Shown: piece by piece, positions 1 to 64,000 of the stretch
Layout: each line of letters begins with the position of its first letter
Position numbering within the stretch: position 1 is the first letter of the stretch
Assembly: GCF_026167545.1 (NCBI RefSeq)
Contig: NZ_CP110678.1
Location: 2,539,501 to 2,603,500 of the forward strand
Direction: 5' to 3'
Source: Sphingomonas sp. S1-29
GTDB taxonomy: Bacteria > Pseudomonadota > Alphaproteobacteria > Sphingomonadales > Sphingomonadaceae
DNA: 64,000 nucleotides
Notes under the pieces: generated by a model
What the model was told of the DNA's origin: nothing
Seen by the model: only the letters and a program-made list of their open reading frames with translations
Databases searched by the model: none
Made by a program: the position numbers and the translations under genes

Positions 1-1
1 C

Positions 2-598
2 AAACTGGCAGGCACCCAAGTCCTGTTTGACCTGTCTGCCACTTCGCTGCTGCGTGACGATGGACGCCCGCATGTCGCATTTCTCGCAATCGATGACGGA
101 ACGGGGCTCATTCTTGGGCATGCCATCGGGCTCGCCGAAGAGAGTAGGGCGGGATATCAAGCTGCAGCCCAAAATTCCCTAAGTCGTATCCTTGCCGCAC
201 TGCGTGCCAAGACAATCTGGTCAGAGACTATGGAGCGATCGCAAATTGTACCAGGGGTCGACGCACCCGCAATTGCTTCAATGTCGTCGCGGATCAAGGG
301 CGAGATAGGTGGGGCGGCTCCGCAGCTGACTGCCGAAGATAAGCAGGGCGGATATATTCGTCGTCACACGGGCCTTAAACTTGGTTCAATCCGAATGTTG
401 CCGTCCCGAACCGGTGCCGCCCCATCGGCCATGAAAATGACAAAGGGGGGGGAGCTGAACGTGACCGACGCCTTTGCTCGGATGGAGGTGGCGGTCACTG
501 AACACAACGCAGGGCTGCTGCTGAAGCTTGCAATTGAGGGCGATGCCGCTCCGCCGGGCAAGCTGATCCGGATGCTGGAAATGATCGCCGCCGCTTAG
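2..598 (+). CDS. Transposase-like protein, 5' end outside window
   Basis: An uninterrupted frame runs from base 2 to the TAG at 596-598, so the gene begins upstream of the window. The visible 198 residues contain a beta-hairpin-like stretch (AFLAIDDGTGLILGHAIG) that looks like the first strands of an RNase H/integrase (rve) fold, followed by helical segments. The layout resembles the protein coded on the opposite strand at 595-1512, with which it overlaps tail to tail by 4 bp. I infer a divergent or domesticated member of a DDE recombinase lineage. I cannot locate a full D-D-E triad, and the N-terminal half is missing. The coding call is firm; the family assignment is not. Confidence 0.5.
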   Translation, partial: KLAGTQVLFDLSATSLLRDDGRPHVAFLAIDDGTGLILGHAIGLAEESRAGYQAAAQNSLSRILAALRAKTIWSETMERSQIVPGVDAPAIASMSSRIKGEIGGAAPQLTAEDKQGGYIRRHTGLKLGSIRMLPSRTGAAPSAMKMTKGGELNVTDAFARMEVAVTEHNAGLLLKLAIEGDAAPPGKLIRMLEMIAAA

Positions 599-1512
599 GC
601 TGCCATTTGCAGTTCGGCATTGTGTCGATCGCGCGCCATTCGCAGTACGAGTTCGGCATCCTGCAGGTTGGGAGGACGATCGAGTCCTGAGCGCATCACG
701 GTCGTTGGTCGAACAGTCGGCGGACGGTAGCTAACGACCAGCAGCCCAATTCGCTTTCCCAGTGCATTGGAAAGCGCCCGCGCTGCTTCGTTGGTCGACA
801 CCCGGCAGACCGTCCTATCAGGTGGCAGATAGCGCGTGAGGGCCTTTGCATCCGATTCTCCAGCCATAATTGGTAGCGCGCCGAAGGGACGTTCGTGTTC
901 GATCGCCTCGGCGATTCGTCGCGCATCGAAGTCTCCTGCCGGTCGAGTCATGAGCAATTCGATGATTCTCCCAGTCGGGGTTTCCGCCGCAACAATCACC
1001 TCGGGAAAGGCGATACCCCGGCCCATATCGACGGGGAGGCGCAGATAAACCCGCGCAACTACAATGCCGTCGGGCTCTGCACTTCCATCGATGCCTCGTG
1101 TCTCGACGGCGAGTAGCCAAATCGTGCTGCGGGACGGCGCTTGCACGCCAGACCGCTCGCAGCGGTCTTCGGTTTTAGCAACCAAATCAGAAAGGGGCGC
1201 GGTAGCCCCGAGCTCGACGATCACTTCCCGCGCAATTTCGCGAGCCCGGGGATCGACTCCCTCGCGTCTGCTTCGGCTAGGATTTGCACGACGCATTCCC
1301 GGGGCCAGGGCGGTCGCATCCCGATGGACCAGCCAAGCCTTTACCAGGTTCGAAAACTGAAGCGGACCGAGGTCAAGCATCGCAGCGAACCGTTCCCGCT
1401 CGGCAGCGGTTTGATTTTCGAGAGCTAGATAGTCCCTCACAGCCTTTGCCCGTCGCCTCACCTCCGCCCATTTTAGCGGATCGATCTCGGTAAGATCCAA
1501 ATCTTCAATCAT
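595..1512 (-). CDS. Helix-turn-helix protein resembling a transposase/integrase N-terminal region
   Basis: A protein of 305 aa when started at the ATG at 1512, which has GGAGGA four bases upstream; an in-frame ATG at 1524 and longer extensions lack such a site. Residues about 10-120 are helical and look like the DNA-binding N-terminal half of Mu/Tn552-type transposases (an R-A-x-x-x-R-x-Y start, an L-G-L turn, an R-x-G linker, then P-S-R-S-T-I). Residues about 140-300 hold beta strands like an RNase H fold (EVIVAAETPTGRIIEL) but show no clear catalytic triad. It converges on the gene at 2-598, and the two stop codons overlap. I infer a pair of related, possibly domesticated, recombinase-derived proteins. 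Confidence 0.5.
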   Translation of the reverse strand: MIEDLDLTEIDPLKWAEVRRRAKAVRDYLALENQTAAERERFAAMLDLGPLQFSNLVKAWLVHRDATALAPGMRRANPSRSRREGVDPRAREIAREVIVELGATAPLSDLVAKTEDRCERSGVQAPSRSTIWLLAVETRGIDGSAEPDGIVVARVYLRLPVDMGRGIAFPEVIVAAETPTGRIIELLMTRPAGDFDARRIAEAIEHERPFGALPIMAGESDAKALTRYLPPDRTVCRVSTNEAARALSNALGKRIGLLVVSYRPPTVRPTTVMRSGLDRPPNLQDAELVLRMARDRHNAELQMAA

Positions 1513-2068
1513 ATTTTCCTCCATTCTATAGATGACATGACGGTGTTTGACGGCTGGGGATGTCGCCTCGCGTCGAGCTGCTGGTGAGAAATTTTCCGGT
1601 GCTGCTGGGCGCTTGGGGCGATGCCACTGAACGCTGCTTCCCCTGGCCCGCCCAGGCCACCCCAGCCCGGGTTGCACCGGTGATCAGGTATCGATCCGTG
1701 CGGGGGCGTTATTGTGATCCAGCAGGCTTACGCTGCCGAAGACGGGGTGTGCGTGGCCGAGATAGCGGCGGTCCAACAAGGAGCACCTGCGCGGCCGATC
1801 TCGCATCTTATCAGGGCGGGGTTGTACGTAGGTTGGACGCCTGCTTGCCAACGGTGGCGCACGCCGAGCGCCGCAAGCGGATTCGTTGCTTTTTCGCAAA
1901 GGCGTGAGAGCGCGCGAAAGCCAGCGGCTGCTGGCGGGGCGATGCAATCGCCCTGCTTAACTACCTCTCGGAATACGTGAGGCTACATGTTGCCTTCTCT
2001 TGGCAACCGACCCGCCCACCGATAACGACCGCAGTCGAGATCACCGACACAGCTGAGGGCAACCGCGC
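1513..2068. other. Intergenic region without a supported gene
   Basis: About 556 bp between the transposase-like gene (start 1512) and rpsU. Several short frames are open on both strands, but none has a credible ribosome binding site or recognisable sequence. It must hold the promoters of both flanking divergent genes. I see no tRNA or strong hairpin. Confidence 0.5.
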
Positions 2069-2269
2069 ATGTTGATTACCGTACGCGACAACAATGTTGA
2101 TCAAGCTTTGCGTGCACTGAAAAAGAAGTTGCAGCGCGAGGGTGTTTATCGCGAAATGAAACTGCGCCGCCATTATGAAAAGCCATCGGAGAAGCGGGCG
2201 CGCGAGCGTGCCGCTGCAGTCAGCCGCGCCCGGAAAGCCGAGCGCAAGCGCCAAGAACGTGATAGCTGA
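2069..2269 (+). CDS. rpsU: 30S ribosomal protein S21
   Basis: A 66-residue basic protein with the family signature: a [16 protein letters not shown] start, then [20 protein letters not shown] and a lysine/arginine-rich tail. S21 binds the 30S subunit near the anti-Shine-Dalgarno region of 16S rRNA and aids initiation. The length is normal for alphaproteobacteria. The start ATG is preceded by GAGGG about nine bases upstream. The next gene begins 39 bp downstream on the same strand and may be co-transcribed. Confidence 0.97.
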
Positions 2270-2308
2270 TCCGCTTGTCACCAGGGTATCGGGATCGGAA
2301 CGCTCGCA

Positions 2309-2509
2309 GTGAAAGTTGGGACCCGAATTGACGAGACTGGTACCTTGTTACGCGATGGCTGCGGCTTCTACCTGCGCCGCGACGCGGGCGGACGTTATCA
2401 GCTTGAATTGCAGCGTACGCCCGTGGACCTGGTCGAGAAGCGGGTAAGGCTGGTCGGCACAGTCGTCGGCGCCGAACTGGTCAGCGCCGACGGCGTCGCA
2501 CCCGAATAG
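2309..2509 (+). CDS. Small DUF5818-like protein
   Basis: A 66-residue protein starting at GTG. It has alternating strands: an E-T-G-T-L-L strand, a G-F-Y-L-R-R-D-A-G-G-R-Y turn, and a final K-R-V-R-L-V-G-T-V-V-G-A-E-L strand. This small beta-rich layout (tolerate a ligand, echo it in an OB-like sheet, end with a V-G-T-V hairpin) matches the DUF5818 family common in sphingomonads. The function is unknown. It lies 39 bp behind rpsU and could share its transcript. The start is uncertain because the upstream GGAACG is only a weak ribosome binding site. Confidence 0.6.
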   Translation: MKVGTRIDETGTLLRDGCGFYLRRDAGGRYQLELQRTPVDLVEKRVRLVGTVVGAELVSADGVAPE

Positions 2510-2779
2510 CGCGAGCGTGCGGCATTTGGTACAGAATCACCGACCTTACTCTGCCTGCCGGTAGCAAATGTAGCTGCAGAAGCGCCGAATGCCGGACGTT
2601 TAGCGCGGTTCTCGCGTACCCGGCAGGAGACCTTCGTTTATGTCGATCGCACGATTGCTTCCGGCGAACGCGATCCAGCCGAGCAGACGGCTTGTTTTTG
2701 GTGCGAAGCGACCACGGGCCTTCCCTTGATGTGGCGGCCGAATTGACAGACCTTATCTTGTTTCGAAAGGGAGGGGGCG

Positions 2780-3322
2780 ATGTCGATATGGGCAGCGTTA
2801 CTGCGAGGTGTGAACATAGGTGGTGATACTGCCCTCCCCATGACGCAGCTTAGACAGTTTCTGACTGATATCGGGCTCAGCAGTGTCCGCACGCTGCTTG
2901 CTTCAGGAAACGCCGTGTTCGAAGTCGATGGGCTGGACGCCTCTGCGATCGAAGATTTGCTAGAGCGAGAAGCGGCGGCGCGAATTCAGCTGAGGACGAA
3001 CTTCTTAGTTCGCAGTGATGACGACATAGCCGACGTGGCGACCGGAAATCCGTTCCCTGATGTCGGAGATACGCGGCCCGACCAACTTGTCGTAGCGTTT
3101 GGCCGGGTCACCGCCCCTGTAGATGTGCCGCAGAGACTAGCCGCCATCTATCACGGCTCTGAAAGGATCGAGGTGCGGGGGCGGGAAATGTACATCGATT
3201 TTCCAAATGGCCAAGGGCGCTCGAAACTATGGCCAGCTGTAGCGAAGCTCAAGCTGAACGGCATCGGTACCGCGCGAAACTGGAACACCGTTCTTAAGTT
3301 GCATTCCGCGATGCCGCTCTGA
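2780..3322 (+). CDS. DUF1697 domain protein
   Basis: A 180-residue soluble protein with the hallmarks of DUF1697: an N-terminal A-L-L-R-G-V-N-I-G-G, then M-T-Q-L-R, a S-V-R-T-L-L-A-S-G-N-A-V-F segment, and a C-terminal A-R-N-W-N-T-V-L-K-L. The family is widespread in bacteria and has no proven biochemical function. A purine-rich AAAGGGAGGGGGCG stretch directly before the ATG supports the start. The gene stands alone: about 270 bp of apparently non-coding sequence precede it, and the esterase gene converges on it from the other side. Confidence 0.9.
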   Translation: MSIWAALLRGVNIGGDTALPMTQLRQFLTDIGLSSVRTLLASGNAVFEVDGLDASAIEDLLEREAAARIQLRTNFLVRSDDDIADVATGNPFPDVGDTRPDQLVVAFGRVTAPVDVPQRLAAIYHGSERIEVRGREMYIDFPNGQGRSKLWPAVAKLKLNGIGTARNWNTVLKLHSAMPL

Positions 3323-3422
3323 ATCCGCCGATTTTAACCGTGATACCATGAAGTTTTTTACAAGCCGGGTCTATGCAAGGAGGGCGCTTGCAACTGACAG
3401 GATCCTGGCCCCAACGACCCAT

Positions 3423-3444
3423 ATGCGGACGGTCACGTCCGCAT
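3423..3444. terminator. Hairpin between convergent genes
   Basis: A perfect 8-bp inverted repeat (ATGCGGAC ... GTCCGCAT) with a 6-nt loop lies between the 3' ends of the DUF1697 gene and the esterase gene. Its position suits a bidirectional terminator, but no U-tract follows on either strand, so this is only a positional inference. Confidence 0.35.
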
Positions 3445-3509
3445 TAGCGCTTTCCGGAACCGACCGTCGAGCAAGCATCGCGGTCTCCGGAAAAAACATG
3501 GGCTGGTCG

Positions 3510-5171
3510 TCAAGCGCGCAACAATATCCGACGCGATTCGCCCTCGGGATCGTCGACCATGCGGCATTGGTCGTCGAACACCATCGTCTGGCAACGCATT
3601 GGGTCGCTCGGGCTCCAGTCTAGCCCCGGCTGGCTGGGATTGCCCGTCCTCGCGAAGGTCGCCCAGGCGCCGGCCATCGTCCGCGCCAGCCGCTGCGCCT
3701 CGGGCGTATTGCCCGTGCCCTGTTCGCAGCGCGCGGTGTTGTCGAAGCAAAAGGCGAGGTCGGCGGTATGCCAGGCACCCGCCAGTCCATCGAGCTGCGG
3801 AGACTGCCACTGGAACAGATATTGGTAGACCGGTGCCCCGCCCTGCACGTGCTTGAGGCGCACCATGTCCTGCACCCGGTTGCGATAGGCGATGCTCTGT
3901 ACCCCGTAGGACAGCGTGCGGACCGCCTTTTCGGGATGCGCTTTCTTCATCGAGTCGATCAGCGCGTCGCCCTTCGCCGCGCCGAGCTGATCGGTCAGGT
4001 CCTTGCGCCACTCGGCTTCGTTGGGGTTCGAGCCCCAGCGCATGCCTTCCTCGCTGGTATTGCCGATCAGCATCGGCACATCGCGGGATACCTCGGGCGC
4101 CACATCGGCGAACGACCGGACGTCGATGACCTTGCCGTCGAGCGTCGGCCCCCAGCCCACCCGCGGCGTTGGCGGCGGCCCGCCCAGGCTGCGCACCATC
4201 GGTCCGTTGATCTCGCCGGCGACGATGTTGCTTGCGGCCGAGAGATCGACCCAGGCGATCTTCTGGAGCGCTGCGATGTCGTTGGCGGCGATGCCGAGAT
4301 GCTTGACCAGCCGCCGCGAATATTCGCGCGACTGCTGCGCCGTCGGCAGCGCGCCGCCGCCACCCGATTGCGCCGCCGCGCGGTGGATCAGCCCCTTGCC
4401 CGATCGCATGCCGAGCAGCGTGGTGACCTTCGAGCCACCGCCCGACTGGCCATAGATCATCACCTTGTCGGGATCCCCGCCGAACGCGGCGATGTTCTCC
4501 TGCACCCAGCGGAGCGCCGCGACGCAATCGGTCATGCTGACATTGACCGATTCTTCATAGGCCGAACCACCCACCTCGACCAGGTCAAGGAACCCCAGCA
4601 CGTTCAGCCGATGGTTGATCGACACCTGCACCACGTCGTGATGCCGTGCCATCTGCGCACCGTCGTGCGAGGCCAGTTCGTACGATGATCCGAAGGCAAA
4701 GCCGCCGCCGTGGAAATACACCATCACCGGGCGATTGCCGCTCAGCGATGGCGTCCAGACGTTGAGCTTGAGCATGTCCTCTCCCTGGAAGCCGTCGTCC
4801 CATTGCTGCAGGAACGTATGCTCGACCGCGCGGAAATTATGCGTCGTTTGCGGGCTGTTCGCGCCATAGACGAGCGCGTTGTACGGCTCGGTCCAGGCCT
4901 TTGGCGGCTTGGCGGGCAGCCAGCGATTTTCCCCGCCGGTATCCTGGCCATAGGGGATGCCCTTGAAGGTGAACACGTCGCCTGCGACATAGCCGCGCAC
5001 CGGACCATATCGCGTCTTGGCAATCGCGCTGTGCGGCGTCGTGCCGCCCCGCGCAGGGCCGCGCGGCGGTGGCTGGACGCTTTGCGCACGCGCGGGAGGC
5101 AGCGCCAGGCCGGCACCTGCCACCATCGATGCGATCAGTGCACGCCGACGGTTTATGAGCGGTCCGGCCAT
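3510..5171 (-). CDS. Exported type-B carboxylesterase
   Basis: A protein of 553 aa from the ATG at 5171, which follows AGGAG at an 8-base spacing; the in-frame ATG at 5246 would put 25 residues before the signal. The N-terminus carries N-R-R-R-A-L-I-A-S followed by a hydrophobic stretch and A-R-A-Q, a likely Tat signal peptide. The alpha/beta hydrolase core shows the oxyanion-hole motif HGGGF near residue 154, the nucleophile elbow YGQSGGG with Ser near 243, and the WHTADLAF histidine near 468. These are type-B carboxylesterase/lipase features, so it should hydrolyse carboxylic esters in the periplasm or outside. The substrate is unknown. It is divergent from another exported hydrolase (5286-6185) across a 114-bp spacer that must hold both promoters. 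Confidence 0.92.
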   Translation of the reverse strand: MAGPLINRRRALIASMVAGAGLALPPARAQSVQPPPRGPARGGTTPHSAIAKTRYGPVRGYVAGDVFTFKGIPYGQDTGGENRWLPAKPPKAWTEPYNALVYGANSPQTTHNFRAVEHTFLQQWDDGFQGEDMLKLNVWTPSLSGNRPVMVYFHGGGFAFGSSYELASHDGAQMARHHDVVQVSINHRLNVLGFLDLVEVGGSAYEESVNVSMTDCVAALRWVQENIAAFGGDPDKVMIYGQSGGGSKVTTLLGMRSGKGLIHRAAAQSGGGGALPTAQQSREYSRRLVKHLGIAANDIAALQKIAWVDLSAASNIVAGEINGPMVRSLGGPPPTPRVGWGPTLDGKVIDVRSFADVAPEVSRDVPMLIGNTSEEGMRWGSNPNEAEWRKDLTDQLGAAKGDALIDSMKKAHPEKAVRTLSYGVQSIAYRNRVQDMVRLKHVQGGAPVYQYLFQWQSPQLDGLAGAWHTADLAFCFDNTARCEQGTGNTPEAQRLARTMAGAWATFARTGNPSQPGLDWSPSDPMRCQTMVFDDQCRMVDDPEGESRRILLRA

Positions 5172-5285
5172 GTCTTGCTCTCCTATAACCGCCTCGTTTC
5201 GGGCGTTCAGCAAGCAAAGCGTAAAAGCGGCTATCCACCGCGTCAATACTCATACAAGATGTGCGAAAGGTTGGGAGACTATTGC

Positions 5286-6185
5286 ATGCATATCGGGCGT
5301 TTTGCGCTGGCCGTTGCAGCGGCATCGATCGGGTCGGTCGTCCAGAGCCAGGAAGTGGAACGCGGCAGCGGTCCCTATCCCGCGATCTTCGAGGAGCGGG
5401 CCGACCTGCCGAACCACGTCGTCTATCGCCCCAGCGATCTTGCGCCGGCGCGCTCGGACAGACTGCCGATCTATGTGTTCGGCAATGGCGGATGCAGCGC
5501 CGACGGCACCAGCTCGCGCAACCATCTGCTCGAGATCGCGTCGCGCGGCTATCTCGTGATCGCGTCGGGTACGATCCCGCGCGCTGCCGCTCCAGCGGCC
5601 CCGGCCCCCGCTCCGCCTCGGCCCGGTGCGAAGCTGACGACCGAAACCGAAACGCGCCTGCTCATAGATGCGATCGACTGGGCACAGCGCGAGAACAATC
5701 GCGCCGGCAGCCAGTTCGCAGGCCGGATCGCGACCGACAAGATCGCGGCATCGGGCTGGAGCTGCGGCGGGTTGCAGGCGCTGACCGCCGCGCAGGACCC
5801 GCGGGTCACGACGTCGGTCATCATGAACAGCGGCTTTTTTCCCGACGGTACCAACCCGTTAAGCGGCGTGGTATCGGCCAAGGCGCTGCTTAAGACGCTG
5901 CACGGATCGGTCCTCTACCTCCTCGGCGGCCCGACCGACATCGCCTATCCCAACGGCACCGATGATTACCGGCGGCTCGAGAACATCCCGGCGGCAATGG
6001 TGAACATCCCGGTCGGCCACGGCGGCACCTATATGCAGCCGCACGGCGGCGTCGGCGCAGAGGTTGTGACGGCATGGCTTGACTGGAAGCTGAAAGGTAA
6101 AAAGGCGGCCGAAGCCCGCTTCACCGGCCCCGAATGCGGCTTCTGCAACGATCCGCGGTTGACGCTTGAGCGCAAAGACTTCTGA
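5286..6185 (+). CDS. Exported alpha/beta hydrolase
   Basis: A protein of 299 aa from the ATG at 5286, placed about eight bases after GGGAG and at the start of a hydrophobic signal-like segment (M-H-I-G-R-F-A-L-A-V-A-A-A-S). The frame is open much further upstream, but that part is antisense to the esterase. The nucleophile elbow is G-W-S-C-G with Ser159; later, G-G-P-T-D and G-H-G-G supply likely Asp and His. A proline/alanine-rich loop lies at about 100-113. This fits a dienelactone-hydrolase or PET-hydrolase-like exported hydrolase; the substrate cannot be read from sequence. It pairs with the divergent carboxylesterase, suggesting a shared ester-degrading role (inference). Confidence 0.85.
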   Translation: MHIGRFALAVAAASIGSVVQSQEVERGSGPYPAIFEERADLPNHVVYRPSDLAPARSDRLPIYVFGNGGCSADGTSSRNHLLEIASRGYLVIASGTIPRAAAPAAPAPAPPRPGAKLTTETETRLLIDAIDWAQRENNRAGSQFAGRIATDKIAASGWSCGGLQALTAAQDPRVTTSVIMNSGFFPDGTNPLSGVVSAKALLKTLHGSVLYLLGGPTDIAYPNGTDDYRRLENIPAAMVNIPVGHGGTYMQPHGGVGAEVVTAWLDWKLKGKKAAEARFTGPECGFCNDPRLTLERKDF

Positions 6186-6433
6186 CAGATGCGGGTGTTG
6201 CCCCTATGCCGGCATGACCACTGTCGGTCATTCAGCACCGTCAGGGCGGCACCCGAAACCGGCAGCTCGTTCATCAGATTGAAACGAACGCTCCGGCCAG
6301 CTTAGACTGGCGCTCGGAACAGCTTAAATAGGGACGTTGCTGCCGGTTCGCTACAAGGCGGCAAGATGGTAAGAATTGCTGTGCCGCACCCAGAGCGCTG
6401 GTGTTGTTTCAAAAAGGATTCGGGCCGGTCGCG
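6186..6433. other. Intergenic region with degenerate repeat
   Basis: A 248-bp spacer between convergent genes. It contains a piece around 6212-6262 (TGACCACTGTCGGTCATTC and nearby GGCACCCGAAACC) resembling the degenerate intergenic repeats described under findings. No gene is supported. Confidence 0.35.
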
Positions 6434-8881
6434 TCAAGATGGCTCCGTATCCGGTCGGGTGAATAGGGACACGTTGACCAACTGGTTGATGCCGGCGGCC
6501 AAATTCTCGAGCTTATACGGCTTGCGCAATATCGGAAACGCGCGCTCGTTGATGGGGATGAATTGCTCGCTGCTGTAGCCGCTGGCAAGCAGGATAGGGA
6601 GGTCATTGCGCGACTCCTTTATCTGAGTGGCCAGTTCAAGCCCGCTCATACCGGGCATGACGATATCGGAGAACACAAGGTCAACCTCGTGTTCTTCGAT
6701 CAACCGGAGCGCCTCCTCCCCGTCGGACGCCTCAACCACCTTGCAGCCGAGATCCTCAAGCAGCTGGCGCGCGAAGTAGCGAACATGTTCGCTGTCTTCT
6801 ACAAGAAGAACTCTAAGGCCTTTCGGGAGCACGGCGTCACGCGCAAGAGCGTGCTCGTTCTCGCGCTGCTTTTCGGTTCGGGGCAGCCATAGCTCCACCA
6901 GTGTGCCGTAGCCTACTTCAGACTCGATGCGAGCCGATCCGCCCGATTGCACTGCGTAGCCGTGGATCTGCGAGAGACCGAGTCCAGTGCCTTTGCCGGT
7001 CGGCTTCGTGGTGAAAAAGGGCTCGAAAACGCGCTTGAGCGTTTCAGGCGCAATCCCTTCGCCGGTATCTCGGATCGACAAGATAACCCCATCACGCTGC
7101 TCTCGCGTGGCATTTGTGGTCGAAATCGTAATCCGGCCGCCCTTGGGCATGGCATCGCGGGCATTGAGAACCGCGTTCAGCAACGCGGCTTCAAGGCCAG
7201 TCGGGTCGATCTCCACCGGCCATAGTGCCGGGGTGAGATCGAGTTGAAGGTCATAGAGGCATCCCAGCGTGCGCTGAAGCATTTCTCCCATGGCATCCAG
7301 CCGGACGCTGAGGTCAATGACCTCGGGCTCGAGCGGCTGACGGCGGGCGAAGGCAAGCAGCTGGGAGGTCAGACTAGTTGCACGCTCAGCCGTCTCCAGC
7401 ATGACGCTCAAATAGCGGTTTCGCTTCTCAAGTGGCAGGTCCGGCTGCTTCAGCAAAAAATCCGCTGAGCCACGCATAACCGTCATCAGGTTGTTGAAGT
7501 CGTGGGCAATGCCACCGGCAAGCTCGCCCAGCGCCTGCAGCTTCTGGGACTGCAAAAGAGCTTCTTGCGTATGGCGCAGCTCCTGCTCCGCCTGCTTTTT
7601 CTCGCTTATGTCGCGGGTGATCTTGGCAAAGCCCACATGCTCGCCCGCATCATTGTAAATCGGGTCGATCAGCACGTGCGCCCAGAACAGCGAGCCGTCC
7701 TTCCGAACCCGCTGAGCTTCAGCTTCGAACTTCCCAGCCCGCAGGGACGTTTCCAAAGCGATGTCCGGAGCTCCCCGCTCGCGATCTTCTTCGGTGTAGA
7801 AGAGGGAGAAATGCTGCCCCAGGACCTCTCCTTCCTCGTACCCCTTTATGGTTTGGGCCCCCGAGTTCCAGCTCGCGATCCGGCCATGCCGGTCGAGCAT
7901 GTAGATGGCGTAGTCCCGCACTCCCTCGACCAGCATCTTGAGTTGAAGTGCAATGTCATAGGTGGCCTGCTCGAGACGCCGCGTTTCGGTTATGTCTCGA
8001 GTGATCTTGGCGAAGCCGATCAGCGATCCGTCCTCATCATGAACGGCATCCACGATCACATGTGCGAGGAACGTCGCCCCATCCTTGCGGAGCCGCCAAC
8101 CTTCCATCTCGAACCGCTTCTGCTCCGCGGCGGTCTTCAAGATACGGGCGGGCAGGCCGCCCCGTTGGTCGTCCGGCAGGAAGAACGTTGAAAAATGCCG
8201 ACCGATGATCTCGTCGGCCTCGTATCCCTTAAAGCGGCGGGCGCCAGCGTTCCAAGTGGTCACGCGACCCTCTAGGTCCAGCATGTAGATGGCGTAATCT
8301 TCGACCGAGCCGACAAGCAGCTGGAATCGCCGTTCGCTGTCGCGCAGCGCCCGCTCGCGCTCCTTTCGCTCGGTGATGTCGCGAGTGATCTTCGCGAAGC
8401 CTTTAAGCGATCCATCCTCGCCGTAGATCGCGTCCAGAACGGCATGGGCCCAAAAGCGACTACCATCCTTCCTGATTCGCCAGCCTTCGGCTTCGAAACG
8501 GCGTTCGCGCGCTGCCGTCGACAGAGCTCGAGCTGGCACGCCCGCTTCTCGATCCTCATGGGAGAAGAATCTGGAGAAATGCTCACCAATGATCTCGTTC
8601 GCCGAATACCCCTTGAAGCGCTCTGCTCCGGAGTTCCAGGTTACGATGCTGCCATGGGGATCCAGCATGTAAATCGCGTAGTCTGTCACAGCGTCCACTA
8701 GCAGCTGAAACGTCTCGGCTGGAGGCTGCTTACTAGTGTCAACTGTGTTCAAGATTTGATCCTGCGCTAGCGCCTCGGCCCACAAACATAGACCAAAGTC
8801 CATACCGAGCCGAAACCCTCGCGCAACAGGAATCGCATCTGGTTCAGAGAGGCTGTGCGCCCGACTAGAGCCCAGCTTCAA
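6434..8881 (-). CDS. Triple-PAS hybrid histidine kinase/response regulator
   Basis: Up to 815 aa. Three PAS domains in tandem lie at about 55-170, 185-297 and 312-427, each ending in F-A-K-I-T-R-D-I. The dimerisation/phosphoacceptor segment has G-G-I-A-H-D-F-N-N with His460, followed by an HWE/HisKA-type ATPase (D-T-G-E-G-I-A, G-T-G-L-G-L-S-Q) and a C-terminal receiver (about 687-815, phospho-Asp739, K-P-Y). No membrane segment is seen, so it is probably cytosolic. The longest start is a TTG overlapping the LOV-regulator gene by 17 bp; an ATG at 8803 is the alternative. Overlap indicates co-transcription with the photoreceptor gene. The PAS domains lack the LOV cysteine; their ligand is unknown. 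Confidence 0.93.
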   Translation of the reverse strand: MKLGSSRAHSLSEPDAIPVARGFRLGMDFGLCLWAEALAQDQILNTVDTSKQPPAETFQLLVDAVTDYAIYMLDPHGSIVTWNSGAERFKGYSANEIIGEHFSRFFSHEDREAGVPARALSTAARERRFEAEGWRIRKDGSRFWAHAVLDAIYGEDGSLKGFAKITRDITERKERERALRDSERRFQLLVGSVEDYAIYMLDLEGRVTTWNAGARRFKGYEADEIIGRHFSTFFLPDDQRGGLPARILKTAAEQKRFEMEGWRLRKDGATFLAHVIVDAVHDEDGSLIGFAKITRDITETRRLEQATYDIALQLKMLVEGVRDYAIYMLDRHGRIASWNSGAQTIKGYEEGEVLGQHFSLFYTEEDRERGAPDIALETSLRAGKFEAEAQRVRKDGSLFWAHVLIDPIYNDAGEHVGFAKITRDISEKKQAEQELRHTQEALLQSQKLQALGELAGGIAHDFNNLMTVMRGSADFLLKQPDLPLEKRNRYLSVMLETAERATSLTSQLLAFARRQPLEPEVIDLSVRLDAMGEMLQRTLGCLYDLQLDLTPALWPVEIDPTGLEAALLNAVLNARDAMPKGGRITISTTNATREQRDGVILSIRDTGEGIAPETLKRVFEPFFTTKPTGKGTGLGLSQIHGYAVQSGGSARIESEVGYGTLVELWLPRTEKQRENEHALARDAVLPKGLRVLLVEDSEHVRYFARQLLEDLGCKVVEASDGEEALRLIEEHEVDLVFSDIVMPGMSGLELATQIKESRNDLPILLASGYSSEQFIPINERAFPILRKPYKLENLAAGINQLVNVSLFTRPDTEPS

Positions 8882-9500
8882 TCGCCAGCCGCATGGCTTC
8901 GGCAGTGCTGGATACGCCCAAGCGCTTGATCAGCGCGCCACGGTGCATCTTGATGGTCTTCTCGGTTAGGCCCAGGTGCTCGCCAATCTGCCGATTGCGC
9001 AAGCCTTTTGCCATCTGGCGCAGAACGGCCTGCTGCTGCCGTGTCAGCTGATCAACCCGGGCTGCGGCTGAAGCGCGAAGGTGGTCACTCTGACCGGCAG
9101 CCACCTCCATTTGGCTGCCAACGAAGTAGGCAAGTTCAGCTTGGTCGTCGAAGACAGGAGCGATCATCACGGCGTTCAGGAACTTGCTACCGTCCTTGCG
9201 ATAGTTGAGAACCTCAAGCACGATCGGGGCGGCTGCGGCGACGGCTTGGGCAAGCGCCGCCGAATGTGCCCGCTGGGTTTCCGGCCCGGCAAGAATGCGG
9301 CAGTTGCGACCGACGAGTTCACTTTCCGAATATCTGGTAAGCTGCTCGAATTGCCGGTTGGCCGCTATGATCGAATTGTCGTCAGCCCTCGCATCTGTGA
9401 CGATTGAGGCGATCGGTGAGAGCCGGATTGACCGAATGAGCTCCCACTCGTCGCTGCTGCGCCTGTCTAATCTGGTCGCGGTGAACATGACAGCGTTCAT
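8865..9500 (-). CDS. LOV-HTH blue-light transcription factor, EL222-like
   Basis: A protein of 211 aa. Residues about 27-135 form a PAS fold with the LOV signature G-R-N-C-R-I-L; Cys67 is the residue that forms the flavin adduct in known LOV domains. Residues about 148-211 are a LuxR-type helix-turn-helix (L-T-x-x-Q, G-L-R-N-R-Q-I, E-K-T-I-K-M-H-R). Order, length and many segments (S-P-I-A-S, L-N-Y-x-K-D-G, G-S-Q-x-E-V) match EL222 of Erythrobacter litoralis, a photoreceptor that dimerises and binds DNA after blue light. Function is inferred by this resemblance. No clear ribosome binding site precedes the ATG; M5 is an alternative. It overlaps the hybrid kinase gene. Confidence 0.9.
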   Translation of the reverse strand: MNAVMFTATRLDRRSSDEWELIRSIRLSPIASIVTDARADDNSIIAANRQFEQLTRYSESELVGRNCRILAGPETQRAHSAALAQAVAAAAPIVLEVLNYRKDGSKFLNAVMIAPVFDDQAELAYFVGSQMEVAAGQSDHLRASAAARVDQLTRQQQAVLRQMAKGLRNRQIGEHLGLTEKTIKMHRGALIKRLGVSSTAEAMRLAIEAGL

Positions 9501-9864
9501 ATGACAAAATGGTCGATGACGGCAAACCTGATCCCGTTACTCGTAACAGCCGACCGCATGGTAGCTCGGCTGCATTGGCTTTCCACGCAGGGCACCGCTT
9601 CTCGTCCGCGTTGGGCGACTGTGTCGAGAGCTGCCGCCGGCTTCGCGTCGGAGCTGACCCAGAAGCGGACGATCGCGGCATCAAATCCGCTACTCCAAAT
9701 CTGTCATTCATTCAGGTCTGATTTGGTTGCTAGTCGACAATTCCTTACGACAGGCTGACCAGCCGATATTCGCCGCAAACCGCAGCGAGTCCGCCGAAGT
9801 TGCGAGGCACCGATATCGAACTGGCTTGGGCTCGTTGCTTCAAGGCGCAATGGCGCCGTTCTCG
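9501..9864. other. Intergenic region with a degenerate repeat
   Basis: A 364-bp gap upstream of the LOV regulator. It contains the motif TGACCCAGAAGCGGAC at 9655-9670, which recurs in related form at 11665 and 11761. It should also hold the LOV gene promoter. No gene is supported on either strand. Confidence 0.4.
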
Positions 9865-10758
9865 TCACCTCGCCGCAAGAAAATGCACCATCGCGCGCTC
9901 GAACGCCGCAGGCTGGTCGAGCATAATGAAATGCCAGCTGTCGGCAACGGGTACCAAAGTCGCCCCGCTCCCTGCATAGTCGCGCTCCCAAACTGCCTTC
10001 GCCTGCGGCCCCGCGCCCGTCGCATAAAGAACATGAAAGGGCCGCACCGCGATCTTGGGCAAATCGGCGCGCAAGTCGGTAGTGAGATCCTCGTACATCG
10101 CCTGCGCCACCACGCGTTGGTCGGCGCGCTCGGACCAGTTCGCCACCTGGATGCGTCCGGCCGCTGTATTAGACCAGATGCCGCCGGGATCTGTCGTCAC
10201 CGCGGGGGCGTCGCGTGTCGCCCCATGCTTGGCGGCGATTCCGTTACGCATTTGAGCCGCACGCGGAGCCACGTTAGAAGCAGTCGCGGCGGGATCGAAC
10301 AACGTCCCGATGAACGGGAGCGCGTCGATGATCATCACCCGCCCCACGCGACCGGGATGGCGCACGGCGAGCATCATCGCGACCAGCCCCCCCATTGAAT
10401 GGCCTGCAATCGCGGGTGCGTCGATGCCGCGATCGGCAAGATGGGCAGCGATATCGGCGACGATGCCGTCGAGCAGGCCCGGCTTCAGGTTCGCACCCGG
10501 ATCGCTGCCGCCGAAGCCGTTGACCTCCACGGTCAGCACATGATGCGTTTTCCTTAGCGTCGGTACGATCCCATCGTACACAGCGCGCGGGGAGGCGAGC
10601 CCTGGTATCAGGATCACGACCGGCCCTGTCCCGCCCTCATCACGGATCGAGATGTGCTGGTGCTGAACCATCGGCGACGGCGCGGCGGCGCGGACCTGGG
10701 CGGTGGCGTTGGTGGCCGGGACGGTCGCCAGGGCAAGATAAATCGCGAAACGGATCAT
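9865..10758 (-). CDS. Exported alpha/beta-fold hydrolase
   Basis: A protein of 297 aa from the ATG at 10758, preceded by AAGGAGA; longer in-frame starts would overlap the upstream regulator. The N-terminus (M-I-R-F-A-I-Y-L-A-L-A ... A-T-A-Q) is a signal peptide. Oxyanion-region P-G-L-A, nucleophile elbow G-H-S-M-G with Ser121, and the late D-S-W-H-F histidine near 276 give a complete triad. The insertion near 150-220 is a helical cap. It is likely a periplasmic esterase or related hydrolase; the substrate is unknown. The start codon overlaps the end of the XRE regulator gene, so it belongs to a three-gene operon (membrane protein, regulator, hydrolase). Confidence 0.88.
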   Translation of the reverse strand: MIRFAIYLALATVPATNATAQVRAAAPSPMVQHQHISIRDEGGTGPVVILIPGLASPRAVYDGIVPTLRKTHHVLTVEVNGFGGSDPGANLKPGLLDGIVADIAAHLADRGIDAPAIAGHSMGGLVAMMLAVRHPGRVGRVMIIDALPFIGTLFDPAATASNVAPRAAQMRNGIAAKHGATRDAPAVTTDPGGIWSNTAAGRIQVANWSERADQRVVAQAMYEDLTTDLRADLPKIAVRPFHVLYATGAGPQAKAVWERDYAGSGATLVPVADSWHFIMLDQPAAFERAMVHFLAAR

Positions 10759-10964
10759 GCGAAAGTCTCCTTCGACGGATTGAGGAAAATCGCCTCGATC
10801 GGCAGGTCGAACAGGTCGGCGATCCGAAAGGCGAGCGGTAAAGAGGGGTCGTAGCGACCCGTTTCGATCGCGTTGATGCTCTGGCGCGAGACCCCGAGCG
10901 CCTCGGCGAGATGTTGTTGGCTCCAACCGCGCTCGGCGCGCAAATCGCGTAGCCTAGATTTCAC
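10755..10964 (-). CDS. Small XRE-family transcriptional regulator
   Basis: A 69-residue protein starting at GTG at 10964, which overlaps the stop of the upstream membrane-protein gene as GTGA; a longer in-frame start would lie inside that gene. It is a single helix-turn-helix of the Cro/CI type (L-R-D-L-R-A-E-R-G-W-S-Q, then S-R-Q-S-I-N-A-I-E-T-G-R-Y-D-P-S). Short regulators of this kind are commonly encoded next to a small membrane protein, and may respond to its state; that is family knowledge. It probably autoregulates the operon (inference). Confidence 0.9.
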   Translation of the reverse strand: MKSRLRDLRAERGWSQQHLAEALGVSRQSINAIETGRYDPSLPLAFRIADLFDLPIEAIFLNPSKETFA

Positions 10965-11362
10965 GCCTGCGGCTCGACCACGGCGTTCACCAGACTGCCC
11001 AACCCAAGACCCGCGAACCACGCGATCGGCACGAAAAACATCGGCAGGTGCGCCGCGCCGGCATAGATTTCTAGAAAGCCCCAAACACTGGCGAATGCCA
11101 TGGAGAAGCCTGTAGCGACCAGCGCCTTGCGCACCTCCAGCATGCGCAGATACTCATCGTCCAGTTCGACAAGCAGGCGACAGATTAGCCAGAACACGCT
11201 GACCAGTGGCAAAGCAGGCAACGCCGCCAACAGCCAAAGAACCGGCCCCGACGCGCCGCTCGCCTCAATCACGGCGGGCACGAGGAACACCAGCACGACA
11301 TAGGAGATCATCGTCGGGATGAAATGCATCAGGTAACGGCGATAGGCAGAATGGCGGGACAT
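10961..11362 (-). CDS. Four-helix membrane protein of unknown function
   Basis: A protein of 133 aa with four hydrophobic segments at about 13-33, 40-62, 82-103 and 107-127. The short charged loop L-L-V-E-L-D-D-E-Y separates the second and third helices. No family was recognised with certainty. It is the first gene of a tight operon with an XRE regulator (4-bp overlap) and an exported hydrolase, an arrangement in which the membrane protein is often linked to the regulator. An ATG without a strong ribosome binding site starts it. Confidence 0.8.
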   Translation of the reverse strand: MSRHSAYRRYLMHFIPTMISYVVLVFLVPAVIEASGASGPVLWLLAALPALPLVSVFWLICRLLVELDDEYLRMLEVRKALVATGFSMAFASVWGFLEIYAGAAHLPMFFVPIAWFAGLGLGSLVNAVVEPQA

Positions 11363-11974
11363 CGAGTCGGTCCTTGCAATGACAAGGACAATTTACGTAA
11401 AGCATCCTTTCCATACAAGAGGGCGGGCTGCCGTTCATTAGCGGACCTAGCGTGAGAACTCGGTTCCCGTGTTCCGCCAGCGCGTGGCTTTCTGTTTCGC
11501 CTCAAGGCAGTGCATTTTCAGGCCCCTTAGGCTCGAATCCGCGCTGCAACTGCTCATTAGCTGCGTCGTGATTTGAAGCGGTTTCGACCCATATCCGGTC
11601 GCTCGTCGCCGATTGGCCGCGTCCTGAAAGCGGACGCTTGTTCAGTCGGCACACTGCGGCCGGAATTGGGCCAGAAGCGGACGGCCGGCTTAAGCCGCGC
11701 GATGATCGAAACGCCGCCGTCATTCGGTTGGCCTTTCGACGGTTAATCGAGCGACGGAAACTGGGCCAGCAGCGGACGAGCAACTTCGAGAAACTAATCG
11801 CACCAAGCTGCCCTGCGGCGAACCCTAGCCCCTTGATCGGGCGAACGTTCCGGCGCGGCGCTAATGGACGGGCAACGCATACCCGGCGAAATGGCTCAAC
11901 GCTGCGCAGAGCGCGGCGGACTGCCGCGCTAATACCCCGTTGTCGCCGTCGCGAAATGAAGGTTAGACTGGCGC
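11363..11974. other. Intergenic region with repeated intergenic motifs
   Basis: A 612-bp region before the defence cassette. It contains two copies of a motif, ATTGGGCCAGAAGCGGACGG at 11665-11684 and CTGGGCCAGCAGCGGACGAG at 11761-11780, and other degenerate fragments of the same family. No open frame has a convincing start or recognisable product. The promoter of the ABC-3C operon is expected at its right end. Confidence 0.45.
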
Positions 11975-13189
11975 ATGGGAGATAACGAAAACACCAGTCA
12001 CTCAGCTGAGGCTTCCGCGCTGGGTTTCTGGTATCAGTCGCTCTATGCGCTGCTGATACTTGCGGCCACACCGACCGACGATGCTGCGATCGCCATCGAG
12101 CAACTCGATGACATCGAGCTGAAGGTAGACGGTCAGAAATTACTGTTCCAGCTTAAGCACTCGATGAAGGCAAAGCCGGCAGCGGTCGGCATCAAGTCCC
12201 GCGCTCTATGGCGCACGGTTGCGGTCTGGGTCGATATTCTCCCCAAAATCAGCCTCGCCGAAACGAGCCTGCATCTGATGACGGTCGGCGGCATCCTTGC
12301 AGCGGACCCTTTAGAGGCGCTGCTCGATCCCGAGGATGATCGCGAGGCGCTAACGGCCGCGATGGCGAAAGAAGCTCAGCGGGTGCTCAATGAGCGGGCG
12401 GAGGCCAAGGCCAAGGGCGAGAAGCTCCACTTCGCAGATCGCTACAAAGGGTGCGAGGCGTATCTCAAGCTCTCCGAAGGCGAGAGGCACAATCTGTTGC
12501 GCCGGGTCGTCATTAAGCCCGATGCACCGACGATCGACCGGATCGAAAGTGAACTCGAACAGCATCTCTTGATCCTTCCCGCGGCGCAGCGACCGATTGT
12601 CGCACGACGGTTGATCGAATGGTGGGATCGGCAGATCGTCTATTCGCTGTGCGGCAAGCGCGAGCGCGTCATCGCACGCTACGAATTCCAGGCGCAGGTG
12701 ACCGAAATCGTCGGTGAGCTCGATCAGGGGAGGCTGCTCGCGCATTTCGAGACCGTCGCAAAGCCGCTCGAATATCTGCCAGACGGAATGCTGACCCGTC
12801 AGATCGCCTTGGTCAAAGGCCGCGATTCGGACGTCGATAGGGCAATCCGGGAGGAGTGGCGGGCGCGCTCGCAGCGGGCGCGCTGGACTAACGAGAATCC
12901 GGCACTCGGCGCGATGATCAACGACTATGACTTGGTCCTCACCGAGCATTGGCAGGATCGGCATGATGAGATGTCGGAGAGTTGCGTCGATCTCGAAGAC
13001 GATACGAAATGCACGTCCGGGCTCGATCTGCTGCGATGGACGCACAATTCGGCCCCCACCGCCGTCCGTTCAATCCAAGAGGGTTTCGCCGCTGCCTATT
13101 ATGTCCGCGGCAGCTATCAAGTCTTGGCAATCAGCCTGCAGGTGGGATGGCATCCCGATTTCAAGGTGCTGCTCGGAGGGGAGGAATGA
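11975..13189 (+). CDS. ABC-three-component system protein with Cap4-like nuclease domain
   Basis: A protein of 404 aa, first gene of a tightly overlapping trio. Residues 15-62 show the pattern of the Cap4/DUF4297 dsDNA nuclease family: G-F-W-Y-Q-S-L-Y-A-L-L, then E42 with D45-D46, and Q59-x-K61-H62, a restriction-endonuclease-type metal site. The remaining part is helical and ends in a compact C-terminal domain (G-L-D-L-L-R-W-T-H onward), as expected for the effector subunit of ABC-3C systems. In this family the N-terminal domain is the toxic or DNA-cutting effector, and the C-terminal domain couples it to the ATPase. The stop overlaps the next start as ATGA. Defence role is family-based inference. 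Confidence 0.85.
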   Translation: MGDNENTSHSAEASALGFWYQSLYALLILAATPTDDAAIAIEQLDDIELKVDGQKLLFQLKHSMKAKPAAVGIKSRALWRTVAVWVDILPKISLAETSLHLMTVGGILAADPLEALLDPEDDREALTAAMAKEAQRVLNERAEAKAKGEKLHFADRYKGCEAYLKLSEGERHNLLRRVVIKPDAPTIDRIESELEQHLLILPAAQRPIVARRLIEWWDRQIVYSLCGKRERVIARYEFQAQVTEIVGELDQGRLLAHFETVAKPLEYLPDGMLTRQIALVKGRDSDVDRAIREEWRARSQRARWTNENPALGAMINDYDLVLTEHWQDRHDEMSESCVDLEDDTKCTSGLDLLRWTHNSAPTAVRSIQEGFAAAYYVRGSYQVLAISLQVGWHPDFKVLLGGEE

Positions 13190-13671
13190 AGCAGGCCCAT
13201 GACCTCTATGCCGAGCACAATCCTGCTTACTGCGCCTATGTCGCCGGCGCGTTCGTTACCGGCCATGCTGCGGTCCATCCTGCGGGAGCGGATCTGGCAA
13301 TCGTCTATCTCGCCGTCCCCATCGCCTTGTCCGGAGATCTCGCGGCAACATTCGACGGAACGAACAAGAATACCGGCCTCCTAGAGTGGCTCGAACGAAC
13401 CCCGCAGATGTCAGTCGGCTTGGCCGACCGAGTGAATGCCGCCCTAGAAATCGTCGGTGACGCGGTGCGATATGGCTGCTTTACCGACGTACTGCGGCTG
13501 TCGATTGAAGGCCGGCTCATGCCGGGATCGAAGAAGTTCAAGCAGATACCCTTGAACGATCTCGACTCACTCAGCATCGGCGCCATCCGCCGAGCCGGGC
13601 GGCTGGGCAGCTGGTTCGCGACCGCCGGCTCGACACGTAACATATTCGGCATTCTGGGGCTGACGGTATGA
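13186..13671 (+). CDS. ABC-three-component system middle component
   Basis: A protein of 161 aa from the ATG at 13186, preceded by a strong GGAGGGGAGGA. It has the layout of middle components of ABC-3C systems: an N-P-A-Y-C-A start after a short helix, an I-V-Y-L-A-V-P-I-A-L segment, L-L-E-W-L-E-R-T-P, and a C-terminal R-A-G-R-L-G-S-W-F winged-helix-like part. It overlaps the upstream effector gene and the downstream ATPase gene by 4 bp each (ATGA), so the three proteins are translationally coupled. It is thought to bridge effector and ATPase; no enzymatic motif is visible. Confidence 0.85.
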   Translation: MKQAHDLYAEHNPAYCAYVAGAFVTGHAAVHPAGADLAIVYLAVPIALSGDLAATFDGTNKNTGLLEWLERTPQMSVGLADRVNAALEIVGDAVRYGCFTDVLRLSIEGRLMPGSKKFKQIPLNDLDSLSIGAIRRAGRLGSWFATAGSTRNIFGILGLTV

Positions 13672-15629
13672 TCCGCTGGAACATTCGCACGATCTTCTTC
13701 CTAGGTGCCGAAGGGCGGCGCCAAGACATCGTCCTCGAGCCCGACAGTATGAATGTCGTCACCGGCGCGTCGGGCACCGGCAAGTCCGCGCTAATCAAAG
13801 CAATCGACTACTGCCTTGGGTCGAGCAAATGCGAGCTACCCGTCCATATCCGGCGCCGCGCTATGGCGGTCGGAGTCAAATGGGTAGCCGGGGATCAGGA
13901 GATGATCGTCGGCCGTCTCATTCCTCCCGATGGGCAGGCTACCAGCACCAGGATGTTCGCGACCGCAGGCCGGAATCTGCCCCTGCCTAGTTCCGTCGCC
14001 GAATTTGACGGCGCGACGACGGTGGATGCAGCCAAAGCCTATCTGGAAAAGGCCTTCGGCATCGGCGATTTGGGGCATCTACCCGATGCCAATGGCGACG
14101 TCCGGGGCCGTACGAGCGTGCGGCACATTACGCCTTATATGTTCGTGACCAAAGAAGTCATCGACAGCGAATCGGTACTGCTGCACGGCCTGGAGAAGCC
14201 GGACAAGGCGCGGGACATCATTGCGACGATGCCCTATTTCCTGCGGGCAACAGACGAAGTGGGTGCGTTGGCGGAACGCCGCTCGCGCCAGCTGCAACGC
14301 GCGCTGGCCCAGGCAGAAAGCAAGGATCGGGCCCGGCAGTCGGCTGAGACCGCCTTGAAGCAACGGGCTTACGGATTGCTGGTCGAAGCGCATCGCTTTG
14401 CAATGACCGATGCGCCTTCTGCCGACGGGCGCGAAGACGATATGCTCGCTGAACTGAATCGTGTCGCGGACAGCGCAATTGACGCGGCGAGTTATCCCAA
14501 GGACAGCGAGCTCGGCGCCCTTCACGCCCGGCGGCGCGAGATCCTCGGCACGCTCGCCGGCGCCAGACGTCGGCGGGATGCCGCGAGGGCGGCACTCATC
14601 GACGCCTCGGGCTTCGGCGACACGGTTACCCGGCAACGTGACCGGCTGATGCTCTCCGAACATCTCAAGCTCGGCGACGGCGAACACACCTGTCCATTGT
14701 GCGATGCGCCCTCGGAGCGCGGGCGCGATGTTGCGGCAGTGCTCGCGGATACGCTTACCAAAGTGCGGGCCGAAACAGTCGCCGTTCAGCGGGTCCGCCC
14801 ACAGCTCGCCGAGCATGACGAAGCACTCGCGAAGGAAATCAGCACGCTGAATCGTCAGCTCCGCGAGGTCGACGAGCAAATCAAAAGCTGGCTCCGGCAA
14901 ACCGGCGAGACGCGCCGCCTAGCGGATATTTCCCAAGCGAAGGCTCATCTTCAAGGCCGCATTTCTTTCTTCCTGCAGACCAGCGCTGACGAGCCGCGGA
15001 AGCCGACCGCCGACCTTTCGGTCCTTCGCGCCGAGATAGCTCAGTTGGATTCGCAAGTGGATCGCGAGTCTAAGGAAATCCGGCTGCAGCATGCCGAGGC
15101 CAAGATTTCCTCCTATGCGTCGGAAATCCTTGGCGCGCTGCCGACGGTGGCCCCTTGCGTCGATTCCGAGCTTTTCTTTTCCTCACGCATTCCGGAAGTC
15201 CGGGTGATCGAGGCCGGCAGCCGCACGATGCTCCGAATGCCCGACGTCGGGTCGGATCAGAATTATCTGGCGATTCACATTGCACTGGCTTTTGCCATCC
15301 AGCGCTACCTCGAAGATGTAAATGCACCGGTGCCGGGATTGCTGGTGCTCGACCAGATCAGCCGGCCTTATTTCCCAACACGCGGTGCCGACGAAGACGA
15401 GCGGCAGATCACCGCGAGTGACGAGGATGAGGATATCCAAGCGATGCGCCGGCATATCGACTTCCTGTTCGAGCAGGTGGCAGCGAGATCAGGCCTGCAG
15501 GTCCTGCTGATCGAGCACGCATATTTTGCCGATGACCCGCGGTACGTGGCAGCGACGCGAGAGCGCTGGACGAGGGCATCGCGCAAGGCGCTTATCCCGC
15601 TCAATTGGCCGATGCGCGACGACACCTGA
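13668..15629 (+). CDS. DUF3732 SMC-like ATPase of ABC-three-component system
   Basis: A protein of 653 aa. The Walker A motif G-A-S-G-T-G-K-S lies at 33-40. A long coiled-coil middle carries a zinc-hook-like H-T-C-P-L-C near residue 345. The C-terminal part has the Walker B-like L-L-V-L-D-Q-I-S-R-P-Y-F-P, the DUF3732 form of the Rad50/SMC ATPase signature, and a late L-L-I-E-H-A-Y-F histidine switch. DUF3732 proteins are the ATPase arm of ABC-3C conflict systems, expected to sense invading or abnormal DNA and license the nuclease partner. The start overlaps the middle-component stop. All key ATPase motifs are intact. Confidence 0.92.
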   Translation: MIRWNIRTIFFLGAEGRRQDIVLEPDSMNVVTGASGTGKSALIKAIDYCLGSSKCELPVHIRRRAMAVGVKWVAGDQEMIVGRLIPPDGQATSTRMFATAGRNLPLPSSVAEFDGATTVDAAKAYLEKAFGIGDLGHLPDANGDVRGRTSVRHITPYMFVTKEVIDSESVLLHGLEKPDKARDIIATMPYFLRATDEVGALAERRSRQLQRALAQAESKDRARQSAETALKQRAYGLLVEAHRFAMTDAPSADGREDDMLAELNRVADSAIDAASYPKDSELGALHARRREILGTLAGARRRRDAARAALIDASGFGDTVTRQRDRLMLSEHLKLGDGEHTCPLCDAPSERGRDVAAVLADTLTKVRAETVAVQRVRPQLAEHDEALAKEISTLNRQLREVDEQIKSWLRQTGETRRLADISQAKAHLQGRISFFLQTSADEPRKPTADLSVLRAEIAQLDSQVDRESKEIRLQHAEAKISSYASEILGALPTVAPCVDSELFFSSRIPEVRVIEAGSRTMLRMPDVGSDQNYLAIHIALAFAIQRYLEDVNAPVPGLLVLDQISRPYFPTRGADEDERQITASDEDEDIQAMRRHIDFLFEQVAARSGLQVLLIEHAYFADDPRYVAATRERWTRASRKALIPLNWPMRDDT

Positions 15630-15729
15630 GTGCGGCGGCGGGATCGCCTTGGCGCTGCGGCCCGCCAAGTCGATCTCGTCATACCGGATCCTGATGCGCG
15701 AAGAACTCCCGGGCCGCGGAGGCTAAGCC

Positions 15730-16362
15730 ATGATCCCAGACCGGTTCGTCACCGAATATCCGGCGCGCTGCCTCAAGCTGCTCGCCGCGCTCGAGCTCAA
15801 GGCGAACGAGCTCGACCTCATCGGCACCTTCACCGTCCTTCTTGCCACCTCGATGCTCACCGTCCCATTCGAGCGGCTTAGGATCCACCATCCGCTGTTC
15901 CAAGACCCTGGCGGGCTCGCCGGCGCGTTGGCCGAAATGTTCAAGAGGCCATGGTGCGAGGCCGTGGTGTGCGCCGGCGCCTCACCCGCCGAATGGCGTT
16001 TCTCCCGCATAATGGGCGATCCGAACGAAGTCGGCGGCTGGCGCGATGAGGCGGGCCGCCCGTCAATGTCGGTGGAGGCCAACACCATCGCAAAGCGAAC
16101 CTCGATGGATGTGGTGCGGGTGTTGCGGAACGCGCTAGCCCACGGCAACATCGTCTACCTCGATGAGGACGGGCGCGAGACTGCAGGCGCCCGCGTCGCC
16201 TTCCTGGGATTCCTCTCCCGATACGAAGAGAACCAGGAGCAGCGTGCGAGAGGTGAGACATATCGGCTCGTCGCTGTCCGCGAAACCCATCTCCTGCGGT
16301 TCATCAAGAACTGGGCCGGGTGGATCGCCCAATTTAACCCTGACGACGGCTTCAGGCACTAA
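15730..16362 (+). CDS. HEPN-like protein with an RxxxxH motif
   Basis: A protein of 210 aa starting at an ATG with GGAGG seven bases upstream. It is mainly helical. Residues 133-138 are R-N-A-L-A-H, followed by G-N-I, the R-x4-H motif of HEPN ribonucleases, and this type of RNALAHG context occurs in the pEK499-p136-like HEPN group. HEPN proteins are often RNases in toxin, Abi and defence systems. It lies 100 bp after the ABC-3C cassette and 131 bp before a helicase-nuclease gene on the same strand. Whether it belongs to either, or forms its own pair with the helicase, cannot be decided from sequence. Confidence 0.7.
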   Translation: MIPDRFVTEYPARCLKLLAALELKANELDLIGTFTVLLATSMLTVPFERLRIHHPLFQDPGGLAGALAEMFKRPWCEAVVCAGASPAEWRFSRIMGDPNEVGGWRDEAGRPSMSVEANTIAKRTSMDVVRVLRNALAHGNIVYLDEDGRETAGARVAFLGFLSRYEENQEQRARGETYRLVAVRETHLLRFIKNWAGWIAQFNPDDGFRH

Positions 16363-16493
16363 ACACCTAAGCGCCATCCACAACCCGATCCGACGCCGAT
16401 CACTCGAACCCGACCGTTCGGCCACGGCCCCAGTTCCATCGCCGGCGATCAGTCCGTATCAAGGCCTCAAAGATAACAAAGGCGGCCCGTCAA

Positions 16494-19022
16494 ATGGTAG
16501 ATTTCAAGAAGTTGCAGGAAGCCAAGGCAAAGCCCAAGCCCAAGAATCCGCGCGACATCTTCAATGCATTGCCGAAGCCGCCCGGCATCAATGACCTCTA
16601 TGCCAGCCAGGCGGAGGTGCTCGACGCATGGTACCCGCGCCGCGAGGAAAAGGACGTCGTCGTCAAGTTGCACACCGGCGGCGGAAAGACGCTGGTCGCA
16701 TTGCTGATGGCCCAGTCCGTCATGAACGAAACCGGCGAACCGGTGATCTACTTGGCACCTACCAACCAGCTCGTCGCGCAGGTGCTCGCGAAAAGCACGG
16801 AATACGGCATTCGAGCTCTACCTTACACCAGCGGGGAGCCACTGCCCGCCGAATTCCACGACGGCAAGGCGATCCTAGTCGGCTCCTATGAAACTCTGTT
16901 TAACGGGCGCAGTAAGTTCGGCGTCCGTGGTTCGGGTCGAGAGGTCGTCAAGGCGGGCGCGATCATCCTCGACGACGCGCACGTTGCGCTGGCATCGGTG
17001 CGCGACGCATTCACTCTCGAAATCCAGCTCAAGCACCACAAAGACGTCTACACCGAACTGGCCGACCGCTTCCGGCCCGCGTTCAAAGACATCGGCCGCG
17101 CGGGCTCATTCGCCGACATCATCAACGGCAAGGAATACGGCGTCATCGAAGTGCCGAGCTGGGCATGGTACCGCCATCTTGAGGAGGTGCAGCAGTATCT
17201 GTCCGGCGAGGTCGACGACATCGACCGGTTCGTCTGGCCGTTCCTCCGCGACAACCTCGGCGTCTGCCACTGCCTCTTCAGCAAGACTTCCGTCAGCATC
17301 ACGCCGATGTTCCCGCCTGTCGACATGCTGCCGACGTTCGAGGACTCCCCACGCCGGATCTACATGTCGGCGACGATCGCGGACGACAGCGAGATCGTCC
17401 GCACGTTCGGTGCATCCGCCGAAGCGATCGGCAAGCCGATAACGTCGACGTCCCTTGCCGGCGTTGGCGAGCGTATGATCCTCGTCCCCGGCCTTATGAA
17501 ACTTGGTACGCCGATCACGCCCATGATCAAGGCAATGGCGACGAAACTGGCGGAGGCGAAGCGGGGCGTCGCGATCCTGACGCCCTCTGGCAAAGCAGCC
17601 AGGGGATGGGAGGACATCGCCGACTATCCCGAGACCACCGCCGCCGTGTCGGAGAAGGTCGCCGCGATGCAGGCGGGTGACACGTTCGGTCCGCTGGTGC
17701 TCGCGAACCGCTACGACGGCATCGACCTCGCGGGCAACGCTTGCCGCTTCCTGGTCATGGACGACCTGCCCCAGGGGACGACCAACTATGACGTCTACCG
17801 CATGAACGTCGTCGCTGACGCCGCCGTCAATTCACTGCTCGCCCAGCGGATCGAACAGGGCATCGGACGCGGCACCCGCGGCGGCGCCGACTATTGCGTG
17901 ATCGTCCTCATCGGAACCAAGCTCGTCGGATGGATCGGGAAGACGAAGAACCTCGACTTCCTGACGGCCAGCACCCGGGTCCAGCTAAAGATGGGACAGG
18001 AGGTCAGCGAGGCGGTGACCACCCGCAAGGAAGTCAGGGAAACCGTCCTCAAGTGCCTGCAGCGCGATCCTGACTGGGTCAGCTACCACGCCTCCGAGCT
18101 TGCCGACGCGGCGCATGCGGCGCCGGTCGACCAGCTCGCGCTCAAGATCGCCGCCGCCGAGCGCAAGGCGTTCCGCCGGCAGCGCCTCGGGCAATACGAG
18201 AAAGCGCTCGCCGGCGTCGAGACGCTGATGACTGGCGAGGCGCTGAAGGGCGATCCGCAACGCCGCGCCTGGCTTGCCGCGTCGGCAGCGCGCATCGCCT
18301 ATCAGATGGAGGACGAGAACAAGGGGCAGAAGCACCAGACGTCGGCCTTCTCGATCAACAACAACCACAGCCCGCCGCGCAAGCGACCCGTCTACGTGGT
18401 GCGTTCTGCACCGGGCAAGCAGGCCAACGCGATCGTGAAGCGGCTAATGGAATTCCACCAGCGAGCGGCAATCCTCTCGGTTTTCGACGACGCCATGAGC
18501 GACCTGGTGCCCGAAGCCTCGGCCGCCCGCTACGAAGAGGCGCTCGCAAAGCTCGGAGAGTTCCTCGGCTTCGATGCAGAACGGCCCGAGAAGGTCTATG
18601 ACACCGGGCCTGACGTGCTCTGGCGAACAGATGCGAGCTTCGACTTCGTGATAGAGGCCAAGAGCGAAAAGGACGATGCCAATCCGCTTTATAAGAAGGA
18701 CCACGCGCAGCTGCTCGAAGCCGAACACTGGTTCAAGCAGAACTATCCCGACCGGGACGCGGCTAGGGTCTCAGCGCTACCGGAGGCGATCGCCGACGAG
18801 AAAGCCACCCCGGCCGGCAGCTTCGCCTTTCGGCTCGCTGACGTCACCAAGGTGGTGGGCGCGCTCAAAGGCGTCTTTGTCGAGCTGATCGGAGCCTCCG
18901 GCGACCGCGGCGCGTTGCGGGAGCAGTGCGAGGCCGCGCTGACCAACGCCAAGCTCAAGCCAGCAGCGCTCCGCGACACCTACATGAAGCCGTTTGGCAA
19001 GGGGAGAACCAAAGCAGGCTAA
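16494..19022 (+). CDS. DEAD/DEAH-type helicase fused to a PD-(D/E)xK nuclease
   Basis: A protein of 842 aa. The helicase core has Walker A (H-T-G-G-G-K-T, about 60-66), a D-D-A-H motif II at 159-162, S-A-T at 291-293 and Q-G-I-G-R-G-T-R at 454-461, which is motif VI. The loop and SAT context look XPD/DinG-like rather than like restriction type III. A C-terminal domain at about 695-750 has G-P-D706 and F-V-I-E720-A-K722, with Q738 and W745, the geometry of a PD-(D/E)xK nuclease. It is thus a stand-alone helicase-nuclease, as found in several anti-phage systems. It follows the HEPN-like gene. I do not recognise a named system. Confidence 0.85.
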   Translation: MVDFKKLQEAKAKPKPKNPRDIFNALPKPPGINDLYASQAEVLDAWYPRREEKDVVVKLHTGGGKTLVALLMAQSVMNETGEPVIYLAPTNQLVAQVLAKSTEYGIRALPYTSGEPLPAEFHDGKAILVGSYETLFNGRSKFGVRGSGREVVKAGAIILDDAHVALASVRDAFTLEIQLKHHKDVYTELADRFRPAFKDIGRAGSFADIINGKEYGVIEVPSWAWYRHLEEVQQYLSGEVDDIDRFVWPFLRDNLGVCHCLFSKTSVSITPMFPPVDMLPTFEDSPRRIYMSATIADDSEIVRTFGASAEAIGKPITSTSLAGVGERMILVPGLMKLGTPITPMIKAMATKLAEAKRGVAILTPSGKAARGWEDIADYPETTAAVSEKVAAMQAGDTFGPLVLANRYDGIDLAGNACRFLVMDDLPQGTTNYDVYRMNVVADAAVNSLLAQRIEQGIGRGTRGGADYCVIVLIGTKLVGWIGKTKNLDFLTASTRVQLKMGQEVSEAVTTRKEVRETVLKCLQRDPDWVSYHASELADAAHAAPVDQLALKIAAAERKAFRRQRLGQYEKALAGVETLMTGEALKGDPQRRAWLAASAARIAYQMEDENKGQKHQTSAFSINNNHSPPRKRPVYVVRSAPGKQANAIVKRLMEFHQRAAILSVFDDAMSDLVPEASAARYEEALAKLGEFLGFDAERPEKVYDTGPDVLWRTDASFDFVIEAKSEKDDANPLYKKDHAQLLEAEHWFKQNYPDRDAARVSALPEAIADEKATPAGSFAFRLADVTKVVGALKGVFVELIGASGDRGALREQCEAALTNAKLKPAALRDTYMKPFGKGRTKAG

Positions 19023-19314
19023 TGGCAAGACAAAGGCCTCCCGCTGGAGCGATTGGGAAAATGAAGCAACGACGGCTTTCGGGATCGCCGGCCCGCCCAT
19101 CGAACGACCGTTATTGGGGCGCGTAGCTCCCGGTCGACCACGGCTTAACGAAGGGCCGCTTACGCCATCTCCGCGCCCGAAAGCGGCCGTTCCGTTCTCC
19201 ACCCGAAGTCTGGCAATCCGTCAGTCGGGAAACTACGGAAATGGCGGCCAACCAATCCCCATTATTTTTCCGCTACAAGGTTCTGCATGGCAATTCTCTC
19301 CCGAATAGATTCAT
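19023..19314. other. Intergenic region downstream of the defence island
   Basis: About 290 bp with fragments of degenerate intergenic repeats (for example GCCCGAAAGCGGCCG near 19178). No gene is supported. It separates the helicase gene from a decayed SRAP gene. Confidence 0.35.
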
Positions 19315-19870
19315 CGCATCGCTTCTAGGCTTGGCAGCGTCCTGCCGCTTATCAGCCAGCGTCGCCGACATCAGCAGCGACGGGGACGAAGCCACCATAT
19401 CCAGTGCCTCATTGATCGGTGCTGACAGCCGGCGCGCTTTGTCTGCGTCGTGCAAAATCGTAGGCATGGCTTTCCCGCGGATCGGCTCGACCACTGCGTT
19501 CGGTTCGGTGGTGAGAAACGCGACATCGCCCCGTTCTCGGTTGGTCGCCATATCCCGGCAAACGAGAAGATCGGCCGCGACGGCACGTCGAACCACCGCC
19601 GAGGCCTCTTGCCGGTCGGCCCGGGCCCGTACTCGCTGAAAATTGTGACCGGCAACAAGCAGCGCCGCGCGGCGTTAGTCAGCGCGGATCGCCAGAACGC
19701 CAAATGCAGGTTGCGGACGTTAGTCACCTTGCGGTCGAGCATCCTCGGCTTGCAGGTGACCGGATCGATTCGCTTACCCGGCGCCTTGTGCGGGAACCCC
19801 ACAGCATTGCCTCGAGCGCGACCACCTAGCCTCTGGATCGAGGCACGCGGCCCAATGGACCTACTTTTAC
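19315..19870 (-). pseudogene. Decayed SRAP (YedK/HMCES) family gene
   Basis: Two minus-strand frames together spell an SRAP-domain protein. The frame covering about 19535-19802 gives V-T-N-V-R-N-L, F-W-R-S-A-L, R-R-C-L-L-P-V-T and F-S-F-A-G-I-W-R-P; the other frame, about 19315-19530, continues V-A-F-L-T-T-E-P-N-A-V-V-E-P-I and K-A-M-P-T-I-L-H-D. A frameshift near 19530 joins them. The N-terminus, including the catalytic Cys2 that crosslinks abasic DNA in this family, is not recoverable in one frame; further disruption is likely around 19803-19870. It is therefore judged non-functional. Confidence 0.75.
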
Positions 19871-19960
19871 CGTAACAAGCCGCCGGAAAGGATCTGGGGC
19901 CGCGGCGTGGACTCTGTGGGCCACTATGTTCATCATCGCAGTAAGGCGGGGGATATAGCT

Positions 19961-20263
19961 GTGTCGATCATGATCAAACTGCTTTCAGCCGCTATTGCGT
20001 TGATCGTGCCCGTCTCGGCATCAGTCGCCAGTCCGGGCGGGCTCAACGCCCAAGGTTGTCACACCGACAGAAAAGGCGGCACCGGTTACCATTGCCACAC
20101 CCGACCTGCCGCTGCTCACGGGTTTGCTGCTTTGACCAAAGGAAGCGGAGCGTTCGCCAATTGCGCCGCTGCGCGCGCCGCCGGCGCTGCACCCGTTCGT
20201 GTCGGTGATCCGGGGTACAGCAGCCACCTAGATCGCAACGGCGACGGCATAGGCTGCGAGTAG
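19961..20263 (+). CDS. Exported excalibur calcium-binding domain protein
   Basis: A protein of about 100 aa. A signal peptide (I-K-L-L-S-A-A-I-A-L-I-V-P-V-S-A-S-V-A) precedes a G-C-H-T-D-R-K-G-G-T-G-Y-H-C-H-T module, then an excalibur-type domain with F-A-N-C-A-A-A-R-A-A-G and the Ca-binding loop D-R-N-G-D-G-I-G-C-E at the C-terminus. The start is either the GTG at 19961, seven bases after GGGGGA, or the ATG at 19970. The protein is extracytoplasmic; its role is unknown, and similar modules occur beside nuclease domains. Confidence 0.85.
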   Translation: MSIMIKLLSAAIALIVPVSASVASPGGLNAQGCHTDRKGGTGYHCHTRPAAAHGFAALTKGSGAFANCAAARAAGAAPVRVGDPGYSSHLDRNGDGIGCE

Positions 20264-20287
20264 CGAGCCTGGTCCTGCTTGGTCAGG

Positions 20288-20473
20288 CTACTGCGGACGC
20301 CCCGCCTGAAGCTGGTCGTAGCGCTCGGCGATCGCCTTCCAACGCTGCACGCCGGGACCGTCACCCGCCAACGCCAGTGCGGACATTCGTTCGGCTATGA
20401 CTGCCGGGGCTCTGGGGCCGTGCTCACGTTCGAGATGCAGCGCTTCGGCCCAACGTTCAGCATCAGGGCTCAT
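20288..20473 (-). CDS. Small DUF6961-like protein
   Basis: A 61-residue helical protein: R-W-A-E-A-L-H-L-E-R-E-H-G, A-P-A-V-I-A-E-R, L-A-L-A-G-D and G-V-Q-R-W-K-A-I-A-E-R-Y-D-Q-L. This matches the short sphingomonad family DUF6961 as I remember it; no function is known. Its ATG shares one base with the stop of the upstream gene (TGATG), so the two are translationally coupled. Confidence 0.65.
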   Translation of the reverse strand: MSPDAERWAEALHLEREHGPRAPAVIAERMSALALAGDGPGVQRWKAIAERYDQLQAGRPQ

Positions 20474-20658
20474 CAGGCAACGTCGCCGAGCTTCTCATTC
20501 AGCTCGTCCTCAATCGTTTTAGGTTCCGCCGCGATCATAATGGTTTTAAGGTCAGCGACGCTGAACCCGCTTTTCTCGTCGAGAATATCAGCGGGATTGA
20601 GGACGGCCGTAACTTTGGCGGCGCGCTCAAGGGCAGGCATAAAATCGTTCTTCGTCAT
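20473..20658 (-). CDS. Hypothetical small acidic protein
   Basis: A 61-residue protein from the ATG at 20658; a longer frame reaches 20742 but would overlap the upstream SNase-like gene. It is rich in acidic residues (D-I-L-D-E-K-S-G-F-S-V-A-D-L-K, then E-P-K-T-I-E-D-E-L-N-E-K). I do not recognise the family. It is coupled to the DUF6961-like gene by a TGATG overlap. No clear ribosome binding site was found. Confidence 0.5.
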   Translation of the reverse strand: MTKNDFMPALERAAKVTAVLNPADILDEKSGFSVADLKTIMIAAEPKTIEDELNEKLGDVA

Positions 20659-20708
20659 GATGCTATCATACGATGCAAGCCGATCGCTGTGAACCGGTAG
20701 CGCGGCGG

Positions 20709-21143
20709 TCAGCACCGGTGCTGGCCCCAGTAGCGTGCCCATCGCAGCGCGGTGCCGCTAGCCGCCATTGCGCAGGATAAATCGCCGACCCGCGGCCCGC
20801 TGCACCAGGCCGCCGTGCGGCTACCCTTGCCGTTCCCAAGCGATCGACACGACAAGGCCGGCCCGGTGACCAGTATGTGGCCTTCTGGCGACCGTCCTAG
20901 GGGGCGACCGACCAGCCGAACCAACACGTCGCGCGCAGCCTCCGCCGACGCCGGCGGGCAAGGGTGATTGGCCTTACAGCTGCCGTCCATCTCGCGCGCA
21001 GCAATGCCGGCGAGGCGGATACGGGGCCCCTCGGCGCACCAAAGCGGACCGTCGCCATCCCAGACACGCACCGGGGTACAGATGAACGTTTTGCCGGCAG
21101 GTTCGACCTGAAGCGACGCCAGCAACAGCAACGGAAGGATCAT
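20709..21143 (-). CDS. Exported SNase-like thermonuclease-family protein
   Basis: A protein of 144 aa with an N-terminal hydrophobic signal (M-I-L-P-L-L-L-L-A-S-L). The segment V-R-V-W-D-G-D-G-P-L-W-C-A-E-G-P-R-I-R-L-A-G-I resembles the first half of the staphylococcal nuclease fold (V-x-D-G-D ... R-L-x-G-I). Cys residues occur in pairs (C-K-A-N-H-P-C-P), suggesting an extracytoplasmic disulfide. The usual catalytic Glu/Arg of SNase are only partly identifiable, so activity is uncertain. This shortened form is common in alphaproteobacteria and is annotated as thermonuclease family. Confidence 0.8.
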   Translation of the reverse strand: MILPLLLLASLQVEPAGKTFICTPVRVWDGDGPLWCAEGPRIRLAGIAAREMDGSCKANHPCPPASAEAARDVLVRLVGRPLGRSPEGHILVTGPALSCRSLGNGKGSRTAAWCSGPRVGDLSCAMAASGTALRWARYWGQHRC

Positions 21144-21207
21144 TCAATTCTCACAGCTGGGGAAATGGGGTGCATTGTTTGGCGCGGGGCGGTGTCGTCG
21201 CGCTCGG

Positions 21208-22476
21208 TCAGGCTTTGACTCGTGGAACCTCGTCGATCCGAGTCGTCCAAGCCGGCGACCGCATTTCCGATCGTAGCCGCCATTGGCGCTTGAAGCCTTG
21301 CGACGCCGTTACCGCAGCGAACTTCCCGAACCGACCATTCACGTCGTCGAGCGCCCGCATGAGCCGGTCGCGGCGCCCGGTGTCGTCTTCGAACAGGGTG
21401 CGTGGTCGCATTTCTGCCAGCAGCAGATCGTCCAGCATGATGCCCGCCTTCGTATAGGCATAGCCATCACGCCAGGCACGGTCAGCGCACAGGCGGGCGG
21501 CCGCGATAAGCTCGAGGCTGTCGTTGGTCATCGGGTGCAGCGTGGTCGAACGGGACGCCGAATATTGCGGCCGATCGGGCTTGTGGCGGTTGGTGTGGAA
21601 GAACGCCGTGAAACGCGCGGCGACCAACCCGTGCTGGCGCAGCTTCTCGCCCGCCCGCATGGCATATTGCGACAGCGCCCCCATCATGCCGTCGAAGTCG
21701 GTTACCGGCGTTCCGAACGATCGGGTAACCGCCATGCCCTTTCGCTGGGGCGCGATCGTCTCGACCGCGCCCGACGGCACGCCGCGCAGTTCTGCAACCA
21801 GCCGCTCGAGCACGACGGTGCCCACAGCGCGTGCCTGCTTCATCGGCATGTCACGTAGCGCGCTCGCGGTGTGAATACCTAAGTCGGCCAGCTTTCGCGC
21901 CGTCGCTCCGCCAACGCCCCAAACGTCGCCGACGGGAAACTGCTGCATTACCTCGTGCCGAATGTCGGGAAGGCGAAGATCCGCCACGCCGTCGAAGGCG
22001 ACGTTCTTCTTTGCAACAGCGTTCGCCAGCTTGGCGAGCGTCTTGGTGTCGGCGATGCCCACACAGGTCGGTATCGTCGTCCACCGCTGAACCTGACGGC
22101 GCAGCGCATGTGCATGGTCGACCAGGTCGCGATCTTCGAAGCCAGCAAGATCCAGAAACGTTTCGTCGATCGAGTATATCTCGAAGTCGCGGGCGAACGC
22201 TTGGCACGCGGCGACCACCCGCCGCTGCATATCCCCGTACAGCGTGTAGTTCGACGATCGCACCTGGATGCCGTGCTGCCGAATCAGATCGCGCAGGTGA
22301 TGGGCCGGGTCGCCCATCTTGATGCCGAGCGCTTTCGCCTCCGCTGACCGAGCGATTGCGCAGCCGTCGTTGTTCGACAGCACGATGACCGGCACACCGA
22401 CCAAACTCGAATCAAAAGCCCGCTCGCAGCTGACATAATAGTTGTTACAGTCGATCAACGCGATCGGCGTCGTCAT
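21208..22476 (-). CDS. umuC: Y-family translesion DNA polymerase, UmuC
   Basis: A protein of 422 aa. The catalytic start [14 protein letters not shown], then [13 protein letters not shown] and Y-S-I-D-E-T-F-L-D supply the metal-binding Asp and Asp-Glu residues of Y-family polymerases. Later parts have the helix-hairpin-helix-like D-V-W-G-V-G and the little-finger domain. UmuC is the core of the SOS translesion polymerase and is switched on by cleaved UmuD. Its ATG overlaps the umuD stop (ATGA), so the two are an operon under the LexA site at 22943. Confidence 0.95.
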
Positions 22477-22898
22477 AACACCCTGCGCGCCACTCCCACG
22501 ACCACTCCCCAGATCTCGACATACTCGTCGACCAGGATGTGCGGGAAGCCCTCGGCCTCGGGCACGAGCCAGTGCCGTCCATCGAGATGCTTCAGTCTTT
22601 TCAACGTCCGATCCCCATGCACCAGTGCGACGACGATGGATCCCGACCGCGGGCGCTTGGCGCGATTAACGACGATCAGGTCGCCGTCGTTGATCCCGGC
22701 ACCGGCCATCGAGCCGCCATCGACGCGCATGATGTAACTGGCGGCCGGGTGCTCGACCAGATAGGCGCCCAGATCGATCGGCTCTTCCATGTCGTCCTGT
22801 GCGGGCGACGGGAATCCAGCGGGCGTTCGGGCTAGAAAGAACGGTGCCTCGCGCGGTACCAGCTCATAAGGAACATCATGCAGTCGTAGTGTGAGCAT
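22473..22898 (-). CDS. umuD: UmuD, SOS self-cleaving LexA-like peptidase
   Basis: A protein of 141 aa from the ATG at 22898; longer in-frame starts lie across the LexA box and are unlikely. The self-cleavage site is A-G-F-P-S-P-A. The active-site Ser lies in [11 protein letters not shown] and the Lys in D-R-T-L-K-R-L, the S24/UmuD dyad. After RecA-stimulated cleavage UmuD' binds UmuC. A GAAC-N7-GAAC box lies 45 bp upstream of the start, so it is directly LexA-controlled (inference). The gene overlaps umuC. Confidence 0.94.
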
Positions 22899-22942
22899 CG
22901 CTCGCGTCCCGAATCGTCTAGCGACCCGCATAGCGCGAACAG

Positions 22943-22957
22943 GAACATTAGGTGAAC
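22943..22957. promoter_or_regulatory. LexA (SOS) box upstream of umuDC
   Basis: The 15-bp sequence GAACATTAGGTGAAC is a perfect GAAC-N7-GAAC direct repeat, the reverse complement of GTTC-N7-GTTC, which is the known alphaproteobacterial LexA operator. It lies 45 bp before the umuD start on the minus strand, at a normal promoter distance. A further GAAC begins six bases to its left. Confidence 0.9.
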
Positions 22958-23119
22958 ATAAAAGCTGATAGGTGCGTGGAAGGTATGTGTGCACCTTGCC
23001 CGGTCGAGGGTGGGTGTTTTGGTCACACATGCCAGCCTACAGCGCGGCGTCGCCCCGGCAGCGAACAGCAACCCGTCGGGGCGACCACCTTCGCGCATCC
23101 GGCCTTATCTATGTCGGCA

Positions 23120-23356
23120 CTAATAGGCAGGAGAAGTCCCGGCCTTCGACGGAAAGGGCAGAACCACGCTCGGTGGCACGAATTCCCTTCCTGTTGATCG
23201 AACGAAGTCGGGTTCGTTCAAGGCGTCGAAGAGCATTGCCTGCAGAGCGCTCAGGTCGAGGGCCCCCGCCAGGCGGGCACTGGCTTCCAACGACGATACT
23301 AGATGGTCAAATAGTTGATCAGCCACAGCATCAGATACATCGAGCATCATCATCCA
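23120..23356 (-). CDS. Hypothetical protein
   Basis: A possible 78-residue protein from the ATG at 23356, with a helical L-D-V-S-D-A-V-A-D-Q-L-F-D-H-L-V-S-S-L core and a proline-rich end. A TTG at 23407 would extend it. It has no recognised family and no clear ribosome binding site, and there is no operon partner. It may be real, because the composition is protein-like, but support is weak. Confidence 0.3.
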   Translation of the reverse strand, partial: WMMMLDVSDAVADQLFDHLVSSLEASARLAGALDLSALQAMLFDALNEPDFVRSTGREFVPPSVVLPFPSKAGTSPAY

Positions 23357-23653
23357 ATCGGTGTACGCGGGCCAATACGCGCCCCATTGCGATCGCTGAA
23401 TAGGCAACAGCCGCTACCGACAATCGATGTTCGATCAAAGGACGGTCCCCAGCGGTGAGCTTTTGCGGATGGTACGGTCGCGTGCTCTCCTGCACGCGTC
23501 GCATCACTTTCGTTATCGCTGACCGCCGGTTCAGTCTGATTGATTGAGTTTTGCAGTTATCACTTTCGCATCGACACGATATGCTTTGTCGTTCGCATCC
23601 GGCTATGGTCCTCAATAAGCCCGAAAAACGGTGCTGGAATCGGGACAGGACTG

Positions 23654-24628
23654 ATGGCGGCTACTGATGAACCTGCGATTTTAGGCACGATTGGGCGCAA
23701 GCGGCTTTGTTTCGCACTGTCGGGTATCGACGGGCTGCTACAGACCAGCACGATTCGTACCTATGACGTAGGTACGACGACCGGTGTGTCCGCCGCGTTG
23801 ATGAGCTTTCAGCGTGATATCGGCTTAGCAAACCTGCCGCGGCGTTCGGCGATTGCAGTCGCTGGTCTCGCTCGCGGTGACGCAATTTCTATCACTCATA
23901 CCCGCTGGTTTTTGTCGCGTTCTGGACTGAACGCAATGCTCGGGCAGCCACCCCTGATCCTGAACGATTTCGCAGCGGAAGCTTGGGGCATGTGCAGCGC
24001 AGGTGCGCGTATGCAGGAGTCATTCGGCGGCGATGCAAAGCCGAATCTGCAAACGCCTGGGTGCTATGTCGTGCTGGGGATCACATCAGGCCTGGGCGTC
24101 GCGGTTCTGAATCGAAGCCAGACGGGCACCGTCACCGTGCTGCCGACTGAAGCCGGGCATAGCGCGTTCGCTGCGGTTAGCGAGGAACTAGCGCAGCTCG
24201 TCAGCGATCTGACTGCCAACCGACATCCGGCTGCGACTGAGGAAATCGTATCGGCACCCGGCCTACTGAGCATCTATAATCTTATTGCCAAACGCCGAGG
24301 AGCCAGCCCTCGGGCAAGAACACCAGAAGACATCACCCGAACGGTTCAATCGGACCCGATCGCACGCGCTGCCTGCGAGATGCTAAGCCGAGCATTCTGG
24401 GCACAGGCTGGCAATCTCGTGATGACGTTTGGCGCCTGGGACGGCGTGATCGTAACTGGAAAGCTTGCAACCGCGATGCGCCCAATTTTGGCTCAAGCCT
24501 CAGCTCAAGCGCTATTTGCGGTATCCGCAAAGCATCGACGGGTCCTGGAGGGGGTGCCACGAACGTTGATCACGCTGGAACATGCCGAACTGGTCGGTGT
24601 GGCGGAAGCTTTACGAGGAGCCAGTTAG
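23654..24628 (+). CDS. Glucokinase-like protein with altered ATP-binding motif
   Basis: A protein of 324 aa from the ATG at 23654, which follows AGGA. Overall order matches glucokinase (Glk): L-I-L-N-D-F-A-A-E-A with the catalytic Asp, Y-V-V-L-G-I-T-S-G-L-G-V-A, P-T-E-A-G-H, and a late N-L-V-M-T-F-G-A-W-D-G-V-I-V-T-G. However, the N-terminal phosphate-1 motif, D-x-G-G-T-N in Glk, reads T-I-G-R-K-R, and the G-T-G-L-G loop reads T-S-G-L-G. It could be a non-catalytic or specialised paralogue. No sugar-metabolism neighbours are present; the adjoining genes are umuDC and a RHH-like gene. Confidence 0.75.
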   Translation: MAATDEPAILGTIGRKRLCFALSGIDGLLQTSTIRTYDVGTTTGVSAALMSFQRDIGLANLPRRSAIAVAGLARGDAISITHTRWFLSRSGLNAMLGQPPLILNDFAAEAWGMCSAGARMQESFGGDAKPNLQTPGCYVVLGITSGLGVAVLNRSQTGTVTVLPTEAGHSAFAAVSEELAQLVSDLTANRHPAATEEIVSAPGLLSIYNLIAKRRGASPRARTPEDITRTVQSDPIARAACEMLSRAFWAQAGNLVMTFGAWDGVIVTGKLATAMRPILAQASAQALFAVSAKHRRVLEGVPRTLITLEHAELVGVAEALRGAS

Positions 24629-24789
24629 CGCAAAAATATCCCGTTGCTGTGCCCATAGGACCGAGCGTCGCGAGGCACTCCATGCGGTCGGCGCGAAGCT
24701 GCGTTGTCGGTAAGGCTCCTGGATGTAAAGGGTTTAACCGGCCCGGCATGTGTTGCGATGAAGTATCGACCCAAGCCTTGGGCTGGCGG

Positions 24790-25086
24790 CTATTCGAACT
24801 GGCCCTGAATAATCGCCGTATCCCCAACCGGGAGCGTACTTTGCACAAGCGCGCGGATCGCCTGCAGCTTGGGCGGTCGCCGCTTCTGCTGCTCGATCCA
24901 TGCGTCAGGCTTAGCAAGCTGTGCGGGATGCAGTCGAACCGTTACCGGCTTCCCATTGACCCAAAGCCGTCCGCCCGCTTTCTTTGTGAGCGTGGTTTGC
25001 CAGCTAGGCTTTCGGCGAGTCAGGGACCGCCGGGCGCTTACCAAACTGGTATTCGCCCGGGCCCTAAAGCGACGACTATTCGGCAT
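24790..25086 (-). CDS. Putative ribbon-helix-helix DNA-binding protein
   Basis: A protein of up to 98 aa. After a basic N-terminal part comes G-K-P-V-T-V-R-L, a strand, then H-P-A-Q-L-A-K-P-D-A-W-I-E-Q-Q and P-K-L-Q-A-I-R-A-L-V helices, the pattern of short sphingomonad RHH proteins. A CATCAC-ACAAT-GTGATG inverted repeat at 25084-25100 covers the start codon and could be an autoregulatory operator. The basic N-terminal extension is unusual and the true start may be further in. No toxin partner is visible next to it. Confidence 0.5.
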   Translation of the reverse strand: MPNSRRFRARANTSLVSARRSLTRRKPSWQTTLTKKAGGRLWVNGKPVTVRLHPAQLAKPDAWIEQQKRRPPKLQAIRALVQSTLPVGDTAIIQGQFE

Positions 25087-25100
25087 CACACAATGTGATG
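25084..25100. promoter_or_regulatory. Palindrome at the start of the RHH-like gene
   Basis: CATCAC-ACAAT-GTGATG, a perfect 6-bp-arm inverted repeat, covers the start codon of the RHH-like gene at 24790-25086. RHH regulators often bind such palindromes in their own promoters, so this is a plausible operator; chance occurrence is possible. Confidence 0.35.
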
Positions 25101-25140
25101 ACCCTTCCGGCTTTATTGTGATTCAGCATTAAGCTTCGGC

Positions 25141-25491
25141 CTATTCCGGTAGGGCAGCAGTAACAACGATTTCAACCTTGTACGCCGGCGTCGCCAACCG
25201 AACCTCCCCTGTGGCCCTCGCCGGTGCGTTTTTCGTATCAACCCACTCGTCCCATACGGCGTTCATGGCTTCGAAATCAGCCATGTCGGCAAGCCAAATC
25301 GTAGCCTGAAGAATGTGTGCTCGGTCTGTACCTGCTTGTGCAAGAAGGTGATCGATAGACTGGAGTACCGCGCGGGTTTGAGTGCCGGCGTCTTCGCCGG
25401 GTGCACCGATCTGACCCGCTAGATACACGATGCCGCCGTGGACCACGGCTTGGCTCATTCGAGGTCCGTTCTCAATGCGCATTATAGCCAT
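25141..25491 (-). CDS. RidA family protein
   Basis: A protein of 116 aa with the RidA/YjgF/UK114 layout: an I-V-Y-L-A-G-Q-I-G strand, Q-T-R-A-V-L-Q-S-I-D, a T-I-W-L-A-D segment, and a late P-A-R-A-T-G-E-V-R-L with the Arg of the imine/enamine deaminase site. RidA removes reactive 2-aminoacrylate and other imines released by PLP and flavin enzymes. An AAGGAG precedes the ATG. It lies 21 bp after dadA and 5' of it lies alr, a D-alanine catabolic operon in which RidA would deaminate imino acids from DadA (inference). Confidence 0.93.
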   Translation of the reverse strand: MAIMRIENGPRMSQAVVHGGIVYLAGQIGAPGEDAGTQTRAVLQSIDHLLAQAGTDRAHILQATIWLADMADFEAMNAVWDEWVDTKNAPARATGEVRLATPAYKVEIVVTAALPE

Positions 25492-25512
25492 TCTATAACT
25501 CCTTAGTGTTAA

Positions 25513-26769
25513 TCACCGACCATACCGGTCGAGTTCCAGTCCTGTGATGTCGATCGGGGGTTCTTGGCCGCCGATTATGGCAGCCATTACCGCTGCCGAT
25601 CCACACGCCATCGTCCAGCCGAGTGTTCCGTGTCCTGTGTTGAGGAATAGGTTGGAAAGCCGTGTCCGACCTATAATGGGAGGGCCGTCTGGCGTCATTG
25701 GTCGCAGACCGCTCCAAAATCCCGTGTGTAGAGCGGCGCTCGCTCCAGGGAATAGATCATGGAGACTATGCAATAAAGTAGCCTCGCGCCGCTTGGGCAG
25801 CGTTGTATCGAACCCGGATATCTCCGCCATGCCCCCGACACGTATCCGATCGCCTAAGCGGGTTATTGCAATTTTATAGGTCTCATCCAGAATAGTAGAC
25901 GTTGGTGCCCGGCTTTGATCGGTCACCGGAACAGTGATAGAGTAGCCTTTGACTGGATACACAGGGATTTGGATGCCGAGCGGTCTGGCCAAAGCGACAG
26001 AGTAGCTCCCTAAGGCAAGAACATACGCATCCGCAGTTATTCTCCCACGATCGGTACGAACCGCAGCAATTTCATTTCCCGACATTTCGAGCGCTTCGAC
26101 GGTCGTCGAGAAGCGAAAATCCACGCCTTCGGTTCGAAGGCGTTCGGTCAGCCGGACAGTGAATAGGTGGCAGTCGCCGGTTTCGTCGTTCGGCAATCCG
26201 AGTCCGCCCTCAAATTGGTGGCGGGACGCGGCGAGGCCGGGTTCAGCTCGAACGCAGTCATCTCGGTCGAGCAATTCGAAAGGAACGCCGTAGGCTCGAA
26301 GAACCGCAACATCCTTCCCGCTCGCGTCCAGCTGCTTTCTTGTCCGGAAAAGCTGCAGAGTGCCCTGGGTTCGCTGGTCGTACTGGATGCCCAAATCGGC
26401 GCGCAGAGAGATGAGTTCATCCCGACTGAATTCTGCGAGGCGCACCATGCGGCTTTTATTGATCGCATAGCGGGCTTCCGTGCAGTTTCGAAGCATCGCG
26501 GACAGCCAGCGCAACATCGAAATGTCGAACTTTGGCCGGACGATTAAAGGGGCATGACGCATGGCAAGCCAACGCATCGCCTTTAGGGGAATGCCGGGCC
26601 CGGCCCATGGGGACGCATAGCCTGGAGAAATTTCTCCTGCGTTCGCGAAGCTGGTCTCCAGCCCAGCACCCGGCTGGCGATCGACGACCACGACTTCATG
26701 ACCTGCACTTCGAAGATAGTGTGCGGTCGAGACGCCGATAACGCCGGCACCTAGGACGACGACCTTCAT
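25513..26769 (-). CDS. dadA: D-amino acid dehydrogenase
   Basis: A protein of 418 aa with an FAD-binding GxGxxG at the N-terminus ([12 protein letters not shown]) and the D-E-T-Y-K-I-A / [14 protein letters not shown] and [10 protein letters not shown] pattern of the DadA family. It oxidises D-alanine to pyruvate with electrons passed to the membrane quinone pool. Its start overlaps the 3' end of alr by 4 bp (ATGA), and ridA follows. The divergent Lrp gene is the probable regulator. Confidence 0.95.
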
Positions 26770-27898
26770 ATCGCGGTTCCCCGTTCCGCTCGTACGGTTT
26801 GCCCGTTCTCGATGTAGAAGCGTGCGTGCCTGCGGCCCAAGCGCGTTAAGATCTCGTAGGGTATCGTGCCTGCATCCGCCGCGACGTCGTCTAGCGTTTG
26901 GTTAGGCCCAATCAGGCTCACGAAGTCGTTTTCGCGGAGGGATCCGGGAGGCATTGCGGTTACGTCAACCGTCATGCTGTCCATCGATAGCCGTCCGACA
27001 ATCGGAAGGCGGATATCGCCACACCAAGCTGCGCCGGTGTTGCTCAAGCTGCGCGGCCAGCCATCACCGTACCCGATCGCCAGTGTTGCCAAACGACGCA
27101 GATCCGGCGCCTGATAGGTGAGGCCGTAGCCGACGCCCGATCCCATTTCAGCTCACGGATTTGCAGCACCCGGACCGTGAGCTTGATCACTGGAGATATC
27201 TTTGGGCACGGATTTGGCGGGGGTAGCCCGTACAGGCCGATGCCGGCCCGGGAAATTTCTAGGTGATAGTCGCTCGATAGCCCTATCGCGCAGCTATTTG
27301 CTATTGAGCGCGGCACGGTAGGAAGCAATCTGGCTAGGTCATGGAATTCACGAAGTTGCCGGGCATTTACGGGTGAACCCGGGTCGTCCGCGCATGCCAG
27401 ATGGGTCATAATAAGGCGCAGTTGTACGTCATCAAAAAGAGAGGCGTCCTCCGCCAGCGCCTGCAACTGCAACGCAGATAGCCCTAGGCGAGACATGCCG
27501 GTGTCTACCTGAAGGGCGGCTGGAAGCGCGGTGTTCCGCGCGCGAGCTAGCGAACGCCAATGCTGAACCTGGGATTCGGAATTAAGCACCGGAACAAAGC
27601 CAGAATCTGCACAGATATTCTCGCTGCCAGGGTCTAGCCCATTGAGAATGATAATCGAAGCGTTCGTCGGCAGCGACCCATGAACCTCCATCGCTTCGCA
27701 CAGCTGAGCGACGAAAAATATGCGGCATCCTTCATTGTACAGAGCCTTGGCGACATCGGGCGCTCCAAGGCCGTACGCATCAGCCTTCACCACTGCGGCG
27801 CAGTCCGACGCTGCTACATGGCGCTGGATTGACCTATAATTTGCGCGAATCGCGTCCAGATCGATGACTAGTTCGCTCGAATAGCTGTGACAGTCCAA
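26766..27898 (-). pseudogene. alr: Alanine racemase, frameshifted
   Basis: Two minus-strand frames make one alanine racemase. The N-terminal frame (27898 down to about 27148) has V-V-K-A-D-A-Y-G-L-G with the PLP lysine; after I-R-E-L-K the reading frame shifts, and the second frame (27146 to 26766) continues G-S-G-V-G-Y-G-L-T-Y-Q, which holds the conserved tyrosine, then G-R-L-S-M-D-S-M-T-V-D-V. The total length of 1133 bp is not a multiple of three, consistent with loss of one base near 27147. Without frameshift correction the product stops with a foreign tail. It may be a true mutation or a sequencing error. It is a dadX-type gene in the D-alanine operon. Confidence 0.85.
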
Positions 27899-28006
27899 CG
27901 TAGCCCTGAAACTTCTCCCTCAACATGATGGGCGAAGCCTGTGAGCATTTGCGACTGGTTCTGAGTCAGAAAATGCTATCGGTTGGGATAAACGGCAGGA
28001 TCTGCG

Positions 28007-28471
28007 ATGCGAAGGAAGAACGTGCTAAACACCCTTGATGCTCTTGATCGGCGGATCGTGAACCAGATGCGCTTGAATGCGCGCATCACAAACAGCGCTC
28101 TAGCCCGGGAAGTCGGTCTTTCGGAATCAGCCTGTTTAAGGCGTTTGAAGCTTCTTGAACGATCAAGAGTCATCCGAGGGTATACGGCCATCATTTCAGG
28201 GGGAGATCCTGATGAAGGCACGGTGGCTATTGTGCAGGTCGAGTTAGAACGACAGAGCGAGGAGTATCTCGCCCGTTTTGAAGCGGCGATGCGAAAGCAC
28301 TCAGAGATACGTGCTTGGTATTTGCTTACTGGCGCTGGAGACTATTTGCTGCGACTCGAGGTGGCAGGCATGGAGGATTACGCGAATTTTCATCGCGACG
28401 TCCTTTCCCGGTTGCCGGGCGTCACTCGTATCACGTCCAGCTTTGCAATGCGCAGTCATCGTAAGGCCTGA
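28007..28471 (+). CDS. Lrp/AsnC family regulator, probably of the D-alanine operon
   Basis: A protein of 154 aa with an N-terminal winged HTH (L-D-R-R-I-V-N-Q-M, S-E-S-A-C-L-R-R-L-K-L-L-E) and a C-terminal RAM domain (G-D-Y-L-L-R-L-E-V). Lrp/AsnC proteins are octameric amino acid-responsive regulators. AGGA lies six bases upstream of the ATG. It is divergent from alr-dadA-ridA across 108 bp, the classical arrangement in which such a protein controls D-alanine catabolism (inference). Confidence 0.93.
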   Translation: MRRKNVLNTLDALDRRIVNQMRLNARITNSALAREVGLSESACLRRLKLLERSRVIRGYTAIISGGDPDEGTVAIVQVELERQSEEYLARFEAAMRKHSEIRAWYLLTGAGDYLLRLEVAGMEDYANFHRDVLSRLPGVTRITSSFAMRSHRKA

Positions 28472-28772
28472 CCGTGTGGCCCCTTCAGGTACTCCAACCC
28501 GTACCGGGGTCAGACGACGTTCGGCCAACGGCGCTTTGTGCCACCGGCGACATTATGACCGACGTGTTTGACACGGGCAGCTCCGAGGCACATCTTAGGA
28601 GGATGCAGATTCGCAGTTCTCATTTTCGAAGCCTCCTTCGTGCGGGGCGACTCGTCGCGGGCGTTTAGCCCCAGGCTCTCCTACGGCATGTCCCGAAGAG
28701 CTTGGGGCATTCGTATTGATCAGACCAGCCCGGTTGCCGGATCGGCGGGGGCGGTAGCCTTAGGAGATGAAG
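28472..28772. other. Intergenic region
   Basis: About 300 bp between the Lrp and the first Rnk-like gene. I see no gene and no obvious structure. Confidence 0.3.
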
Positions 28773-29192
28773 ATGAGCACGACCAAATCCGCCGCAACAC
28801 GGCCCCAAATTCATATGATTGAGGAAGAGGCCGATAACCTCTCCGACCTGGCGCTTACTATGCAGAGCCGGTTTCCACAGGTTAGCGAGCTGCTCATCCG
28901 GGAGACGTCGCGGGCAAAGCTGCATACAGCAGCGAGCATACCACCGGACGTCGTCACCATGCAGTCATTCGTTGAATTCGTGGATGAGGGGGCTGGGACC
29001 CGTCGGACGGTTCAGCTCGTCTTTCCGCCGGACGCAGACATTTCTGCGGGACGGATATCAATCCTTACGCCCGTCGGCGCCGGGCTGATCGGCCTGCGTG
29101 AGGGGCAATCGATTCTTTGGCCCGACCGGGAGGGCCATGAACGCAAATTGGTGATTGTTAAGGTCGAGCAGCGGGTAATGCGCGCCGCCTAA
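28773..29192 (+). CDS. rnk: Nucleoside diphosphate kinase regulator (Rnk/GreA-like)
   Basis: A protein of 139 aa from the second ATG, six bases after AGGAG; the ATG six bases earlier lies too close to the site. An N-terminal short coiled coil (E-E-E-A-D-N-L-S-D-L-A) precedes a GreA/GreB C-terminal-like fold: F-V-D-E-G, R-T-V-Q-L-V-F-P, I-L-T-P-V-G-A-G-L-I-G-L-R-E-G-Q-S-I-L-W-P. Rnk proteins bind RNA polymerase near the secondary channel and lack the Gre cleavage acidic tip; regulation of Ndk gave the name. A second, diverged copy is encoded at 30251-30727. Confidence 0.88.
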   Translation: MSTTKSAATRPQIHMIEEEADNLSDLALTMQSRFPQVSELLIRETSRAKLHTAASIPPDVVTMQSFVEFVDEGAGTRRTVQLVFPPDADISAGRISILTPVGAGLIGLREGQSILWPDREGHERKLVIVKVEQRVMRAA

Positions 29193-29617
29193 GGCAGGAT
29201 GCGTTCAACAAAGAAGCAGAACTATTGGCTGCGAGCAGGCGCATGCGCGCTTGCTCGTAACCCTTTTGCTGCGGAAGTGATTCTAGCACTTCGACAACAA
29301 GCCTTTCCCCGGCGTCGCCCTTGGCACACCGGATCACCCGTTTCGTCGAATGCCAGGCAGCAGGCGAAAGAAATCTAGCGGGGTTGCTCGAAAGATAACC
29401 TTCGCGCCCTACGGCTTGACAGCCTGTCGCTATATGGCCATCTAAGGCTCATGTATGCATTCGCTACATTTTTGCGCTTCCGCGACCACGCCGGCCAACT
29501 CGCCGCACGTAAATAGCCCGAGTTCGGCGGCTTGCCGATCGGGCTCGGGGCTTATTCGACTTAATCTTTAAAGAGCGTTCAAGGCGCTCGTGATCTCGAA
29601 TATGCGGAAGATTTTTA
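29193..29617. other. Intergenic region with a strong hairpin
   Basis: A 425-bp region behind rnk. The only clear structure is the hairpin listed at 29514-29544. The TTGACA at 29417-29422 has no well-placed -10. No gene is supported. Confidence 0.35.
29514..29544. other. Stable hairpin, terminator or 5' leader element
   Basis: AGCCCGA pairs with TCGGGCT, and inside it TCGGC pairs with GCCGA around a GGCTT loop, with a 2-nt bulge: 12 paired bases. It lies about 320 bp after rnk and 74 bp before the hypothetical gene at 29618. It could be a distal terminator or a structured leader. Confidence 0.4.
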
Positions 29618-29923
29618 ATGTTGGATCCGAAGTCTGAAACGGCGAATCGCCGTTCGGAAACGTTCGTCTTGCTCGATAGCGATGCGGGTATAAACCGGAC
29701 GCTGGTAATGCGGCCAAAAAGCTTTTTCTCAAATGAATACCAATTGGAATTTGAAGATGCTGAGTCGAATGGCGTGACTGTTCAGTCAGAACTTCCCCGC
29801 TTGGCTCGCGAAGACGAGATTTATTTTAAGCCAACCGGCTTCATCGATCTGCAAACGCTACTGCTGATTTTTTTCGTCGGCATACCAATCCTCGTATACG
29901 GCGTACTGTCGTTTCCTGGGTAG
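29618..29923 (+). CDS. Hypothetical protein with one C-terminal membrane segment
   Basis: A protein of 101 aa with a polar N-terminal domain and one hydrophobic helix near the C-terminus (L-L-L-I-F-F-V-G-I-P-I-L-V-Y-G-V-L-S). A GGAAG site lies eight bases before the ATG. No family was recognised. It lies alone, about 425 bp behind rnk. The topology suggests a tail-anchored protein. Confidence 0.55.
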   Translation: MLDPKSETANRRSETFVLLDSDAGINRTLVMRPKSFFSNEYQLEFEDAESNGVTVQSELPRLAREDEIYFKPTGFIDLQTLLLIFFVGIPILVYGVLSFPG

Positions 29924-30250
29924 GCGCCGCGGAAAGATCGCTGGTGCAGTCACCCGGGCGCACTCCGGGTCCAAGCTCTGAATTGCGCCAACTGCGCAGC
30001 GGCCTTCCCACTTAAAGCGCCTTCGACGGCGCATAAGCGTGAAGGCCGCTTCAGCCCGGTGGGGCGGAGAATTGATATGAATCGATTGGCGGTCGAAGCC
30101 GTGAATCGCGTGGTCGGTGTTGCGGTTCGAGTTCGAGGAAGCGTGAGCTGTCTTCGCGCAAACGCTGCGCTCAAAACCATGGACGGCAGAACCTTCCGAC
30201 AAGCCGGTGCGCGAACGAACGGCAACTCGCTATTATTCAACGTTACTCGG
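29924..30250. other. Region upstream of the second Rnk-like gene
   Basis: A 327-bp region. A plus-strand frame is open through it from 30059, but its composition does not look like the Rnk family and no start is supported, so I treat it as non-coding leader. Confidence 0.3.
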
Positions 30251-30727
30251 ATGACAAACGGCAGCGAAACCGAAGTCGCGGCAGCCCATTCGATTTGCCC
30301 GTCGTCCATCGATGCTTTAATCGGCATCTGGTTGGCTCTGCACAAAGGGCTGGATATCCAGATCGACGCTGCGGAGGCGCGTTACCTCAGCAGTCTCGTT
30401 CTAGAGATAGAAGATGACCTTCTGTCACGATTGCTCAGTGCCAAGCTTGGCATAGCTCGCGTTCCAAATCGCGGCTCCATTCGCGGCCTTGCACGCCCTG
30501 GCTCCGAAATATGGTACTTCACCGAAGAAAAAACCCGGAAAGCTCGGCTTGTTCACGGCTTCACGGCAGGTGACGGCCTGCTGGGTGTTGGAACTAGATT
30601 AGGCACCGCGTTGCTAGGATTGCGGGCGGGGCAGACGGTTCTGTGGCCGAATGATGATGGTCGGTTGGTGGAAGTACACCTGTTGAGGGTGACGACGATC
30701 TCGGAACGAGTACGCCGTCATGCGTAA
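30251..30727 (+). CDS. Second Rnk/GreA-like protein
   Basis: A protein of about 158 aa. The C-terminal part has G-V-G-T-R-L-G-T-A-L-L-G-L-R-A-G-Q-T-V-L-W-P-N-D-D-G-R-L-V, parallel to the L-I-G-L-R-E-G-Q-S-I-L-W-P of the rnk protein at 28773; the N-terminal helical half is diverged. It is a likely second regulator of the GreA/Rnk type, acting on RNA polymerase (family inference). Start uncertain: the ATG at 30251 has no clear ribosome binding site. A HemD-like gene follows after 12 bp on the same strand. Confidence 0.65.
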   Translation: MTNGSETEVAAAHSICPSSIDALIGIWLALHKGLDIQIDAAEARYLSSLVLEIEDDLLSRLLSAKLGIARVPNRGSIRGLARPGSEIWYFTEEKTRKARLVHGFTAGDGLLGVGTRLGTALLGLRAGQTVLWPNDDGRLVEVHLLRVTTISERVRRHA

Positions 30728-30739
30728 TTTGGTGCAGCC

Positions 30740-31582
30740 ATGCTGATCTGGGTAACCCGAACGGCTCCGCAAAACCGCGCAACTGCGAAGCGGCTAGTAG
30801 CGCTGGGGCACCAAGTGTTGGTGGCTCCCGTTCTCGCAGTGCGTGGCGTGAAGGCTAACCCTTTGCGTTCTGCTCCCGACGCTATCGTATTCACCAGCGT
30901 GAATGGTGTTGCACATCACAGCGTGGATCTCGCGTTGGTGTCACGGCCCGTGTTCGCCGTCGGAACCAGTACGGCTGAGGCCGCGATGCGAGCAGGTTAT
31001 CTCCATGTTTGCTCGGCCGACGGCGATGTCACCGACTTGCAGCGCCTCATTCTCGACAGGCTCCCGCCGCCGGCCCGTATCGTACATTTCGGGGCCGAGG
31101 AGTTGGCGGGCGATATGAAAGGTTTCCTGGCGAGGGGCGGATATTCGGTGAATCATCAGGTTGTATATTCGTCGTACACATCACCCGCCTCGTCATTTTT
31201 GGATATTCGCAAACGGTTCGACGCAGTGGACGGGATTGTAATTCATTCGCCCCGCGCAGCCCACCAAGTAGCAGTCATTCTTACAGGCACTGGGTGGGCA
31301 GGGCGGGCTTGGTGCATCTCCGCAGCCTGCGCGCACGAGCTGGCGGATCTTACCCATTTAAAATCGCTGATCGCGCGAAGGCCGACTGAAGAAGACCTGA
31401 TTAAACTGATCCATTGGCATGGCGTCGTGCCGCTCAGGGCGCCGCTAGCGATAGGCCGCGATCACAACGAGATCCGCAGGAACCTCGACGCGGCGCCGGA
31501 GATGTCGGCGAACGATAATGCTGATCCGTCGGTGCCACCCTCGAATGGCGGCACCAACGATTTTGATCCGCCCGCGGCATAA
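30740..31582 (+). CDS. Uroporphyrinogen-III synthase-like protein
   Basis: A protein of 280 aa with HemD features: an I-W-V-T-R start, A-I-V-F-T-S-V-N-G-V, P-V-F-A-V-G-T-S-T-A-E-A, V-V-Y and G-I-V-I-H-S-P-R-A-A segments. HemD closes the tetrapyrrole ring in heme synthesis, but this copy lies beside an Rnk-like gene (12 bp) rather than with hemC, and ends in a long polar tail (A-N-D-N-A-D-P-S). A related gene lies at 40667. Either could be the cellular enzyme or a diverged paralogue. No clear ribosome binding site was seen. Confidence 0.75.
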   Translation: MLIWVTRTAPQNRATAKRLVALGHQVLVAPVLAVRGVKANPLRSAPDAIVFTSVNGVAHHSVDLALVSRPVFAVGTSTAEAAMRAGYLHVCSADGDVTDLQRLILDRLPPPARIVHFGAEELAGDMKGFLARGGYSVNHQVVYSSYTSPASSFLDIRKRFDAVDGIVIHSPRAAHQVAVILTGTGWAGRAWCISAACAHELADLTHLKSLIARRPTEEDLIKLIHWHGVVPLRAPLAIGRDHNEIRRNLDAAPEMSANDNADPSVPPSNGGTNDFDPPAA

Positions 31583-31637
31583 GTCGGGATCGCATAGGTG
31601 CATAAATGGCCGTTATTAACGTCATGATGAAAATAGC

Positions 31638-32042
31638 ATGAAACAGTATCTACTATTGGTTAGCATTTTCGCGGTTGGCGGGTGCAATATCCATCCGGGC
31701 GCATGCGGAAACATGACCTTTCAAGAGGCAAGCCCTGTTGAAGTACATGACGTGCTCGGACTAGCCGAGAAAGAGATATTACGTGCTGATTTGATTGATT
31801 TGGCCGGGACGAAGCTAGGCGATGTCGAGGGCATTGTGCCTGATGCAGACGGTGCCGCTGCATTTCTTCTTATTAAGGTATCCGGTATATTGGCAAACCA
31901 CTATGTCCATGTACCCGTCGAAGGACTGAAGTCAGTCGGTGAAGAATATGGCAATAGCTTTCAGACATCTTTGACCAGAGACCAAATCATGGCATTGGAG
32001 AAAGTGCTGGCCAGCTGGCACCTTCAATCGGCGTCGCGGTAG
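31638..32042 (+). CDS. Lipoprotein with PRC-barrel domain
   Basis: A protein of 134 aa. The lipoprotein signal is M-K-Q-Y-L-L-L-V-S-I-F-A-V-G-G-C, with the lipidated Cys in a V-G-G-C box. The mature part has a PRC-barrel (I-D-L-A-G-T-K-L-G-D-V-E-G-I-V, F-L-L-I-K-V-S-G, H-V-P-V-E-G-L). PRC-barrels occur in photosynthetic reaction-centre H subunits and in many stress-related envelope proteins. The function is unknown. It lies 55 bp after the HemD-like gene. Confidence 0.8.
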   Translation: MKQYLLLVSIFAVGGCNIHPGACGNMTFQEASPVEVHDVLGLAEKEILRADLIDLAGTKLGDVEGIVPDADGAAAFLLIKVSGILANHYVHVPVEGLKSVGEEYGNSFQTSLTRDQIMALEKVLASWHLQSASR

Positions 32043-32056
32043 GCATTGGGAACCGT

Positions 32057-33658
32057 TTAATTTGGCAACTCGAAACTTTCTGCACGAGCGAGACGCCATG
32101 CGGCACTATAAAAATCTCGGTTATGCGCCCCTCTAAGCAACTCGCCATCTTCGAGAAAGATGTGGAGCTGAGAGAATAGGCGTATGTCGGTCAGGGAAAC
32201 GCGCCGTACCAAGTGGTGAGGGCCCAACTGGGAAGGATGATCAAGGCCAGCAGCCGCCGTCATCTCCGCCAAGGCCTTCATGGTATTGCGATGAAAGTTA
32301 TGTACCCGTTCCGATTTATCTGCGACGACCAGTGCCCGTTGCCGCATCGGGTCTTGGGTGGCAACACCCACTGGACAGCGGTTGGTGTGGCATGTCAGCG
32401 ACTGGATGCATCCCAACGCAAACATGAAACCGCGTCCCGCGTTGGTCCAATCGGCCCCTAGCGCAAGAACCGCAGCTATATCGAACGCGCTGACAATTTT
32501 TCCCGCAGCGCCAATTTTGATCTGGTTGCGAAGATTTGCACCAACAAGGGTGTTATGAACGAACAGAAGGCTTTCGCGCATGGGCATGCCAAGGTTGTCT
32601 GCGAATTCCACTGGTGCGGCTCCTGTACCGCCCTCCGCTCCATCGACGACAATGAAGTCCGGCACGATGCCGGTTTCGAGCATAGCCTTGACCATGCCCA
32701 TAAACTCCCACGGTTGGCCCACGCAAAGTTTTAGGCCTACCGGTTTTCCGCCGGAAAGGCGCCGGAGTTCCCCTAGGAATTGCATAAGTTCGATCGGGGT
32801 CGAGAATTCACGGTGTCTAGAAGGCGAGATGCAGTCGACGCCGACCGGCACGTCTCGGGTTGCCGCTATTTCAGGCGTCACCTTCTCGCCGGGCAAAATG
32901 CCGCCATGGCCTGGCTTTGCCCCTTGGCTAAGCTTCAGTTCGATCATTTTGATCTGGGGATCAGCAGCCTGATCCGCAAACCGGATCGGATCGAATCTTC
33001 CGTCGGCGGTTCGGCAGCCAAAGTAGCCGCTGCCTATTTCCCAAATCAGGTCGCCTCCGTGAACACGGTGGTACGGACTGATGCTGCCTTCACCTGTGTC
33101 GTGTGCAAAGCCGCCCAGCCGGGCTCCGTGGTTAAGCGCTAAGATGGCATTTGCGCTCAGGGAGCCAAAGCTCATGGCAGAGATGTTAAAAATGGAGGCC
33201 ATGTAGGCAGTGGTGCCATTCTTGCCACCAATCGGAATGCGGAACGTGGCCGGGTCGGCTACCGGAGCTGGCCGGGTAGAGTGCGCAATGAACTCATATC
33301 CATTCTCGTAGACATCGACGAGGGTCCCAAAGGCGCGATCGCTGCTCTCGTTCTTAGCCCGCGCATAAACAAGCGATCTCTGGCTGCGCGAGAATGGCGT
33401 CTTTTCGTGATCATTCTCTATCAGGTATTGGCGGATTTCCGGCCGTATCTCCTCGAAAAACCATCGCAGGCGCCCAAGGATAGGATAGTTGCGCCGCACA
33501 GAGTGGACGGGTTGGGCCAAGTCGTACAATCCGACGGTCGACAAAGCGGTGCCTGCGAAAAAGAAGAGAATGGCCCACGCGTTTGGGAGGTAAAAGCTGG
33601 CAACAGCAATAAGCGCGAGGCTTAACGCCAACGCGGTGAACCGGGTAAAAAACAAAAT
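32057..33658 (-). CDS. FMN-binding glutamate synthase-family protein
   Basis: A protein of about 533 aa. Two N-terminal membrane segments precede the Glu_synthase domain (G-S-L-S-A-N-A-I-L-A-L-N-H-G-A, I-E-L-K-L-S-Q-G-A-K-P-G-H-G-G, D-G-A-E-G-G-T-G-A-A-P, T-C-H-T-N-R-C-P-V-G-V-A-T). The last Cys-rich element resembles the iron-sulfur ligand of glutamate synthase. Stand-alone proteins of this type have unknown substrate. GGAG six bases before a TTG at 33658 suggests that start; the longest frame begins at an ATG at 33721 and would add 21 residues. It is convergent with the lipoprotein gene and divergent from the porin. Confidence 0.85.
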   Translation of the reverse strand: MLFFTRFTALALSLALIAVASFYLPNAWAILFFFAGTALSTVGLYDLAQPVHSVRRNYPILGRLRWFFEEIRPEIRQYLIENDHEKTPFSRSQRSLVYARAKNESSDRAFGTLVDVYENGYEFIAHSTRPAPVADPATFRIPIGGKNGTTAYMASIFNISAMSFGSLSANAILALNHGARLGGFAHDTGEGSISPYHRVHGGDLIWEIGSGYFGCRTADGRFDPIRFADQAADPQIKMIELKLSQGAKPGHGGILPGEKVTPEIAATRDVPVGVDCISPSRHREFSTPIELMQFLGELRRLSGGKPVGLKLCVGQPWEFMGMVKAMLETGIVPDFIVVDGAEGGTGAAPVEFADNLGMPMRESLLFVHNTLVGANLRNQIKIGAAGKIVSAFDIAAVLALGADWTNAGRGFMFALGCIQSLTCHTNRCPVGVATQDPMRQRALVVADKSERVHNFHRNTMKALAEMTAAAGLDHPSQLGPHHLVRRVSLTDIRLFSQLHIFLEDGELLRGAHNRDFYSAAWRLARAESFELPN

Positions 33659-33721
33659 TATCTCCAGGTGCAGGGCGAAGCCGGATGCAGCAGCAATGGC
33701 GGCTGACCGGCGAAGATGCAT

Positions 33722-34281
33722 TCATCAAGGCGACGCTACACGCATCGCGGGCCTAGGTCGTTTGACGACCTAGGGGTGCAGGCGTGCCGTACTGCTGCCG
33801 GACGGTACAGCAGCGCCTAGTGATGATGCGGCCATGTGCATAATAGTATGATGAGCCTGCCGAGCTCCATATTCAAGGCATGGATTGCAGGCGGCGAAAA
33901 TCGCCGAACCCTGTTATTCTCACTTGTTATACCTTTGGTTGGCCAGACGAGGAGAGCCAAGGCCGAGCCCGGGTGACGAGGCCTCTGGACGCCTATAAAA
34001 CAGTCCGCCACCGGACGAGCGACCGAGCACGGTGAGCCATTCTGCCCGCGCCTCGGCTATCCCGGTTGCTAAAGACCATTTAGAATGGATTGAAACAGGG
34101 TGGTGTAATTCGACCCATCCTCAGAACGGCTCTGAAGCCAACGGAATGACGCTAATAGGCTCGTCGCACCGAGTTGCGGAGTGCGACGTCTAGGCTTCGG
34201 GGGGATATCTGGTAGACGGAGCGCGCGGCGGAGCTTGCGCGTCGCTTCCACGCTATCGGTTACGACAGGGCTAAAAGCACG
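33722..34281. other. Divergent intergenic region with an inverted repeat
   Basis: A 560-bp spacer between the glutamate synthase-like gene and the porin. The main feature is the CCTAGGTCG/CGACCTAGG inverted repeat listed at 33752. No gene is supported; some short frames at 34069-34251 lack starts. Confidence 0.4.
33752..33774. promoter_or_regulatory. 9-bp-arm inverted repeat upstream of the glutamate synthase-like gene
   Basis: CCTAGGTCG, a TTTGA loop and CGACCTAGG form a perfect palindrome 31 bp before the longest start of the minus-strand gene. It is too GC/T mixed and lacks a T-tract for a terminator; an operator for an unidentified regulator is the more likely reading. Confidence 0.45.
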
Positions 34282-35694
34282 ATGACATCACGATGCATGT
34301 GGCTGGCTTCAGCAGCATTGGTGTTGATACATCCGGCTGCGGCGAGCGCGCAGACGGTGCAAGAGCTTCAGCGCCAGATCGACGAACTGAAAGCTCAACT
34401 CCAGGCGCTAACCCAGGCAAAGGCCGCGATCCCCCCGCTGGCTGCACCTGCCACCATGCCCTCTGCAGCCGATGTTAGTACGCCGAACGTACCACAGGTC
34501 GCGTCGCTGCCGCCGGCGACCATGCCCGTTGCCAGCTTACCTTTGAACGAGGCGGCTTGGTACGATCGGCTGCGTTTTCGTGGCTATACGCAGATGCGTT
34601 ACAATGCAGTGGTTGCTGGTGACGAAACCGCGCCTGACGGCGTGTCACGGTTGCGCTCAGTCCATGATGCTTCGATCAACGAGAATGGCGGCTTCTTGCT
34701 TCGGCGCGTGCGTCTCGTTCTGCAGGGCGATGTGACCGATCATATTCAGCTCTACCTGCAGCACGATTTCGGCACCGCTGTGAACAACCAGTCGAGCACC
34801 GAGCGCCGCGAGAATTTCGGCCAGCTACGCGATGCGTATGTCGACATTTTCTCGCCCGATCGGGAATTTCGGCTGCGTGTTGGACAGTCCAAGGTGCCCG
34901 TCGGATGGGAAAACCTCCAATCGTCATCCGACCGGCTAACGCTCGACCGCTCGGATGCGATCAACAGTGCGGTCCCGGGCGAGCGCGAGATCGGGATCGT
35001 CGCGTATTACACGCCCTCTCAGGTTCAGGCGATCTGGGACCGGTTAGAGGCACGGGGGCAAAAGCTGTTTGGTAATTACGGGGCTTTCGGCGTCGGGATC
35101 TACAACGGTCAAGGGATCAACCGCACCGAACAGAATGCCGGTCGAATGAAAGTGGCTATGGCGACGTGGCCATTTGCGCTCGATGCCTTGGGATTGCGCG
35201 GTCAGGTCCTTGAGCTTGGCGGATCCGTGCTGCTCAACGAAGTCAGCCCCGAAGTCCGCGGGGGCGGGACCACAACCGATTCCTACAGTGATAATAGGAT
35301 CGGCCTGCACGGCATATTGTATCCTCAGCCATTCGGGGTGCAGGCAGAATGGACCTGGGGTCGCGGGCCGCAGTTCGATGCAGCGCTCGAAGCAATCACT
35401 GAACAGCGACTGAGCGGCGGTTACGTTCAGGTGATGGCCGATCTTGGCGAGACAGGCGGCGGGAGGCTGGTCCCCTATGGACGCTGGCAACGCTATCGCG
35501 GTGGCTGGAAAGCGAATGTCAACGCACCCCAGCTTGAAACCGATGAGTTGGAAATTGGCTTCGAATGGCAGTTTATGGAAGCGCTCGAACTTACGGTCGC
35601 TTATGCAAATATGCATCGACGTGAAGCCGACGAGCGTCGGATGGGGCGGGCCGAAGGTGATCTGGTCCGCACGCAGCTTCAATGGAGCTATTAG
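34282..35694 (+). CDS. Phosphate-selective porin OprO/OprP family
   Basis: A protein of 470 aa. Signal peptide ends at A-S-A-Q; a short coiled coil (L-Q-R-Q-I-D-E-L-K-A-Q-L-Q-A-L) follows, then a proline-rich linker and an OprO/P-type beta-barrel (F-R-G-Y-T-Q-M-R-Y, R-R-V-R-L-V-L-Q-G-D-V, R-V-G-Q-S-K-V-P-V-G-W-E). The C-terminal residue is an aromatic Tyr preceded by alternating hydrophobic residues, as needed for outer-membrane assembly. Selectivity (phosphate or pyrophosphate) is known for a few members only. No phosphate genes lie next to it. Confidence 0.9.
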   Translation: MTSRCMWLASAALVLIHPAAASAQTVQELQRQIDELKAQLQALTQAKAAIPPLAAPATMPSAADVSTPNVPQVASLPPATMPVASLPLNEAAWYDRLRFRGYTQMRYNAVVAGDETAPDGVSRLRSVHDASINENGGFLLRRVRLVLQGDVTDHIQLYLQHDFGTAVNNQSSTERRENFGQLRDAYVDIFSPDREFRLRVGQSKVPVGWENLQSSSDRLTLDRSDAINSAVPGEREIGIVAYYTPSQVQAIWDRLEARGQKLFGNYGAFGVGIYNGQGINRTEQNAGRMKVAMATWPFALDALGLRGQVLELGGSVLLNEVSPEVRGGGTTTDSYSDNRIGLHGILYPQPFGVQAEWTWGRGPQFDAALEAITEQRLSGGYVQVMADLGETGGGRLVPYGRWQRYRGGWKANVNAPQLETDELEIGFEWQFMEALELTVAYANMHRREADERRMGRAEGDLVRTQLQWSY

Positions 35695-35960
35695 ACCAGG
35701 CGAGCGGCGCGCTATCGATCGCGGTATGTGGATGGTCCGCTGTCCGTTGCCATCCTCCGGCTTTGTCGATTTTCTAACAGTCCAGTACCGCACCTGTGGC
35801 CTGCCAGCTACTCTGTCCGCAAGGCAGGGATCACCGGACGCTTTCCGCGTTCGTATAGCACTGAGACCTATGACGGGTCAGAGGCCCATATTGCCCCAGC
35901 TGGAGGCTGGCTGCAGTTTTTCGGTAGTTTGAATGATATGGGCCATTATGCGTTGATAGC

Positions 35961-36983
35961 TCAAAGGGCCTTATACCGGTTGGTATTGAGGGCCAGTCCT
36001 AAGCCGAGACCAGTGGCGCTCGTTGCTTGGGGGGCGACATGCACTGTCACCCCAACAGCAGCGGCAAGTGTTTCGCGAAGGCGACCGGTGAACGCTGCCC
36101 CTCCTGTCAAGATCAATCCATCTTTAAGGATATCGCGGGAGAGCTCAGGCGGTGTGTCCCGCATGGCAGCTTTTACGATGCCGACGACGCGATCGACATA
36201 TTTTGTCCATATGGGTAGAGCGTCGGATACCGAAAATTCGAAGGTTTTGGGCCGGCCAGAAGCCAAATCCAGGCCGCTGATGCGCACGACGCATTCCCCA
36301 CCGACGGTGAAAGCCGTCGAGACCGCTACCTTTAGCCTTTCGGCTGAGGCCGGACCGATCCTAAACCTGTGTTTGGATCGAAGATGGTCGGCCAATGCGC
36401 GATCAAGTTCCTCCCCTCCGCCCCGCGACGAACGACGAACGCAGATGCCGCCGAGGGAAATCACGACTGCCTCTGTAATGCCAGCGCCGCACTCAACGAC
36501 CATTCTACCGTGTGCATCTTCAACCTCGAGGCTGGCGCCAATCGCTGCAACGAGAGGCTCTGCAATTAGGATGGGCTTCGCCATTCCAGCGTCAAGCGCA
36601 GCATTCTCGAGGGCTCTCCGTTCAGCTTGTGTGGCATCGGCGGGCACACCGATGAGTGAGCGTAAACGCCGAAGGGTCCAGGAAGGACCGAGATCGCGCG
36701 TAGCGTATTTCAGAAGCTCGCTTGCGGCGCGAATGTCGCTCAGCACCCCATTCCGCATCGGGCGGGAAACCGTTAGCCCGCTTTCTACGCGCCCGAGGTA
36801 TCGTTTTGCTTCGGTCCCTGCGGCAACAAGTGCCGATCCCCGATGGTTTCCGTTGAAGCAGCAAATGGACGGTTCGTTGAAAACGATCGTTCCATCCTGA
36901 TCGACGATCGTCGTCTGCGAGGTGCCGAAGTCGATGGCGATGTCGGGGCGGCCGCCGATCATGTTTTGGAATGCGGTGAACAT
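35961..36983 (-). CDS. Diverged MreB-like actin-family protein
   Basis: A protein of 340 aa from the ATG at 36983 after AGGA; longer in-frame starts are not supported. The phosphate-1 motif I-A-I-D-F-G-T-S-Q-T-T and the adenosine motif I-L-T-G-G-A-A-F match MreB, but phosphate 2 reads V-V-E-C-G-A-G-I-T-E instead of the normal V-D-I-G-G-G-T-T-E. MreB polymerises and organises cell-wall synthesis. This copy has no mreC/mreD/pbp2 beside it, so it is probably a second, specialised paralogue. Function inferred, not established. Confidence 0.85.
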   Translation of the reverse strand: MFTAFQNMIGGRPDIAIDFGTSQTTIVDQDGTIVFNEPSICCFNGNHRGSALVAAGTEAKRYLGRVESGLTVSRPMRNGVLSDIRAASELLKYATRDLGPSWTLRRLRSLIGVPADATQAERRALENAALDAGMAKPILIAEPLVAAIGASLEVEDAHGRMVVECGAGITEAVVISLGGICVRRSSRGGGEELDRALADHLRSKHRFRIGPASAERLKVAVSTAFTVGGECVVRISGLDLASGRPKTFEFSVSDALPIWTKYVDRVVGIVKAAMRDTPPELSRDILKDGLILTGGAAFTGRLRETLAAAVGVTVHVAPQATSATGLGLGLALNTNRYKAL

Positions 36984-37271
36984 GGGGGTCCTGTACCGCC
37001 TATCGTGCGCTGGGCAAAGCGGACGGCGCCTGTAGGAGAAAGCGCTGAGGCAGAGGCGCAGCGCGTATCGGTTGGCGGTGCAGTAGATACGCAGTGGCCT
37101 GACCAAGGGAGGCGATTGCCTAAAGCGCTGTCCTCGCCGGAAGCGACCCGTAAACGGTCATCGGCAAAGCCCCGTTTGCAGCCCCGGTGGCGATTATGAG
37201 ACAGATCTTGATAGCACGATCAAAACCTTGCCTCGCTGAATGTGCTCCGGGCTAAGCGGGATCGCCGTACC

Positions 37272-38108
37272 CTATCTCATGGTTAGGCCTTCCACCATCG
37301 CGTCGACCAGTTCGGCAACCGGGCCTTCAGCTTCCCAAGCGTAAACGACCAATGCCAACGATGCCTCAGGCGTGAATATCGAGCTGGTACGAATAGCTCG
37401 AGCGCCGATCGTGCTGATCGGCAAAACCGATACCCCTAGCCCGGCTTCAACTGCAGAAAGCACGCTGCCGAGGCTATTGCCGGTAAAGGCGATGTACCAG
37501 AGGCGTCGCGCGCGTTCGATGCGGTCTATCATCAAGTCGCGGTACAGCCCGCCTGGTGGGAATGTGACGAGCGGGATCGGGTCGGGCCAGCTCGCTGCTG
37601 TGTCCATCGCTTCAAACCAGCCGAGGGGTTCGGGAAGGCTAGCGCGAGCATCACCGTCAGCTACCGGCTCCTTTACAGCCGCTATGTCGAACTCGCCTGC
37701 TCGGAAGCGCTTCTTCAGGTCACGGCTAAGGCCGGTTGTAACGTCCAACCGTATCTCGCGGTGACGCTTAGCGAAGCCGGCGAACCGTCGGCTCATGTCC
37801 GCCGTCACGATATCATCGGGTAACCCGATGCGGATAGTCGCCGTTCCGGCCGGGTCTGCCAGCAGTATCTGGGCCTCATTTTGCAATGCTAGCAACCGCC
37901 GGGCGTAGCCGAGCAATCGTTCGCCTGCGGATGTCGGAGCGATGGGTCGGGCCGAGCGATCGATCAGAGGTCGACCGACTGCCCCCTCTAACCGCGCCAG
38001 CTGTTGGCTGATTGTCGATTGAGTGGAATTAAGCCGCTCCGCAGCGACGGTGAAGCTCTCAGCGTCGGCTATCGCCACAAAGCTGCGGAGCAAGCGGGGG
38101 TCGAGCAT
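37272..38108 (-). CDS. LysR-family transcriptional regulator
   Basis: A protein of 278 aa. The N-terminal winged HTH is typical (L-R-S-F-V-A-I-A-D-A-E-S-F-T-V-A-A-E-R-L-N, S-T-I-S-Q-Q-L-A-R-L-E). The C-terminal effector-binding part has the I-R-I-G-L-P-D-D start of the type-2 periplasmic-binding-like fold. It is divergent from the hydroxyisourate hydrolase gene across about 236 bp and may control it, or the GlcG-like gene that follows (inference). Confidence 0.9.
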   Translation of the reverse strand: MLDPRLLRSFVAIADAESFTVAAERLNSTQSTISQQLARLEGAVGRPLIDRSARPIAPTSAGERLLGYARRLLALQNEAQILLADPAGTATIRIGLPDDIVTADMSRRFAGFAKRHREIRLDVTTGLSRDLKKRFRAGEFDIAAVKEPVADGDARASLPEPLGWFEAMDTAASWPDPIPLVTFPPGGLYRDLMIDRIERARRLWYIAFTGNSLGSVLSAVEAGLGVSVLPISTIGARAIRTSSIFTPEASLALVVYAWEAEGPVAELVDAMVEGLTMR

Positions 38109-38344
38109 TTGTTCATGATAAAACTGAATGCTGCTTATTAAAACATCTCATTCGCAAATACGAGATGAGGGCGGTATTTGTGGGGCTCACCCAAAAGAGG
38201 CCTCGATGTGTCTGATACCGCCATGCCTAGCGCCGCTCCACCGCGAGCGCGCCGCTTGGTCCAACGTAGCATGGTTAAGCCAGCGCAGTCGTCCCGGCCG
38301 AATGCCCTATTTTCTCGAATCGCCGATCAGCAAGGATACATTTC

Positions 38345-38737
38345 ATGAAGACCGTGTGTTTGGCTTTCCTATTGGGCATCATTGCAACGCCTGCCGCAGC
38401 CGCCGACATCTCGACCCATGTTCTTGACCTCGCGCGCGGGGTAGGAGGGCAGGGAGTGCCCGTGACGTTGTCCAAACGGAGTATCGACGGGCGCTGGCAG
38501 AAGGTGGGCTCCGCTACGACGGATGCCGAGGGGCGGATCCGTCAATTTGACGAGCGTAAGGCCTTCGACGATGGTGTCTACCGGCTGCAGTTCGACATGT
38601 CGAACTATCCTAATGCCTCAGCGGCACCGTTTTTTCCCGAAATTACGTTGACGTTTCGCGTGATCGACAACGCCGCTCACTATCACGTGCCGGTCGTCGT
38701 TAGCCCGTACGGCTATTCAACTTATCGGGGTAATTGA
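38345..38737 (+). CDS. uraH: Exported 5-hydroxyisourate hydrolase
   Basis: A protein of 130 aa: an N-terminal signal peptide (M-K-T-V-C-L-A-F-L-L-G-I-I-A-T-P-A-A-A-A) followed by the transthyretin-like fold I-S-T-H-V-L-D, G-R-W-Q-K, F-F-P-E and the invariant C-terminal tetrapeptide Y-R-G-N (Y-R-G-S in most members) preceded by H-Y-H-V-P. HIUase converts 5-hydroxyisourate made by uricase to OHCU in purine breakdown. The export signal puts it in the periplasm, which is unusual. No uricase or allantoin gene is adjacent. AAGGA lies nine bases before the ATG. Confidence 0.9.
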   Translation: MKTVCLAFLLGIIATPAAAADISTHVLDLARGVGGQGVPVTLSKRSIDGRWQKVGSATTDAEGRIRQFDERKAFDDGVYRLQFDMSNYPNASAAPFFPEITLTFRVIDNAAHYHVPVVVSPYGYSTYRGN

Positions 38738-38909
38738 CTGCGAAGGGTTTGGCTTAGAAATATTGCAAACGTGCCTTCAATCGCGGCTAATTGTTTGCTG
38801 CCAATCTTGCAGGATTGCGTGGCCGAAGGTATAGAACGTCCTATTGGCCTATGCATCATCGCTGAATGATATTGTTCGGCCGTCCAGCAGGCACCCCTTA
38901 GGAAGTATT

Positions 38910-39425
38910 ATGGTAATCTGGAATATCGCGCTTCTTATCATTGGGCCTGGTCCGATGGCGCCTGCCGTTGTACCGGTCGAACGCATAACTGTATCTTTAG
39001 CGATGGCCAACAAACTGACAGCAGCCGCGATATCGTCGTGTCGTGCAATTAGGCGAGAGGCCGTTGTCGCTGTTGTCGACCGAGGAGGCAATTTGATTGC
39101 GCTGCAGCGCGGCGACGACATAGGCCCTCACAATACGCTTGCTGCACAGCGCAAAGCCTTCACAGCTCTATCGACAAAAACAAGCACCGGTGAGCTTGCC
39201 GGACGTGCTGCGGCAGATCCGGCTTCTCGCAACTTGGTAACCGTTCCTGAGCTTTTATTGCTGGGGGGCGGGCTACCATTGGTAGTAGACGGTGACGTCG
39301 CTGGGGGTATTGGAGTGGCGGGTTCAGGCGGGGCCGCCAACGACGAACTTTGCGCGAAAGGCGCTATCACAAAGGTGTTAGGGTCGCTCAATCCCATTCA
39401 ATCGCTGCCTAAACGTATTCCCTAA
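38910..39425 (+). CDS. GlcG/HbpS family protein
   Basis: A protein of 171 aa from the ATG after TTAGGAAG; an upstream in-frame start lacks a site. The GlcG/HbpS core is seen in A-V-V-A-V-V-D-R-G-G-N-L-I-A-L-Q-R, T-L-A-A-Q-R-K-A-F-T-A-L, and the P-L-V-V-D-G-D-V-A-G-G-I-G-V-A-G-S-G-G turn. The N-terminal hydrophobic segment suggests export. HbpS binds heme in Streptomyces; GlcG is linked to glycolate genes. Here the ligand is unknown. It follows uraH by about 170 bp. Confidence 0.85.
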   Translation: MVIWNIALLIIGPGPMAPAVVPVERITVSLAMANKLTAAAISSCRAIRREAVVAVVDRGGNLIALQRGDDIGPHNTLAAQRKAFTALSTKTSTGELAGRAAADPASRNLVTVPELLLLGGGLPLVVDGDVAGGIGVAGSGGAANDELCAKGAITKVLGSLNPIQSLPKRIP

Positions 39426-39527
39426 TACGATGGCATCGGCTTTTTCCCGCAGGCCTTGAAGCTTCGAAGCTGCAGACACTGCCCAGAGACATTTTGCCTG
39501 GGCCGAAGCATTATCTGCGGCGTGCTG

Positions 39528-39866
39528 TCATAGAACGTTCGGCCTGAACGCCTTGAACACCGTAAATACGGGGCCTCGTCGCCCGTCGGCGATTTTCGCT
39601 CTATGGTCGCCAAGGAATGTCTCCAAATTCGATCGGACTGGCTCGATTGACCGTAGGCGTCGTAAGTCTGACGGTTTAGCGCATCGGATGAAGCCAATCA
39701 CTTCATCGATTTCCGCGCTCGATATATTCGGGTAGCGGGCGATCAATACTGCCGTTCTTCCATCAGGATACACTGCATCGCAGATCCCAAACTCGTTATG
39801 CTTATGATGGCTGTCTTTTGATCGCGGTATGGGTTCCGACGTCCGCTTATTGGATTGAATGGACAA
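39528..39866 (-). CDS. Hypothetical protein
   Basis: A protein of about 112 aa from a TTG at 39866 that has GGAG six bases upstream; the frame is open to 40022. It has a helical C-terminal half (E-I-D-E-V-I-G-F-I-R-C-A) and a basic segment. I do not recognise a family. It converges on the GlcG-like gene. An ATG at 39905 is another possible start. Confidence 0.4.
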   Translation of the reverse strand: MSIQSNKRTSEPIPRSKDSHHKHNEFGICDAVYPDGRTAVLIARYPNISSAEIDEVIGFIRCAKPSDLRRLRSIEPVRSNLETFLGDHRAKIADGRRGPVFTVFKAFRPNVL

Positions 39867-39927
39867 GTTTTTCTCCGAGAAGTTCGCCAGCAGCGCGGCG
39901 TCCATGTCGGAGCCGCGGCTTCTACAG

Positions 39928-39952
39928 GCGATCGCTCGGTGGGAGCGATCGC
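39928..39952. repeat. Palindromic hairpin, GCGATCGC arms
   Basis: GCGATCGCTC, a GGTGG loop and GAGCGATCGC form a perfect 10-bp stem. It lies upstream of the hypothetical gene. The arms contain the palindrome GCGATCGC, so an intergenic repeat or recombination/methylation site is possible. Confidence 0.45.
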
Positions 39953-40022
39953 GGCCTACGAGCCGGGCGCGGAAACCAAAGCGCGCCCGGCCGGAGTGCC
40001 GAATTTCAGGGGATAATCCCAA

Positions 40023-40666
40023 TTGGTAAGCGGCAGCGTTGTCATATAGCCTTGGTAGCAGTCATATTGAAACAATCAAGGTTATTGCTTATGTATCGTC
40101 AATGCAGAGATAATATACTGCTTAAATTACCGTTTCTGAAAGTAGGCCGTACTTCGATGGCTCTTGAAATAGCCGGTCTTGCATCCCGCCAAGGTCCGTC
40201 ACGGGTCCTAAGCCCAGAGTTCAAAGCCTTCTAATGGTATTTGCAACGAAGGAGTGCGAGCCGTTTAAATTTACTACTTTTCGCGGTCGCAACAAAAAGC
40301 GGCTTCTGACAACTCCCGTGAGCCTCGGCTTAGCGTTTTAGGGTGTCAGCGGGGGCGGGGTTGCTATCGCTTTGTCCCAACGCGGAGCATACCGGCTACG
40401 TCCCCAGCGAAGAAGGTGAAAACCCGACCATCCAGGGGCAGGGGCGTTACGAGCGCGGTGATGGGCGATCGAGCCGCTATATGCTTTCGGCCCATGTCGG
40501 GCGCCGGTAAAAGGGCGAGCCGCCACCATTGCAGTTCCGGCGAGGTTTGACCCGGCTTGCCGAGATCGATGCTCAGACCGGCTTTTACGTGGTATAGGTA
40601 GCGGTTCGAAATCGGGATCGCGCATAGCCATTACGGCAGTGCGCGGTTTTTGGAGTGGACATAACG
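40023..40666. other. Intergenic region upstream of the second HemD-like gene
   Basis: About 640 bp, partly AT-rich (40040-40270). A minus-strand frame at 40364-40630 has no start codon and is discussed under rejected observations. No gene is supported. Confidence 0.35.
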
Positions 40667-41476
40667 ATGTCAGTTTGGGTTACCCGATCGTCGCCGGACA
40701 ATCTCCGCACCGCACGGGAGTTGCGTGCCCTTGGCCAACGACCGCTTATGGTGCCAGTTCTCACGACCACCACGACTTATCAGCCGCCAATCGCGGTGTT
40801 CCCCGATGCGGTCGTGTTCACGAGCACGCATGCCGTACGCCATTTCAGGCGGCATGATCGCCTGGTCGCCGTTCCTGTTTTTGCCGCGTCCGGACTCGTG
40901 GCGGATGCAGCTTCTGCTCAGGGCTACCGCACAGTCACAAGCTCGGGCGGCAATGACCGGTTGCTGCTCGATCTGATGGGGCGCGTTCTTGCGCCAGGCG
41001 CACGGGTTCTTGTGCTGTGCGGAGAGAAGGCATCACCACGCCTGCAGGTAGGGTTGCGCGGGCGTGGCTGCGTGGTCGAACGCCAAGTCGTTTACAAACC
41101 CGTCCCTGTGCAGAGCCATTCAATTTCCCATGTGACAGGGGCGCTCGATAGGGTGAAGGCCATAGTGGTTCACTCGCGCGGCAGCGCTGAGAGGATCGTT
41201 CCGATCCTTCAGAAGGCTCGCTGGCGGGGGTCACTGTGGTGCATATCCGATCAAGCTGCGTCCGCTTGCGAGAATTTGCCCGGAATCAATGTTCATACAG
41301 CAATGCGTCCATCGGAATCCTCGCTGTTGGATATGATCAGTCAGCTAAATCCAGCAGCGGAGCGTCGGCTGTTAAAACATCCGTCGCGTGAGGACACGAT
41401 CCTAGCAGCGCTTTTGCCAGGATCGCCTTCACATCAAAATGCCGCAGGAAACGACAACTTTTGTGATGACCACTAG
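40667..41476 (+). CDS. Second uroporphyrinogen-III synthase-like protein
   Basis: A protein of 269 aa from the ATG at 40667 (GGAG about 11 bases upstream). It begins with S-V-W-V-T-R-S-S, as in HemD, and has A-V-V-F-T-S-T-H-A-V, P-V-F-A-A-S-G and I-V-V-H-S-R-G-S-A-E-R. It is clearly related to the protein at 30740-31582, and both end in a polar tail with N-D-N (A-G-N-D-N-F here). Neither lies near hem genes. They may be a paralogous pair with a non-biosynthetic task, or one may be the enzyme. Confidence 0.75.
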   Translation: MSVWVTRSSPDNLRTARELRALGQRPLMVPVLTTTTTYQPPIAVFPDAVVFTSTHAVRHFRRHDRLVAVPVFAASGLVADAASAQGYRTVTSSGGNDRLLLDLMGRVLAPGARVLVLCGEKASPRLQVGLRGRGCVVERQVVYKPVPVQSHSISHVTGALDRVKAIVVHSRGSAERIVPILQKARWRGSLWCISDQAASACENLPGINVHTAMRPSESSLLDMISQLNPAAERRLLKHPSREDTILAALLPGSPSHQNAAGNDNFCDDH

Positions 41477-41577
41477 CCACCGTACAGAGAATGGGTGCTA
41501 ACTCCGACCCTGCTAGGTTCAGCGAAAAAAAACAAATCTCTTACTGATACCTTCGACTATAATATGAGGAAAACCAA

Positions 41578-42009
41578 GTGCCTCGCATCCAGCTTGCTGC
41601 GGCTATCGCGGCGATTTTATCGCTAACTGCTTGTGCAACGGCGGATCGAGCGCCGCTTATGGATGACGTAGCGTCCGCGGCTGCTTTGCAGTCCGGCGAA
41701 TGGAAAGTCGAAACGGTTGCGGGTAGCGATGTAAGTGCCGATTCAAATGCCACGCTGCTGTTTGCTGCCGACGGAAAGCTTTCGGGAAACGCAAGCTGTA
41801 ATCGGCTGATCGCAAACTACGTAACCGAGGGAGGAATGCTTGCGATTAGCGATGTTGGTACGACAAGAATGACCTGCTCTGCCGCTCTGATGGAGCAAGA
41901 GCGTAGGCTTGTTGAGCTTTTAGCCGGGGTATCTGGCTATCAAATAGACGCCGCCGGCACGCTAACCCTTACTTCACAATCGGGTGCCGTAGTCGTTGCC
42001 AGGCGCTAA
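41578..42009 (+). CDS. META-domain (HslJ-like) lipoprotein
   Basis: A protein of 143 aa starting at GTG, eight bases after GAGGA. A lipobox L-T-A-C follows a hydrophobic signal. The META/HslJ domain shows G-E-W-K-V-E-T-V-A-G, L-S-G-N-A-S-C-N-R-L-I-A-N-Y and M-T-C-S-A-A-L-M-E-Q-E. HslJ-type proteins are heat- or stress-linked envelope lipoproteins; the exact function is unknown. It is followed on the other strand by a decayed GNAT gene. Confidence 0.85.
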   Translation: MPRIQLAAAIAAILSLTACATADRAPLMDDVASAAALQSGEWKVETVAGSDVSADSNATLLFAADGKLSGNASCNRLIANYVTEGGMLAISDVGTTRMTCSAALMEQERRLVELLAGVSGYQIDAAGTLTLTSQSGAVVVARR

Positions 42010-42108
42010 CCGTTGGTCCCGGATACGCTGCGCGTTCTGGCGGAAATGCTCTCGAAAACAAAGAAGCCGGTTACAGCGACCGTAAGGCGGCTGGGCTTAT
42101 CGCAAAAG

Positions 42109-42500
42109 CTATACGTGCCGAACGAGCAGCCGGGCTTCGATGCCGTAGCCGCGGCCGAGCGACGGAGCTTCGCTGGGTGAATCCCTGATTCTTCCAGAAA
42201 TCGTGCGCACTGCCGACCGCGACCAGGCCGACGGTGGCAAAGCCAGCGGCCTTGGCGTCGGCTACAACTATGCGGACGGCCGCGTTCGCCATGCCGCTTC
42301 CCCGCGCGCATGGGTGGATCGCAAGATCGTGTACGAAATAGCAGTCTGGATCCCCGCGTAGAGCTGACAAAGCGACATTCAGCTTGGGGGCGCGTACATA
42401 ACGGCAGGATGTGCGATCATGTAGCTCACGGGGTGCCCGGCTGCGCCCGCCAAAATATGACAGCCGGTTGGGTAAAGGGTATCCATCCGGTGAGGGCCGC
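42109..42500 (-). pseudogene. Decayed GNAT acetyltransferase gene
   Basis: Three minus-strand frames together give a GNAT: near the 5' end H-P-V-S-Y-M-I-A-H-P-A, then after a frameshift near 42385 D-C-Y-F-V-H-D-L-A-I-H-P-C-A-R-G-S-G (the acetyl-CoA binding R-G-x-G context) and S-A-H-D-F-W-K-N-Q-G-F, then after another shift near 42180 S-E-A-P-S-L-G-R-G-Y-G-I-E-A-R-L-L-V-R. It has no intact start-to-stop frame, so it is not functional as written. Confidence 0.75.
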
Positions 42501-42596
42501 GACGAGGTCAGTGGCCCTGCATGAATGCTGAGCGGCGATCATATCATCGGTCACATTGGGTGAGGCGGTAGGTTCAACGTCACCACCGTGCCGGGT

Positions 42597-43355
42597 TCAA
42601 CCGCGTTCGGCAATCCGGGGAGCCTGAGCATTCAGTAGTAAGAACGCCGGGTCGAAGTCGCCGATCGCCACGAGCTTTGTCCAGTCATGAACCCTGACCA
42701 CTCCGAGGCGGAAGTCTACGATCGAACGCTCGCGGAGCACCTTAAGGGTGCGATTGACGTGGATAGACGTCAGACCGGTGGCGTCCGCAAGGTCTGCCTG
42801 TGTGATATAGAACGGATATGATATTCGGTCGCCAAGGCCTGCCTGCTCGAATCGGAGGGCCATCTCGCAAAATACGTGCGCGACGCGGGTAATTGAGTCC
42901 CGACGACCGACGTTCACAACCCACTCGGACAAGATAGAGCCATCTGCAACACTGTCGCGCCAAAAGGCCTCTGCAATGCCTGGGTAAGCGAGGGTGAGTT
43001 GGCGAAGCTCAGCGTGGGGCACCTTGAGGATCGTCATCGGCGTAAGTGCCATCATGCCCCAACCCGTCGTTGGGCTCATAAGCGACATCAGATCAGCCAT
43101 GTCGCCTGCAATATAGAAGCAGGTGATCTGCCGCCCACCGTCGCCGTTCTGGCCGAATCGGCCGGCCAGCCCGTCGATCAGAAGAGAGGAGTGACCGACC
43201 TGCTCGCCGATCCGAACGAAATCGACGTGGGGGGCTACCGTCGCGATCTCACCCTCAAGGCCGAGCACCGCGGCCATTTCCTCCTGGGTCAACCCAGACC
43301 GGGATGCCAAGCGATTGACAAAAAGCTGAAGCGCGGCACCCCGTGAAATACCCAC
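42597..43355 (-). CDS. Crp/Fnr-family transcriptional regulator
   Basis: A protein of 252 aa. A cyclic-nucleotide-binding-like beta-barrel covers about 35-150, and a C-terminal HTH_Crp domain (Y-I-T-Q-A-D-L-A-D-A-T-G-L-T-S-I-H-V-N-R-T-L) binds DNA. The Cys positions of FNR are absent, so an oxygen-sensing cluster is not expected. Ligand and targets are unknown. A GGAG precedes its ATG. Its neighbour on the other side is a truncated GumN-like gene, transcribed divergently. Confidence 0.9.
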   Translation of the reverse strand: MGISRGAALQLFVNRLASRSGLTQEEMAAVLGLEGEIATVAPHVDFVRIGEQVGHSSLLIDGLAGRFGQNGDGGRQITCFYIAGDMADLMSLMSPTTGWGMMALTPMTILKVPHAELRQLTLAYPGIAEAFWRDSVADGSILSEWVVNVGRRDSITRVAHVFCEMALRFEQAGLGDRISYPFYITQADLADATGLTSIHVNRTLKVLRERSIVDFRLGVVRVHDWTKLVAIGDFDPAFLLLNAQAPRIAERG

Positions 43356-43636
43356 AATCCTCTCCAGCTAAGGCGAAGCACGTTGGGCTCACAGCCGTTA
43401 GTGCAGGCAAGGTCCGTACCGGGCCTGCATAATTCCTTAATTCAGATTATAGTTCCGCCACAACGTGTATCAATGTCGATCGTTATGACGTCGCTAGAGT
43501 GTTATGCGTGTAACACGCACCGGGGTTAGGATGCCCGCGTTGGGGTTGTCCATGCGGTCGCGACGTTCCTGCGGCGTCTTCATGCCATCCCGGCCAGCGC
43601 TTCACCCGCTTCACAGCCAACTGCCTGGAGACTGTC

Positions 43637-44275
43637 ATGTTACAGAATGCATTCGCACGCCTGCTGAAGATCGTCGCAATGTCCTCCGCGCTCGCCATTT
43701 GCGTCGCTCTCGCTACGCCGTCCGTTGCGCAGCCGGAGGTGTCTGCGGCTACCGCCGCCGCGGTTTACAAGACTGGCCCTGCCATGTGGATGGTAACGGA
43801 CAAGGGCTCCGCGCCCTACCTGTTTGGGACCATGCACGCGCTTTGCCCGAATACGGTCTGGAACGGTCCGGCTACCAAGAACGCGATGGCAACCAGTGAG
43901 GAGATCTGGTTCGAAGCCGAGTCGCCCACCGATCCCAAAGCCCTAGAGTCGATCATTATGGAGTTTGGCATCGACAGGGCGAAGCCGCTCTCGTCGAAGC
44001 GCAGTAGCGCGGAATACGCGACCTTCAACGAAGCGATCGGCAAGATGGGCATGGAGATCGAGCAGGGAAGTTTGCTTATTGGCCGGCTTCCCTCATCCCT
44101 CACCAATCCGGCAAACCCGATAAAGGCAGCCATCAGTTTTACATTGAGAATATCCCGAACATGGGCCTTAACATCCGCCATAAGATTTGCGATAGTGAGG
44201 CTCGTCTCGAAACCTATACAGGCAAGCCCTCATTTGTCGAAGCCGCGCGCAACCAGATGTTATCTGGCAATGTAA
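43637..44275 (+). pseudogene. TraB/GumN-family protein, C-terminally degraded
   Basis: The 212-aa frame has a signal peptide (A-L-A-I-C-V-A-L-A-T-P-S-V-A-Q) and then matches TraB/GumN for about 110 residues (P-A-M-W-M-V-T-D, Y-L-F-G-T-M-H-A-L, E-E-I-W-F-E-A-E). After about residue 140 it no longer resembles the family, and the expected conserved C-terminal half is missing, so a frameshift or deletion is likely around 44080. Members are about 280-300 aa. A GGAG precedes the ATG. Possibly a recently truncated gene. Confidence 0.65.
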
Positions 44276-44605
44276 GATATACTGTTATGGCGTTTATCGG
44301 CGACGATCCTACCCATCGTATCGCGGACTCGCAAATACCTCCTTCGATGACATGCATAAAGCGCCTACCGTCATAGACACGGAGGACGGTAATGCCAGTA
44401 TTCAGATTACGTTGAGACGAACGCTCGCAAAGCTCTTCAGCTCATCGAGCGCAAAGCTACAAGTAGGTCGGCTCATATAGGCAACGCTATAGATACCCAT
44501 CAATCAACGTAGCAATCATTCCTGTTCCTAATCGTCTCGGTAATGGACTCAAGAAGCAGCCTTCCAGGAGTCATTGGCTTTAGGTGCCGCACTAATTGTA
44601 GTCGG
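44276..44605. other. Intergenic region downstream of the truncated GumN-like gene
   Basis: About 330 bp without a supported gene. It may contain remains of the lost GumN 3' part, but I cannot recognise any. Confidence 0.3.
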
Positions 44606-44956
44606 CTATGCCGCAACAAGTTTGCGGAACGTGTCCACTACGAGTCGGCGCTGAATTGGCTTGGAAAGGATTACACCCGGTGGTTCGCACGGCTCGCAAT
44701 CCTCGGGGGTGCCGGTTATAAATATAACTGGAATGGCGCCCGCTTCGGTCATGATGGTCTGTACGGCGTGCGGCCCGGTCCCCACCAGGAGGTTTACGTC
44801 GGAAAGGATAATTGCCGGGGTACGATCGCGGGCGGCCGATACCGCTTCATCTTCTGTGACTGCGGTGGAGACTGAGGTAGCACCGGCTTCCTCGGCTAAG
44901 GCGATCAAGAGGTCGGTAATGAACCACTCGTCTTCAATGCTTAGCACGTGGCACAT
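44606..44956 (-). CDS. Single-domain response regulator
   Basis: A protein of 116 aa made of one receiver domain: V-L-S-I-E-D-E-W with the acidic pair, I-I-L-S-D-V-N-L with the phospho-Asp, V-I-F-I-T-G-T-P, and a late I-L-S-K-P-I-Q Lys. No output domain, so it acts as a phosphate shuttle or by protein contact. It could accept phosphate from one of the two hybrid kinases in the window (inference). No clear ribosome binding site precedes the ATG. Confidence 0.88.
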   Translation of the reverse strand: MCHVLSIEDEWFITDLLIALAEEAGATSVSTAVTEDEAVSAARDRTPAIILSDVNLLVGTGPHAVQTIMTEAGAIPVIFITGTPEDCEPCEPPGVILSKPIQRRLVVDTFRKLVAA

Positions 44957-45377
44957 ATTTCGGGTCCGTTAAGCGAAGCACATTGACACCTGTTAATAAC
45001 AATTGGCGGCGGTATAAGGTCCGGCCAACGAAATTGGTTGGATCGTTAATCCGCGTCCCGAGGCACCATGCGCTTACAAAGGGCTTGATGGGGGTTTGCG
45101 GTCACGCCAGTATGGGCACGTCAGCCTGACGATTTGACGCCCCTCTTTCCCTTGCGAGTGGGGAAAAGGGTCCTTTAGCTCCACCCCCCCAAGCGGGTGG
45201 CATACCTTGCCGGTTTCGACACTTTGGTTATTGCGGATTTTCGAAAGAGGGCGCGGACAGCTTTGATGAATGACGGCGCCTCGTTGATCACGACAGGCGG
45301 TCGACGCCGGGTGAAAAAGGTTGCAAATAGGATGCGTGCCTCGGGTTTAAGCGCCGGCCATCGCTGCTCTCCTAGAC
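44957..45377. other. Intergenic region
   Basis: A 421-bp spacer between the response regulator and the PRC-barrel protein genes, which are divergent. A short GC-rich hairpin-like stretch is seen near 45143-45170 (CTCTTTCCC ... GGGGAAAAGGG). No gene is supported. Confidence 0.3.
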
Positions 45378-45977
45378 ATGGAAATTACATTGCATGAAGT
45401 AGCGGGCTGGATCGCCCCCATCGCGACCATGATTGCAGCGTTGATGACAGCCGCAAACCTCGGGAGCCGGATCACCGGTTGGGGATTCGTCGTTTTCACG
45501 GTTGGATCGATCGCATGGTCGACGGTGGCGATTGGCACCGGACAGACCAATCTGCTTCTGACGAACGGTTTTCTCACATTCGTGAACGCGGTGGGTATCT
45601 GGCGTTGGCTGGGCCGTCAGGCGCGGCACGAAGATGGAAGTAAGGCGGCAAAGGCCCGCAGCGCGGCGGCAAGGGTTCCGGACCTGTTTGGGATAGGATC
45701 GCTGGTGGGGGGAACGCTTATTGGCCGTGATGGAACTGCGATCGGAACGGTGATCGATGGGATGATGCGGTGCGACGGCGCCGGACTGGCTTATATCGTT
45801 GTTGGCGAGGGGGGCCTCGGCGGGGTCGGTGAGCGACTGCATGCTCTTCATCCTAATCGCCTCCGCTTCGGCGACGGCATAGCGTGCGATCTTGATGGTA
45901 CGGAACTCAGTCAGCTACCTGTGTTAGCTAATGACGATTGGCCAACTACGCTCGACGATAACACGGCGTATAATTGA
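45378..45977 (+). CDS. Membrane protein with N-terminal three-helix part and PRC-barrel domain
   Basis: A protein of 199 aa. Hydrophobic segments lie at about 10-28, 34-52 and 59-74 (W-I-A-P-I-A-T-M-I-A-A-L, G-F-V-V-F-T-V-G-S-I-A-W, F-L-T-F-V-N-A-V-G-I-W-R-W-L-G), followed by a PRC-barrel (G-G-T-L-I-G-R-D-G-T-A-I-G, L-A-Y-I-V-V-G-E-G-G-L-G). This fusion occurs in sphingomonads beside stress genes. The role is unknown. The start ATG has no strong ribosome binding site. Confidence 0.7.
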   Translation: MEITLHEVAGWIAPIATMIAALMTAANLGSRITGWGFVVFTVGSIAWSTVAIGTGQTNLLLTNGFLTFVNAVGIWRWLGRQARHEDGSKAAKARSAAARVPDLFGIGSLVGGTLIGRDGTAIGTVIDGMMRCDGAGLAYIVVGEGGLGGVGERLHALHPNRLRFGDGIACDLDGTELSQLPVLANDDWPTTLDDNTAYN

Positions 45978-46202
45978 AACCTCTTTAAACACGATACGAA
46001 TGGTGACGGGCTCGTTGGCTGTTTCTTCAGGCTAAATTGGGCTAGCCGTCGGCATCACGCCCAAGCGAACGGTTTGGTGCAAGCGGTTAATTGCCAAAGG
46101 CTTGCGCGCTATGGCAAATGATTCTCCGTGCTTAAGGAGCACATGCAATATGCTGAGCGATGCGGAATATCATAGCAGGCGCGCATCCAAGCACCGGTCT
46201 CA

Positions 46203-47119
46203 GAGGCCGTGTCAGAACGGTGGCGTAACAGTGGACGATCGAGCTTCGATGTGATTCCGGGCGGTTGCGAGACCAGACCTGGAAGGCATCATGTGGAACC
46301 CGACCGCCCGTGCGCTGCATAGCCGCACGGGCCTGCGCTATGGAAGCGATCTGACCGATGCGGAGTGGGCGATTGTCGCGCCGCTTCTGCCCAAGCCTTG
46401 CGATCGAGGGCGACGTCGCCGCTGGCACTGGCGCGAAGTGCTCGACGCGATCTTCTACGTGCTGAGGACGGGCTGCCCATGGCGCTTTCTGCCTGATGGC
46501 TTCCCGCCCTGGCGCACCGTCTATCGCTGGTTCGGCGAGCTACGCGATAGTGGCGGGTTCGAGGGGTTGAACCACCATCTCGTCCAGATGGATCGTGCCC
46601 GTGTCGGGCGCGAGCCGATGCCATCAGCGGCCGTGATCGACAGCCAGAGCGTGAAGACGACCGAGGCCGGTGGCCCATGCGGCTACGATGCCGGCAAGAA
46701 GATCAAAGGTCGAAAGCGCCATGCCATGGTGGATAGCGACGGGCGGACGCTCGAACTGCTGGTTCACCCTGCCGACGTGCAGGACCGCGACGGCGCCGTG
46801 CCTCTGCTCAAGATGTCCCGCGAGCGGCACCCGTTCGTGAAGCTCGTTTACGCCGACAGTGCCTATACCAGCGCGCGTGTCGCAACGGCGACGTCGATCG
46901 GCATCCAGATCGTGCGTAAGTTCGCCGACCAGACCGGCTTCGTCGTCCATCCGCGCCGCTGGGTCGTCGAACGAACCTTTGCCTGGCTCAACCGCAACAG
47001 ACGCCTCGCCAAAGATTTCGAGCAAAGCATCCGATCCGCCACTGCCTTCCTATACGCCGCGTCCGCCATGTTGCTTATCCGGCGGCTCGCTCGTTACGCA
47101 TGAGATTCGAGACGGGCTC
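46203..47119 (+). mobile_element. IS5-family insertion sequence
   Basis: A 917-bp element with one intact transposase. Imperfect inverted repeats begin GAGGCCGTGTCAGAAC on the left and GAGCCCGTCTCGAATC on the right (11 of 16 identical). It is flanked by TCA on both sides (46200-46202 and 47120-47122), the T-N-A duplication typical of the IS1031-type IS5 subgroup. The intact gene and clean ends suggest fairly recent insertion between the PRC-barrel gene and a hybrid kinase gene. Confidence 0.92.
46291..47103 (+). CDS. IS5-family DDE transposase
   Basis: A protein of 270 aa. The catalytic triad is D117 (A-A-V-I-D-S-Q-S-V-K-T-T-E), D189 (K-L-V-Y-A-D-S-A-Y) and E227 (W-V-V-E-R-T-F-A-W-L), with the C-terminal Y-x2-R-x3-E-x6-K-type context seen as R-R-L-A-K-D-F-E. 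The DUF4096-type N-terminus (D-L-T-D-A-E-W-A-I-V-A-P-L-L) is typical. All parts are intact, so the element may still move. Confidence 0.95.
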   Translation: MWNPTARALHSRTGLRYGSDLTDAEWAIVAPLLPKPCDRGRRRRWHWREVLDAIFYVLRTGCPWRFLPDGFPPWRTVYRWFGELRDSGGFEGLNHHLVQMDRARVGREPMPSAAVIDSQSVKTTEAGGPCGYDAGKKIKGRKRHAMVDSDGRTLELLVHPADVQDRDGAVPLLKMSRERHPFVKLVYADSAYTSARVATATSIGIQIVRKFADQTGFVVHPRRWVVERTFAWLNRNRRLAKDFEQSIRSATAFLYAASAMLLIRRLARYA

Positions 47120-47291
47120 TCAGGCCGAAAGAGCCGATCCAAATGCAAAAAGCATTCATCTGAAGATCGCGGCGCTTCATGAACAACGCGCCGCATTACT
47201 TAAGTCAAATCAAAACGACGGCGCGTCACTGTTGTTTGTTGCTGAAGACAAAGTGGCCTGATCCCGTCGGCGGTACCTGTTTGATAGCGCG

Positions 47292-49799
47292 TTACACCTG
47301 TTCGCGGCCGTTACCCCTTTGGACTTGTTGCCATGCAACAGCCCTTTGAAGAACACGCGATAACTGCTCGATAGAATAAGGCTTGTGCAGCAGGTCGAAT
47401 CCATGGCCTCCATCCTGCGCAAGCACATGGCTGTAGCCACTCGTTAGTATCACCGGCACGTTAGGGAACTGACGACGGACCTCCTGGGCAAGTTCCACCC
47501 CATTCATGCCGGGCATCACAACGTCAGAAAACATAATGTGGAACCGGTCCGGGGTGGCCGCTAGCGCCGCAAGAGCGGCATTGGCATCAGTGGCCAATAT
47601 ACTATCGTAACCCAGCTCTCGCAGCGCTGCAGTTGCGAAATTCCCGACGTCCTGATTATCTTCTACCACAAGCACGCACGCACCATTCCCATCGACGAGG
47701 GCGGTTGGCTCAAATTCACTTGTCTCCGCCGCCTCGTCTGAGTTGGCGCGTGGAAGATAGAGGGTAAACCTTGTTCCCTCACCAAGCGTGCTGTCGACGC
47801 AAATGTCGCCGCCTGATTGTTTGGCAAAGCCGATCACCTGGCTTAACCCCAAGCCGGTTCCTTCACCCACACTTTTGGTAGTGAAAAAGGGTTCGAAGAT
47901 TTTATCGAGCTTGTCGGGCGAGATACCAGAGCCGGTATCGCCTATCGTCACCGCCACAAAGTCGCCGGCGACGGCGGCATGGCCCCGGATCGGCGGAATG
48001 CTGGAAACCGGCTCGGTCGTGATAGTCAATCGCCCTTCGCCATGCATCGCGTCGCGAGCGTTGATTCCCATGTTCACGATCGCGGTATCGAACTGGCTGC
48101 GATCGGCTACGATGAAGTACGGATCGTCGGGGGTTTGGAGATCGAGTATAATCCGCGAACCGGTCATCGTCTGAAGCATGGTCGCGACCTCGTTCAGCGA
48201 TGCTGCGACGTCGAACAGGACCGCGCTGAGGGCCTGACGACGCGCGAAGGAGAGAAGCTGCCCTGTCAATTTAGCGGCACGATCGGCCGTGTCGCCAATC
48301 GCATCGATGTAGCGAATACGCTTTTGCTCGGTGAGATTGTTGCGGCGAAGGAGGTCAACCGACCCTCGAATGACGGTCAGCAAATTGTTGAAGTCGTGAG
48401 CAACACCGCCTGTAAGTTGTCCTATCGCCTCCAGCTTCTGACTCTGCCGCAAAGCGTTCTCTGCCGTGGCAAGTGCTTCAGCCTTCTCGTGCTCCGCAGT
48501 CGTATCACGGCCGCTTGCATAAACACGCTCGTCACGGAACGATCCCATCCACGCAAACCAGCAATAGTGCCCCTCCTTGTGACGGAGCCGATACTCGTAA
48601 GGTACGACGAGTGGAGCCTCAAATATGCCCGCGAAGGCGACAAGGGTCCCCGCTAGGTCATCCGGGTGCGTCAAGTCGGCAAACGGTCGTCCGACGAGTT
48701 CCTGTTCTTCCCAGCCAAGCAACCTCGTCCAAGCCGCATTAACCGCCGCCAGTCGTCCGTCGCGTTCGGCGATCACGAGCAGATCTTGGGTCTGGGACCA
48801 CGCCCGGTCGCGCTCGATCTGCGCTCGACTTAGCGCAGCTGCCCTCTCGGAAAGGGCCAAGGCTATCCGGGTCTCAAGCGTTTCATTCAACTCGCGCAGC
48901 TGCTCCTCTGCGGCGGACTTATCAGTAACGTCGGTATGAACACCGACCCATTCGCTGATCTGACCGATAGCGTTGAACGTCGGAACGGCGCGGATCGAAA
49001 AGCGTCGCCATGCCCCATCGTGTCGGCAGACGCGATGCTCAAAAACGAAAGTGCGCTTTTCCTCAACCGCTCTTTTCCAAGCGTGGATGGTTGGCTGCGC
49101 ATCGTCGGGGTGGACTGCCTTGGACCAGCCAAAGCCCTGGTATTCAGCGTAGCTTTGTCCAGTAAGCGCAGCCCAGGCCGGCTGCTCGCCTATCATCCTA
49201 CCGTCGGCGCTATTAGTCCAAAGAACGCCCTCTACCGCACCGACTGCGGCACGAAAGCGCTCCTCGCTCAGGCCTAGCTCGGCATTAGCCTCCTCGCGCT
49301 CGAGCATGGCAAGCCGCAGTTCAAGCTGCGCGGTAACCTGTCGCGCGAGCCGGCGAAGCGCATTTTGCTGTTGCTCGGTCAACGAACGCGGTTCGTAGTC
49401 GAGCACGCATAAGGTGCCGATCGCAAAGTCGTCGGAAGACTTCAGCAAGGCGCCAGCGTAAAAGCGCAAGCCCTTCTCGGCGTTGACTAACGGGTTGCAC
49501 GCAAAGCGATGGTCCTGCGTCGCATCGGGGACGAGCAGGAATTCCTCTTCAAGAATTGCCGTGCCACAAAAGGAAGTTTCCAATGGGGACGTGTCAACGC
49601 CGAGCCCGATTTCCGCTTTGAACCACTGTCGATCACCGGCGATCAGGTTCACTGCCGCGATCGGCGTCCCGCATATTTCTGCGGCGAGCGCAGCCAAGTC
49701 ATTAAACCCGCCCTCGCGCGGGGTGTCCATGACACGATATCGGGCAAGGGCTGCTATCCGCCTATCATCTTGCATCACCGAGCGGTTACCAATGGCCAT
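47292..49799 (-). CDS. GAF/PAS hybrid histidine kinase
   Basis: A protein of 835 aa from the ATG at 49799, preceded by AGGCGG; an in-frame start at 49850 is less supported. A GAF domain (about 10-165) is followed by two PAS domains (about 180-295 and 335-440), a phosphoacceptor with G-G-V-A-H-D-F-N-N (His468), a HATPase domain (D-T-G-S-G-I-S, G-T-G-L-G-L-S-Q) and a receiver (about 706-835, phospho-Asp759). No membrane helices: a cytosolic sensor. GAF ligand unknown. A single-domain response regulator lies about 2.3 kb away across the IS element. Confidence 0.93.
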   Translation of the reverse strand: MAIGNRSVMQDDRRIAALARYRVMDTPREGGFNDLAALAAEICGTPIAAVNLIAGDRQWFKAEIGLGVDTSPLETSFCGTAILEEEFLLVPDATQDHRFACNPLVNAEKGLRFYAGALLKSSDDFAIGTLCVLDYEPRSLTEQQQNALRRLARQVTAQLELRLAMLEREEANAELGLSEERFRAAVGAVEGVLWTNSADGRMIGEQPAWAALTGQSYAEYQGFGWSKAVHPDDAQPTIHAWKRAVEEKRTFVFEHRVCRHDGAWRRFSIRAVPTFNAIGQISEWVGVHTDVTDKSAAEEQLRELNETLETRIALALSERAAALSRAQIERDRAWSQTQDLLVIAERDGRLAAVNAAWTRLLGWEEQELVGRPFADLTHPDDLAGTLVAFAGIFEAPLVVPYEYRLRHKEGHYCWFAWMGSFRDERVYASGRDTTAEHEKAEALATAENALRQSQKLEAIGQLTGGVAHDFNNLLTVIRGSVDLLRRNNLTEQKRIRYIDAIGDTADRAAKLTGQLLSFARRQALSAVLFDVAASLNEVATMLQTMTGSRIILDLQTPDDPYFIVADRSQFDTAIVNMGINARDAMHGEGRLTITTEPVSSIPPIRGHAAVAGDFVAVTIGDTGSGISPDKLDKIFEPFFTTKSVGEGTGLGLSQVIGFAKQSGGDICVDSTLGEGTRFTLYLPRANSDEAAETSEFEPTALVDGNGACVLVVEDNQDVGNFATAALRELGYDSILATDANAALAALAATPDRFHIMFSDVVMPGMNGVELAQEVRRQFPNVPVILTSGYSHVLAQDGGHGFDLLHKPYSIEQLSRVLQRAVAWQQVQRGNGREQV

Positions 49800-50091
49800 G
49801 TAATGCCGCCTAATAGTGAAAACGAATTTGTTCCAGACATATGGTCGCATCTATATGGCCAAAGGGCGGTGTCGCAACCGATCGATGCTGCCGGAAAGCT
49901 CGGCTCTCCAGCTATCAGCGCTGATCCGCCAACAGGCATATCGCCGAGGGCGCATCGCATCCTTGCCTACTGAAGGTTCGGCCCCCCAAGCTCCTGGACC
50001 AAATTTACACCATATTGTTGGGTCCATCAGCCGGCCGGCGCGTTGCGTGCAGCGTCATCGAATGGCGGTGATACCTATCCGGAGCAAAACC

Positions 50092-50946
50092 ATGTATTAT
50101 CATGACAAGCGACTTCAGTACCCGGTCCACGTGGCCAACCCGGACCCGGCTTTCGCTCGTATGCTCCAGCAGGCAATCGGTGGCGTCGAAGGCGAGATCC
50201 GCGTTTGCATGCAATATTTCTTCCAGGCCTGGGGCAACCGTGCGCCAACGACCAAGTATCGAGACATGCTGCTACACACAGCGACTGAAGAGATCGGTCA
50301 TATCGAGATGCTCGCGACCGCGGTCGCGTTGAACCTCGACAAAGCGCCAACTCACTTGCAGGAAGAAGGTGTTAAGGACAGCATCGTCGGCGCGGTGATG
50401 GGCGGCGAAAATCCGCGTCAGAGCATCGAGGGCATCATTCATAAGAACTTGCTTTCAGGCGGGATGGCAGCAATGCCAATGGATTCCGACGGCGTGCCGT
50501 TCAACATGAGCCACGTCTATGCTAGCGGTAACGTCGCTGCAGATATGTACTGCAACGTGGCTGCCGAGAGCACCGGTCGCGTGCTAGCCGTTCGGCTTTT
50601 CAACGCTGCCCATGACGAGGGCATGAAAAAGATGCTTCATTACATGATCGCGCGTGACACGATGCATCAGCAGCAGTGGCTGGCAGTAATCGAGGAACTG
50701 GGCGCCGAAGCAATGAACCTCCCGGTTCCCAACAGTTTCCCGCAGGACATGGAAGATCAAGCGAACAACTATAATTTCTACGCTACCTCGGTAGACGGGA
50801 CTTTTCCGGAAGGGCGCTGGACCTCGGGGCCGTCTATGGACGGCAACGGCGATTTTACCGTTTTCCGAAACGAGCCGCTCGGCGACGAACCCATCATGGG
50901 GCCGGCGCGTCCAGACAGCGGCGCTCAGACGCAACAGATCGGCTAA
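50092..50946 (+). CDS. Manganese catalase
   Basis: A protein of 284 aa. The Mn-binding residues are in G-G-V-E-G-E-I-R, T-A-T-E-E-I-G-H-I-E-M and E-S-T-G-R-V-L ... H-D-E-G-M-K-K-M-L-H-Y-M-I-A-R-D-T-M-H-Q-Q-Q-W. These form the dinuclear Mn site of non-heme catalases, which turn hydrogen peroxide into water and oxygen. GGAG lies seven bases before the ATG at 50092; a longer frame would run into the upstream region. A UUCG-loop hairpin follows at 50954. Confidence 0.95.
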   Translation: MYYHDKRLQYPVHVANPDPAFARMLQQAIGGVEGEIRVCMQYFFQAWGNRAPTTKYRDMLLHTATEEIGHIEMLATAVALNLDKAPTHLQEEGVKDSIVGAVMGGENPRQSIEGIIHKNLLSGGMAAMPMDSDGVPFNMSHVYASGNVAADMYCNVAAESTGRVLAVRLFNAAHDEGMKKMLHYMIARDTMHQQQWLAVIEELGAEAMNLPVPNSFPQDMEDQANNYNFYATSVDGTFPEGRWTSGPSMDGNGDFTVFRNEPLGDEPIMGPARPDSGAQTQQIG

Positions 50947-50953
50947 CCTCACA

Positions 50954-50977
50954 GGAGGCGGGCTTCGGCTCGCCTCC
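50954..50977 (+). terminator. Hairpin after the Mn catalase gene
   Basis: A 10-bp stem (one G-T wobble) of GGAGGCGGGC and GCTCGCCTCC with a TTCG tetraloop, 8 bp after the stop codon. It is very stable. There is no clear T-run behind it, so it may work as a weak or Rho-assisted terminator, or protect the mRNA 3' end. Confidence 0.65.
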
Positions 50978-51135
50978 CACGTCTTAAGACGCGCAAACTA
51001 GGGGTCCACGTAAGCCCTCGCAATCCGGGGGAGCCAAACGGCGGATGCTCGTTATGGACAATAGTATGGAGCCTTCCGAATGTTCTGATCCTGCCGCCCC
51101 AAAGCTAGGTTGGCCTTTGTCAAATTGGAGCCTTT

Positions 51136-51516
51136 GTGACCGAACCGGATAACGATGACCTTGCGGTAACCCGTACATCGCTTGCGGAAGATCGTACAAT
51201 CCTCGCCCATGAGCGCAGCTTCGCTGGGTGGCTTCGGACTGGCATGGCTGCAGTTGGGATCGGCCTTGGCTTCAATGCCCTGTTCGAAGCACTGCACCCT
51301 GCCTGGGTGCCTAAGGCAATTGCATCGGGGTTCCTGGTCATCGCCATTTTCATTTTCGTATCGGCCGAGCGTCGCGCATGCGGCATCATTTCGCGGTTGG
51401 AAGCGCACGAGATTACAGCGCTAAGACCGATTAAAATGCGGCTGCTGACAGGTGGTCTCGTCAGTGCGACCATGGCGCTGGGGGTGGCGATCTGGGCGTT
51501 GGCAGCGAGCGGATAG
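51136..51516 (+). CDS. DUF202 membrane protein
   Basis: A protein of 126 aa starting at GTG, a few bases after GGAG. The start V-T-R-T-S-L-A-E-D-R-T-I-L-A-H-E-R and W-L-R-T-G-M-A-A-V-G-I-G are the DUF202 (YidH-like) signature; three hydrophobic segments follow. The family is linked to the cell envelope; exact function unknown. It lies 189 bp behind the Mn catalase gene. Confidence 0.9.
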   Translation: MTEPDNDDLAVTRTSLAEDRTILAHERSFAGWLRTGMAAVGIGLGFNALFEALHPAWVPKAIASGFLVIAIFIFVSAERRACGIISRLEAHEITALRPIKMRLLTGGLVSATMALGVAIWALAASG

Positions 51517-51596
51517 TGCTACGTAAAATAGTCGGCTGCCTCACCGCCACCATGCAAAAATGGCGTTAAATCCTGGCAAGACTGGGAGCTAAGATC

Positions 51597-52355
51597 TTGT
51601 CTGCCGCTGATCGCGCTCACCAGATCAAGGGGCTCGATACGCCAGCCACGGCGCTTGGCGCAACCTTGTACCTGCCCGCGACCCGAGGCGATCTCGCCGT
51701 AGTTCTATTGGGAGGCTGGCCGAACCTGCGCTCTGCCGTGGTATGGCTCGAGGATGGGGTCCGAACCGACGCCCGCCTATATGGGCGCGCTTGCCTATGA
51801 TCATCACGTTCTAATCCCACCTTTGGAGTCGCGGGAGGTGTTCGACCCGACTGAAATGCGGCGGCTGCGTGAGCAATGACTGGCGATCCGCGATCGAATA
51901 TTGGCGTTGCGGATCGGCGGTAACGACCTTTGGAGGCGTTAGGCGCTCGAGGTCAGCGATACGTACCGTGTACGACGGACCGCTTGGCCCGGTTGTTGCC
52001 GGGCTTATAGGCATGTTCGCGCCTTGGGGCTTTTTCACTGAGCGCCCCCGTGTTCGAAGGGTTCGGCAACGTGACGCTGCTACGCGAGGAGGTTACCCGT
52101 GACATCGAGCACGGCATGCTGACTAAAACCGCAATTCATCCTTCGCAGATCGATGCGATCCAGAGCTTATATGCCGTCGATCCCGGCGTGCTGATGGAAG
52201 CTCGGAAAATACGTGATGACACGACCGAAGCGGTGTTTTCGTTGAACGGCGCTATGTGTGAGCTCGCGACGCATCGCCGGTGGGCTGCAACCGTTGTTCG
52301 TCGGGCTGAGTATTTTGGCATCCGACGTGACAGCGTGTTGGCGCTCACGGGATGA
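51597..52355 (+). pseudogene. Decayed HpcH/HpaI aldolase-citrate lyase-type gene
   Basis: From a TTG with GGAG eight bases upstream, the frame gives A-L-G-A-T-L-Y-L-P-A-T-R, L-R-S-A-V-V-W-L-E-D-G-V, which is the start of a CitE-like protein, and stops at 51800. Other frames then give A-Y-D-H-H-V-L-I-P-P-L-E-S-R, G-P-L-G-P-V-V-A-G-L-I-G-M-F-A-P-W-G-F and the C-terminal E-H-G-M-L-T-K-T-A-I-H-P-S-Q. In-frame stops, frameshifts and a central deletion show that the gene is broken. A tiny open frame follows. Confidence 0.8.
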
Positions 52356-52365
52356 GGAGGTGGGG

Positions 52366-52461
52366 ATGGCCTACAAACTTCGGGTCAAGATCGACGGGGA
52401 GGTTGGTGATCTGACCGAGCATGGTAAGCTGCTTATGCGCGGAGACACCTACGGCGTTTAA
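52366..52461 (+). CDS. 31-aa open frame, possibly truncated
   Basis: M-A-Y-K-L-R-V-K-I-D-G-E-V and G-D-T-Y-G-V end, preceded by a very strong GAGGAGGTGGGG. The strong site and its place directly behind the decayed CitE-like gene suggest the stump of a downstream gene of that operon, cut short by an early stop. I cannot name the family. Confidence 0.45.
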   Translation: MAYKLRVKIDGEVGDLTEHGKLLMRGDTYGV

Positions 52462-52492
52462 AAAGGCGCCAATATAACTGAGGGCGATGGTT

Positions 52493-53347
52493 ATGGAAAA
52501 TATCCTGGTCGCAACCGATTTTTCGGCGCGATCTGATCGCGCATTGCGAAGAGCTATGCATATAGCTCGGCGTAGAAACTCAGTCATCTATTTGTTGCAC
52601 GTAGTAGACGGCGATCAACCTCATCGGCTAATAGAATCCGACCACTCATTGGCCGCACTTCTGCTGGCTGAGGCTGCGAGCACGCTTACCGTGGAGGATC
52701 GGCTAAGTTCCAAATCAATCGTAACCGTCGGAGATGTTGATTCTGCAGTTCTTGAAACCGCGGACGATATCGGCGCGGATCTTATTATCATGGGACCCCA
52801 TCGCAAACGCATAAGAGATGTATTCACGGGCACAGTAGTTGAACGGGTACTTCGCCGTGCAGAGCGCCCCTTATTGATCGCAGCGGAACCGCCGATAGCA
52901 CCCTATCAGAAAGTTTTGCTGGCGTTAGACTTCGACGAAGCGTCGAAATCAGCGGGCCGCGCCGCAGTCGCGCTGGGAATCTTCGAGAATATGGACGTAG
53001 TGGTAATGCACGCTTTCGATACGCCTGCAGCTGGCATGTTGCGGCGTTCGATGTTGGGCGATGCGGTTCCCGACTATGTCGAGGAAGAGCGCCAGGATGC
53101 GGCTAACAAAATGCATGACCTTGCAGGGGCGATCGGGTTGCCGTCCGGCAGGCGGCACGTTGTAGCGGTTAATGGAACGCCGGCAAGGACTATACTCGAG
53201 GCTGCACAGGGCAATGGCGCTGAGTTGGTAGTAATGGGTGCGAACCAGCGGAAAGGGTTCGAGTGTCTCCTTATCGGCAGCGTCGCTCAAGACGTAATTC
53301 GCAATGGTATGCACGATATACTAATTGTGCCTGATAAGGGCATCTAG
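52493..53347 (+). CDS. Tandem universal stress protein
   Basis: A protein of 284 aa with two Usp domains. Both begin with an I-L-V-A-T-D-F-S / V-L-L-A-L-D-F-D strand and end with a L-I-I-M-G-P-H-R ... / L-V-V-M-G-A-N-Q-R ... G-S-V-A nucleotide-binding loop. The start at 52493 has GAGGG eight bases upstream; the ATG at 52487 is too close. UspA-like proteins are made under stress and may bind ATP. It lies in a stress gene cluster with Mn catalase. Confidence 0.92.
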   Translation: MENILVATDFSARSDRALRRAMHIARRRNSVIYLLHVVDGDQPHRLIESDHSLAALLLAEAASTLTVEDRLSSKSIVTVGDVDSAVLETADDIGADLIIMGPHRKRIRDVFTGTVVERVLRRAERPLLIAAEPPIAPYQKVLLALDFDEASKSAGRAAVALGIFENMDVVVMHAFDTPAAGMLRRSMLGDAVPDYVEEERQDAANKMHDLAGAIGLPSGRRHVVAVNGTPARTILEAAQGNGAELVVMGANQRKGFECLLIGSVAQDVIRNGMHDILIVPDKGI

Positions 53348-53358
53348 GAAAAGCCAGT

Positions 53359-54222
53359 TCAAATGTTACTTTGATCTGCTGGTACCCTGACAGGGAGTGT
53401 GGCTGCACCTTCAGCCTTAGTAGGGCAAAACTTTTCCGTGCCTATTCCGTAACAGGTCATTGATAGGGAGCCCATGGCGTAGCCGCGAACAATTGCGTCC
53501 GCACGCCCTTCTGATGCGGCCGCAAGTCCCGCAGTGTAAAGGAGGGGGATAAAGTGATCGGGTGTGGGGACGGATTTGGCGTAGTCAGGATGGTCCGTTA
53601 CGCGCAGGATGCTCACCGGATCTTCAGCAAGCTGGGTCGCGACGGTTTCGTCAAACCGCAAGTTCCAATCAAAAGCCGCGTCTGGCCTGTTCCATCGTAC
53701 AAGCTGAAGATTGTGAACCACGTTTCCGCTGGCTAGTATCATAACACCGCTTTTCCGCAAGGCGGCCAGCTTCAAACCCAGATCGACATGATAGGCAAGC
53801 GGCTTGAGTGCGTTAATAGATAGCTGGACGACCGGAATGTCCGCTTCAGGATACATATGTGCAAGCACGCTCCAGGTACCATGATCTAGGCCCCATTGGT
53901 CGTAGTCGAGCCCTACCCAATAGGGCTTTACAACATCTGCAACTTCTTGCGCTAAGTTAGGCGCGCCCGGCGCAGGATAATCATAGGCGAAAAGTTCTGG
54001 CGGAAATCCGTAAAAATCATGGATTGTTCGAGGGCGGGGCATTGCGGTAACTGCGGTTGCGCCAATGAACCAATGCGCTGAAATAACCAAAATGGCGCGC
54101 GGACGGGGAAGAACTCGGCCCAAGTCTGACCATGATTCGGTGAAACCGTTCGTCTCCAGCGTGTTCATCGGACTGCCGTGTCCGATGAAAAGTGCAGGCG
54201 CAGTAGCGGGCTGAGAGATCAT
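53359..54222 (-). CDS. ygiD: 4,5-DOPA dioxygenase extradiol-type (YgiD) protein
   Basis: A protein of 287 aa from the ATG at 54222, seven bases after AAGGAT. The family motifs L-F-I-G-H-G-S-P-M-N, V-I-S-A-H-W, S-G-N-V-V-H-N-L and H-F-I-P-L-L contribute the zinc/iron ligands of the LigB-type DODA family. YgiD of Escherichia coli is a DOPA 4,5-dioxygenase in vitro; the natural substrate is unclear. It converges on the universal stress gene with 11 bp between. Confidence 0.9.
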   Translation of the reverse strand: MISQPATAPALFIGHGSPMNTLETNGFTESWSDLGRVLPRPRAILVISAHWFIGATAVTAMPRPRTIHDFYGFPPELFAYDYPAPGAPNLAQEVADVVKPYWVGLDYDQWGLDHGTWSVLAHMYPEADIPVVQLSINALKPLAYHVDLGLKLAALRKSGVMILASGNVVHNLQLVRWNRPDAAFDWNLRFDETVATQLAEDPVSILRVTDHPDYAKSVPTPDHFIPLLYTAGLAAASEGRADAIVRGYAMGSLSMTCYGIGTEKFCPTKAEGAATLPVRVPADQSNI

Positions 54223-54240
54223 GAATCTTATCCTTAGCAA

Positions 54241-54578
54241 GAATTTCCGGCAGTTTGGTCAACGTGCTGTAACGCGGCAAAGGAAATCTCCGCTCGGGTT
54301 ATAAGAATGCTGGCTTCCCCGGTACATCCTCAGAGACCCGGTGCGACCGGCTGTTTTAGACGAGTGAACCATCGTAGTTTGCTCGCGCGATGTCGCTCCT
54401 AGAACGAGGTTGTCGAGGGCCCTTCGCAATACGTCATATTACATTTAGCGGGTTTGATCGCGAGCTCGCTATCCGCAATAACCGACTTTCAACCATCTTT
54501 TCGCTGCCGCCCCCTGATTGCAGTGATCGCAACGGTAACAATAATTTCGCGCCGCAGTGGTCGGCCGCGGGGACTCTA
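54241..54578. other. Intergenic region
   Basis: About 340 bp between the dioxygenase (start 54222) and the TRIC gene on the same strand. It must contain the promoter of the dioxygenase gene. No gene is supported. Confidence 0.35.
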
Positions 54579-55208
54579 CTATGCGGTATCTACTCCGGGT
54601 CGAGGTTTGTATCGTGGCAAGGACCAATGGAAGTGGAGTGCTGCCGCCCGCACAAGCAGCCCGACTACGAAGCCGACTGCTGTTGCAAATTCCCTGACAG
54701 CCCCCAATCCTATAAGGCCGATGAATGCCGCTGCTGCGGCGAGCGCTGCAGTAATATAGACCTCACGCGTCAAGATAACCGGGCTTTCACCACCCAGTAG
54801 ATCGCGAATGATCCCGCCAAAGGTTGCTGTAACGACGCCCATAGCGACGACCACGGCGGCTCCTACCCCGGCGTCCATCGCGCGGCCTGCACCAGTAACG
54901 GCGAATAGGGCTAAGCCCACGGCGTCCAGCCAAAGCAAAGTCCGGTAACGGGACTGAGGAATATGGGCGGTAAAGAATATTACTACGGACGTGACGCCAC
55001 AGGTCAGCAAATAGGAAGGCTCCTCAATCCAGAACACCGGAAGATTTAGGAGCGTGTCGCGTAGCGTGCCACCCCCGATACCCGTGACCGTGCCCATCAG
55101 CGCGAAGCCGACGATATCCATTTGCTTACGTGATGCAACGAGGCAGCCGGTCACCGTAAATACAACTACGCCGAACCAATCTAGCGTTGACGCAATTGTT
55201 TCAAACAT
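54579..55208 (-). CDS. Trimeric intracellular cation channel (TRIC) family protein
   Basis: A protein of 209 aa with about seven membrane helices made of two similar halves. The typical glycine-rich G-T-V-T-G-I-G-G-G-T-L-R-D and A-T-F-G-G-I-I-R-D-L-L-G repeats of the UPF0126/TRIC fold are present, each a kinked helix that lines the pore. The family transports K+ or Na+; substrate here unknown. The ATG at 55208 follows GCAGG; a GTG nine bases earlier is possible. Confidence 0.92.
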   Translation of the reverse strand: MFETIASTLDWFGVVVFTVTGCLVASRKQMDIVGFALMGTVTGIGGGTLRDTLLNLPVFWIEEPSYLLTCGVTSVVIFFTAHIPQSRYRTLLWLDAVGLALFAVTGAGRAMDAGVGAAVVVAMGVVTATFGGIIRDLLGGESPVILTREVYITAALAAAAAFIGLIGLGAVREFATAVGFVVGLLVRAAALHFHWSLPRYKPRPGVDTA

Positions 55209-55217
55209 AGCCTGCAC

Positions 55218-55700
55218 CGGAGGTCAAATTGTTCGATTCGACCGGAGTCCGCAATCGCGTCAGCATATGTCACCTCACCTTCGCATCTACGTCTATGACT
55301 GCGTCTGATGGATCAAGCTCGTACTGTTGGCGGCCCCATTTGGTATGATCAGGGCGGTGAACTAACGCCGCGGCCTTCGGCCTCATCATCGATATCAGCT
55401 TCCTGCAGGCGTCACCATCCGGCCGATGTTCAGTCTTTTCAGCTATAAGGCCTACGCCAACCCTGCAGGAGCCGGAAGCCGGCGTGGTGTTGGAGATGTC
55501 AAGACGGTCTGGAAGAGGCTGCCCCCAACACTACCCGGCTTAAAGGTGGGTTGCCATTGTTGTCGCACATTCCTGCCGGGTCGCACGTGCCAGAAACCAT
55601 TCGGGGTCCAAACGGCACCCCCCAGCCCATTTCGCAAATTCCCCGCTAAGGTTTAACTACGCGTGCGTTTGGCTGCGATGTTAGGCATGAGGGTGCCAGC
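55218..55700. other. Intergenic region upstream of the Mrp operon
   Basis: A 483-bp spacer between divergent genes that must contain the promoters for the TRIC gene and the antiporter operon. Short frames occur, but none is convincing. I see no strong repeat or hairpin. Confidence 0.35.
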
Positions 55701-58433
55701 ATGCTGATGTTGCTCGCCATATCCATCGTTGGAAGCTGTTTGGTGCCGCTGCTTGCGCGGCTCGTGGGGCGCGGTGCCGGGCTATTGATCGCGCTGTTTC
55801 CGTTCGGCCTGCTAGCGGCGTTCATCCGAATGGCGCCGGTGGTCGAACGCGGGTGGGTGGTGGGAGAAGGCCGCACCTGGGCGCCCTCCTTGGGGCTCGA
55901 CCTCACCGTTCGGCTTGACGGCTTCTCGTTCCTGTTCTGCCTGTTGATCACCGGGATTGCCGGTTTGGTCGTCATCTATTCCGGCGGGTATCTGACGCAC
56001 AAGTCGCGTGCCGAGCGAGCGCGCTTTTTCACGCTGATCCTGTTGTTCATGTCGGCGATGCTAGGCACCGTCCTTGCCGACAACATGCTGGTGATGATCC
56101 TGTTCTGGGAGGCAACCAGCGTGGTGTCGTTCCTTCTGATCGGCTTCGATAGCCGCAGCCCGCGGTCGCGCCGCGCGGCGATCATGGCGTTGCAGGTTAC
56201 CGCCGGGGGCGGGCTGGCACTCATCGCATCGGTGCTTATGATCGGCAACGTGCTCGGCGGCTATTCCATGGCCGAGGCGGTTCGCCGAGGTCCCGAACTG
56301 CTCGAAAGCGCCTATGCCACGCCGATCCTGATCGGCATCATGATCGCCGCATTCACTAAGTCGGCGCAGTTTCCCTTCCACTTCTGGCTACCCAACGCGA
56401 TGCAGGCGCCGACTCCAGCGTCGGCTTTTTTGCATTCGGCTACGATGGTCAAGCTGGGCGTCTACCTGCTCGCGCGGTTCGAGCCGGTGATCGGGGCGAC
56501 GTGGTGGGGCCGCAATGCGCTGATCACGGTCGCGTGCATCACGATGGTGATCGCGGCGATCCAAGTGCTGCGAGCCGAAAGCTTCAAGGCTGCGCTCGCC
56601 TATTCGACGATCGCGTCGCTGGGCATCTTGGTGCTGCTGGTCGGCCTCGACGGCCCCACCGCATCGGTAGCGATGATCGGGTTCCTGCTGGCGCACGCGC
56701 TGTACAAGGCGGCGTTGTTCTTTTGCGCAGGGTCGGTGCTGCACGCGACCGGCGTGGGCACGCTGCGATCGCTGGGGGGGCTGGCGCGCAAGCTGCCGCT
56801 GACCGCGATCGCGTGCACCGGCGCCAGCCTGTCGATGGCGGGGATCCCGCCCTTCCTGGGATTCGTGTCGAAGGAGTTCCTGTTCGAAGCGCAGCTCAAA
56901 AGCAGCTGGGAGTTGGTGCCGCTCGCGGTCGCGGTGCTGGTCAATGCGGTGATGGTCGGTGTCGCCGGAATCATCACGCTGCGTCCCTTCTTTCTGCGCC
57001 CGGTCGCGCCGGTGGTGATCGAGAATCGCGAAAGCCTGTCGCTGGGCCTGCCGCCGTTGCTGCTGGCGCTCGCGGGTCTGACGATCAGCCTGCAGCCTGA
57101 ATGGATCACCCGCGTTGCGCTCCGCCCCGCGGTCGCGGCGGTGTATGGCAGCGCGGTCGACGTCGAATTGTCGGTTTGGCACGGGCTGACACCGATGCTG
57201 GCGCTGAGCGCGGTGGTGGTGACGATCGGCTTGCTGATCATGTATTTTTGGCGGTCGATCCATGTGCGGCTTCGTCGCAACGGTCGGTTCGAGCAGTTCG
57301 GCATCGAAAGGCTGTGGGAAAACCTGTTGCGCGGTCTGCTCCGGACCAGCGCCAGGGCGACCCGCCGGATCGAACATGGCGACCTGCGGCGCTATCTGGC
57401 GGCGATCTTCCTGATCATGGCGCTGTCGATGCTGTGGTCGATCGCGGCAGTCTCGCCGTCGCTGCGCTGGCCGGCCGGCGAGCCGCTGCGCATCGCCGAG
57501 GCGGTGGTCGCGCTGATCGGCGTGGCGGGGGCGTTCGCCGCCGCGCGCGCGCGCAACCTGCTCACCACGATGGTCGCCGTTAGCCTGACGGGCTTCGCGG
57601 TGGCGATCCTGTTCCTGACCAACGGCGCCCCCGACCTGGCGCTGACGCAGTTCAGCGTCGAAGCGCTCATCGTCGTGATGCTAACCGCATTGCTGCTGAT
57701 CGTGCCGATTGACGGCGAAGCGATGCGGCAGCCCGGCGAGCGCCGTGCCGACGCGGCGGTGGCGACCATGTTCGCCGTCATCCTGTTCGTCGCGACGATC
57801 GACATGGCGGGCGCCGAGGCCCCGCGCGCGGCATCCGATTGGTTCGGGCGGATGAGCTATGCGGCGGGCCGCGGCCTCAACGTCGTAAACGTCATCCTGG
57901 TCGATTTCCGCGGGGCCGACACCTTCGGCGAGACGATCGTGATCGCGATGGCGGCGATGCTCGCGGGATCGCTTATGGCGATGCGCGACGGTGCCGCCGA
58001 CGATGCGCGGGCGGCGCGCGACGTCCATTATAGCTTCAGCATGGCGAGCGGCGGGCTGTTCTGGCTGATGCTCGTCGCGTCGGTCATCATCCTGCTGCGC
58101 GGGCACGACCAGCCCGGCGGCGGGTTCGTCGGCGGGCTTGCGGCAGCGCTCGCCTTCGCGATCCTGTCGCTGGCACGCGGGGCTGCCGCCGCCGAACGAT
58201 TGCTGCGCGTGCAACCGTTGACGCTGGTGGGCTGCGGTGTCGCGCTGACGATCGTCAGCGGCATGCCCGGGATGATCGACGGCGGTGCGTTCCTGACCCA
58301 TTTATGGTGGGAGCCCGGCGGCGCGATCCCCAAGCTTGGCACGACGATGATCTTCGACCTTGGCGTTTATCTGGTGGTGATGGGGGCAGTGCTCACCTTC
58401 CTGTTCGGGTTGCAGCGCGAGGCGGCACGATGA
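55701..58433 (+). CDS. mnhA: Mrp/Pha antiporter subunit A fused to subunit B
   Basis: A protein of 910 aa. The N-terminal about 480 residues are a proton-translocating NuoL-like subunit (W-E-A-T-S-V-V-S-F-L-L-I, F-T-K-S-A-Q-F-P-F-H-F-W-L-P-N-A-M, P-P-F-L-G-F-V-S-K-E). Then come the MbhD/DUF4040-type domains and, at the end, the MnhB domain (L-L-R-G-H-D-Q-P-G-G-G-F-V-G-G). Fused A-B, as in Sinorhizobium PhaAB, marks the group-2 Mrp/Pha type. It exchanges Na+ or K+ for H+ at the cell membrane. A GAGGG site lies before the ATG. The stop overlaps the next start. Confidence 0.95.
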   Translation: MLMLLAISIVGSCLVPLLARLVGRGAGLLIALFPFGLLAAFIRMAPVVERGWVVGEGRTWAPSLGLDLTVRLDGFSFLFCLLITGIAGLVVIYSGGYLTHKSRAERARFFTLILLFMSAMLGTVLADNMLVMILFWEATSVVSFLLIGFDSRSPRSRRAAIMALQVTAGGGLALIASVLMIGNVLGGYSMAEAVRRGPELLESAYATPILIGIMIAAFTKSAQFPFHFWLPNAMQAPTPASAFLHSATMVKLGVYLLARFEPVIGATWWGRNALITVACITMVIAAIQVLRAESFKAALAYSTIASLGILVLLVGLDGPTASVAMIGFLLAHALYKAALFFCAGSVLHATGVGTLRSLGGLARKLPLTAIACTGASLSMAGIPPFLGFVSKEFLFEAQLKSSWELVPLAVAVLVNAVMVGVAGIITLRPFFLRPVAPVVIENRESLSLGLPPLLLALAGLTISLQPEWITRVALRPAVAAVYGSAVDVELSVWHGLTPMLALSAVVVTIGLLIMYFWRSIHVRLRRNGRFEQFGIERLWENLLRGLLRTSARATRRIEHGDLRRYLAAIFLIMALSMLWSIAAVSPSLRWPAGEPLRIAEAVVALIGVAGAFAAARARNLLTTMVAVSLTGFAVAILFLTNGAPDLALTQFSVEALIVVMLTALLLIVPIDGEAMRQPGERRADAAVATMFAVILFVATIDMAGAEAPRAASDWFGRMSYAAGRGLNVVNVILVDFRGADTFGETIVIAMAAMLAGSLMAMRDGAADDARAARDVHYSFSMASGGLFWLMLVASVIILLRGHDQPGGGFVGGLAAALAFAILSLARGAAAAERLLRVQPLTLVGCGVALTIVSGMPGMIDGGAFLTHLWWEPGGAIPKLGTTMIFDLGVYLVVMGAVLTFLFGLQREAAR

Positions 58434-58810
58434 CGATCCTGTTGGCATTCTGCGCCGCCGCAATCGTCGGCGCCGCCATCTACATGCTGCTGTCGCGCAA
58501 CCTGGTGCGCATGCTGCTGGGGTTCGCCTTGCTATCGACCGGCGTCAACCTGATGCTGTTTATTGCCGGCGGCCCACTGAACCGCAAGCCGCCGATCATC
58601 GAAGCTGGCCGCCAGACGCTCGGCCCCGCCGCCGATCCGTTTTCGCAGGCGCTGGTGCTGACCGCGATCGTCATCGGCTTCGCGCTGACGCTGATCATGG
58701 CGACGATCATGCTGCGCGCCTGGCGCGCGACCGCATCGCTCGACGCGCGCGACGTCGATGCGCCCGAACAAGCCGAGGATCCCGACGTGCTGGGCCCGGT
58801 CGGTGACTGA
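58430..58810 (+). CDS. mnhC: Mrp antiporter subunit C
   Basis: A protein of 126 aa with three membrane helices, homologous to NuoK (Y-M-L-L-S-R-N-L-V-R-M-L-L-G-F-A-L-L-S-T-G-V-N-L, then A-D-P-F-S-Q-A-L-V-L-T-A-I-V-I-G). It pairs with subunit D in the antiporter. The ATG overlaps the mnhA stop (ATGA); the C-terminal tail is acidic. Confidence 0.94.
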   Translation: MTILLAFCAAAIVGAAIYMLLSRNLVRMLLGFALLSTGVNLMLFIAGGPLNRKPPIIEAGRQTLGPAADPFSQALVLTAIVIGFALTLIMATIMLRAWRATASLDARDVDAPEQAEDPDVLGPVGD

Positions 58811-60278
58811 CGCGCTGCTCCTCATCGCGCCGGTGCTGTTGCCGCTCGCCGGCGCGGCGATCGTGACGCTGCTGCGGTCGTGCCCGCGGGCGGGCGAGGC
58901 GTTGGCGTTCGCGGTCACCGCGGCGACGGCGGCCATGGCGTTGGCGCTCCACCTGCGCGCGATCGACGGTACGATGCTGGCGGTGACGATGTTCGGCGGC
59001 TGGACCAATGGCTTCGGCATCGGATTTGCCGGCAGGTTGCCCGGTACCGCGTTGGTGCTGGCCAGCACCGTCGTCGCGTTGGCGGTAGCCTTGTTCGGCA
59101 ACGCCGAGATCGGCCCCCGGCGCCGGCGCGCGGGGCATGACGCGCTGGCGCTGGCGATGCTCGGCGCGGTCAACGGCGCATTCCTCACTACCGACCTGTT
59201 CAACCTCTATGTCTGGTTCGAGCTGGCGCTGGTCGCGGCGGTGGCGCTGGTCACGCTTGATCGCCGCGAGAACCAGATCGGCGGCGCAATCCGCTACATC
59301 GCCTTCGGCACCAGCGGCGCAACCGCGATCCTGATGGGCATCGGCCTGCTGTATGGCGAGACGGGCACGCTCGACCTTGCGGCGCTGGCGCGGGCGCTCG
59401 CCGATCGCCCGCCCAGCGTCGCGACCGCGGCGGCGGCGGCGTTGCTGCTCGGTGGGTTCGCGCTGAAGTCGGGGCTGGTGCCGTTCCATGTCTGGCTGCC
59501 GGCATCCTATGCCCCGGCACCGCTAACCGCCGCGGCGCTGTTCGCCGGCCTGCTCACCAAGATGGGCTTCTATGCGCTGCTGCTGTTGTTCGCGGGCGTG
59601 TTCGGGATTGCCGACGGGCATGTCGGCGCGGCGCAGCTGCTGCCATGGTTCGGCTGGATCGGCGCGGCGACGATGCTGGTGGGGGCGCTGTGCGCGTTGG
59701 CGCAGACCGACATTCGCCGCTTGCTGGGATATCATGTGCTGGCGCAGGTGGGATACATGATGGCTGGCCTTTCGGTCGGCACGCGCGAGGGGGTGATCGC
59801 CGCCGTCTTCTACATGCTCCATTCGATGATCGTGCAGGCCAATCTGTTCCTTGGCGCGGGCGCGGTCCGCCGCGCCACCGGCAGCTGGGACCTGGCGCGC
59901 ACCGGCGGCATGATCCGATCGAACCCGGTGTTCGCGTTCCTGTTCGCGGTGCCGATGCTTTCGCTAGCGGGGATCCCGCCGATGTCGGGGTTCTGGGCCA
60001 AAATGCTGGTGATCCGCGCCAGCCTGGACGGTGGTGCGCCCTGGATCGCGGCTGCGGCGCTGGCGGCTGCACTGCTGACGATCATTTCGGTCGGCAGCCT
60101 ATGGTCCGAATCCTGCTGGAAGAGCCTGCGCGATCGGCGCGTGCGCAGGGTGCCGCCGGCGATGCTCGGCGGAATGGCACTGCTGTCGCTGGCCACGCTG
60201 GCGATCGGCCTGATGCCCGAGCCGGTAGTGATCACCGCGCAGCTATCGGCTAACGCGCTGCTGGGACTCGCGCCATGA
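58803..60278 (+). CDS. mnhD: Mrp antiporter subunit D
   Basis: A protein of 491 aa starting at a GTG that overlaps mnhC by eight bases; an upstream frame extension has no support. Homologous to NuoN/NuoM: L-Y-V-W-F-E-L with the conserved Glu, G-L-V-P-F-H-V-W-L-P-A-S-Y with the conserved Lys in the preceding F-A-L-K-S-G, and P-P-M-S-G-F-W-A-K. It forms a second proton path with subunit A. Confidence 0.94.
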   Translation: MTDALLLIAPVLLPLAGAAIVTLLRSCPRAGEALAFAVTAATAAMALALHLRAIDGTMLAVTMFGGWTNGFGIGFAGRLPGTALVLASTVVALAVALFGNAEIGPRRRRAGHDALALAMLGAVNGAFLTTDLFNLYVWFELALVAAVALVTLDRRENQIGGAIRYIAFGTSGATAILMGIGLLYGETGTLDLAALARALADRPPSVATAAAAALLLGGFALKSGLVPFHVWLPASYAPAPLTAAALFAGLLTKMGFYALLLLFAGVFGIADGHVGAAQLLPWFGWIGAATMLVGALCALAQTDIRRLLGYHVLAQVGYMMAGLSVGTREGVIAAVFYMLHSMIVQANLFLGAGAVRRATGSWDLARTGGMIRSNPVFAFLFAVPMLSLAGIPPMSGFWAKMLVIRASLDGGAPWIAAAALAAALLTIISVGSLWSESCWKSLRDRRVRRVPPAMLGGMALLSLATLAIGLMPEPVVITAQLSANALLGLAP

Positions 60279-60610
60279 AGCTGCTGCGCAAAGCCTGGGC
60301 AGTGGCCATCCTCGGCGTCAGCTTTGTCTGGGACCTGGTCGTGTCGTCGCTGCAGGTGGCGCAGATCGTGCTGTCGCCGCAGATCGATACCCATCCCGCG
60401 ATCTTCATGGTGCCGGTCGAGGTGACCAAGCCCTGGGCGGTGGCCCTGTTCGCCTATTTCACCTCGCTCACCCCCGGTTCGACCTGCCTGCATGTCGAGC
60501 CGGACCTCAGCCGACTGTACGTCCATGTTTTAGACGGGCGCGATCCTGACCGACGTATTGGTCGGTTCAAAACCCTGTATGAGCGGCACATCCTGGAGCT
60601 TGAGCGATGA
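60275..60610 (+). CDS. mnhE: Mrp antiporter subunit E (short form)
   Basis: A protein of 111 aa; typical MnhE proteins are about 160 aa. It has the central W-D-L-V-V-S-S-L-Q-V-A-Q and T-P-G-S-T segments but lacks the first membrane helices, so it is an N-terminally short member. Start and stop overlap its neighbours by 4 bp, so the length is probably genuine. Confidence 0.9.
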   Translation: MKLLRKAWAVAILGVSFVWDLVVSSLQVAQIVLSPQIDTHPAIFMVPVEVTKPWAVALFAYFTSLTPGSTCLHVEPDLSRLYVHVLDGRDPDRRIGRFKTLYERHILELER

Positions 60611-60897
60611 GCGGCGACTGGACCTTCGATCTAGCGACCGTCGCGACCGGATTGTCGGCACTGCTGTGCATCGCGCTCGCGGCGGCGGGATGGCGGATGG
60701 TGAAGGGGCCAAGCTTCGCCGACCGGTTCGTCGCGCTCGACATGCTGACCGCGATCGCTGTGACCTTCGCCGCGCTAACCTCGGTAGTCACCGGGCGTGG
60801 GGTGTTCCTAGACATCGCGCTGGGGCTCTCGCTCATCAACTTCGTCGCAACCGCGGCGTTCGCGGTGTTCCTCGAACGGAAGAGCAGGCCGCGATGA
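60607..60897 (+). CDS. mnhF: Mrp antiporter subunit F
   Basis: A protein of 96 aa with three membrane helices and the F-A-D-R-F-V-A-L-D-M-L-T motif of MnhF. It overlaps mnhE and mnhG by 4 bp each. Confidence 0.93.
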   Translation: MSGDWTFDLATVATGLSALLCIALAAAGWRMVKGPSFADRFVALDMLTAIAVTFAALTSVVTGRGVFLDIALGLSLINFVATAAFAVFLERKSRPR

Positions 60898-61259
60898 CCC
60901 TCCTGGCAGGCGCACTGATGGCGCTGGGCGTCGGCTTTCTCGTCATCGCTGCGCTCGGGCTGTTGCGGCTCCCCGACGCGCTCCAGCGGATGCACAGCGC
61001 GACGAAGGCGGGTACGCTGGGAACGACGCTGGTCATCCTGGGGGCGCTCCAGGCCGACGGGGTTGACCGGACGTCGACCGGGTTGCTGACGATTGTCTTT
61101 CTACTGGTAACGCTACCGATCGGTGCGCAGCTTTTGGCACGTGCCACCTATATTTCCGGTGCCCCCCTTAAGGGGCTGACGATCGATCCGTTGAAAAAGG
61201 TACGAACGTGGTCGGAGGCGCCAACGGACGAAGACGATGCCGACCGGGGCCGATACTAA
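60894..61259 (+). CDS. mnhG: Mrp antiporter subunit G
   Basis: A protein of 121 aa with three helices and the family motif G-L-L-R-L-P-D-A-L-Q-R-M-H-S-A-T-K-A-G-T-L-G. It ends the six-gene operon. A polar tail follows the last helix. Confidence 0.93.
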   Translation: MTLLAGALMALGVGFLVIAALGLLRLPDALQRMHSATKAGTLGTTLVILGALQADGVDRTSTGLLTIVFLLVTLPIGAQLLARATYISGAPLKGLTIDPLKKVRTWSEAPTDEDDADRGRY

Positions 61260-61866
61260 GAACATCCCAACCGTAAGAGCACGGACTTAAATGATCGAAC
61301 AGCTGTGAAGCCGGACCGAGACCTTCGACAGGCTTTCCCAGAACATGCTGCTGTCAGAAGGGTGCGTGTAATCGGTTTTCATTGCCTAAAACTAAAGAAC
61401 CGTTCTGTAGCTTGGGAAACTAACATAAAGCCTCGCGCCGGGCGTTATTAAGTCGTCTCATATTACCGCAGCCCGGACCCCACTCTAAAGTGCAGCAGCG
61501 TCATGATGGATCCTTACCTTTTGACGAGACACTTATGTTGCGGAAATGCGCCGCGATAGGCGATCTGCCCTTTCTTATTTGCCTGCGTTTTGATCTTTGG
61601 TTAGATATTTTCATTCAATGTAACGGCTTCTATCTCTATCTCTATCTCTATCTCTATCTCTAGTTATAGTCATCGTATTCTATTGCGTGGATTGGCGTTT
61701 TTTAGTATACACAAATTATGTCGCGCGCGGTTTATCGTAGTATCTAAGCAAGGGCGTCCAATCGAAGAGGCGGTGTGAGATATCGGGGTAGTTTTTTGCC
61801 CGCCCCTTCGACAGGCTCTGCGATCGCGCGTTTAGTGAATTTGAGCAGGATGAGTTACACAGGCCC
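61260..61866. other. Long AT-richer intergenic region with a tandem repeat
   Basis: A 607-bp region behind the antiporter operon. It is clearly more AT-rich than the rest of the window around 61540-61760. It carries a TATCTC tandem repeat (listed) and two copies of CCTTCGACAGGCT at 61322-61334 and 61805-61817, a motif known as part of dispersed repeats in several proteobacteria. No gene was found. Confidence 0.5.
61631..61660. repeat. Hexanucleotide tandem repeat (TATCTC)5
   Basis: Five perfect TATCTC units lie 207 bp before the TspO-like gene. Such a simple repeat in a high-GC genome could vary in copy number by slippage. Confidence 0.85.
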
Positions 61867-62625
61867 ATGTTAAAAACACCGCAAATCGCTGTCGTTGCCG
61901 CAGCGGCCCTTCAAATCCTTACACCGATGCTGCCGCGGCTTGGGGTAGGTGATCCGATAGGGTCACAGTCGAGCGCAGTCAGGACGCTCATCACCCCGGC
62001 AGGATGGGCATTTTCTATCTGGGGTGCGTTATTCGCCGGCTCGGTTATTTTCGCAATCTTCCAAGCCCTGCCATCACAACGTGCCAGCGTATTGCTCGAA
62101 CGAATTCGATGGCCCGCTGCCGGAGCCTTCCTCGGCAACGCCTTGTGGGCCGTTTACACTCAGCTCTACGGCTTGAGTGCGCTGTCGGCAGGAATCATCT
62201 TATGGACACTCGGGTGCTTGATCATAGTTTATCGTACATTTTCGAATGGCACACTCACAGCAGGAGAGCGCTGGTGCGCGTTCCTCCCGCTAAGTGCGCT
62301 GACCGCATGGCTTACGGTCGCGACGACCGTCAATATCGCCGCTAGCCTGAGTTATCATGGTGTAAATGCCGGCTCGGCTGCCCCCGCGATCAGTGCAGGC
62401 GTCACAATCGTGGCGGGCATTATTGCCGCGACCGTTCTTATCCGTGGGCGCGGCAACGTGCCCTATGCCGTCGTTTTTCTTTGGGCGTTGTCGGCCATCT
62501 ACGCAGCAGGCGGGCAGGTCGCCGCTTTGGTTGCCGCCGCCACCGTGGTGTCCGCGGTGTTGGTTGTGGCAGGTTTGATCGGCGGTCTACGCCGCCGACC
62601 GTCCTCAAGCGCCGTTATAGGTTGA
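61867..62625 (+). CDS. TspO/MBR-related membrane protein
   Basis: A protein of 252 aa with about seven hydrophobic helices. The T-P-A-G-W-A-F-S-I-W-G-A-L-F-A-G segment is the hallmark of TspO/MBR-like proteins, though it is longer than the usual 160 aa and has fewer tryptophans later. TspO proteins bind tetrapyrroles in some bacteria. Its function here is unknown. Its 3' end overlaps the convergent OmpV gene by 11 bp. Confidence 0.7.
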   Translation: MLKTPQIAVVAAAALQILTPMLPRLGVGDPIGSQSSAVRTLITPAGWAFSIWGALFAGSVIFAIFQALPSQRASVLLERIRWPAAGAFLGNALWAVYTQLYGLSALSAGIILWTLGCLIIVYRTFSNGTLTAGERWCAFLPLSALTAWLTVATTVNIAASLSYHGVNAGSAAPAISAGVTIVAGIIAATVLIRGRGNVPYAVVFLWALSAIYAAGGQVAALVAAATVVSAVLVVAGLIGGLRRRPSSSAVIG

Positions 62626-63451
62626 AGCGAAAGCCGTATCCCAACCCTAGCGTAAATTGTGTTCGACGCCCGCGCTCGCGCACCAAGGGAGAGTCGCCTG
62701 CCTCCTCACCAAGTCGATCAAGGCCACTGAACAAGGTTAAAGCGCTCCGCCGATTCAACGGATGGATAACGGTGGAGCCCACGCCATAGGAAAGCAAGCC
62801 GCCTGATGCGGCGTACGATTGTAGTCCCGATCGCTGCGCCTGTATCGCATCGATACCGAAGTACCTGTCAATGTAACCCTTGCTCGCAACGGTTGCACGG
62901 GGTCCAAAGTTGATGATCGTCCGGCCGGTACGTGTCTGGTAGGCAACAGACCCGTCCGCAAGAACGCCTTCGTGGCCACCGAAGCCGCGCCGGACCTCCA
63001 CCCGCCCGCGCCATGGGCCAACTCGCTTCTCGGCGAAGCCGCCCAGTTCGGCAGCGGCCTTGACGTTACCAAGGCCTAGCAGGGCGTTGCTTCCGCCAGT
63101 TATTAGAAATGGGGAACCACCTCGCTCCTCATCACGTCCAAAGCGAAGCTTTGCGAGCGGCCCTGCCTTCCACCCATCTGAGTTTATTGCATTCCAGCCA
63201 AGCCCATCCGGAATGGAGGCAAAAATAACGTCTTTGTAGTTCACTCGCAAATCAGGAAATATCGATAAAGCCATGTCGCTTGATCCCTGCCAAACAGGGC
63301 TCAGCACGGGGGCGACGCCAACGGTTATATTCCACCCATCGTCTCTTGCGTCGGGGCCCCGACCGGCGGGTGGACCGGGCCGGGCATCTTCCGTCTGGGC
63401 AAAGCCGGGCTGAGCCGCACAGAGTGCGACCAGAGTGATCAGAGCGCGCAT
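62615..63451 (-). CDS. MipA/OmpV outer-membrane protein
   Basis: A protein of 278 aa from the ATG at 63451 with AAGGA five bases upstream; starts at 63457 and 63505 are less supported. Signal peptide ends at G-F-A-Q. A glycine/arginine-rich linker follows, then a beta-barrel (W-N-I-T-V-G-V-A-P-V-L-S-P-V-W-Q-G-S, D-L-R-V-N-Y) ending in the terminal F-R-F-N-L. MipA/OmpV proteins scaffold murein hydrolases or act as osmotic porins. Confidence 0.9.
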   Translation of the reverse strand: MRALITLVALCAAQPGFAQTEDARPGPPAGRGPDARDDGWNITVGVAPVLSPVWQGSSDMALSIFPDLRVNYKDVIFASIPDGLGWNAINSDGWKAGPLAKLRFGRDEERGGSPFLITGGSNALLGLGNVKAAAELGGFAEKRVGPWRGRVEVRRGFGGHEGVLADGSVAYQTRTGRTIINFGPRATVASKGYIDRYFGIDAIQAQRSGLQSYAASGGLLSYGVGSTVIHPLNRRSALTLFSGLDRLGEEAGDSPLVRERGRRTQFTLGLGYGFRFNL

Positions 63452-63526
63452 CCTCATCCTTTTTTCGACAGCCGCCGATGGAACTGCTGGCTGCAAACTG
63501 ATCACGGACCCTAACGCTAAATCGAA

Positions 63527-64000
63527 TTAATACCAGTCACGCCTGGATCCGACCGCGAGAAACGCAGCGAGTCGGTCCGCCGCGATTGGTCGGCTGAACA
63601 GAAATCCTTGTCCAATGTCGCAACCAAGCCCGAGCAGGTCGCGCGCTTGGACTTCAGTTTCGATGCCTTCGGCCACGGTCTCGATTCCCATCCGACGGGC
63701 AATATCAATAACACCCTGGACAATCGCCAGTTCTGGTCCCTTTGTTCCATCGAGCTTGGAGATGAAGGAGCGATCTATCTTTAGGACGTTTACAGGAAAT
63801 TGCTGGAGATGAGTAAGCGAGGCATAGCCGGTACCAAAGTCGTCCAGCGCGATGTTTACCCCCTCCGAACGAAGTGTCCGAAAGGTGCGCTCTGCACTGT
63901 CTGCCAGTCGGTCGAGGAATACCGTCTCTGTAACCTCAAGCTCAAGCAGCGACGGCGGGACGTCTATTTTATGGCATCGGGTCAGGATGCGGTCAGCGAA
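63527..64000 (-). CDS. EAL-domain cyclic-di-GMP phosphodiesterase, 5' part outside window
   Basis: The visible 157 residues are the C-terminal half of an EAL domain. The metal and catalytic residues are seen in L-L-E-L-E-V-T-E-T, A-L-D-D-F-G-T-G-Y-A-S-L, L-K-I-D-R-S-F-I and V-A-E-G-I-E-T-E. These are intact, so it should hydrolyse cyclic-di-GMP to pGpG. The N-terminal part, perhaps with GGDEF or sensory domains, is beyond base 64000. Confidence 0.93.
   Translation of the reverse strand, partial: FADRILTRCHKIDVPPSLLELEVTETVFLDRLADSAERTFRTLRSEGVNIALDDFGTGYASLTHLQQFPVNVLKIDRSFISKLDGTKGPELAIVQGVIDIARRMGIETVAEGIETEVQARDLLGLGCDIGQGFLFSRPIAADRLAAFLAVGSRRDWY

Follow-up and report, generated by a model that had tools for sequence, protein, structure and literature searches.

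The window analysed here is a 64,000-nt stretch of the genome of Sphingomonas sp. S1-29 (contig NZ_CP110678.1, positions 2,539,501 to 2,603,500). On its minus strand, a gene for a LOV-HTH regulator lies upstream of a gene for a hybrid histidine kinase. The spacer between them holds a candidate operator together with putative signals for transcription and translation. Read in the direction of the genes, the features are:

8865-9500, minus strand: LOV-HTH regulator of 211 aa, with the motif GRNCRIL including Cys67 and a C-terminal LuxR/GerE HTH
8753-8864, minus strand: spacer of 112 nt from the LOV stop to the kinase start, as defined by re-assignment of that start
8823-8826, minus strand: putative -35 element TTGC, 22 nt before the TA of the operator
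8787-8804, minus strand: EL222-type candidate operator TATGGACTTTGGTCTATG, an 18-bp near-palindrome with the core RGNCY-N2-RGNCY at 8801-8790
8760-8763, minus strand: putative ribosome-binding site AGGA, 7 nt before the TTG, placed by alignment
6434-8752, minus strand: hybrid histidine kinase of 772 aa, with three PAS domains, HisKA, HATPase_c and a receiver, and a TTG start

Homologous pairs occur elsewhere, a point that the preliminary description of this locus had raised. A LOV-HTH gene with the kinase gene directly downstream (more than 50% identity) is present at 16 loci in 14 genomes, which argues against a chance association; the loci that carry this module are related, so counts taken from them are not independent. 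The overlapping search sets comprised 199 genomes of the family, 151 and 295 of the genus, 5 of the genus of genome G125, 396 of the order, and the set genome_contigs. Our panel of 34 LOV-HTH loci is a selection of all matches and divides into the 16 paired loci and 18 without the kinase, which was found at none of the 18 within the stretches examined. At E <= 1e-58, the search of the genus matched 9 of 295 genomes at 11 loci, all of them among the 16 paired ones.

Within the window's genome, both genes are part of a 6.2-kb block (3466-9661) that is duplicated at 96% DNA identity:

G000:C1, about 1146914-1153107 (L039 1915-8108): second copy of the block, comprising carboxylesterase, a further hydrolase-like ORF (by eye), kinase and LOV gene

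Comparison of the two copies gives a dN/dS of 0.09 (kinase) and 0.23 (LOV gene), so that both genes look maintained. In the second copy, the carboxylesterase (L039 1973-3694) appears frameshifted near its 3' end relative to window 3510-5246, and a transposase-like ORF, identified by eye only, lies close by (L039 8493-9047). Another PAS hybrid kinase (L039 14865-16994) is encoded some 7 kb away from the second module; on the same strand, immediately upstream of it, there is a short LOV-like match. Genome G352, assigned to Sphingomonas aerophila, also has the module twice (L172 and L173), on different contigs. The module of G618 (L181) has suffered an out-of-frame deletion reaching from within the HTH to the PAS region of the kinase; the operator is gone and the HTH broken, and we regard this module as decayed.

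The regulator agrees with its earlier description as a 211-aa LOV protein with GRNCRIL, Cys67 and a C-terminal LuxR HTH: the reading frame is in place, and a domain search assigns residues 150-206 to the GerE/LuxR HTH (PF00196, E 1.1e-15). Its top relatives of solved structure are those of EL222 (8a5r and 3p7n, E 2e-51 to 4e-51). An AlphaFold model with a mean pLDDT of 82.7, computed from an alignment of 17 relatives, likewise has EL222 8a5r as its first match (E 5.1e-20, 46% identity, TM about 0.72). The NCR motif is invariant across all 35 aligned LOV-HTH rows, and N66, C67, R68, N99, N109 and Q130 are invariant in 17 of 17 rows; we take these residues, other than Cys67, to be flavin contacts. 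As judged from its sequence, with the NCR cysteine, the flavin-contact residues and the C-terminal LuxR/GerE HTH, the protein belongs to the EL222-type family in the broad sense, and its residues and predicted fold suggest that it responds to light. It resembles EL222 of Erythrobacter litoralis in its combination of LOV and LuxR HTH, in its cysteine and flavin residues, in its predicted fold and in a candidate operator of the RGNCY-N2-RGNCY type.

Being "EL222-like", as first described, applies to these best relatives but does not extend to orthology, which the tree rules out. All 16 kinase-paired LOV proteins form a separate clade (support 92/78; 15 of the 16 at 99/98), whereas EL222 clusters with the unpaired LOV-HTH proteins, among them a third LOV-HTH of the window's genome. 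The residue following NCR is Phe in EL222 and in 17 of 18 unpaired proteins, and non-Phe in all 16 paired ones. The HTH helices of paired and EL222-clade proteins are similar in the alignment. The gene for the third LOV-HTH (G000:C1:2325684-2326253; L041 7523-8257) adjoins an ORF that resembles, by eye, a cyclopropane-fatty-acid synthase; no neighbour is common to at least four of the 15 EL222-type loci. A count of 2014 found just eight LOV proteins in bacteria that carry an HTH (PMC4844311).

The kinase carries the three PAS domains and the receiver already noted for it, plus HisKA and HATPase_c, and its domain matches (PF00512, PF02518 and PF00072) all exceed their cut-offs. Kinase ORFs were called at 15 of the 16 module loci (none at L059), and 14 of these 15 contain the motif GGIAHDFNN. 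The number of PAS domains is two or three in most of them, with three in the window copy (WIN), L039, L091, L171 and L180. The H-box, HATPase_c and receiver identify the protein, at the level of sequence, as a HisKA-type hybrid histidine kinase. The LOV-cysteine motif NCR is absent from all 15 kinase ORFs, so that the earlier statement that the PAS domains lack the LOV cysteine stands; with this cysteine in no PAS domain, the kinase does not class as a blue-light LOV histidine kinase. Its HK-receiver part nevertheless scores best, among NCBIfam models, against PRK13557 (440 bits, below the cut-off of 631), a family that presumably often carries a LOV domain and that is also the best NCBIfam match of the LOV-HTH protein, via its LOV domain. 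The module shares with blue-light LOV histidine kinases the affinities of this kinase core, and differs from them in placing the light input on a separate gene. Because the core resembles kinases that we take to carry LOV directly, a light input once part of the kinase protein may have shifted to the neighbouring gene.

The preliminary description gave the kinase gene a 17-bp overlap with the LOV gene, which would require a kinase start at TTG 8881. This overlap is refuted by in-frame stops at other loci. In the second copy, the kinase frame meets first the LOV gene's stop and then a stop in the spacer, both upstream of a later TTG; in G125, assigned to Croceibacterium ferulae, an in-frame stop lies directly upstream of the same TTG. 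In the alignment, 14 of 15 loci share this later TTG (window 8752) and a preceding [AG]GGA. From these stops and the conserved TTG we place the kinase start at 8752, which leaves a spacer of 112 nt. Overlapping, translationally coupled genes that form a single light-plus-phosphorelay operon, for which the frame of the window copy, open back to TTG 8881, might have spoken, are on this evidence very improbable.

The spacer contains the kind of EL222-type site for which the preliminary description had suggested a search near the regulator's targets. According to PMC10521638, the EL222 half-site is RGNCY, and TAGGTAGCCTTTAGTCCATG is the truncated C120 operator; TATGGACTTTGGTCTATG of the window fits the operator rule stated there. 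Of the 16 paired loci, 15 have an RGNCY-N2-RGNCY site in the spacer, with its TA 49-66 nt past the LOV stop; the sole exception is the decayed module of G618. At the junction of the G373 kinase (L206) the operator is present. Shuffled 110-nt spacers contain such a site by chance in 4.1% of cases on average. In ten diverged loci, mean conservation is 0.90 over the operator positions and 0.48 over the 18 positions upstream.

Conservation at the site exceeds what a palindrome would require, as the left TA of the operator is invariant (15 of 15) but its mirrored TA is found in just 4 of 15 loci. A TTGC stands at a constant 22 nt upstream in 15 of 15 loci, and the positions between are poorly conserved. 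The asymmetric TA and the fixed TTGC together suggest a -35/-10 pair, TTGC-N18-TA, with the operator lying over the -10.

These features point to a dedicated light switch in which the LOV-HTH protein binds the junction operator and blocks transcription of the kinase in blue light, a reading that we favour by a narrow balance. By analogy with EL222, blue light would form a flavin-Cys67 adduct and release the HTH, allowing the protein to dimerize. The dimer would then bind the palindromic operator between the genes, a site supported by its conservation. As the operator covers the putative -10 of the kinase promoter, transcription of the kinase would be blocked in the light; in darkness the kinase would be made, so that light sets the amount of hybrid kinase and the kinase's PAS domains would sense something other than light. 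In some Sphingomonas-group bacteria, light thus probably controls whether the kinase is made. The link between light-driven transcription and a phosphorelay proposed in the preliminary description is retained in this form, through an operator that tracks the pairing, although the overlap on which it had been argued is not.

Repression is likelier than activation because the operator overlaps the putative -10, and we rank it accordingly, although the direction of regulation is the weakest step of the mechanism. A review reports light repression from an engineered EL222 operator placed between -10 and -35, and activation by EL222 where the site is upstream of -35 (PMC9614035). The latter arrangement would fit the same dedicated switch with the opposite sign, in which the lit LOV-HTH protein activates a promoter downstream of the operator and the kinase is made in the light. 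LuxR-type activators bind at about -42. The centre of the operator lies 40.5-46.5 nt before the TTG start, at 43.5 nt in 8 of 12 loci (L063, L173 and L184 were left out for errors of the automatic start call), which would match an activator position if the transcript began at the TTG. Other points against repression are that a scan of 8600-9900 for an E. coli-type sigma-70 promoter found none and that the putative -10, TATGGA, is a poor one. Activation leaves the fixed TTGC in 15 of 15 loci without explanation, however, and a transcript starting at the TTG would exclude AGGA from the message. Read as a ribosome-binding site, the conserved AGGA speaks against such a leaderless transcript; at similar spacing it also precedes the ATG of six of eight kinases that lack a LOV partner (by eye). 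Taken together, we consider activation unlikely, if well short of negligible.

The operator could also act mainly as a roadblock to read-through from the LOV gene, with the kinase having no promoter of its own. The two genes are co-directional and about 110 nt apart, and the consensus promoter was not found in the scan, but a TTGC at a fixed distance would then be unnecessary, and we regard this arrangement as improbable.

A natural control for the operator is offered by the orphan kinases, eight orthologs in the genus (71-76% identity) without a LOV-HTH match in the upstream stretch examined, whose genomes are not among the nine with a LOV-HTH protein at E <= 1e-58. In all eight, the 220 bp upstream of the first PAS domain lack the operator. 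A partial kinase match in G320 (71% over 399 residues) stands outside this comparison. In the kinase tree, 15 of the 16 paired kinases form one clade (96/93), outside which lies the deep-branching L184, a locus that carries both the operator and the TTGC. This suggests an old pairing with loss in the orphans more than repeated gain. We treated three other sets of RGNCY-N2-RGNCY sites as background: those at -167 of 6 of 13 distant kinases (about 50% identity), which lie inside the kinases' own ORFs; one in the kinase coding part of L181, 30 nt past the LOV stop; and those within 200 nt downstream of 2 of 18 unpaired LOV-HTH genes (L074 and L182).

Genome-wide, most sites of the strict form of the operator are at the junctions. 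The strict motif YRGACTTTRGTCYR, which misses the variant junction sites of G723 and G663, has 18 sites in 26 genomes, as many as its reversed control. LOV/kinase junctions account for 12 of the 18, and each of the remaining six falls in a candidate ORF, so the motif is not enriched outside the junctions. In the ten module genomes with a strict match at the junction, 12 of 13 genome-wide strict sites are at the junction. Across the order (396 genomes), the composite pattern TTGC-N18-TAYRGMCTTWRGTC has seven matches; every one is at a junction, two of them in the window's genome, and the reversed control of the pattern gives none among the matches listed. The composite was derived from 15 loci that include those recovered, so that their recovery follows by construction and the absence of matches elsewhere is the informative part.

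Further operator targets in the window's genome were rejected, as RGNCYTTRGNCYRT is no commoner there than its reversed control (6 versus 7 sites); two of the six are the two junctions and the other four lie inside candidate ORFs. Autoregulation through the same operator was likewise rejected: RGNCY-(TT/AA/TA)-RGNCY is absent from the LOV gene and up to 800 bp upstream of it at 16 of 16 loci. With any two bases allowed between the half-sites, an upstream site is seen at one of the seven loci first examined (L059), and the LOV gene may have a weaker or different autoregulatory site. The kinase thus appears to be the sole direct target of the regulator with a strict site.

Service of the site to another protein, such as the EL222-clade regulator of the same genome, with the neighbouring LOV-HTH acting elsewhere, is less probable still than a roadblock. 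The window's genome does encode such a regulator (C1:2325684), and the HTH helices are alike. The site, however, tracks the neighbouring paired gene, being absent at the eight orphan kinases, and strict sites elsewhere fall in candidate ORFs.

Set beside known systems, the favoured light-repressed switch resembles pBLrep, an engineered EL222 repression promoter that likewise has an EL222-type operator in the core promoter and is repressed by light (PMC9614035). The module differs from it in being natural and deduced from conservation, and in having its operator over the putative -10 instead of between -10 and -35. In Pseudomonas mendocina, a LOV sensor (PmSB-LOV) similarly adjoins the gene of its partner, the LitR-type PmlR2 (PMC9758184). 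That partner is the DNA-binding effector, whereas in the module the HTH is part of the LOV protein and the partner gene encodes a kinase. The literature searched described neither a LOV-HTH/kinase pair nor a natural operator of this type. Nor did it contain a natural EL222 regulon, within a scope that excluded the original EL222 DNA-substrate paper, so that a target described there could be missed.

EL222 is widely used in optogenetics. Since 15 natural sites of fixed promoter geometry point to one clear target, what an EL222-type protein does in nature can be put to a direct test. We give slightly less than an even chance to the broader view that this is a natural switch of one regulator, one operator and one target, run by a clade beside EL222 that has specialised in controlling how much of a hybrid kinase is made. 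On this view the operator would cover the -10 region, and the phosphorelay would be gated by kinase synthesis and not by kinase activity. If repression is correct, the junction would be a light-off promoter that is both natural and compact, and a simple route for light to gate a two-component pathway.

The module appears to consist of the two genes and their spacer alone, because no other neighbour recurs in at least three module loci apart from one protein shared by three close loci and other hybrid kinases. The latter lie near 6 of the 16 modules (L039, L059, L170, L171, L174 and L180), and around the eight orphan kinases no ORF is shared by three or more loci. The G125 module is flanked by two genes that look, by eye, GGDEF-EAL-like (L040 4612-6774 and 10124-12340). 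In the window, a plus-strand ORF at 11975-13189 matches PF20283, the CTD7 domain of ABC-three-component systems (E 2.9e-22).
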